DNA of 20,524 bases from a virus. The notes under the pieces were generated by a model. That model saw nothing but the letters and a program-made list of their open reading frames with translations, was not told the DNA's origin and did not search any database. The stretch covers positions 1 through 20,524 of the IMG/VR virus record IMGVR_UViG_3300043395_000220, one strand, 5' to 3'. The translations under genes and the position numbers were made by a program. Below are positions 1 to 20,524 of this stretch, piece by piece. Position 1 is the first letter of the stretch; each line of letters begins with the position of its first letter.

Positions 1-303
1 TTGACGAGCCATGTCTTTTATGTATTTTAATCCCGAATCGACCAGTTGATAATCATTTTTTAACGTCCAAGCAGCCCAAACATGAAGCTCCTCACCCATC
101 GGCTGAAGGATAAAGAATCCCTCAAAATGATTGTCCTTCAGAACTACCCACAGCATCGCCTTCTGGTTAAAACAATCCACATAAATGTCCTCGACAATCC
201 AATTCTCAGGACTGCGAGTCTTGACCTTTTCTAGTCCGGGCTTAATCGTTGCCCACCAGTTTCTTAACTGGTCAACTGGTATGTATCGGAACTCAACCGA
301 CAA
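1..303 (-). CDS. Conserved phage protein, GNAT-like, 3' end cut by window
   Basis: An open frame of 101 codons runs without a stop to the window edge. The likely start is a TTG at 303-301, giving M-S-V-E-F-R-Y-I-P; no ATG occurs near the front. A GGATA lies about 5 bases upstream and may serve as a weak ribosome site. The start overlaps the last 11 bases of the upstream gene. The visible part has alternating beta strands and helices, with W-W near residue 16-17, 'PENWIVEDIY' at about 30-39, 'FEGFFILQP' and 'LHVWAAW'. This pattern resembles a small protein common in podovirus tail modules that is sometimes annotated as GNAT-like. The family link is from memory and modest. No catalytic residues can be assigned. 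Confidence 0.7.
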   Translation of the reverse strand, partial: MSVEFRYIPVDQLRNWWATIKPGLEKVKTRSPENWIVEDIYVDCFNQKAMLWVVLKDNHFEGFFILQPMGEELHVWAAWTLKNDYQLVDSGLKYIKDMARQ

Positions 304-1084
304 CGATATATCCGTAAGTTTTGTCTGCTGTAGCATTTGCCCAATGTGTAATAGTTGCTTGACCTTGTTGCCTTGCTGAAACATACAGGTTTGACGTTGC
401 AGCAGGTGCTACATAATTCAACGTAGTAATCAATGATGCTGTACTCGGTCTAGTCGGACTCGTTTGAGTTGGGTAATACTGCAAGCTAATCGCAGCGTTA
501 GTCGCAGACCAATACAACTCTACATAATCATTTGCTGCCAACTCAACAAAATAATTCCAACCGACAACAACGTGACCGTTAACACCGCCATGACTGTTAG
601 GAATAGAAATAAACCCCGCCGAACCAGCAACATCTGTCCCATTTTTTCTTATCCAAACACTAACATCATGTAACTGTGTATCTGTATTCTGAAACTGACC
701 AGACCATTGCAAATTATAAATACCGTAGTTCCTGACGTTCATCCTAGAATTATTACTAACATATACCCCATTTGAGTAATCCGTCGTATTTAACGTCATG
801 GCTGTGGCTGTATTCGCCGTTATCGTCTGGTCTGTGGTGTCCTGAAATGCTCCGTAAGGTGCTGAATCAGCCTCAGCAGCCGCAGATACAGGCACAAAGA
901 AAATCAGGCTGTCATAGCCTATACGCTCGTCATACAGGGTCGTAGTCGTAGCATTGCCAGTCGCTAGGGTAACCTCTCCCGTATTGTTCGTTTTACCATT
1001 CATAGCACCACGAACAACCTCAGCAACCTGTCTCTGATCCCCTCCAAAGACAGGTAACGTCTGGAACTGAATACGCCTAGTCAT
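293..1084 (-). CDS. Beta-rich tail/receptor-binding-like protein
   Basis: The 263-aa product opens with a short conserved-looking segment (QTLPVFGGDQRQVAEVVRGA) that may attach to the virion. A Thr/Asn/Ala-rich beta-strand body follows. The segment from about residue 115 to 215, with strands such as 'GIYNLQWSGQFQN', 'VSVWIRKNGTDV' and 'NYFVELAANDYVELYW', looks like a TNF/C1q-like jelly-roll head as seen at the tips of phage fibres. The last 50 residues (VSARQQGQATITHWANA...YGYIVVG) are likely another strand pair. The start overlaps the stop of the gp10-like gene by 4 bases (ATGA). Placement at the end of the tail module fits a fibre or surface protein. The receptor-binding role is inference. 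Confidence 0.75.
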   Translation of the reverse strand: MTRRIQFQTLPVFGGDQRQVAEVVRGAMNGKTNNTGEVTLATGNATTTTLYDERIGYDSLIFFVPVSAAAEADSAPYGAFQDTTDQTITANTATAMTLNTTDYSNGVYVSNNSRMNVRNYGIYNLQWSGQFQNTDTQLHDVSVWIRKNGTDVAGSAGFISIPNSHGGVNGHVVVGWNYFVELAANDYVELYWSATNAAISLQYYPTQTSPTRPSTASLITTLNYVAPAATSNLYVSARQQGQATITHWANATADKTYGYIVVG

Positions 1085-2499
1085 CGATTACCCTGTTTCA
1101 CTACGTCAACACCTAGCCCTACTGCGGTTTTCCAATTAGCACCCGTTGGAGTCAATCGTAGTCTGTGGTATTCCCCATTAGAACGCAAGGAAACACGGTT
1201 CTCAGCATCAGCAGGAACGTCGGTGTAAAACTCAACCTCCTCAGATAATAGATCACGGCTAGAAACCGCTACAGAGGCACTACCGCCATCTACAAGCGGT
1301 CTAGCAAGGATGACCGTAGAACGACCTACGTTGATGTCTCCTGTCGTTATCTGAGCCGTTTTAGGCTGTCCTGAGAAGGCAATAATCTTGCTTCCAGCAA
1401 CACCAGCAAACAATAGTTGTCCACCAGCAAATACCCGCGAATCCAAGGGAATCTCTAACGCATCAATCGAGGAGCTATAGTTATCCACCTGCTCTAACGT
1501 CGCTGAAGGAGTTAGCACATAAGCAATAGATGTAGCTGTAGTTTCTGCATAAGACCAACGATCTAAATCTACCGAGTAAATCAACAATAACTTACGAGCA
1601 AATGTGCCAGCAAATCGCCAAATTACCAATTTATTAATAGGATCAACCGTAGCACTCATGGCTGAAGGTATTTGACTAGGAATAGCGTTATCAAAGAACC
1701 AACGATTTACTCTTTCAGCACCAATCTGTTTAGTAGATTGCCCATCGCAGACATAAAAACCGTCATCTGACAGGAAATAGGTTAGTCCACCGTACTGAGC
1801 AATAGAACCGTTAGAAATACAGCCTAGAGAGCGTGAAATAGCGTCAAATTGGAAGAAAAACGGGCTACCAGCATAGGTCATCCGGTAAATAGCCCTCTCT
1901 AGGAAGATGATTCCGTACTCTCCACCTGCTAGACCCGTAATATCACCACCGTCAGGGATAACCTGAGTATCTGATTGACTCGCAGCACCCGGAGTCCAGT
2001 CAGTTTCGTCGTTAATATCTGACCAGTAGACCGTATTTTCACCACCACCGGGGTCATTAGCCGCAACAACAAAGTCTTTGACCACCGTTACATATTTTGT
2101 TCTAGGTGCAGCAGCAGCTAAATCAGCAAAATTAGTTGAGGAATTCAGAGTCCAAGACTGCAATCTATCCGATCCGTTAGCCAGAATGATCTTAGACCCA
2201 AACTGAGTCACATCCCATGACTCCACAGCCGAATATCCAGTCGTAGTAGCAGCATCCATACTACCGTCAGTCTGGTCAAACTTATAAATCTGAGTAGCTC
2301 CAGCAGCAAACAACGTCGTAGCACCACCAAACTTACCCGCAAAGGTAATCAGTAGAGCCTGAGCAGCATCATCCGAGTAATCAGCCTCACTTCGAAATGG
2401 CGCATAACCGTTAGCAACCGGATAACAGTTCTTAGCGTCTGTGACTGCTCCCGTTACTCCGGGTTGATCTGGCAACCACTCACCGAATTTAATGTCCAT
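1081..2499 (-). CDS. Packaged-DNA stabilisation protein, P22 gp10-like
   Basis: The 472-aa length is close to that of P22 gp10, the protein that plugs the portal/neck after DNA packaging. The N terminus 'KFGEWLPDQPGV...DAKNCYPVANGYAPF' is the typical opening of this family. After it comes a propeller-like series of repeats (GKFGGATTLFAAGATQIYKF; DVTQFGSKIILANGSDRLQSW; PRTKYVTVVKDFVVAAND; YWSDINDETDW). The mid part 'LGCISNGSIAQYGGLTYFLSDDGFYVCDG' is also characteristic. The start ATG has GAGG 7 bases upstream, overlapping the end of the fibre gene. The neighbours, adaptor upstream and tail proteins on both sides, agree with a neck role. Assignment is by recognised sequence pattern. Confidence 0.82.
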   Translation of the reverse strand: MDIKFGEWLPDQPGVTGAVTDAKNCYPVANGYAPFRSEADYSDDAAQALLITFAGKFGGATTLFAAGATQIYKFDQTDGSMDAATTTGYSAVESWDVTQFGSKIILANGSDRLQSWTLNSSTNFADLAAAAPRTKYVTVVKDFVVAANDPGGGENTVYWSDINDETDWTPGAASQSDTQVIPDGGDITGLAGGEYGIIFLERAIYRMTYAGSPFFFQFDAISRSLGCISNGSIAQYGGLTYFLSDDGFYVCDGQSTKQIGAERVNRWFFDNAIPSQIPSAMSATVDPINKLVIWRFAGTFARKLLLIYSVDLDRWSYAETTATSIAYVLTPSATLEQVDNYSSSIDALEIPLDSRVFAGGQLLFAGVAGSKIIAFSGQPKTAQITTGDINVGRSTVILARPLVDGGSASVAVSSRDLLSEEVEFYTDVPADAENRVSLRSNGEYHRLRLTPTGANWKTAVGLGVDVVKQGNR

Positions 2500-5154
2500 T
2501 TATTGCCTCAACCAAGTGCTAGACGTTCCAGCTACATTAGACCAACCACTTACCGCTGGTGAAGATGTAGTCCAAGTCGATGATGTCGGAGTCGTATCAC
2601 CCCACTCTTCACCCACAATCTGACCATTAGCCACTACATCAGCCGTTGCCGTTACTACAGGATTAAAACTATAGGTAGCACTACCATACGCTGATACCTG
2701 AGCAAATCCAGTCACACTAGCAGCGCCACTAGCAACTTTATTTGCCCCACAAATAATTGTCGCATTACCAGTAACATCGCCAGACGCTACCCTAATCCTG
2801 ATTCCCTGACCTTCAACGGAAGCATTAGCAGTTATATCACCTGCAAATAATCTTATCCTAGATGCAAGAGAAGCAATAGCAGCATTAGCCGATATATCTA
2901 CAGCAAACAATCTAATCCTTGTTGGAAAACCAGTAACAGTAGCATCTGCGGTTACTGAAGCTGCCGCATCTACATAATTAGCAAATAACCATCCAAGATT
3001 ATTACCAGAATTTACGTTACCGTTAGATATTAATGCTTTCCAAGTAGCCCCACCTGTTGCATTACTGTCTTGAATGTTTAGGTAAGAACTATTTACTGTG
3101 CCAGATGATTTTGATAACGTGAATTGAGTGCCTCCAGTAGAGCTGCGGATTGATACTAAGTTGCCAGCAGAACCGGATAAGGTAAACGCATTAACCGTTG
3201 TTGTCGTACTGGCAGGGAATGTAATCTGGCTTGCTGTGGCGTTAGTGTTTGTAATATTGTTAAACGTATTTGCGCCAGTAATTGTTAGTGTTCCCGCACC
3301 ACCTTGATTCAATGTGCAGTTATACGTAGAACCGCCACCCACAAACGTCTTGGCAGTCGCAGCAGTCATGGAGATTATGCCTGTGCCAGTACCTGCTGTG
3401 GTGGTGAAATTAGTAGGTGCTGCGTTATTCCAAGCAGTTGCAGTCGCAGCAGAACAAACTAATGTTCCACCGTTAAACGTCAAATTCTTTGTGCCTGCAG
3501 CAGTTGCTGCCGAAGCAGTGAATAATGTATAGCCATTTAAATCAACAGTGCCGTTCGTAAAGGTCGTTGTATTAAGCCGTGGTGATACATTACTTAATAA
3601 CTGCCATGTGCCACCAATACCATTAAAGTTTAAATTACAGTTATCAACAAAATAGTTGGCGAAACACAAAATTGTTTTAGTGCCAGATGTTGCGGCCATT
3701 ACTAATGATAGATTAGTTAAATCTAGGTTGGCATTCGTAAACTCCAAGTTCCCTGCAACAGCAATTGTTCCAATAGAAAACGATCTTTGGTTTGAGAGTG
3801 AAAAAGCACCCGCAGTTATTTTGAAATCTCGAATTGCTCCTCCAGCCGACATATCAATGTTAAGTGGATATGTCGTAATAAAATTAAAACTTATTGTGTT
3901 ACTTTCTGATGGACTTCCGGGAAATATACGCGTTGTGCTTGTACCACCATAAGTGCTTGATATTGTGACATTTGGCGTTCCAGAAATCGTCAAGCCTGTG
4001 GTAGTTGAAGTAGTCCATATAGTTCCCGCACTGGGAGTACTGATAGCAATAGTTCCGGTACCAAAATTTATTGATCTGGTATTTGTATTACTGGACGAAA
4101 AAGAAGGCGTAGTGAGCGTGTAAGACGATAACGCTAGTGTTCCTGCTGTCAGTGTAACGTCGGTAGTTCCGCTAACAGAACCGTTATCACCAAGCGTCGT
4201 AGTAATTCCGCTTCCGTTAATTGTTAAATTCCGTATGGTTTTCCCGACAAATGTTATAGTCCCGTCGCCGACTGTAGTGAAATCTGTAGATGTGTAAGTA
4301 CCACCAGAAGCTAATGTAAACCCATGACAAGAGATAGTTACTAAACCCGGATTACAAGTTGATCCAGTAAAGTTGATTTGCCTAAACGACCCAGTAAAAG
4401 TTGGAAAAGAAGCACCTGATGTCAGGTTGATGTTCAGTCTGTTTGATGTTGTTGCTCCAGCCGTTCCACCAAAGTTAAATGTCCTTGTTACAGACATGGC
4501 GGCTGATATATTAGATGTGCCAGTAAACGTAAAGTTTGTGGCTGTTTTTATATCCAATACTGTTGATCCGCCGCTGGTTGTTGTAAGAACAATTGACCCT
4601 GTGCTACCAAATGCTATAGAGCGTGTACTTGAGCCGTCACCTACAAACGTACCACCTGTTAATGTTTTCCCGTTTAGGTCTAATGATCCAGCGGTAAGTG
4701 TTACTGCTGCCGTAGATGCTGTTGTTAGCGCATCCTGAAGTTGCCATCCACCACCAACACCGTTAAACGTAACGGCTGCACCAAATGCTACGCCGTTGGT
4801 TGTAATAGTCTTGCCAGTGGTCGTGGCATTGAATGTAGTCGTGCCTGTATAGGTGCGTGTAAAGTTTGTTGCAGGGAAAGACAAGCTGCCGCTAACAGTC
4901 AAGCCAATGCTTGCGCCTGCAAGGGTCATTGCCCCATCAAGACCGCTAATTGTGATGTCGTTGCAAACCCTTGGGGTTGTTGCCATCGTGACAGTAAACG
5001 CACCTGTGCCTGTATTTGAGTTGGCATCAAAAAATACGTTATCGGTAGCCGTAGGAACAGAAGCACCACTAGCGCCACCGCTAGATGCTGACCAGTTAGC
5101 CGTGTTGGTGCTACTCCATGTACCCGTTCCACCAACCCAATAACGATCTGCCAT
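2500..5154 (-). CDS. Large repetitive beta-rich tail fibre/adhesin-like protein
   Basis: The 884-aa product is extremely rich in Thr, Ser, Gly, Asn and Ala. It begins with the recognisable 'RYWVGGTGTWSSTNTANW' motif and 'DNVFFDANS', seen in phage and bacterial surface proteins with beta-helix bodies. Residues about 60-720 contain degenerate units of alternating T-x-T-x strands with recurring 'FNGxGGTWQL', 'GTVDLNGYTL' and 'TKTIxxNG' elements, which suggests a right-handed beta helix. Residues about 746-825 form four 20-residue repeats. The last 60 residues, with 'GEEWGDTTPTSSTW', look like a virion-attachment or trimerisation end shared with other phage structural proteins. GGAG 6 bases before the ATG overlaps the end of the 57-aa gene. 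It is most likely a tail fibre or tail-surface protein; no enzymatic motif was seen. Confidence 0.78.
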   Translation of the reverse strand: MADRYWVGGTGTWSSTNTANWSASSGGASGASVPTATDNVFFDANSNTGTGAFTVTMATTPRVCNDITISGLDGAMTLAGASIGLTVSGSLSFPATNFTRTYTGTTTFNATTTGKTITTNGVAFGAAVTFNGVGGGWQLQDALTTASTAAVTLTAGSLDLNGKTLTGGTFVGDGSSTRSIAFGSTGSIVLTTTSGGSTVLDIKTATNFTFTGTSNISAAMSVTRTFNFGGTAGATTSNRLNINLTSGASFPTFTGSFRQINFTGSTCNPGLVTISCHGFTLASGGTYTSTDFTTVGDGTITFVGKTIRNLTINGSGITTTLGDNGSVSGTTDVTLTAGTLALSSYTLTTPSFSSSNTNTRSINFGTGTIAISTPSAGTIWTTSTTTGLTISGTPNVTISSTYGGTSTTRIFPGSPSESNTISFNFITTYPLNIDMSAGGAIRDFKITAGAFSLSNQRSFSIGTIAVAGNLEFTNANLDLTNLSLVMAATSGTKTILCFANYFVDNCNLNFNGIGGTWQLLSNVSPRLNTTTFTNGTVDLNGYTLFTASAATAAGTKNLTFNGGTLVCSAATATAWNNAAPTNFTTTAGTGTGIISMTAATAKTFVGGGSTYNCTLNQGGAGTLTITGANTFNNITNTNATASQITFPASTTTTVNAFTLSGSAGNLVSIRSSTGGTQFTLSKSSGTVNSSYLNIQDSNATGGATWKALISNGNVNSGNNLGWLFANYVDAAASVTADATVTGFPTRIRLFAVDISANAAIASLASRIRLFAGDITANASVEGQGIRIRVASGDVTGNATIICGANKVASGAASVTGFAQVSAYGSATYSFNPVVTATADVVANGQIVGEEWGDTTPTSSTWTTSSPAVSGWSNVAGTSSTWLRQ
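2680..2919 (-). repeat. Four tandem 20-residue (60-bp) coding repeats
   Basis: Within the 884-aa protein, four consecutive units of exactly 20 residues occur. Units 1 and 2 both start RIRLFA-x-DI-x-ANA, unit 3 starts RIRVASGDVTGNA, and unit 4 is degenerate (KVASGAASVTGFA). At DNA level, the related strings aatctaatcc, aatcttatcc and accctaatcc on the plus strand recur about every 60 bases (near 2909, 2848 and 2788). Each unit probably forms one beta hairpin or helix turn. Confidence 0.75.
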
Positions 5155-5157
5155 GTC

Positions 5158-5331
5158 TTACTCCGCAGGTTGTTCTTCAGATGGTGGCGCTGTTACTACA
5201 GCAATCCAATTATCAAATCGCTGTTGCTTCATTGCCTGAATTTCTGCGTCAGTAAATGTGTGATTGTCTGGCAAATGCAGAGCGTCACAGAATTTGCCAT
5301 ACGGACTGTCAAAAGAAAAATCTATCTTCAT
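5158..5331 (-). CDS. Small conserved phage protein, 57 aa
   Basis: This reading frame fills the gap between the fibre gene and the Gp80-like gene. The product starts MKIDFSFDSPYGKFCDALHL, continues 'FTDAEIQAMKQQRFDNWIAVV' and ends 'EEQPAE'. Its start overlaps the previous stop as ATGA, and its TAA is 3 bases before the next ATG, so it fits the operon exactly. The 'DAL.LPD.HTFTDAEI..MK..R.DNW' pattern is familiar from small proteins between tail genes in many phages. Its role is unknown. A small chaperone- or assembly-type function is possible, but nothing in the sequence shows it. Confidence 0.85.
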   Translation of the reverse strand: MKIDFSFDSPYGKFCDALHLPDNHTFTDAEIQAMKQQRFDNWIAVVTAPPSEEQPAE

Positions 5332-5714
5332 GCTAATGTCACAGATAGGTTGCCAGTTGTGATACGGAAAATATCATCAACATCAATCGCCTTAGATGTA
5401 GTCAATGGTGTGTGATACAGTAAGTTTCCAGTAGTCAACGCATCCATAATCCCGATATGCGTTATCGTTCCCCATGATGATGTGCAAGTAGGAAACTCTA
5501 CGTTAGCCGAGTTTGTACTGACACCATTACTAGGCGCACCGAACGTCACCGCTGTACGAGCATAAGACCCACCAGATACCTCAGTTCCACTACCAGCGTC
5601 CGTAGGGTCAGATGTAAATAGTGCAACATAAACCGTAGTTGGACTGGTATAGCTCGTATTACGCAAGGTAGCGTTAATCAGAGCGTTTTCCAAATAATTC
5701 GACATTTCTGCCAT
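5328..5714 (-). CDS. Phage tail protein, Gp80-like family
   Basis: The 128-aa product contains 'NYLENALINATLRNTSYTSPTTVYVALFTSDPTDAG', 'GGSYARTAV', 'WGTITHIGIMDA', 'GNLLYHTPLT' and a final 'ITTGNLSVTLA'. This string of motifs is typical of the small beta-sandwich proteins annotated as phage tail fibre protein or Gp80-like in podo- and siphoviruses. An ATG at 5714 (MAEMSNYLE) is used here. A second ATG three codons on (5705) would start directly at the conserved SNYLE. It lies 3 bases after the adaptor stop and overlaps the next gene by 4 bases. It probably decorates the tail or neck; the exact position in the virion is unknown. Confidence 0.8.
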   Translation of the reverse strand: MAEMSNYLENALINATLRNTSYTSPTTVYVALFTSDPTDAGSGTEVSGGSYARTAVTFGAPSNGVSTNSANVEFPTCTSSWGTITHIGIMDALTTGNLLYHTPLTTSKAIDVDDIFRITTGNLSVTLA

Positions 5715-5717
5715 GAT

Positions 5718-6338
5718 TTACCTCACGTTGTAAGACATAGACATAGGTTGACCGCTATACTCACTCGACTGGTCAGATGTATTGATAGCACTAATCGCAC
5801 GATCGTACAAAGCTGACCATGTTTGCAAACGAGCATCATTCATCAGATACGGCTCTGCTTCTCCTAGCGACGCATACAGCAACGCATCAGGATAGTTCGC
5901 TAGGAATACGTTACTCGGATTCGCATCACTCAATAGCGTAGGTTTAGAGTAATACAACATTTGCAACGTATAGGATGTATCAGGAATAGGGGCTAATTGA
6001 ATCTCTGAGCCGAGAATCGTGTAGTCCACAGGTCTACCACTCTCGGTAGTCCTTGCGGTCTCATAGAAGCTATTAGGAGCCTTGTAGCGCAACGTAAACA
6101 CAGGAGTCGTGTTTAGATGTACATCGCGCATCTCTAAGAAATCAGTCGGTAAGCCAACCGTAGATGTACCGCCAGTCGTTGATGCTGTGGCAACTACAAG
6201 CATCTGACGAGTCCGAATGTCTCGTCTGAGTCGTTCTTCCGCTAACCGGATAAAGTCAGGGATAACGGTAGTTAGGTCACTACGAGCTAGATAGTTCGCT
6301 ATCGTAGTCTTTAGGTCGCTATAGCTCGTAAATGCCAT
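5718..6338 (-). CDS. Head-tail adaptor, SU10/P22-gp4-like
   Basis: The 206-aa product starts 'AFTSYSDLKTTIANYLARSDL...IPDFIRLAEERLRRDIRTR', the typical N-terminal helices of adaptor proteins that form a ring under the portal of SU10- and P22-like phages. It continues with 'LPTDFLEMRDV', 'LRYKAPNSFYE' and 'YTILGSEIQLAPIPDTSYTLQMLYY', then the C-terminal helical pair 'DALLYASLGEAEPYLMNDARLQTWSALYDRAI'. AGAGGA lies 5 bases before the ATG. It follows the glycosyltransferase gene after one base. The order capsid, small protein, adaptor, gp10-like supports the neck assignment. Confidence 0.85.
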   Translation of the reverse strand: MAFTSYSDLKTTIANYLARSDLTTVIPDFIRLAEERLRRDIRTRQMLVVATASTTGGTSTVGLPTDFLEMRDVHLNTTPVFTLRYKAPNSFYETARTTESGRPVDYTILGSEIQLAPIPDTSYTLQMLYYSKPTLLSDANPSNVFLANYPDALLYASLGEAEPYLMNDARLQTWSALYDRAISAINTSDQSSEYSGQPMSMSYNVR

Positions 6339-6339
6339 G

Positions 6340-6993
6340 TTATTCCTCTAATTGCTCAAAATCTTTCCATCCGTACTCGTAAGTCCCGATGTGCCTAATG
6401 TGCATTGATAGCTCATGGTCTACATACGTCTGAAAGCCCTCAGAACCAGCCTTGACGCAGAAATATACATCCTCACCACATACACCGTTAGAACCCCATC
6501 CAGCATCGAACCAAGGTCTACCAGTCTTCTCAAACACTTCCTTACGGATCATTACAGCACCAAATCCCACCGCTGTAACCTCCTCGATTCCCTCTTTACC
6601 GCGAGAATCTACATTAGACCACTTACGAACCTCAGTATCGCCATCCATGTACCTAGTCAAAATCTTTGCCGTAGGTGTGACAGGCTTTCTCCGAGTCGTA
6701 GCATTTACCCCTACTATCGGCACGTTACGACTTAACATTATCGTAATCATGTCGTGAGGAAACCGCATATCGCTATCAATAAACAATAGCGCATCACATC
6801 CCTCACCTAAAGCCACCTCTGCTAACTTCTCACGCTGGTCAAATATCAAGGTTCCCGGCATTGTGTACAAACTCAATCCACCTTTACCGTCCTTGCATCG
6901 GATTGAAGCATCATGCGCTGTCATCCGAGCAAAATCAAACGCAAAACCAGTATGAACCTCATCCCTGCACGGTACGCAAACACCTACTCTCAT
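6340..6993 (-). CDS. Glycosyltransferase-like protein (GT-A, DxD) in head/neck operon
   Basis: The 217-aa product starts with 'RVGVCVPCRDEVHTGFAFDFARM', a Rossmann-type first strand typical of GT2-like transferases. At residues 71-75 it has 'FIDSDM', the D-S-D metal/nucleotide-sugar motif following a hydrophobic strand. A region 'EEVTAVGFGAVMIRKEVFEKTGRPWFDA' leads to 'GEDVYFCVKAG' (E174-D175, the usual catalytic-base area), and 'MHIRHIGTYEYGW' follows near the end. It overlaps the upstream gene by 4 bases (ATGA) and is in the middle of virion genes. It probably transfers a sugar to a protein, polysaccharide or DNA; the acceptor is unknown. Proteins of this type recur in marine and freshwater podoviruses at similar positions. 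Confidence 0.78.
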   Translation of the reverse strand: MRVGVCVPCRDEVHTGFAFDFARMTAHDASIRCKDGKGGLSLYTMPGTLIFDQREKLAEVALGEGCDALLFIDSDMRFPHDMITIMLSRNVPIVGVNATTRRKPVTPTAKILTRYMDGDTEVRKWSNVDSRGKEGIEEVTAVGFGAVMIRKEVFEKTGRPWFDAGWGSNGVCGEDVYFCVKAGSEGFQTYVDHELSMHIRHIGTYEYGWKDFEQLEE

Positions 6994-7292
6994 ACAGTAC
7001 CTCGATACGTCTTCCAGACAGCATTATCAGGATCGTTTAGCCACCTAGCAAAACCGACATCATCCACCACGTTAAAGCCCTTCATAATCCCACGCTGATT
7101 CAGTACATCAATCACCGTAAAGGGTATTCTGGCTACGTGATGAAGCTCGTTTAGGTGTCCTTGTCGAGATTTGTCATAGTCCAGTTGCCTCTTATTGGCT
7201 TTGATAATCTCGGTTACATCCTGCTTAGTCTCGATGACAATCCCACCGTCACCGTCTTCAAATGCTGTCTGAGTCCGTATCGGAGTACTCAT
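6990..7292 (-). CDS. Conserved small phage protein after major capsid gene
   Basis: The 100-aa product has an acidic/polar N terminus (TAFEDGDGGIVIETKQDV). It then shows a helical part 'EIIKANKRQLDYDKSRQGHLNELHHVARIPFTVIDVL' and the closing motif 'GFARWLNDPDNAVWKTYRGTV'. 'WLNDPDN..W+T' endings are familiar from small proteins next to capsid genes in podoviruses, but I cannot name a Pfam family. AAAGGA 5 bases before the ATG gives a good ribosome site. It lies 49 bases downstream of the capsid stop, separated by a hairpin. A head or neck completion role is likely from position only. Confidence 0.8.
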   Translation of the reverse strand: MSTPIRTQTAFEDGDGGIVIETKQDVTEIIKANKRQLDYDKSRQGHLNELHHVARIPFTVIDVLNQRGIMKGFNVVDDVGFARWLNDPDNAVWKTYRGTV

Positions 7293-7308
7293 AAATCCTT
7301 TCGTAGTT

Positions 7309-7332
7309 CTCCCCCACCGTTAGGCAGGGGAG
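7309..7332 (-). promoter_or_regulatory. Hairpin between capsid gene and next gene
   Basis: CTCCCC (7309-7314) pairs with GGGGAG (7327-7332), a 6-bp GC-rich stem that can be extended by CC/GG across a small internal loop. It lies in the longest gap of the structural operon, just after the capsid TAA. No T-run follows on the minus strand (AACTACGAAAGG), so it is not a standard intrinsic terminator. It could be an mRNA processing or stability element or a weak attenuator that keeps capsid mRNA above downstream genes. Confidence 0.5.
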
Positions 7333-7341
7333 AGTTGCTAC

Positions 7342-8286
7342 TTACAGAGACATATCTAGATCGGCCACGATGCCATGAGCAGCCTCATTCTTGACTTCCA
7401 GAGTAACTTCAGCCAAGAGTTGAGTGTTCTCGCTGTCACCAACCTTAGCCAGATCATTAGTCTGGAACGGACGCAGATAAGCGAGTGCTGCGTACTCAGG
7501 ATCGAGTACCAGAGCTTCACGGGTACGCATGAAGCGGTTAGGAACAACCGACATCGTGCCAAAGTCCGACATATAGACATCAGCAGCACCGATAATGGTG
7601 GTCGGAGTATTCGACGGAGCCATGTAACGCTGTTGAGCGATACCAGCAAACGACGATACCTTCTGCTTACCAGAAGCACCAACCATCAGAATCTTCGGCG
7701 AACCACCGGAGACATAAACCTCAGAAACAACAGTCTTCAGCAGAGCCTCGGTGAAGGTACGCTGAGTACCGTCAGTACGAGTCGATACGCCGATAGTCGC
7801 AGGGTCAGCACCACCCGAACCAACGTCCGAGTTAGTCTTGATCCACGACAGGATCGAACCCAGCTTACGAGCGATAGTGGACGAACCAGCCGAACGACCT
7901 TGGTTAGCCAGCAGGATAGTCTCCAGATCACGCTTCAGTTCAGCAGAAGCCTTAGCCAACTGATAAGCCTTTTCCGACTTACGACCAGCCTTGTTTACTG
8001 TGTCCAAAGTACCCGAAACCTGAACGGTCTTCTGGATGATCTGGGTGTAGTTACCAAGACGAACGGTAGGAGACAGAGTTGCCGATGTAGCGTCAGCACC
8101 TTCAATCGCAGCGTTAGCCGTAGTAGCTGCAGCCAGCGAGTCAGTCTGCCACTCGTGATAAACGGCAGTAGCTTTAGTCTTGCCAATCGAGGACATAAAA
8201 GGAGTCTCGGTAGGCGAGATGTTGTAGATGATGTCGGTCAAATCTTCCCGCTGACCAATCGCGGTATGTGCTGTATATGTAGGCAT
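7342..8286 (-). CDS. Major capsid protein, DUF5309/SU10 type
   Basis: The 314-aa product has 'TYTAHTAIGQREDLTDIIYNISPTETPFMSSIGKTKATAVYHEWQTDSLAAA' at its N terminus, the hallmark of DUF5309 proteins that form the HK97-fold capsid in SU10-like podoviruses. Later come 'GNYTQIIQKTVQVSGT', 'AYQLAKASAELKRDLETILLANQGRS', 'KILMVGASGKQKVSSFAGIAQQRY' and 'DPEYAALAYLRPFQTNDLAKVGDSENTQLLAEVTLEV', matching the E-loop, spine-helix and P-domain order. AGGA lies about 7 bases before the ATG, and the scaffold gene ends 8 bases upstream. The scaffold-capsid order is the usual one. Confidence 0.92.
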   Translation of the reverse strand: MPTYTAHTAIGQREDLTDIIYNISPTETPFMSSIGKTKATAVYHEWQTDSLAAATTANAAIEGADATSATLSPTVRLGNYTQIIQKTVQVSGTLDTVNKAGRKSEKAYQLAKASAELKRDLETILLANQGRSAGSSTIARKLGSILSWIKTNSDVGSGGADPATIGVSTRTDGTQRTFTEALLKTVVSEVYVSGGSPKILMVGASGKQKVSSFAGIAQQRYMAPSNTPTTIIGAADVYMSDFGTMSVVPNRFMRTREALVLDPEYAALAYLRPFQTNDLAKVGDSENTQLLAEVTLEVKNEAAHGIVADLDMSL

Positions 8287-8294
8287 GATAGTTC

Positions 8295-9269
8295 CTATAA
8301 AAAGCGTTCAAATGCTCTAGCAGCATCAGCGACCCTTCCGGTCTGCTTAGCCCTAGCCTTTAGTTTCTTCATCTCGTCGTTGCCATCACGAGGCTGAGAA
8401 ACACCCGACTTAATCACCTTCGGAGCCTCATTCACCTTTTTCGTGATTCCCGGCTTTGCAGACTGTAGCTTGTCGTACTGCATTGCCTTCCACAACGTTA
8501 ATACTGCTCGCGAATCGTAAACATTCGCTAATTCTTGCTCTGAGAATCCCGCCTTCATTCCGAATTCACGGAGTTCACGACGTAATGTCTCGCCCTTCTG
8601 CGGGTCAGCATACTCAGGGATAACCTCTGCCAGCTTACGAGACTCAGCCTGTACTACCTGACCAAGTTGCTCCTGCTGTTCCCTCTGTTGCTGCTCGGCA
8701 ATCCTAGCCTGTTCTGCTCGAACTTGGGCTAATTGCTTCTCCCGCTGAGACAGTTCTGCGACCTTAACTGCGTAACCGATAGGATCGGTTTCCTTCAGAT
8801 AGTCCAGATTCTCAGTTTCCGGCTGCTGGTTAAGCATCTGCTCAATCACTTGCAACCGTTCCGCATATTGGTCGCGGAGATACCTAGCTTCCTCGATACG
8901 CTGGCGTTCGGCCTCAACTGCCTTGCGTTCTTCAGCTACAGCTTGCGATTTCTTCGTATAGTCCGTGCCAAGTTGATAAGACTTGATAAGCTCATCAAGG
9001 GTTACTTCCTTTTCTTCACCAGCGGCTTTAACGCGGTATTTAGGAGGCTCCTCTTGCTCATCTTCACCTTCATCTTGTTCTACCTCTGATTCTTCCTGAA
9101 CTTCGGCTTCCTCAGATTCGGCCTCGCTATCGTTGGCTTCGAGTTGCGGTTCAGGTTGTTCCTGTTCGGAGCCTTCTTCCGTACCCATAAGACCCAAGAT
9201 AGCGTTAGCTGCACCACCTACGTCTAACTGTGTATTCCCTTCCGGGGTCATACTTCCAGTATCGCTCAT
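8295..9269 (-). CDS. Head scaffolding protein
   Basis: The 324-aa product is highly charged and lacks globular motifs. Residues about 35-75 are almost all Glu/Asp with Gln (strongly acidic). 'YRVKAAGEEKEVTLDELIKSYQLGTDYTKKSQAV' follows, a segment common to phage scaffold proteins. A long coiled coil rich in E, Q, R and A runs from about residue 105 to 215. The C-terminal end is basic (residues about 295-324, ending RAKQTGRVADAARAFERFL), as in P22-like scaffolds where a basic helix-turn-helix binds coat protein. AGGAAA about 6 bases upstream of the ATG is a good ribosome site. It sits directly before the capsid gene. It would be expelled or cleaved on maturation; no protease was found in the window. 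Confidence 0.87.
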   Translation of the reverse strand: MSDTGSMTPEGNTQLDVGGAANAILGLMGTEEGSEQEQPEPQLEANDSEAESEEAEVQEESEVEQDEGEDEQEEPPKYRVKAAGEEKEVTLDELIKSYQLGTDYTKKSQAVAEERKAVEAERQRIEEARYLRDQYAERLQVIEQMLNQQPETENLDYLKETDPIGYAVKVAELSQREKQLAQVRAEQARIAEQQQREQQEQLGQVVQAESRKLAEVIPEYADPQKGETLRRELREFGMKAGFSEQELANVYDSRAVLTLWKAMQYDKLQSAKPGITKKVNEAPKVIKSGVSQPRDGNDEMKKLKARAKQTGRVADAARAFERFL

Positions 9270-9309
9270 ATATTGTTTCCTAAATTATATCGGGAACTGC
9301 CCGACTCAG
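9270..9309 (-). promoter_or_regulatory. Candidate promoter/hairpin ahead of scaffold-capsid genes
   Basis: On the minus strand a 5-bp hairpin TCGGG-CAGTT-CCCGA (9304-9290) is followed at once by TATAAT (9289-9284), a perfect sigma-70 -10 hexamer, 14 bases before the scaffold ATG. The -35 region is poor (TTGTAA about 20 bases upstream, or GTAACT at 18). It may be a secondary promoter boosting scaffold and capsid expression, or just an AT-rich leader. The hairpin has no T-run, so it is not a terminator. Confidence 0.3.
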
Positions 9310-9540
9310 TTACAAAATTTTCAGCCGCTTTTCGTCTATCAGCTTCTGTGCCGATAGCCCTTCAAGGTAGGCCTCAATCTTCTCTAATGCCCTTAGCTGG
9401 TGATAAGCATTTTCCCTTACCAAGCTATCACCAAACTCGCTCATAGCAAATTTGTTAATCTCTACTGACCGGAGTTCTTCCATCATTGCCTGAAAGTACT
9501 CATCCCGCAGTAGATTCTCAGCCCATTGGCATTTGTCCAT
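9310..9540 (-). CDS. Small helical phage protein between portal and scaffold
   Basis: The 76-aa product is almost fully helical: 'CQWAENLLRDEYFQAMMEELRSVEINKFAMSEFGDS' then 'RENAYHQLRALEKIEAYLEGLSAQKLIDEKRLKIL'. A small helical protein of this type between portal and scaffold is frequent in podoviruses, where it is often left unnamed. AAGGAA 5 bases before the ATG supports the start. It follows the AT-rich gene by 8 bases. Its role is unknown; a head-assembly or portal-associated factor is plausible. Confidence 0.82.
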   Translation of the reverse strand: MDKCQWAENLLRDEYFQAMMEELRSVEINKFAMSEFGDSLVRENAYHQLRALEKIEAYLEGLSAQKLIDEKRLKIL

Positions 9541-9548
9541 TAAATTCC

Positions 9549-10262
9549 TTACTTGGATTTACTAGATTCATTCAATTTTTTTAACATTTCTAAATGATCT
9601 GACCCAACAAAAAACACGCCTTTCGGCTGACTTAACAGCCAACGTTGCCTTGATTCGTTAGCCTTATCTGCCATCTTCCTTGCTTGAGTATCACCAGACT
9701 CCCACATTAGTTTCTCGCCACGCTTTAAGAAAGACTCAACATTCTTCTCAGTTGCTATTTTTTGACTATCGTTTACAAACTCTTTCCCCATTGAATTTAA
9801 GAAACTATTAAGTTCTTTGTAACCGTAACGGCGATCTTTGAAGTAGCCTATTTGTTGTTGATTTTTTAATATCGCGTCAAAAATAGTGTTATCAGAAACA
9901 AGCGAATCTTTTTGTTTATTAACATCTGTGTTAGTAAATATAGTATACAAATATTCAGATGGATAGCCCTTAACGGACTTTGCAGCCAGATCATCCCATG
10001 AGCCTTTGTATTTGATGCCAGCAAGTTTATCGCCTCCAGCACCCTCATAAAAAGCACCAACTTGATTAGCTAGGCTTTTAATCTCTGATGGCAACTTAAC
10101 ATTTTTGCCATGTTCTTGCCCAACGAATACCAATCCCGGTTTTGGAGAATAAACAGGGGAATCGTTAGCGGATTCATTTGGGTCACTAAACAAAAGACCA
10201 TAACTAGGTTTAGATGGTTTATTGTCTACAAACCCTAGAATGTCGCTCAGTAAGCCAGCCAT
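9549..10262 (-). CDS. Putative TIKI/TraB-like hydrolase encoded after the portal
   Basis: The 237-aa product has an N-terminal 'MAGLLSDILGF' stretch, then a hydrophobic strand ending in a GxxH motif, 'GLVFVGQEHG' (G48, H51), and 'LPSEIKSLANQVGAFYEGAG' with E73. The middle is polar and helical. Near the C terminus, 'TQARKMADKANESRQRW' (R195, R205, R207) precedes a second strand and GxxH, 'GVFFVGSDHLEMLKKL' (G220, H223). Two GxxH motifs, an acidic residue after the first and Arg before the second define the TIKI superfamily (Tiki, TraB/GumN, ChaN, EreA, toxin C-terminal domains), which are metal-dependent proteases or hydrolases. I see no transmembrane segment or signal peptide. The gene is visibly AT-richer than its neighbours, as for a late insertion, yet it joins the portal gene by TAATG. 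The product may be packaged and injected. The family call is motif-based only. Confidence 0.6.
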   Translation of the reverse strand: MAGLLSDILGFVDNKPSKPSYGLLFSDPNESANDSPVYSPKPGLVFVGQEHGKNVKLPSEIKSLANQVGAFYEGAGGDKLAGIKYKGSWDDLAAKSVKGYPSEYLYTIFTNTDVNKQKDSLVSDNTIFDAILKNQQQIGYFKDRRYGYKELNSFLNSMGKEFVNDSQKIATEKNVESFLKRGEKLMWESGDTQARKMADKANESRQRWLLSQPKGVFFVGSDHLEMLKKLNESSKSK

Positions 10263-12370
10263 TACATTTGATTCCCAGTCAGATTACCTAGCTCTTTAAT
10301 CGCCTTCAGGACAATATCAGCCTGTTTGTTACGGCTGTCCTCGTCAGCAATGTCCATCGCCAAGATAGCCTGAAGTTGTTTAACAGCCAACTCAGCCTCT
10401 TTGATACGCATCTCAGAAGCACTACGCTCCTGCTGCATCGCCATTTCCATGCCCTTACGAGTAAATTCAGCCTCTAGTTGCTGCTTCTGTAAGTCTAGTT
10501 TCGCAGCCTCAATCTGAGCCTTAGCCTCGGTCTTTTCTCTCTCTACCTGAGCCAGCATCTGAGCGACTTCAGCCTGAGCATCTGGAGCAGGTGGCTGTGG
10601 CTGAGACAATGCGTCATTGAGTTCAGGGCTGATCTCGTTAATGAATGCCTTAGCATCCTTGAAACCAGCCGATTCAATCAGTCTCGCTAAGGTATCTCGG
10701 TACTGAGCCACAGATACCACAGGATTCGATGCGCCAAACTGAGTCAGAATCTGCTCTTGCTTGGCTAGGATCATCTGCAACATGGCTAGTTTCTGCTCTC
10801 TGTCCCCCGAACCCAGACCGACGTTAATCGCCACATCGTACTGATTCGTCCATGTACGAGGATCAAACGTCACAAACTTGCCACGCATACGGACAATCTT
10901 GGCCTGATCCTGATACTTGCCCAATAGATGCAAAATCCCCTTAAACAGACTCTTTACGCCTGTCTCAGCAAAGATTCGAGCAATCAACTCCAGCTTGCCA
11001 GAGTTCGACTTCATCATGGCTGCAATAGCCGTAGCACTCACGTTATTGAGTACATCCGGGTCTAAACCCTGCTGCTGGTCGCTAACGCCTGTACGCTTGG
11101 CCTGAACACCATCCATGTACTCAAGCATCGGGAAAGCCTGAGCCGTAACCGCAGGAACCTCGACAGGAGTAATCGCACCCGCAGACTTCATACGGATAAT
11201 GCCGCCCGGAGTTGCATTAAGAGCATCATCCAGATTGACCTGACCATCAACCACACCCAGACGAGCATTGTTCGTTAGGTACAGGTTATCCAGCATTTGT
11301 CTCGTAACCGTAGACTTGATTAGCTGGATGTCCATCGTCCGGTCTGCTAGAGACTGACCAAAGAACTTATGCGGAATCGGGATAGGACACAGGCTGTGGA
11401 ACGGTACTAGGTCACATTCCTCGTCATCCAAGATTTCGTTGCCAGCGTAGACAATCTTCCGCAGTTCAGCGATTCCATCCCCATTAACGTCGATCTTGAT
11501 ATAACACTCGTAGACCTCGCAAACCTGCATCGTTGGGTCGAGAGAGATGTTCTCATCCGGCTGCTCACCCTGACTGAATCGAGCAATACGCTCAGTCGTA
11601 AACTGGAGATCGTCGTAGCTAGGCAACCCTTCTACGATGTCCTTGTCAAAACCCATCGCTATGAGTTCCGAACGAGTCATCAACCGACGATGAGCTACAA
11701 ACGGGCTATCCTCAATAGTTCTTGCCGATTTGCTAATTAGGAATTCTTCCGGCGGTACGTTCTCAACCTTCACGCAGCCGTACTTCTTGGTTTTCTTGAC
11801 CTTGACCGAGTAGTAAGGAATCTGGATAGGCATACCCATCATATCCACACCACCGTCCACCATCTCTACCTTCTGGCTCACTACCTCAATGGCAGGATCA
11901 GACAACAATAGGGCTAGCTCGTCTTCAGTCAGGTTCTTGTAGGATTCCTTGTTTACGTCCTCTTTGGCTTCCCAATACGCCTTGACCACGCCAACCTTCA
12001 TCATCAGCGCGTCTTTGAACCAGTTGTGCAGGATGATTAGACCGTCATTCTCACGGTAAAAGACCCAGTTACAGTAGTCGGTAGCCTGTTTAGCGGACTC
12101 CTCATCTTCTGGAGTCTGAGGCTCAAAGGAGACAATATCCTCGGTGGTCGTAAAGACCCGGATAAGTTGTGGCAATGCACCGTCGATAGCCTCGGCTACC
12201 TCGCCAGTTACGATCTGGCTACGGCCTTCTACCTCGTTACCATACGGATAACGCAGGTAATACTCTAGGGCTTTGGATCGCTGATCCGTAGTCTCGGTAT
12301 CAACATACCCAATAGAGTTATCGATTTCGTTCTCGATAATACTCTTGATTTGACCCTCATCCATCTTCAT
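10262..12370 (-). CDS. Portal protein, SU10/P22-like
   Basis: The 702-aa product has the family's N-terminal helices with 'YYLRYPYGNEVEGRSQIVTGEVAEAIDGALPQLIRVF', then 'NWVFYRENDGLIILHNWFKDALMMKVGVVKAYWE'. The clip/wing region carries 'VPPEEFLISKSARTIEDSPFVAHRRLMTRSEL'. A stem region 'FFGQSLADRTMDIQLIKSTVTRQMLDNLYLTNNARL' is followed by 'GIIRMKSAGAITPVEVP'. From about residue 595 to the end lies a Gln/Glu/Lys-rich coiled coil that may project into the capsid like the P22 barrel. AAGGA lies 7 bases before the ATG at 12370. It forms the dodecameric DNA channel. It sits 26 bases after the large terminase. Confidence 0.9.
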   Translation of the reverse strand: MKMDEGQIKSIIENEIDNSIGYVDTETTDQRSKALEYYLRYPYGNEVEGRSQIVTGEVAEAIDGALPQLIRVFTTTEDIVSFEPQTPEDEESAKQATDYCNWVFYRENDGLIILHNWFKDALMMKVGVVKAYWEAKEDVNKESYKNLTEDELALLLSDPAIEVVSQKVEMVDGGVDMMGMPIQIPYYSVKVKKTKKYGCVKVENVPPEEFLISKSARTIEDSPFVAHRRLMTRSELIAMGFDKDIVEGLPSYDDLQFTTERIARFSQGEQPDENISLDPTMQVCEVYECYIKIDVNGDGIAELRKIVYAGNEILDDEECDLVPFHSLCPIPIPHKFFGQSLADRTMDIQLIKSTVTRQMLDNLYLTNNARLGVVDGQVNLDDALNATPGGIIRMKSAGAITPVEVPAVTAQAFPMLEYMDGVQAKRTGVSDQQQGLDPDVLNNVSATAIAAMMKSNSGKLELIARIFAETGVKSLFKGILHLLGKYQDQAKIVRMRGKFVTFDPRTWTNQYDVAINVGLGSGDREQKLAMLQMILAKQEQILTQFGASNPVVSVAQYRDTLARLIESAGFKDAKAFINEISPELNDALSQPQPPAPDAQAEVAQMLAQVEREKTEAKAQIEAAKLDLQKQQLEAEFTRKGMEMAMQQERSASEMRIKEAELAVKQLQAILAMDIADEDSRNKQADIVLKAIKELGNLTGNQM

Positions 12371-12396
12371 AGCAAATCCTTAACGGGTTTTGCTGA

Positions 12397-13653
12397 TTAT
12401 ACAATCCATTTGGTCGAAATTGGCAATGTTGTCTGCCATGAACTATCTGATTCGTCAAGACCTATGGCGAGATACCTAAAAGAATCACTCATGTGGCTAG
12501 ACCAGTCGTGGAGTGGCTTTTCATAGAATATCTGCCGCCTCTCGTCATGTTCCCGCCTGTAGTTCCGTAAGGCATCCAACCCCTGCTTAGTCCTCAAATG
12601 GAACCAGCACCTCGGTAACAGCCTCCTCACAGCCTGAATCCCGTCAGCCACAGACAATCTAGGTGCAATCGTGATTGACAGCCCTGCTTCCTCTAAGACC
12701 TCTCTACGGCTCTTGCCTGTGCCTAGCTCCCTCACCTGTACGTCATGGGGCAGGATTTGACTGAACCCTGCGTAGTCATTGTCCTTCAGCCACCTAACGT
12801 ACCAATCTAGCCCCTGTCCATGATTTTCGACGCAATCAATGAGTCTAACTTCCTTTCCAGCCAGTTGAGCAACCCATAAAGCAGTTGAGTCACCCATTCC
12901 AAGATCCCAAGCAACAAAGCTACGGCAGAGATCGTCACGAGGAAAATCACTAATGTGACCATCCCTCTCAAGGTCGTTAATAAGTTTCCCATAGTAACTA
13001 CCCTCGACTGCTGCGTTAAAGGAACATTCGAATTCCTGGTTGTACTTGTCCTCACCCATCTCACGATAGGCGGCTTTAAGCTCGGACTCAGGCAGTATCT
13101 TGGTCTGGCTAGCCTTGTACTCTAGGTACTTCCAGCCTTCTTCTTCCTTGGCTCTATCCGCTAGTTCAGCGAAATGGTTACGGCCTTTAGGAGTCCCAAT
13201 GAAAGCAGCCCACCCAAGACGGTCGGCAAGAGCAGGTCGGATGATCTCGTTCCAAATTCTCGGATTCTGATCGCCAACTTCGTCGATAACCACGCCATCG
13301 AAATACTGACCGCGCAGACTGTCAGGATTGTCAGACCCGTAAAGACTAACCCTACGCCCCCAAAAGTCAACCCGTAACTCAGCAATGTTTGCAGTTGCAT
13401 TAAGTGGCCTTGTGTACTCTAGTAGGTAATCCCAAGCGACTCTCTTGGCTTGGCTGTAGGTAGGTGCTATGTAAGCAAACCGAGGATTCGGCTTGTCGCA
13501 CTCTATCGAGGCTTTGATAAGGTGGTTAATTGCTGCCACAGACTTCCCCATACGACGATGGGCAACCACCACAGTAAAACGATGCTGCTCAATGGCATGG
13601 TGGATTTCCTCCTGCTGCTCCCTTGGCTCGTAAGGGATTATGATCTCTGTCAC
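12397..13653 (-). CDS. terL: Terminase large subunit
   Basis: The 418-aa product holds all expected motifs. They are Walker A-like A31-HRRMGKS, an adenine/Q-motif region with R11 and Q13-Q14, Walker B V121-VIDE with catalytic E125, and coupling motif GTP at 153-155. The RNase H-like nuclease has 'FVAWDLGMGDST' (D250, D255), 'LIDCVEN' (D273) and 'HDWSSHMSDSFRY' (D383, D390). The start is GTG, not ATG, overlapping the stop of the zinc-ribbon micro-gene as GTGA. The local ribosome site is weak (GGA about 8 bases upstream), so translation is probably coupled to the micro-gene. The protein pumps DNA through the portal and cuts it. Confidence 0.95.
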   Translation of the reverse strand: MTEIIIPYEPREQQEEIHHAIEQHRFTVVVAHRRMGKSVAAINHLIKASIECDKPNPRFAYIAPTYSQAKRVAWDYLLEYTRPLNATANIAELRVDFWGRRVSLYGSDNPDSLRGQYFDGVVIDEVGDQNPRIWNEIIRPALADRLGWAAFIGTPKGRNHFAELADRAKEEEGWKYLEYKASQTKILPESELKAAYREMGEDKYNQEFECSFNAAVEGSYYGKLINDLERDGHISDFPRDDLCRSFVAWDLGMGDSTALWVAQLAGKEVRLIDCVENHGQGLDWYVRWLKDNDYAGFSQILPHDVQVRELGTGKSRREVLEEAGLSITIAPRLSVADGIQAVRRLLPRCWFHLRTKQGLDALRNYRREHDERRQIFYEKPLHDWSSHMSDSFRYLAIGLDESDSSWQTTLPISTKWIV

Positions 13654-13733
13654 TTAACGTATCCGCAGTTCAGGCACTTGTTGTTCACTAGGAACGCGCT
13701 GCACATCGGGCAGTTAATCATCTTGTACTTCAT
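13650..13733 (-). CDS. 27-residue zinc-ribbon micro-protein
   Basis: In the gap between the two terminase genes a frame starts ATG at 13733 with AAAGG 6 bases upstream, and ends TGA at 13650-13652, overlapping the GTG of the large terminase. The product starts MKYKMIN and reads on as CPMCSAFLVNNKCLNCGYVK. It has a clean C8-x2-C11-x8-C20-x2-C23 zinc-ribbon pattern with hardly any extra residues. It also overlaps the last 20 bases of the small terminase gene. Good ribosome site, exact overlaps on both sides and four ordered cysteines make chance unlikely. It could be a terminase accessory or just a translational coupling cistron. I know no named family. Confidence 0.72.
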   Translation of the reverse strand: MKYKMINCPMCSAFLVNNKCLNCGYVK

Positions 13734-14064
13734 CTTTAGCCTTTCCGCCCCATCGGACGATCATCTCCTGTGCGCCACCGTTAGCACCAGTAACCTCTTG
13801 CTTCTGCGTCTCAGCCCATCGCATCTGAGCCTTAGTCCACCAGATCAATGCAGTTGTATCCCCGCCTTGAGCCTTGCTAAACAGCGTCTTAGCTATCTGT
13901 GCGCTGGCTTTAGCCTTACCTACGTCTAGCTCAGTCCGATAATGTTTCCGCAGCGTCTTGTCATCGATGCCAATCAATGCGCCTATCTGCTCATGAGGCA
14001 AGCCTAGTCCTGCCGATGTCTCGACTATCCGCTTGTTTTCTTCTGTTGGCTTATGCTCTACCAT
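13714..14064 (-). CDS. Terminase small subunit
   Basis: The 116-aa product carries an N-terminal helix-turn-helix 'RIVETSAGLGLPHEQIGALIGIDDKTLRKHYRTEL' (about residues 12-46), as in small terminases that recognise the packaging site. A helical oligomerisation segment follows, 'AKASAQIAKTLFSKAQGGDTTALIWWTKAQMRWAET', a conserved feature of this family. The C terminus is charged and may contact the large subunit. It sits directly upstream of the large terminase, as usual. No clear Shine-Dalgarno sequence is visible before the ATG (CATTTACCCTCAATAAA), so expression may be low. Confidence 0.88.
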   Translation of the reverse strand: MVEHKPTEENKRIVETSAGLGLPHEQIGALIGIDDKTLRKHYRTELDVGKAKASAQIAKTLFSKAQGGDTTALIWWTKAQMRWAETQKQEVTGANGGAQEMIVRWGGKAKDEVQDD

Positions 14065-14081
14065 TTTATTGAGGGTAAATG

Positions 14082-15305
14082 TTACTCATCTGTCAACAAT
14101 ACGGCTTTCTTGCCGGTGAAATCTTCCCATCTCTTTACTATTACATCACAGTATTTAGGGTCTAGTTCCATTAGCCTTGCATATCTTCCATGTTTCTCAG
14201 CTGCAATCATAGTTGTGCCAGATCCGCCAAAGCTATCCAGCACTATATCGCCGCCCTTTGTATTGTTAAGCATTTGGTAAGCAAATAGCTCCACCGGCTT
14301 CATCGTCGGGTGTTCGCCGTTTCTCGATGGCTTGTCAAATTCCAAGACGGTTGTTTGTTTCCTGTCAGCCGCCCAAAGATGGCCAGCGCCGTCCTTCCAA
14401 CCATATAAGCAAGGCTCATGCCTCCAATGATAATCTTGCCTACCCATAACAATTGATGATTTTTTCCAAATCAAACATTGCCTAACTTTCCAACCGGCAT
14501 CTTGTGCCGCACCTCGAAAGTTATAACCTTCACTATCCGCATGCCAAATATAAAATACAGCACCAGATTTCATTACTGTGTCTGCTGTTACATAAGCATC
14601 CCGCAAGAATTGTCGAAACTCATCGTCATTCATTTTATCGTTTTTAACAACAAGTCCATCAGTACGTCTGTTTCTTTTTTTAGCTTGCTCTGGAGTTTCG
14701 TCCATACCAAGAGCCACGTTATATGGTGGGTCAGTCAACCACATATCTACCAATTGCCCGGCGCACAGTTTTTCCATGTCGGTAATACTGCACGAATCCC
14801 CACACATTAACCGATGATTGCCAAGTTGATAAATATCACCTAGCTTTGTCTTAGGCTCTACCGGAGTTTCAGGTACGGCATCCTCGTCCGTTAATCCATC
14901 TACCTGCTCAGGCTCCAGCAGCTTATCTAGCTCTTTAGGGTCGAATCCGAGTACGTCCATCTCGAACCCTTGTTCCTTTAGGTCGGCTAGTTCCAACGAT
15001 AACAAGGTCGTATCCCAACCTGCGTTCATGGCTAGTTGATTGTCGGCAATGACGTAAGCCCGTTTCTGGCTCTCCGTCATATGCTTTAGCTCGATAACCG
15101 GAACTTCCTTCTGCCCTAGCTTTCTTGCAGCCAATAGCCGCCCATGACCAGCTATAACGCCGCTTTCCCCGTCCACAAGGATAGGGTTAGTCCAGCCGAA
15201 TTCTTTGATACTTGCCGCGATCTGGGCTACTTGACCGTCAGAATGTGTCCTACTGTTCCTGACGTAAGGGATGAGTTTCTCTACTGATACTGTCTTTATC
15301 TGCAC
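14082..15305 (-). CDS. ParB-like domain fused to DNA methyltransferase (N6/N4)
   Basis: The 407-aa product has an N-terminal ParB/Srx-like nuclease-fold domain (residues about 1-90: 'VEKLIPYVRNSRTH', 'IAASIKEFGWTNPILVD', 'VIAGHGRLLAARKLG', 'RAYVIADNQLAMNAGWD'). A linker follows, then a beta-class amino-methyltransferase with 'CGDS' at 168-171, catalytic D192-PPY, a target-recognition region, and the SAM-binding 'LDSFGGSGTT' at 356-365. DPPY means adenine-N6 or cytosine-N4; the target site cannot be read. The start is GTG with AAAGG 9 bases upstream. ParB-methyltransferase fusions are known in phages, usually as orphan enzymes protecting phage DNA from host restriction. No paired restriction enzyme gene is seen here; the HNH gene further upstream is a different family. 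Confidence 0.92.
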   Translation of the reverse strand: MQIKTVSVEKLIPYVRNSRTHSDGQVAQIAASIKEFGWTNPILVDGESGVIAGHGRLLAARKLGQKEVPVIELKHMTESQKRAYVIADNQLAMNAGWDTTLLSLELADLKEQGFEMDVLGFDPKELDKLLEPEQVDGLTDEDAVPETPVEPKTKLGDIYQLGNHRLMCGDSCSITDMEKLCAGQLVDMWLTDPPYNVALGMDETPEQAKKRNRRTDGLVVKNDKMNDDEFRQFLRDAYVTADTVMKSGAVFYIWHADSEGYNFRGAAQDAGWKVRQCLIWKKSSIVMGRQDYHWRHEPCLYGWKDGAGHLWAADRKQTTVLEFDKPSRNGEHPTMKPVELFAYQMLNNTKGGDIVLDSFGGSGTTMIAAEKHGRYARLMELDPKYCDVIVKRWEDFTGKKAVLLTDE

Positions 15306-15325
15306 TTTGCACTACCTTTCCGGTG

Positions 15326-16033
15326 TCATGCGTATATCGCTTCGTACATATCGGGACGATGTTTCAATATCCACGCCCTCGGTTCTTCGTGACATTTCTT
15401 GAAATCAACACCTACGGTCTGGCTTCCTGCATGATGCACATAAGCCCTACTCACGAAATGCTGATAACCCGCCACGTTCAAGTCATGGCATATTATATTA
15501 TCTGAATACCAATTAGTTGACGGGAACTTAGCTACTTCCCATGCTTCCCGGCTGATACTTGCCCAGATAGGCGCAATTACCGGAGTCAACTTGATCTGAT
15601 GCTCACTTTCCCACTTCAATCCTGCCCGTCTGTCCCCGTCTACCGGAAACCTGATGTTCTGATCCGGCAACACATAGTCACTTCTTGCACCTAAGAATCC
15701 GTATTTCACGCCACGAGACTCCAGAATTCCCACATCTTCCCGCATTAACGATAGCGTATCTGGATTAAGAACCACATCATCATTAGCTAAAATCAATGAG
15801 TCAAACTTGCCATGAGAAAAGGCGTAGTCAACGGCTGCGTTATAAGCATCTCCGAAATTGGCAGCAGGATTGGGTCGGTAGATAAGGTTGTCTGTGATCT
15901 CTCTTGCTCTAGCCCAAAGTCCCAAATTATTAGAACAAAGGTATACGGGTAACTTGTCACCATAGCAACGAATAGACTCCAGCAGCACAGTAATGCCGGG
16001 ATTGTTTACCGTACAGATTACGATTGCTTGCAT
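15326..16033 (-). CDS. GT2-type glycosyltransferase
   Basis: The 235-aa product starts 'QAIVICTVNNPGITVLLESIRCYGDKLPVYLCSN', the first strands of a GT-A fold. It has 'NFGDAYNAAVDYAF' before 'DSLILANDDVVLNPDTL', with the N-D-D metal/nucleotide-sugar motif at 84-86. Later come 'FLGARSDYVLP', 'PIWASISREAWEVAKF', a conserved H-D-x-N at 183-186 and 'AYVHHAGSQTVG' (H200-H201), a C-terminal signature of rhamnosyl-type GT2 enzymes. The start overlaps the methyltransferase by 16 bases. Acceptor unknown: capsid or tail protein, surface polysaccharide or modified DNA base. It is a distant relative, at most, of the glycosyltransferase in the neck operon. Confidence 0.82.
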   Translation of the reverse strand: MQAIVICTVNNPGITVLLESIRCYGDKLPVYLCSNNLGLWARAREITDNLIYRPNPAANFGDAYNAAVDYAFSHGKFDSLILANDDVVLNPDTLSLMREDVGILESRGVKYGFLGARSDYVLPDQNIRFPVDGDRRAGLKWESEHQIKLTPVIAPIWASISREAWEVAKFPSTNWYSDNIICHDLNVAGYQHFVSRAYVHHAGSQTVGVDFKKCHEEPRAWILKHRPDMYEAIYA

Positions 16034-16539
16034 ATGCCCCAGAAATACAAATCTGCCGGACTAGTGTTAGTAGAAAACTCATAAGTTGCAAACTTTGAAA
16101 GATCGCAGTTTTCCCTAAAGTCCTGCTCCGTTAGGTTCCGGTAATAATCCCCGCAAAATGGCGCATCATCCGGGCTTGTACGCCTCGTTCCATGTTCAGC
16201 CCTACCCGTAGTAGCACAAGTAAAAAAAACCAGCCCAGAAGCCATCCTGACCATATTATTGAAGGTCTTTACCCACTCAGGGTTATGCTCAAAGCACTCG
16301 CAGCTAGCCACAACGTCAAAACTATTGTCAGGGTAGTCCAGTTCCTCACCCCTAGCCACCACATCAACCCCTCGTCCCTCGCCAAGATCAACCCCAACAT
16401 AATCGCAGCCTACAAAGAATTGACGGATGGAACCGTTGATGTCCAGACTTCCAACCTCTAAGACCTTGGACTCGTAGAAATACTGTGGAAACCGCTTTTT
16501 TAGACCAGACACAAAGTCTAGCTGGCTCTGGTGGCTCAT
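16018..16539 (-). CDS. Class I SAM-dependent methyltransferase
   Basis: The 173-aa product has SAM motif I 'KVLEVGSLDINGS' (residues 25-37), an acidic residue after strand 2 in 'YVGVDLGEGRGVDV' (D51), 'EELDYPDNSFDVVASCECFEH' covering motifs II-III (about 66-85) and 'MVRMASGLVFFTCAT'. This is the Methyltransf_11 fold. A cysteine/histidine-rich end ('HGTRRTSPDDAPFCGDYYRNLT') is typical of the phage/GT-associated subgroup. It overlaps the lysine-rich gene upstream (ATGA) and the glycosyltransferase downstream, so both probably act on the same sugar or product. The substrate cannot be told from sequence. Confidence 0.82.
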   Translation of the reverse strand: MSHQSQLDFVSGLKKRFPQYFYESKVLEVGSLDINGSIRQFFVGCDYVGVDLGEGRGVDVVARGEELDYPDNSFDVVASCECFEHNPEWVKTFNNMVRMASGLVFFTCATTGRAEHGTRRTSPDDAPFCGDYYRNLTEQDFRENCDLSKFATYEFSTNTSPADLYFWGICKQS

Positions 16540-16835
16540 TTCTTTTTGTTTCTTGCGGATATAGCAGCAGCTTTAGCCTTGGCGTCAGCCTTGGAACTAG
16601 CTCCCCATGCCTTCAGACTCAGAAGTAGTCTAGTAGGCTCACCGTTAGGTTTACGCTCTGCTCCCGGCATATTACCCATCCGAGCTAGGAATGAAGCACG
16701 ACGAGGGTTATCGCCAGATTTAACAGGAGGCTTAAGATCAGAGCCGGGATTTGCAGCTTCGTAGGACTTTCTGCCCTTTTCATTCAAGCCACCCTTAGCG
16801 TTCTTACCGGCCTTCTTAGTCCATGCTGCGGCCAT
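16536..16835 (-). CDS. Small basic phage protein, DUF6321-like
   Basis: The 99-aa product starts 'AAAWTKKAGKNAKGGLNEKGRKSYEAANPGSDLKPPVK', then 'NPRRASFLARMGNMPG', which is the pattern I know from DUF6321, a phage-only family. Basic throughout; the C terminus is Ala/Lys-rich ('KADAKAKAAAISARNKKK'). Function unknown. It is the last of four small basic proteins encoded in a row and overlaps the preceding gene by 20 bases. A nucleic-acid-binding role is suggested only by charge. Confidence 0.82.
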   Translation of the reverse strand: MAAAWTKKAGKNAKGGLNEKGRKSYEAANPGSDLKPPVKSGDNPRRASFLARMGNMPGAERKPNGEPTRLLLSLKAWGASSKADAKAKAAAISARNKKK

Positions 16836-16974
16836 TTTTACCCCGCTTCTGCTTACCCATAGGAATCTTGATCTCGATTTCTATCTCATTAACACCATTT
16901 TTCTTTTTTTCTTTTTCTTCGTCCAGATACTCTTTTAGCAACTCTTTGTCAGATTTCTTTTTACCGTTCTTCAT
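16816..16974 (-). CDS. Lysine/glutamate-rich 52-aa protein
   Basis: The frame starts at an ATG overlapping the stop of the upstream small gene (ATGA) and ends TAA inside the next gene. The product starts MKNGKKKSDKELLKEYLDEE, has a K/E-rich helix, then an amphipathic strand 'NEIEIEIKIP' and a basic end 'MGKQKRGKNGRSMD'. There is no family I recognise. Exact ATGA coupling and absence of any other frame in this stretch favour a real gene. Confidence 0.72.
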   Translation of the reverse strand: MKNGKKKSDKELLKEYLDEEKEKKKNGVNEIEIEIKIPMGKQKRGKNGRSMD

Positions 16975-17123
16975 TTTTTCCTCGGCTTGGCTGTTTTAGC
17001 GGCTGCTTTAAATGCTGCTGCTGTTGGTGCGCCTTTGGCTCCCGGTTTCCTCATACGCTCTTTGGAACCTTCTTCAATGCGCTTTCGTTTGGCGTGAATG
17101 TTGGCATAGAGTCCGGGCTTCAT
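16971..17123 (-). CDS. Small basic phage protein, 50 aa
   Basis: The product starts MKPGLYANIHAKRKRIEEGS and contains 'ERMRKPGAKGAPTAAAFKAAAKTAK', ending in a KPRKK tail. The 'GLYANIHAKR.RI..GS.E+MRKPG..GAPT..AF' pattern is familiar from short proteins in many tailed phages, usually next to the DUF6496 gene as here. Both ends overlap neighbours by 4 bases (ATGA). Strongly positive charge; function unknown, possibly DNA- or RNA-binding. Confidence 0.83.
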   Translation of the reverse strand: MKPGLYANIHAKRKRIEEGSKERMRKPGAKGAPTAAAFKAAAKTAKPRKK

Positions 17124-17287
17124 TTCTTCTTACCCTTCTTAGCCATGCCAGCTTCACTTAGGGCAATCGCTACGGCTTGTTTCGGATTAGTAACTACTTT
17201 CCCACCCTTACCGCTATGGAGAGTGCCTTCTTTGAACTCACCCATCACCTTACCGACCTTCTTTTGAGCCTTAGACATCTTTTTCAT
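17120..17287 (-). CDS. DUF6496-like small phage protein
   Basis: The product, 55 aa from the ATG at 17287, reads MKKMSKAQKKVGKVMGEFK, then 'GTLHSGKGGKVVTNPKQAVAIALSEAGMAKKGKKK'. 'KVMxEFKxGxLxSGxxGKVVxxxKQAxAIALSEA' is the signature of DUF6496. I chose the upstream ATG because GGAG is 7 bases before it; the ATG at 17278 lacks a ribosome site. The gene starts inside the HNH gene's last codons. Function is unknown. Confidence 0.87.
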   Translation of the reverse strand: MKKMSKAQKKVGKVMGEFKEGTLHSGKGGKVVTNPKQAVAIALSEAGMAKKGKKK

Positions 17288-17564
17288 TTAGCAACTCCAT
17301 AACTAAGTCTTGCAGTTCAGATTCAGTCACGGAATATCGTCGCTCAAATGCTTTACGACCCAAACCGTGATACCCAGTGTTACCCCTATGATGCTCAGGA
17401 CAAAGGGGGATAGCGTTAGAATGAGAATTCCTGACCCCCAGTCCTAACCCTACCCCCCTTATATGATGTATCTCAGCAGGAGTACCTGCGTATCCAAGTT
17501 TGTAACATAATATGCAACCTATGTCAGCAATCTCGGATAAAAATTCACGCTCCTTTTTCCGCAA
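17271..17564 (-). CDS. HNH nuclease, Ref/DUF968-like, TTG start
   Basis: The 97-aa product has 'CILC' (a zinc-binding pair), 'PAEIHHIRG' (catalytic His-His), 'VRNSHSNAIPLCPEHHRGNTGYHGLGRKAFERRY' and 'TESELQDLVMELL'. This arrangement matches small HNH proteins related to phage P1 Ref and DUF968, which nick or cut DNA, in Ref's case with RecA. No ATG lies upstream of the first motif. The TTG at 17564 has GAGG 7 bases upstream; another TTG at 17570 is too close to it. Rare-start use and the overlap with the preceding gene suggest low, coupled expression. It may act in recombination or in defence against other phages. Confidence 0.85.
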   Translation of the reverse strand: MRKKEREFLSEIADIGCILCYKLGYAGTPAEIHHIRGVGLGLGVRNSHSNAIPLCPEHHRGNTGYHGLGRKAFERRYSVTESELQDLVMELLNEKDV

Positions 17565-17748
17565 GTGCAAACCTCTTAGACGGATAATTTACAAACGACT
17601 CACCCTCGTTACATTCCTCGCAGCAGGTAACGATCTCATCGGATAAGTCCCTAGCCCTTGGAACCTCATCCCAGTCTATTACCCAGCCGCAATACTCACA
17701 TTGTGCCAAATTGCTATCATCTGGTACGTTGTCTTGTAGGGCAGTCAT
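17545..17748 (-). CDS. Small putative zinc-binding protein
   Basis: The 67-aa product has 'QCEYCGWVIDWDEVPRARDLSDEIVTCCEECNEGES', with CxxC and CCxxC pairs about 25 residues apart, a treble-clef or ribbon-like layout. The N terminus is polar (TALQDNVPDDSNLA) and the C terminus short (RFALAEKGA). AGGAG 8 bases before the ATG lies in the end of the upstream gene (KEKNT tail). It overlaps the HNH gene downstream by about 20 bases. Function unknown; DNA- or protein-binding adaptor is plausible. Confidence 0.78.
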   Translation of the reverse strand: MTALQDNVPDDSNLAQCEYCGWVIDWDEVPRARDLSDEIVTCCEECNEGESFVNYPSKRFALAEKGA

Positions 17749-18536
17749 GTGTTCTTCTCCTTTAGCTTGGCTTCGATGGCGACTGCAAACTCAAGAACAG
17801 GAAGGTGTCGTTTGTCTTTAGTTTCTTCCATAACTTTTAGCCAAATCTCTTGGCTTTCGCCATCAGCCTCTAAGCCTTTCCATTCTTTCTTTTCCTCCGC
17901 TGTGTAATGTCCACGCTTCACAGCTTCAGCAATAAATTCATCGTCTGTCCATTCACGCTTTGGAGGATAAGTATAGAGTCGCGTGTTTTGTTTTAATTTC
18001 TTACCCGCTTCAGTCCAGACAATATCGTTATTCTCACTGTCATAAACTACCCACGCGACTGGCTCCTCTGGGTCTACTAGCCTATCAATAGCGCCGAGAA
18101 TAGAGTTGCTAAGCGCCCTACGAATCAAAGAAAGCGTGTCGTTAATCATCTCATCGTAAACGCCGGGGTCAGTTTTCTTAATGACTTCCAAAGTCATCTT
18201 GGCATCCTCTAACGCTTCGGTGTCTGCCATGACTGCCGAATATATTTGGTCAATGTCTGACCTTAATTCTGGTTTGTTCTCATCCATGGTTTTCCCCATT
18301 ATTTGCCCCCTTGCCCATATTGCGCCACTGAAAAACGATTCATCAAATACATGATTTTTAGCTTCGTTGCGTATCTCATCATCCGTAAGCCCAAGCCATT
18401 TGAGTTCAGGCTGCGTTAGTCTGGCGCGGAGGGTTTCGATTGGGTTATCCGTAGTCCATGCCGCCCCCGCCATGCTCGCTAAGTTTTCCAACGCATCCAG
18501 CACTTGCTGCGCTTCCTCTCTAGTAAAAGTAATCAC
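17745..18536 (-). CDS. Modular phage protein, 'TREEAQQVL / GLTDDE / KEKN' family
   Basis: The 263-aa product is a mosaic. Residues 1-40 form the module 'ITFTREEAQQVLDALENLA...IETLRARLTQPE', found again in two other genes here. 'KWLGLTDDEI' follows at about 46-55. Residues about 85-155 look like an inserted helical domain. 'PEEPVAWVVYDSENNDIVWTEAGKKL...RLYTYPPKREWTDDEF' (about 157-190) matches the 'VAW...LYTxPPxREW' segments of many small phage proteins. The end 'FAVAIEAKLKEKNT' is the family tail. GTG start, GTGA overlap with the upstream gene, GGAGG 4 bases before it. Function is unknown; such proteins recur in phages of freshwater and beta-proteobacterial hosts. Confidence 0.8.
   Translation of the reverse strand: MITFTREEAQQVLDALENLASMAGAAWTTDNPIETLRARLTQPELKWLGLTDDEIRNEAKNHVFDESFFSGAIWARGQIMGKTMDENKPELRSDIDQIYSAVMADTEALEDAKMTLEVIKKTDPGVYDEMINDTLSLIRRALSNSILGAIDRLVDPEEPVAWVVYDSENNDIVWTEAGKKLKQNTRLYTYPPKREWTDDEFIAEAVKRGHYTAEEKKEWKGLEADGESQEIWLKVMEETKDKRHLPVLEFAVAIEAKLKEKNT
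18490..18518. repeat. 29-bp direct repeat, copy 1
   Basis: These 29 bases are identical to 19453-19481. They encode part of the shared 'TREEAQQVLDAL' module (the E-E-A-Q-Q-V-L-D-A-L part). A diverged third copy lies near 18662-18680. Identity at DNA level points to recent duplication or recombination between paralogues. Confidence 0.85.
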
Positions 18537-18697
18537 AGTTCCTCCCCGTTCTGTTCTGCCGCTTTATTCATGTCGTGTAGTGCAAGTCGGGTGCGGAGGG
18601 TTGCCGCAACTTCTGCTCTGCTGTCAGCCCATGATGGCCCGGGATATTCCAGCACTAACAGCACCTGCTGCGCTTCTTCTTTGGTCAAGGTAATCAT
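18533..18697 (-). CDS. Short paralogue of the 'TREEAQQVL' family, 54 aa
   Basis: ATG at 18697 (overlapping the upstream stop as ATGA) to TGA at 18533-18535, overlapping the downstream GTG. The product starts MITLTKEEAQQVLLVLEYPG, continues 'SWADSRAEVAATLRTRLAL' and ends 'QNGEEL'. It aligns with the first 40 residues of the 263-aa and 141-aa proteins and stops where their middle modules begin, so it is a stand-alone N-terminal module or a remnant of a longer gene. AGGAG is supplied by the KEKNT tail of the upstream gene. Confidence 0.78.
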   Translation of the reverse strand: MITLTKEEAQQVLLVLEYPGPSWADSRAEVAATLRTRLALHDMNKAAEQNGEEL

Positions 18698-18894
18698 GTG
18701 TTCTTCTCCTTATCTTTGTGGTTGTTTATCGCCGTAACACCTGTGCGTGCAGCAGGCCAGATGTGTTGGTTCTGGTTGATGGTCAGGTCGTTGCTGTACA
18801 TCATTGCCTTGACCAGCGAAGGGTGGTTAGCCGTCAACGGTTTGGGGTTTGGTTGATCGGGACAGATGGTGATCTTGTACGGCAACTTAGCCAT
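18694..18894 (-). CDS. Hypothetical 66-aa protein with KEKNT tail
   Basis: The product starts 'AKLPYKITICPDQPNPKPLTANHPSLVKAMMYSNDL' and ends 'TGVTAINNHKDKEKNT'. The body resembles none of its neighbours and no family I know. The last five residues are the same KEKNT as in the 263-aa protein and are encoded by the same bases, which provide the next gene's AGGAG. ATG has AGGAG 7 bases upstream, inside the previous gene's tail. Confidence 0.75.
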   Translation of the reverse strand: MAKLPYKITICPDQPNPKPLTANHPSLVKAMMYSNDLTINQNQHIWPAARTGVTAINNHKDKEKNT

Positions 18895-19081
18895 GGTTCT
18901 TCTCCTTCAGCTTGGCTTCGGTCAAATACATCGCACTTCTAATACCGATAGCTTTTGCGTCAATATCAGACTTTTCCTCATCCGTCAGCCCGACCCATTC
19001 ACGTTTTGTTGGTGCAACATTCTCGCGTTCGCATTTGGACTTTTTGCAAAACCCTCCGCAGCTAGGGCACTGTCTATCCAT
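18887..19081 (-). CDS. Small Cys-rich protein with 'GLTDEE' module, 65 aa
   Basis: I start at the ATG 19081, giving MDRQCPSCGGFCKKSKCERE, with GGAG 7 bases upstream; an ATG one codon earlier is also possible. The N terminus has C-x2-C-x3-C-x4-C, a compact metal-binding cluster. Then comes 'TKREWVGLTDEEKSDIDAKAIGIRSAMYLTEAKLKEKNHG', the module and tail shared with the 263-aa and 141-aa proteins. The gene therefore looks like a fusion of a zinc-knuckle head with the family C terminus. Function unknown. Confidence 0.75.
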   Translation of the reverse strand: MDRQCPSCGGFCKKSKCERENVAPTKREWVGLTDEEKSDIDAKAIGIRSAMYLTEAKLKEKNHG

Positions 19082-19499
19082 CATTCTTCTCCCGCAGCTT
19101 GGCTTCGATGGCGCGGGCAAACTTTATGTCAGACGTATAAAGACGTTCGCGCTCAAACATTTCAAAAACTTCCTTATCCGTCAGCCCCTGCCATTCTTTG
19201 CGCTGTGGTGGGTGAGCGTAAACAAGGATGTACTCCTTGGCGTTATCCAAGTAAGGCGACTCTGGATATCGACAGAAGAACTGCTGCCCTGTTACCGTAT
19301 GCGTAGTGACATAACCATACGGCTCCACGCTGGGTTCAGGCTGCGCGAGTCGTGCGCGGAGGGTTTCGATAGTCTGGTTGATAAAGTGTTTTGGGTTGCT
19401 CATTACCTGCTCATGGGAATACTGGTCAAAGCAGGTAGAAACAGCCCCCCATAACGCATCCAGCACTTGCTGCGCTTCCTCGCGTGTTAGTGTGATCAC
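19074..19499 (-). CDS. Modular phage protein, 'TREEAQQVL' family, 141 aa
   Basis: The product shows all family parts in order. The N-terminal module is 'ITLTREEAQQVLDALWGAV...TIETLRARLAQPEP' (residues 1-55). A middle segment 'EPYGYVTTHTVTGQQFF...ILVYAHPPQRKEWQGLTDKEVF' spans about 59-110, and the tail is 'IKFARAIEAKLREKNDG'. Start GTG at 19499 overlapping the upstream TGA. GAGAGAGG about 6 bases before the GTG lies in the preceding gene's IRERGAP tail. Role unknown. Confidence 0.8.
   Translation of the reverse strand: MITLTREEAQQVLDALWGAVSTCFDQYSHEQVMSNPKHFINQTIETLRARLAQPEPSVEPYGYVTTHTVTGQQFFCRYPESPYLDNAKEYILVYAHPPQRKEWQGLTDKEVFEMFERERLYTSDIKFARAIEAKLREKNDG
19453..19481. repeat. 29-bp direct repeat, copy 2
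   Basis: These bases are identical to 18490-18518. A second shared stretch, 17 bases around 18423-18442 and 19354-19371 (gcgcggagggtttcgat), encodes the IETLRAR part. The two copies thus share islands of identity separated by unrelated sequence. Confidence 0.85.
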
Positions 19500-19720
19500 G
19501 GCGCACCTCTCTCACGGATAGCGAAACTCACATCGTTTTCAGGCATCTTTAGAATCCATGCAGCTACCTTCGCGCATTCCTCACGCTCTGCTGCTGCGAC
19601 TAGGTTGGCGAAGCGTTCAAAATCGCCAGTAACAACAAAGTGCATTTGACAATCTGGTTCGCAGTCACACTTTTGGAAACCATTTTGCTTCGCCATACTG
19701 ATAATGTCATCTCTGTTCAT
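19496..19720 (-). CDS. Small phage protein, MxRDDI...EREECAK family, copy 2
   Basis: The 74-aa product starts 'NRDDIISMAKQNGF', carries 'KCDCEPDCQMHF' (C-x-C-x3-C, perhaps metal-binding) and 'FERFANLVAAAEREECAKVAAWIL', and ends 'SFAIRERGAP'. It is a paralogue of the next gene upstream: both ends and the EREECAK helix match, while the middle differs. Such proteins are common near phage replication/accessory genes. Function unknown. Start ATG with AAAGGGG 6 bases upstream. Confidence 0.82.
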   Translation of the reverse strand: MNRDDIISMAKQNGFQKCDCEPDCQMHFVVTGDFERFANLVAAAEREECAKVAAWILKMPENDVSFAIRERGAP

Positions 19721-19941
19721 GGCGCACCCCTTTCTCGAATCATCATCGCGGCAACTACGCCTTGGTTATGCCAGTCGCCATGTAGCCAATCTTCAACCGC
19801 TTTCGCGCATTCCTCTCGCTCATAAGCCGCAGCAAGTTCAGCAAACGCATGAAGGCTTCTCCATTGGTTCTCAGTCGCACCCCAATCTGGCGGCATGATT
19901 CCAGCTTCTGCCGCCCATTTAACAATGTCATCTCTGGTCAT
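19717..19941 (-). CDS. Small phage protein, MxRDDI...EREECAK family, copy 1
   Basis: The 74-aa product starts 'TRDDIVKWAAEAGIMPPDW', continues 'ENQWRSLHAFAELAAAYEREECAKAVEDWL' and ends 'AAMMIRERGAP'. It has the same length as its tandem paralogue; the variable middle lacks the cysteines. The start overlaps the preceding stop as ATGA. Its tail encodes the ribosome site of the next gene. Function unknown. Confidence 0.82.
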   Translation of the reverse strand: MTRDDIVKWAAEAGIMPPDWGATENQWRSLHAFAELAAAYEREECAKAVEDWLHGDWHNQGVVAAMMIRERGAP

Positions 19942-20264
19942 TGTGTCACCCTATCCATAGTCCGATTAGAAGCCTCCTGACTGCGCCAGACATCGATGCG
20001 AGCCTGTGCTGCAATCAGCTTCCACCTAAGCTCCTCAGCAGCCTCTACAGCCGCCTGAAGCCCTTTTAGTAAGGCTTGGTACTCTGGATGAGCATAAGCC
20101 TGATTTTCACGATCAGCGACCGTATTTCCGATAGCCTGACTGAACAGGATTGCTTTTTTGCTTTTACGAAACTCCTCTAGGTACGTTACCTCAGCCTTAG
20201 CCTTGGCATAAGCCGTAGCGTTCCGGTAAATAAAGTCGATTGCCTCGTGAGGATCAACTTTCAT
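19938..20264 (-). CDS. Conserved helical phage protein, 108 aa
   Basis: I start at the ATG 20264 (MKVDPHEAIDFIYRNATAYA) because GAGG is 6 bases upstream; a longer frame from 20300 would overlap the previous gene by nearly 50 bases and has no ribosome site. The product is one long helix set with 'AKAKAEVTYLEEFRKSKKAILF', 'ADRENQAYAHPEYQALLKGLQAAVEAAEELRWKLIAAQARIDVWRSQEASNR'. The 'YLEEFRKSKKA...AYAHPEY..LL.GL..A...EELRWKL.AAQARI.VWRSQEASNR' pattern is very common in phage accessory/replication operons. It is a recombination- or replication-associated gene by context in other phages, with no proven function that I know. Confidence 0.85.
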   Translation of the reverse strand: MKVDPHEAIDFIYRNATAYAKAKAEVTYLEEFRKSKKAILFSQAIGNTVADRENQAYAHPEYQALLKGLQAAVEAAEELRWKLIAAQARIDVWRSQEASNRTMDRVTQ

Positions 20265-20442
20265 ACTCAACCTCACCGATAGCGATTCGTAATGCCTCAA
20301 TCAGCTTCTCAGCGTTCTCCGGCTTTATGCAGAGATTGGCACTACCGTTTCTGACTATGATGTTTACCCAAACATCCTCTCCTATGGTGTCAACGTATAT
20401 GCCTTGGTGCATCTCTGAACCTTCGATCTTGATTGATTCCAT
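20254..20442 (-). CDS. Small phage protein, 62 aa
   Basis: The product 'ESIKIEGSEMHQGIYVDTIGEDVWVNIIVRNGSANLCIKPENAEKLIEALRIAIGEVEYES' reads as four beta strands followed by one helix ('ENAEKLIEALRIAI'), a compact alpha-beta fold. No family is recognised. GGGGAG 5 bases before the ATG is a strong ribosome site, but it sits right after a terminator T-run (see the terminator entry). It is the first gene of the accessory operon. Confidence 0.8.
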   Translation of the reverse strand: MESIKIEGSEMHQGIYVDTIGEDVWVNIIVRNGSANLCIKPENAEKLIEALRIAIGEVEYES

Positions 20443-20453
20443 GTTGCTCCCCT

Positions 20454-20474
20454 AAAAACCGGGGTTTCCCCCGG
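20454..20474 (-). terminator. Intrinsic terminator after upstream gene
   Basis: On the minus strand CCGGGG-GAAA-CCCCGG (20474-20459) forms a 6-bp all-GC stem with a GNRA-type tetraloop, followed by TTTTTA (20458-20453). This is a textbook rho-independent terminator. It is 8 bases after the TAA of the upstream gene and only 11 bases before the ATG of the 62-aa gene, leaving no room for a promoter in between. Confidence 0.85.
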
Positions 20475-20482
20475 ATGGTTAA

Positions 20483-20524
20483 TTAAACAATACGCAACTT
20501 GCCTGACATACCGCGAGACTTTAA
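20483..20524 (-). CDS. 3' end of an upstream gene, 13 codons
   Basis: Thirteen codons are visible, L-K-S-R-G-M-S-G-K-L-R-I-V, ending in TAA at 20485-20483, 8 bases before the terminator. The frame is chosen because it is open to the window edge and its stop sits just before the terminator. Too little remains to name the product. Confidence 0.55.
   Translation of the reverse strand, partial: LKSRGMSGKLRIV

Follow-up and report, generated by a model that had tools for sequence, protein, structure and literature searches.

A phage protein family with a TIKI/TraB-like order of catalytic-type residues and a possible role as head-packaged cargo

Results

Genomic context of the gene

The window (the whole stretch of viral DNA analyzed here, 20,524 nucleotides of the IMG/VR record IMGVR_UViG_3300043395_000220) contains the head genes of an SU10-type phage, and among them a genuine open reading frame for a TIKI-like hydrolase-domain protein (Table 1). 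Its ATG overlaps the stop codon of the portal gene (...TGTAATGG...) and only 8 bases separate its own stop from the start of the next ORF, which places it inside the head operon. No promoter or terminator signals beyond chance level were detected within the gene block. A preliminary description of this DNA had located the gene between portal and scaffold, in an AT-rich insert. The portal gene does abut it, but a 76-aa ORF lies between it and the scaffolding gene. The AT-rich character was borne out, considering that GC content is 0.378 in this gene versus 0.494 in the portal and 0.502 in the scaffold gene, that GC3 is 0.324 versus 0.559 in the portal gene, and that an equal GC dip was observed at the family gene in four relatives (L001, L004, L018, and L090). 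Other minus-strand genes of the window include a fusion of ParB_N with an N6/N4 DNA methylase, located upstream of the terminase genes (14082-15305), an HNH/RecA-dependent-nuclease-like protein (17271-17570; PF16786, 6.7e-11), and two glycosyltransferase-like genes in the structural region, one with a weak Pfam match (6340-6993; E 0.016) and one named by eye (15326-16033).

Table 1. Genes of the head operon and sequence features of the TIKI-like protein in the window
Feature	Position	Strand	Remarks
Major capsid protein (SU10_MCP)	7342..8286	(-)	PF17236 7.5e-104
Head scaffolding protein	8295..9269	(-)	phrog_3927 4.1e-54
76-aa conserved ORF, directly downstream of the TIKI-like gene	9310..9540	(-)	
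TIKI-like hydrolase-domain protein, 237 aa	9549..10262	(-)	ATG start
Second GxxH, codons 220-224 (G220, H223, L224)	9591..9605	(-)	'VFFVGSDHL'; G220, H223 47/47
Arg205 codon, helix 193-211	9648..9650	(-)	47/47
Family-specific Y-K-G-S-W-D motif, residues 85-90	9993..10010	(-)	G87, S88, D90 47/47; W89 45/47
Glu73 codon (Y-E-G-x-G)	10044..10046	(-)	47/47; 'FYEGAGG'
First GxxH, codons 48-54 (G48, H51)	10101..10121	(-)	'VGQEHG'; G48, H51 46/46; AF2 strand 44-48
Low-confidence N-terminal leader, two GLL motifs, residues ~1-33	10164..10262	(-)	pLDDT <50 for 1-32
Portal protein (SU10_portal), directly upstream of the TIKI-like gene	10262..12370	(-)	PF23899 6.8e-230
Terminase large subunit	12397..13653	(-)	phrog_2 3.2e-33

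In the closest catalogued phages, MW202481 (portal 61% identical) and MT375522 (portal 53% identical), an ORF homologous to the 76-aa one comes directly after the portal gene, then the scaffold and capsid genes, and no family member was found between portal and scaffold or elsewhere in the stretches examined. The same slot is filled in MW202462 by an unrelated 540-aa ORF (L221 8029-9651), and the family gene of an SU10-like relative (L090) is located upstream of the terminase block. The portal-scaffold position is a cargo slot. The absence of the family gene from the closest catalogued phages, with the order of the operon otherwise kept, speaks against an essential maturation protease; a role as essential prohead protease was thus rejected, and the earlier suggestion that the enzyme might process virion proteins is weakened as far as an essential step is meant. 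The window gene is best seen as an accessory gene for cargo and not as one for a head protease that the phage needs.

Extent of the family

Scans of IMG/VR identified 204 family ORFs. At identity thresholds of 95% and 80%, these collapse into 81 and 47 clusters, respectively, numbers that describe the family better than the ORF count because one contig may recur across loci. Family members are between 81% and approximately 28% identical to the window protein, and they are distributed in SU10-like podophages, T4-like myophages, and phages with giant polyproteins. The window protein has no match in Pfam, PHROGs, PDB sequences, or NCBIfam, and no believable match to these databases was obtained for 36 family members. 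Six family queries against INPHARED (50,697 phage records) revealed no credible relative, nor did a search of 84,980 prokaryote genomes with narrow patterns only, which is not proof of absence there. Matches to DUF7656, phrog_36617, and Vibrio and RNA phage proteins were weak, short, and inconsistent and were dropped as relatives. A Foldseek search of BFVD with our first structural model returned a member of the family itself (A0A6J5NQK4) followed by B5LWA8 (E 0.035); a giant-virus protein annotated as TraB family appeared only at E 1.7. The window gene belongs to a large phage protein family that these collections do not catalogue.

Conserved residues and predicted structure

Conservation was counted over the 47 family clusters (80% identity; n=46 for some columns). 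All residues that the preliminary description had emphasized in the two GxxH motifs, together with Glu73, were found and are invariant in related phages (G48 and H51 in 46/46 clusters; E73, G220, and H223 in 47/47), with both GxxH pairs located after predicted strands. Further invariant positions are G69, G74, G76, G87, S88, D90, F109, N111, N115, and G215, and E183 is conserved in 45 of the 47 clusters. Three arginines had also been proposed on a helix just before the second GxxH; the helix stood, as residues 193-211 of the model carry R195, R205, and R207, but only R205 is conserved, R195 and R207 being present in 8/47 and 7/47 clusters, respectively. A calcineurin-like phosphatase reading of 'GDNH' was set aside, with Asp present in only 6/46 clusters.

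The AF2 model built from 36 sequences has a mean pLDDT of 86.8, with values of at least 90 at 183 residues, and only residues 1-32 are disordered (pLDDT <50). Strands 44-48, 70-72, and 215-219 end just before H51, E73, and H223, respectively, and the arginine-bearing helix lies ahead of the last of them. In the model, H51, E73, and H223 would therefore each sit behind a core-sheet element, an arrangement that would suit a single active site.

Comparison with TIKI profiles and structures

An alignment of YbaP, PrgY, and nine other TraB proteins has eight invariant columns (L36, G38, H41, E67, Q164, R228, G249, and H252), six of which (G, H, E, R, G, and H) are matched in the phage family with their order kept, so that all invariant polar residues of the TraB profile are present in the family except one Gln. 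The spacing between the first His and Glu is 26 residues in 35 of 46 clusters, the same as in YbaP, and 22 in all others, the window protein among them. Comparison of the family with TraB by hhalign was not significant (probability 1.3-2%, P 0.025-0.038), with 3 of 150 column-shuffled controls scoring as high; when no confidence threshold was applied, the two GxxH motifs and the Arg of TraB nevertheless fall opposite those of the family in the alignment. Scored with the family HMM, PrgY and the TraB proteins of Lysinibacillus and Sphingomonas exceed all 200 of their own shuffles, one to three of 148 unrelated proteins equal these scores, and most other TraB proteins are unremarkable. Neither the window protein nor the 36 members reach the Pfam cut-off of PF01963 (TraB_PrgY_gumN).

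Foldseek, a route suggested earlier, listed no TIKI structure in PDB for either model and, for the second (pLDDT 86.8), nothing above probability 0.1. As a calibration, a sequence search with the TraB profile also fails to retrieve ChaN, Ere, HopBA1, and RRSP chains; because it misses these proteins too, silence at the sequence level is no evidence against TIKI. The structural silence of Foldseek is evidence against TIKI membership, and the order of fold elements appears compatible with the TIKI core by eye only. No confident match to an unrelated fold was found in the profile or structure searches. Of the assignment to the TIKI/TraB superfamily, what stood is the catalytic layout, which is invariant across the family; a fold match or a significant profile match did not emerge, and formal TIKI membership of the family is not proven. 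The idea that the protein works like a TIKI hydrolase is better supported than its membership in TIKI by fold or profile.

In EreC, H50 is the base, E78 and H289 hold the water, and R261 serves the transition state (PMC7979712). RRSP has a His-Glu-Arg-His set in the same order as the phage family, and some TIKI proteins are endopeptidases (PMC6254334). Tiki is metal dependent, whereas EreC and RRSP are metal independent (PMC7979712, PMC6254334), and the metal dependence attributed to the enzyme in the preliminary description is accordingly unsupported.

Fusions and gene positions in relatives

Most clusters consist of small standalone proteins, the window member among them. In several relatives, the family domain is part of a much larger protein: an 1821-aa protein with the domain at 1593-1818 (L138), proteins of >2002 aa (L137, beside DUF6321) and >2016 aa (L161), one of at least 1074 aa that also has a ParB_N domain (L187), a 990-aa protein (L136), a 658-aa protein with DUF6321 (L061), and a 507-aa protein with a 5'(3')-deoxyribonucleotidase domain (L067). 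The portal protein ORF lies directly upstream of the fusion in L061 and L161 and three genes upstream in L136. Within two genes of a family member, TerL was observed in 14/46 clusters and the portal in 6/46. The window itself has a separate DUF6321 protein on the minus strand (16536-16835; PF19846, 2.1e-23); in L061 and L137, this domain and the TIKI-like one are parts of a single protein.

Capsid-targeting N-termini

The first ten residues of T4 internal proteins target them into the prohead; positions 4 and 7 matter most for this targeting, and cleavage by gp21, which occurs after L/I-x-E, depends on positions 8 and 10 (PMC9026906). The N-terminus is MKTYQEFIAE in T4 IPII/IPIII and MKTFKEF in IPI (AF158101). 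Tag-like N-termini were detected in six family clusters, namely L147 (MKTFKQYIRE), L056 (MKTFKQYLRE), L146 (MLTFKQYIRE), L140 (MKSFLQFISE), L145 (MKTFRQFLYE), and L171 (MKSFKQFLRE), all with L/I-x-E at residues 8-10 and with the hydrolase-like domain beginning within approximately 10 residues after the tag; the predicted cleavage in a T4-like member is MKTFKQYIRE|Q. The strict tag pattern, which was chosen post hoc, is present in 6/46 family clusters versus 4/491 neighboring ORFs (Fisher P 5e-5), and these four ORFs are situated in the tagged members' own contigs. Looser tags ending in LFE, LIE, or LKE are present in further members. The contigs of L147 and L171 are T4-like by terminase and tail sheath (L147 by tube as well), and in L140 the tagged gene has genes for a phage DNA polymerase and UvsX next to it, the tag being retained outside the head operon. 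Genes directly upstream of three T4-like members are tagged alike, with MKTFKDFMIES in L056 (1511-2008), MKTFREYLEES in L171 (89-580), and MKTFREFMLEQ in L147 (449-853); judging from these N-termini, they may be more head cargo.

The leader of the window protein, MAGLLSDILGF, differs from the T4-type tag. In SU10-like phages, the portal-scaffold slot was also seen to house small accessory proteins that bear GLL motifs at one end or at each end (L003 2446-2784, L004 3735-3998, and L018 5342-5911), with sequences such as MNGLLGLLNF...PTGLLGR, MNGLLNYY...PIGLLESR, and ...PGLLGR. Podophages could use the GLL motifs as a tag for packaging, and any meaning of the MAGLLSDILGF head in the window phage is a guess. 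The earlier proposal of virion packaging thus fared unevenly: relatives have T4-type N-termini and giant, partly portal-adjacent polyproteins, which lend independent support to packaging of the family, but the leader on which the proposal had relied is no T4-type tag.

Discussion

Proposed mechanism and alternatives

On balance, we consider it probable, with some reservation, that the window gene encodes an accessory TIKI-like hydrolase or peptidase that is packaged in the head and delivered into the host with the DNA. The putative active site would be of TIKI/TraB/Ere type and lie at the C-terminal ends of the core strands, and we infer its fold class and catalysis from the conserved layout and the model. 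If EreC is taken as the guide, H51 would serve as general base and activate a water molecule, E73 and H223 would hold this attacking water, and R205 would stabilize the transition state; a host molecule would be hydrolyzed, possibly metal free, at a peptide or ester bond. In T4-like carriers, the N-terminal targeting peptide would send the protein into the prohead and be removed by the prohead protease; in other phages, the enzyme would be one domain of a giant polyprotein. The enzyme would then be ejected from the head along with the DNA. Packaging of the window member itself and injection into the host are the putative steps of this scheme. The substrate is most likely a host protein or peptide, and a co-packaged polyprotein is possible.

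Several other explanations need to be weighed. The gene is situated between portal and scaffold, the usual place of a prohead protease (portal-protease-scaffold-capsid), and endopeptidases are known among TIKI proteins (PMC6254334), both of which would suit a head-maturation protease cleaving scaffold or portal; such a role is nevertheless very improbable, considering that the closest catalogued relatives manage with portal, 76-aa ORF homologue, scaffold, and major capsid protein alone, that the gene lies upstream of the terminase genes in L090, and that the T4-like members resemble substrates of the prohead protease, not the protease. A cargo enzyme might instead act inside the particle or polyprotein and cut co-packaged proteins into active parts, a scenario that would explain the domain embedded in giant polyproteins and recalls polyvalent proteins, for which embedded peptidases such as zincin domains have been proposed as the processing enzymes (PMC5512222). 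We regard it as rather unlikely, because most clusters are small and standalone with no giant fusion partner, and no polyvalent-type giant ORF is present in the window (the record being a fragment).

That the family has an unrelated fold which converged on two GxxH motifs, with GSWD, FxN, and GExxMW forming the real site for another chemistry or for binding only, is unlikely, though it deserves somewhat more attention: no TIKI member is matched by fold or significant profile, and G87/S88/D90, F109, N111, and N115 are conserved as strongly as the GxxH pair. On the other side, all four catalytic-type residues keep the TraB/Ere order and a TraB-like first spacing, each directly follows a core strand or, in the case of R205, lies on the helix ahead of one, and a weak sequence score is to be expected when the TraB profile misses the ChaN, Ere, HopBA1, and RRSP structures. 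An unpackaged moron expressed in the infected cell, for host takeover or superinfection exclusion, would fit an accessory, AT-rich gene of variable position with some members in replication or unassigned regions; the tag-like leaders with a protease site in relatives and the giant fusions, part of them portal adjacent, speak against it and make it quite unlikely.

Significance

Enzymes delivered with phage DNA act ahead of phage gene expression. They are prime candidates for roles in anti-defence and takeover, and few are known. We tentatively propose, at somewhat less than even chance, that the family represents a widespread unrecognized class of injected TIKI-fold hydrolases that disable a host peptide or protein (e.g., a defence component) in the first minutes after infection, with several unrelated loading routes; these might comprise, with the same reserve, the T4-type tag, the giant polyprotein, and the podophage cargo slot. 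If true, TIKI-type chemistry would reach phage particles. Both claims, that the protein is packaged and that it is a hydrolase, are open to direct test. The phage family is new as an uncatalogued one, the kind of site and the kind of delivery are known, and their combination is undescribed in the literature searched.

Comparison with known systems

The TraB/PrgY/GumN proteins (PF01963; PrgY of pCF10 and YbaP of E. coli) have in common with the family both the succession of GxxH, approximately 26 residues, Glu, and a helical region, and the ending composed of an R[DN] helix, a strand, and GxxH-L. The phage family differs by its extra invariant GSWD, FxN, and GExxMW motifs, by an R-to-H spacing of 18-19 instead of 24 residues, and by being phage borne and without a membrane region. 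Erythromycin esterases EreA/EreC and Bcr135 have the H-E-R-H order of the family (EreC H50/E78/R261/H289; PMC7979712). The Ere proteins have an added minor lobe, and E47 of EreC, three residues before the first His, has no conserved counterpart in the phage family, where this position is Gly in 46/46 clusters. In RRSP and other TIKI endopeptidases, a pair of His residues and one Glu lie close to core strands and an Arg is conserved, as in the family (PMC6254334). The phage proteins are much smaller and match them neither by sequence nor by Foldseek; the targets of RRSP are eukaryotic.

With regard to delivery, polyvalent proteins of phages and conjugative elements are giant multidomain proteins in which domains are embedded just as the family domain is in relatives of the window gene, where some of the fusions are portal adjacent; several polyvalent proteins are known to be packaged, and the main text of their survey mentions none of Tiki, TraB, and EreA (PMC5512222). 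T4 internal head proteins (IPII/IPIII and Alt) are a further parallel: IPII/IPIII have a ten-residue targeting peptide with an L/I-x-E site, like the T4-like members of the family. Their cargo domain is unrelated, and the window member lacks this peptide.
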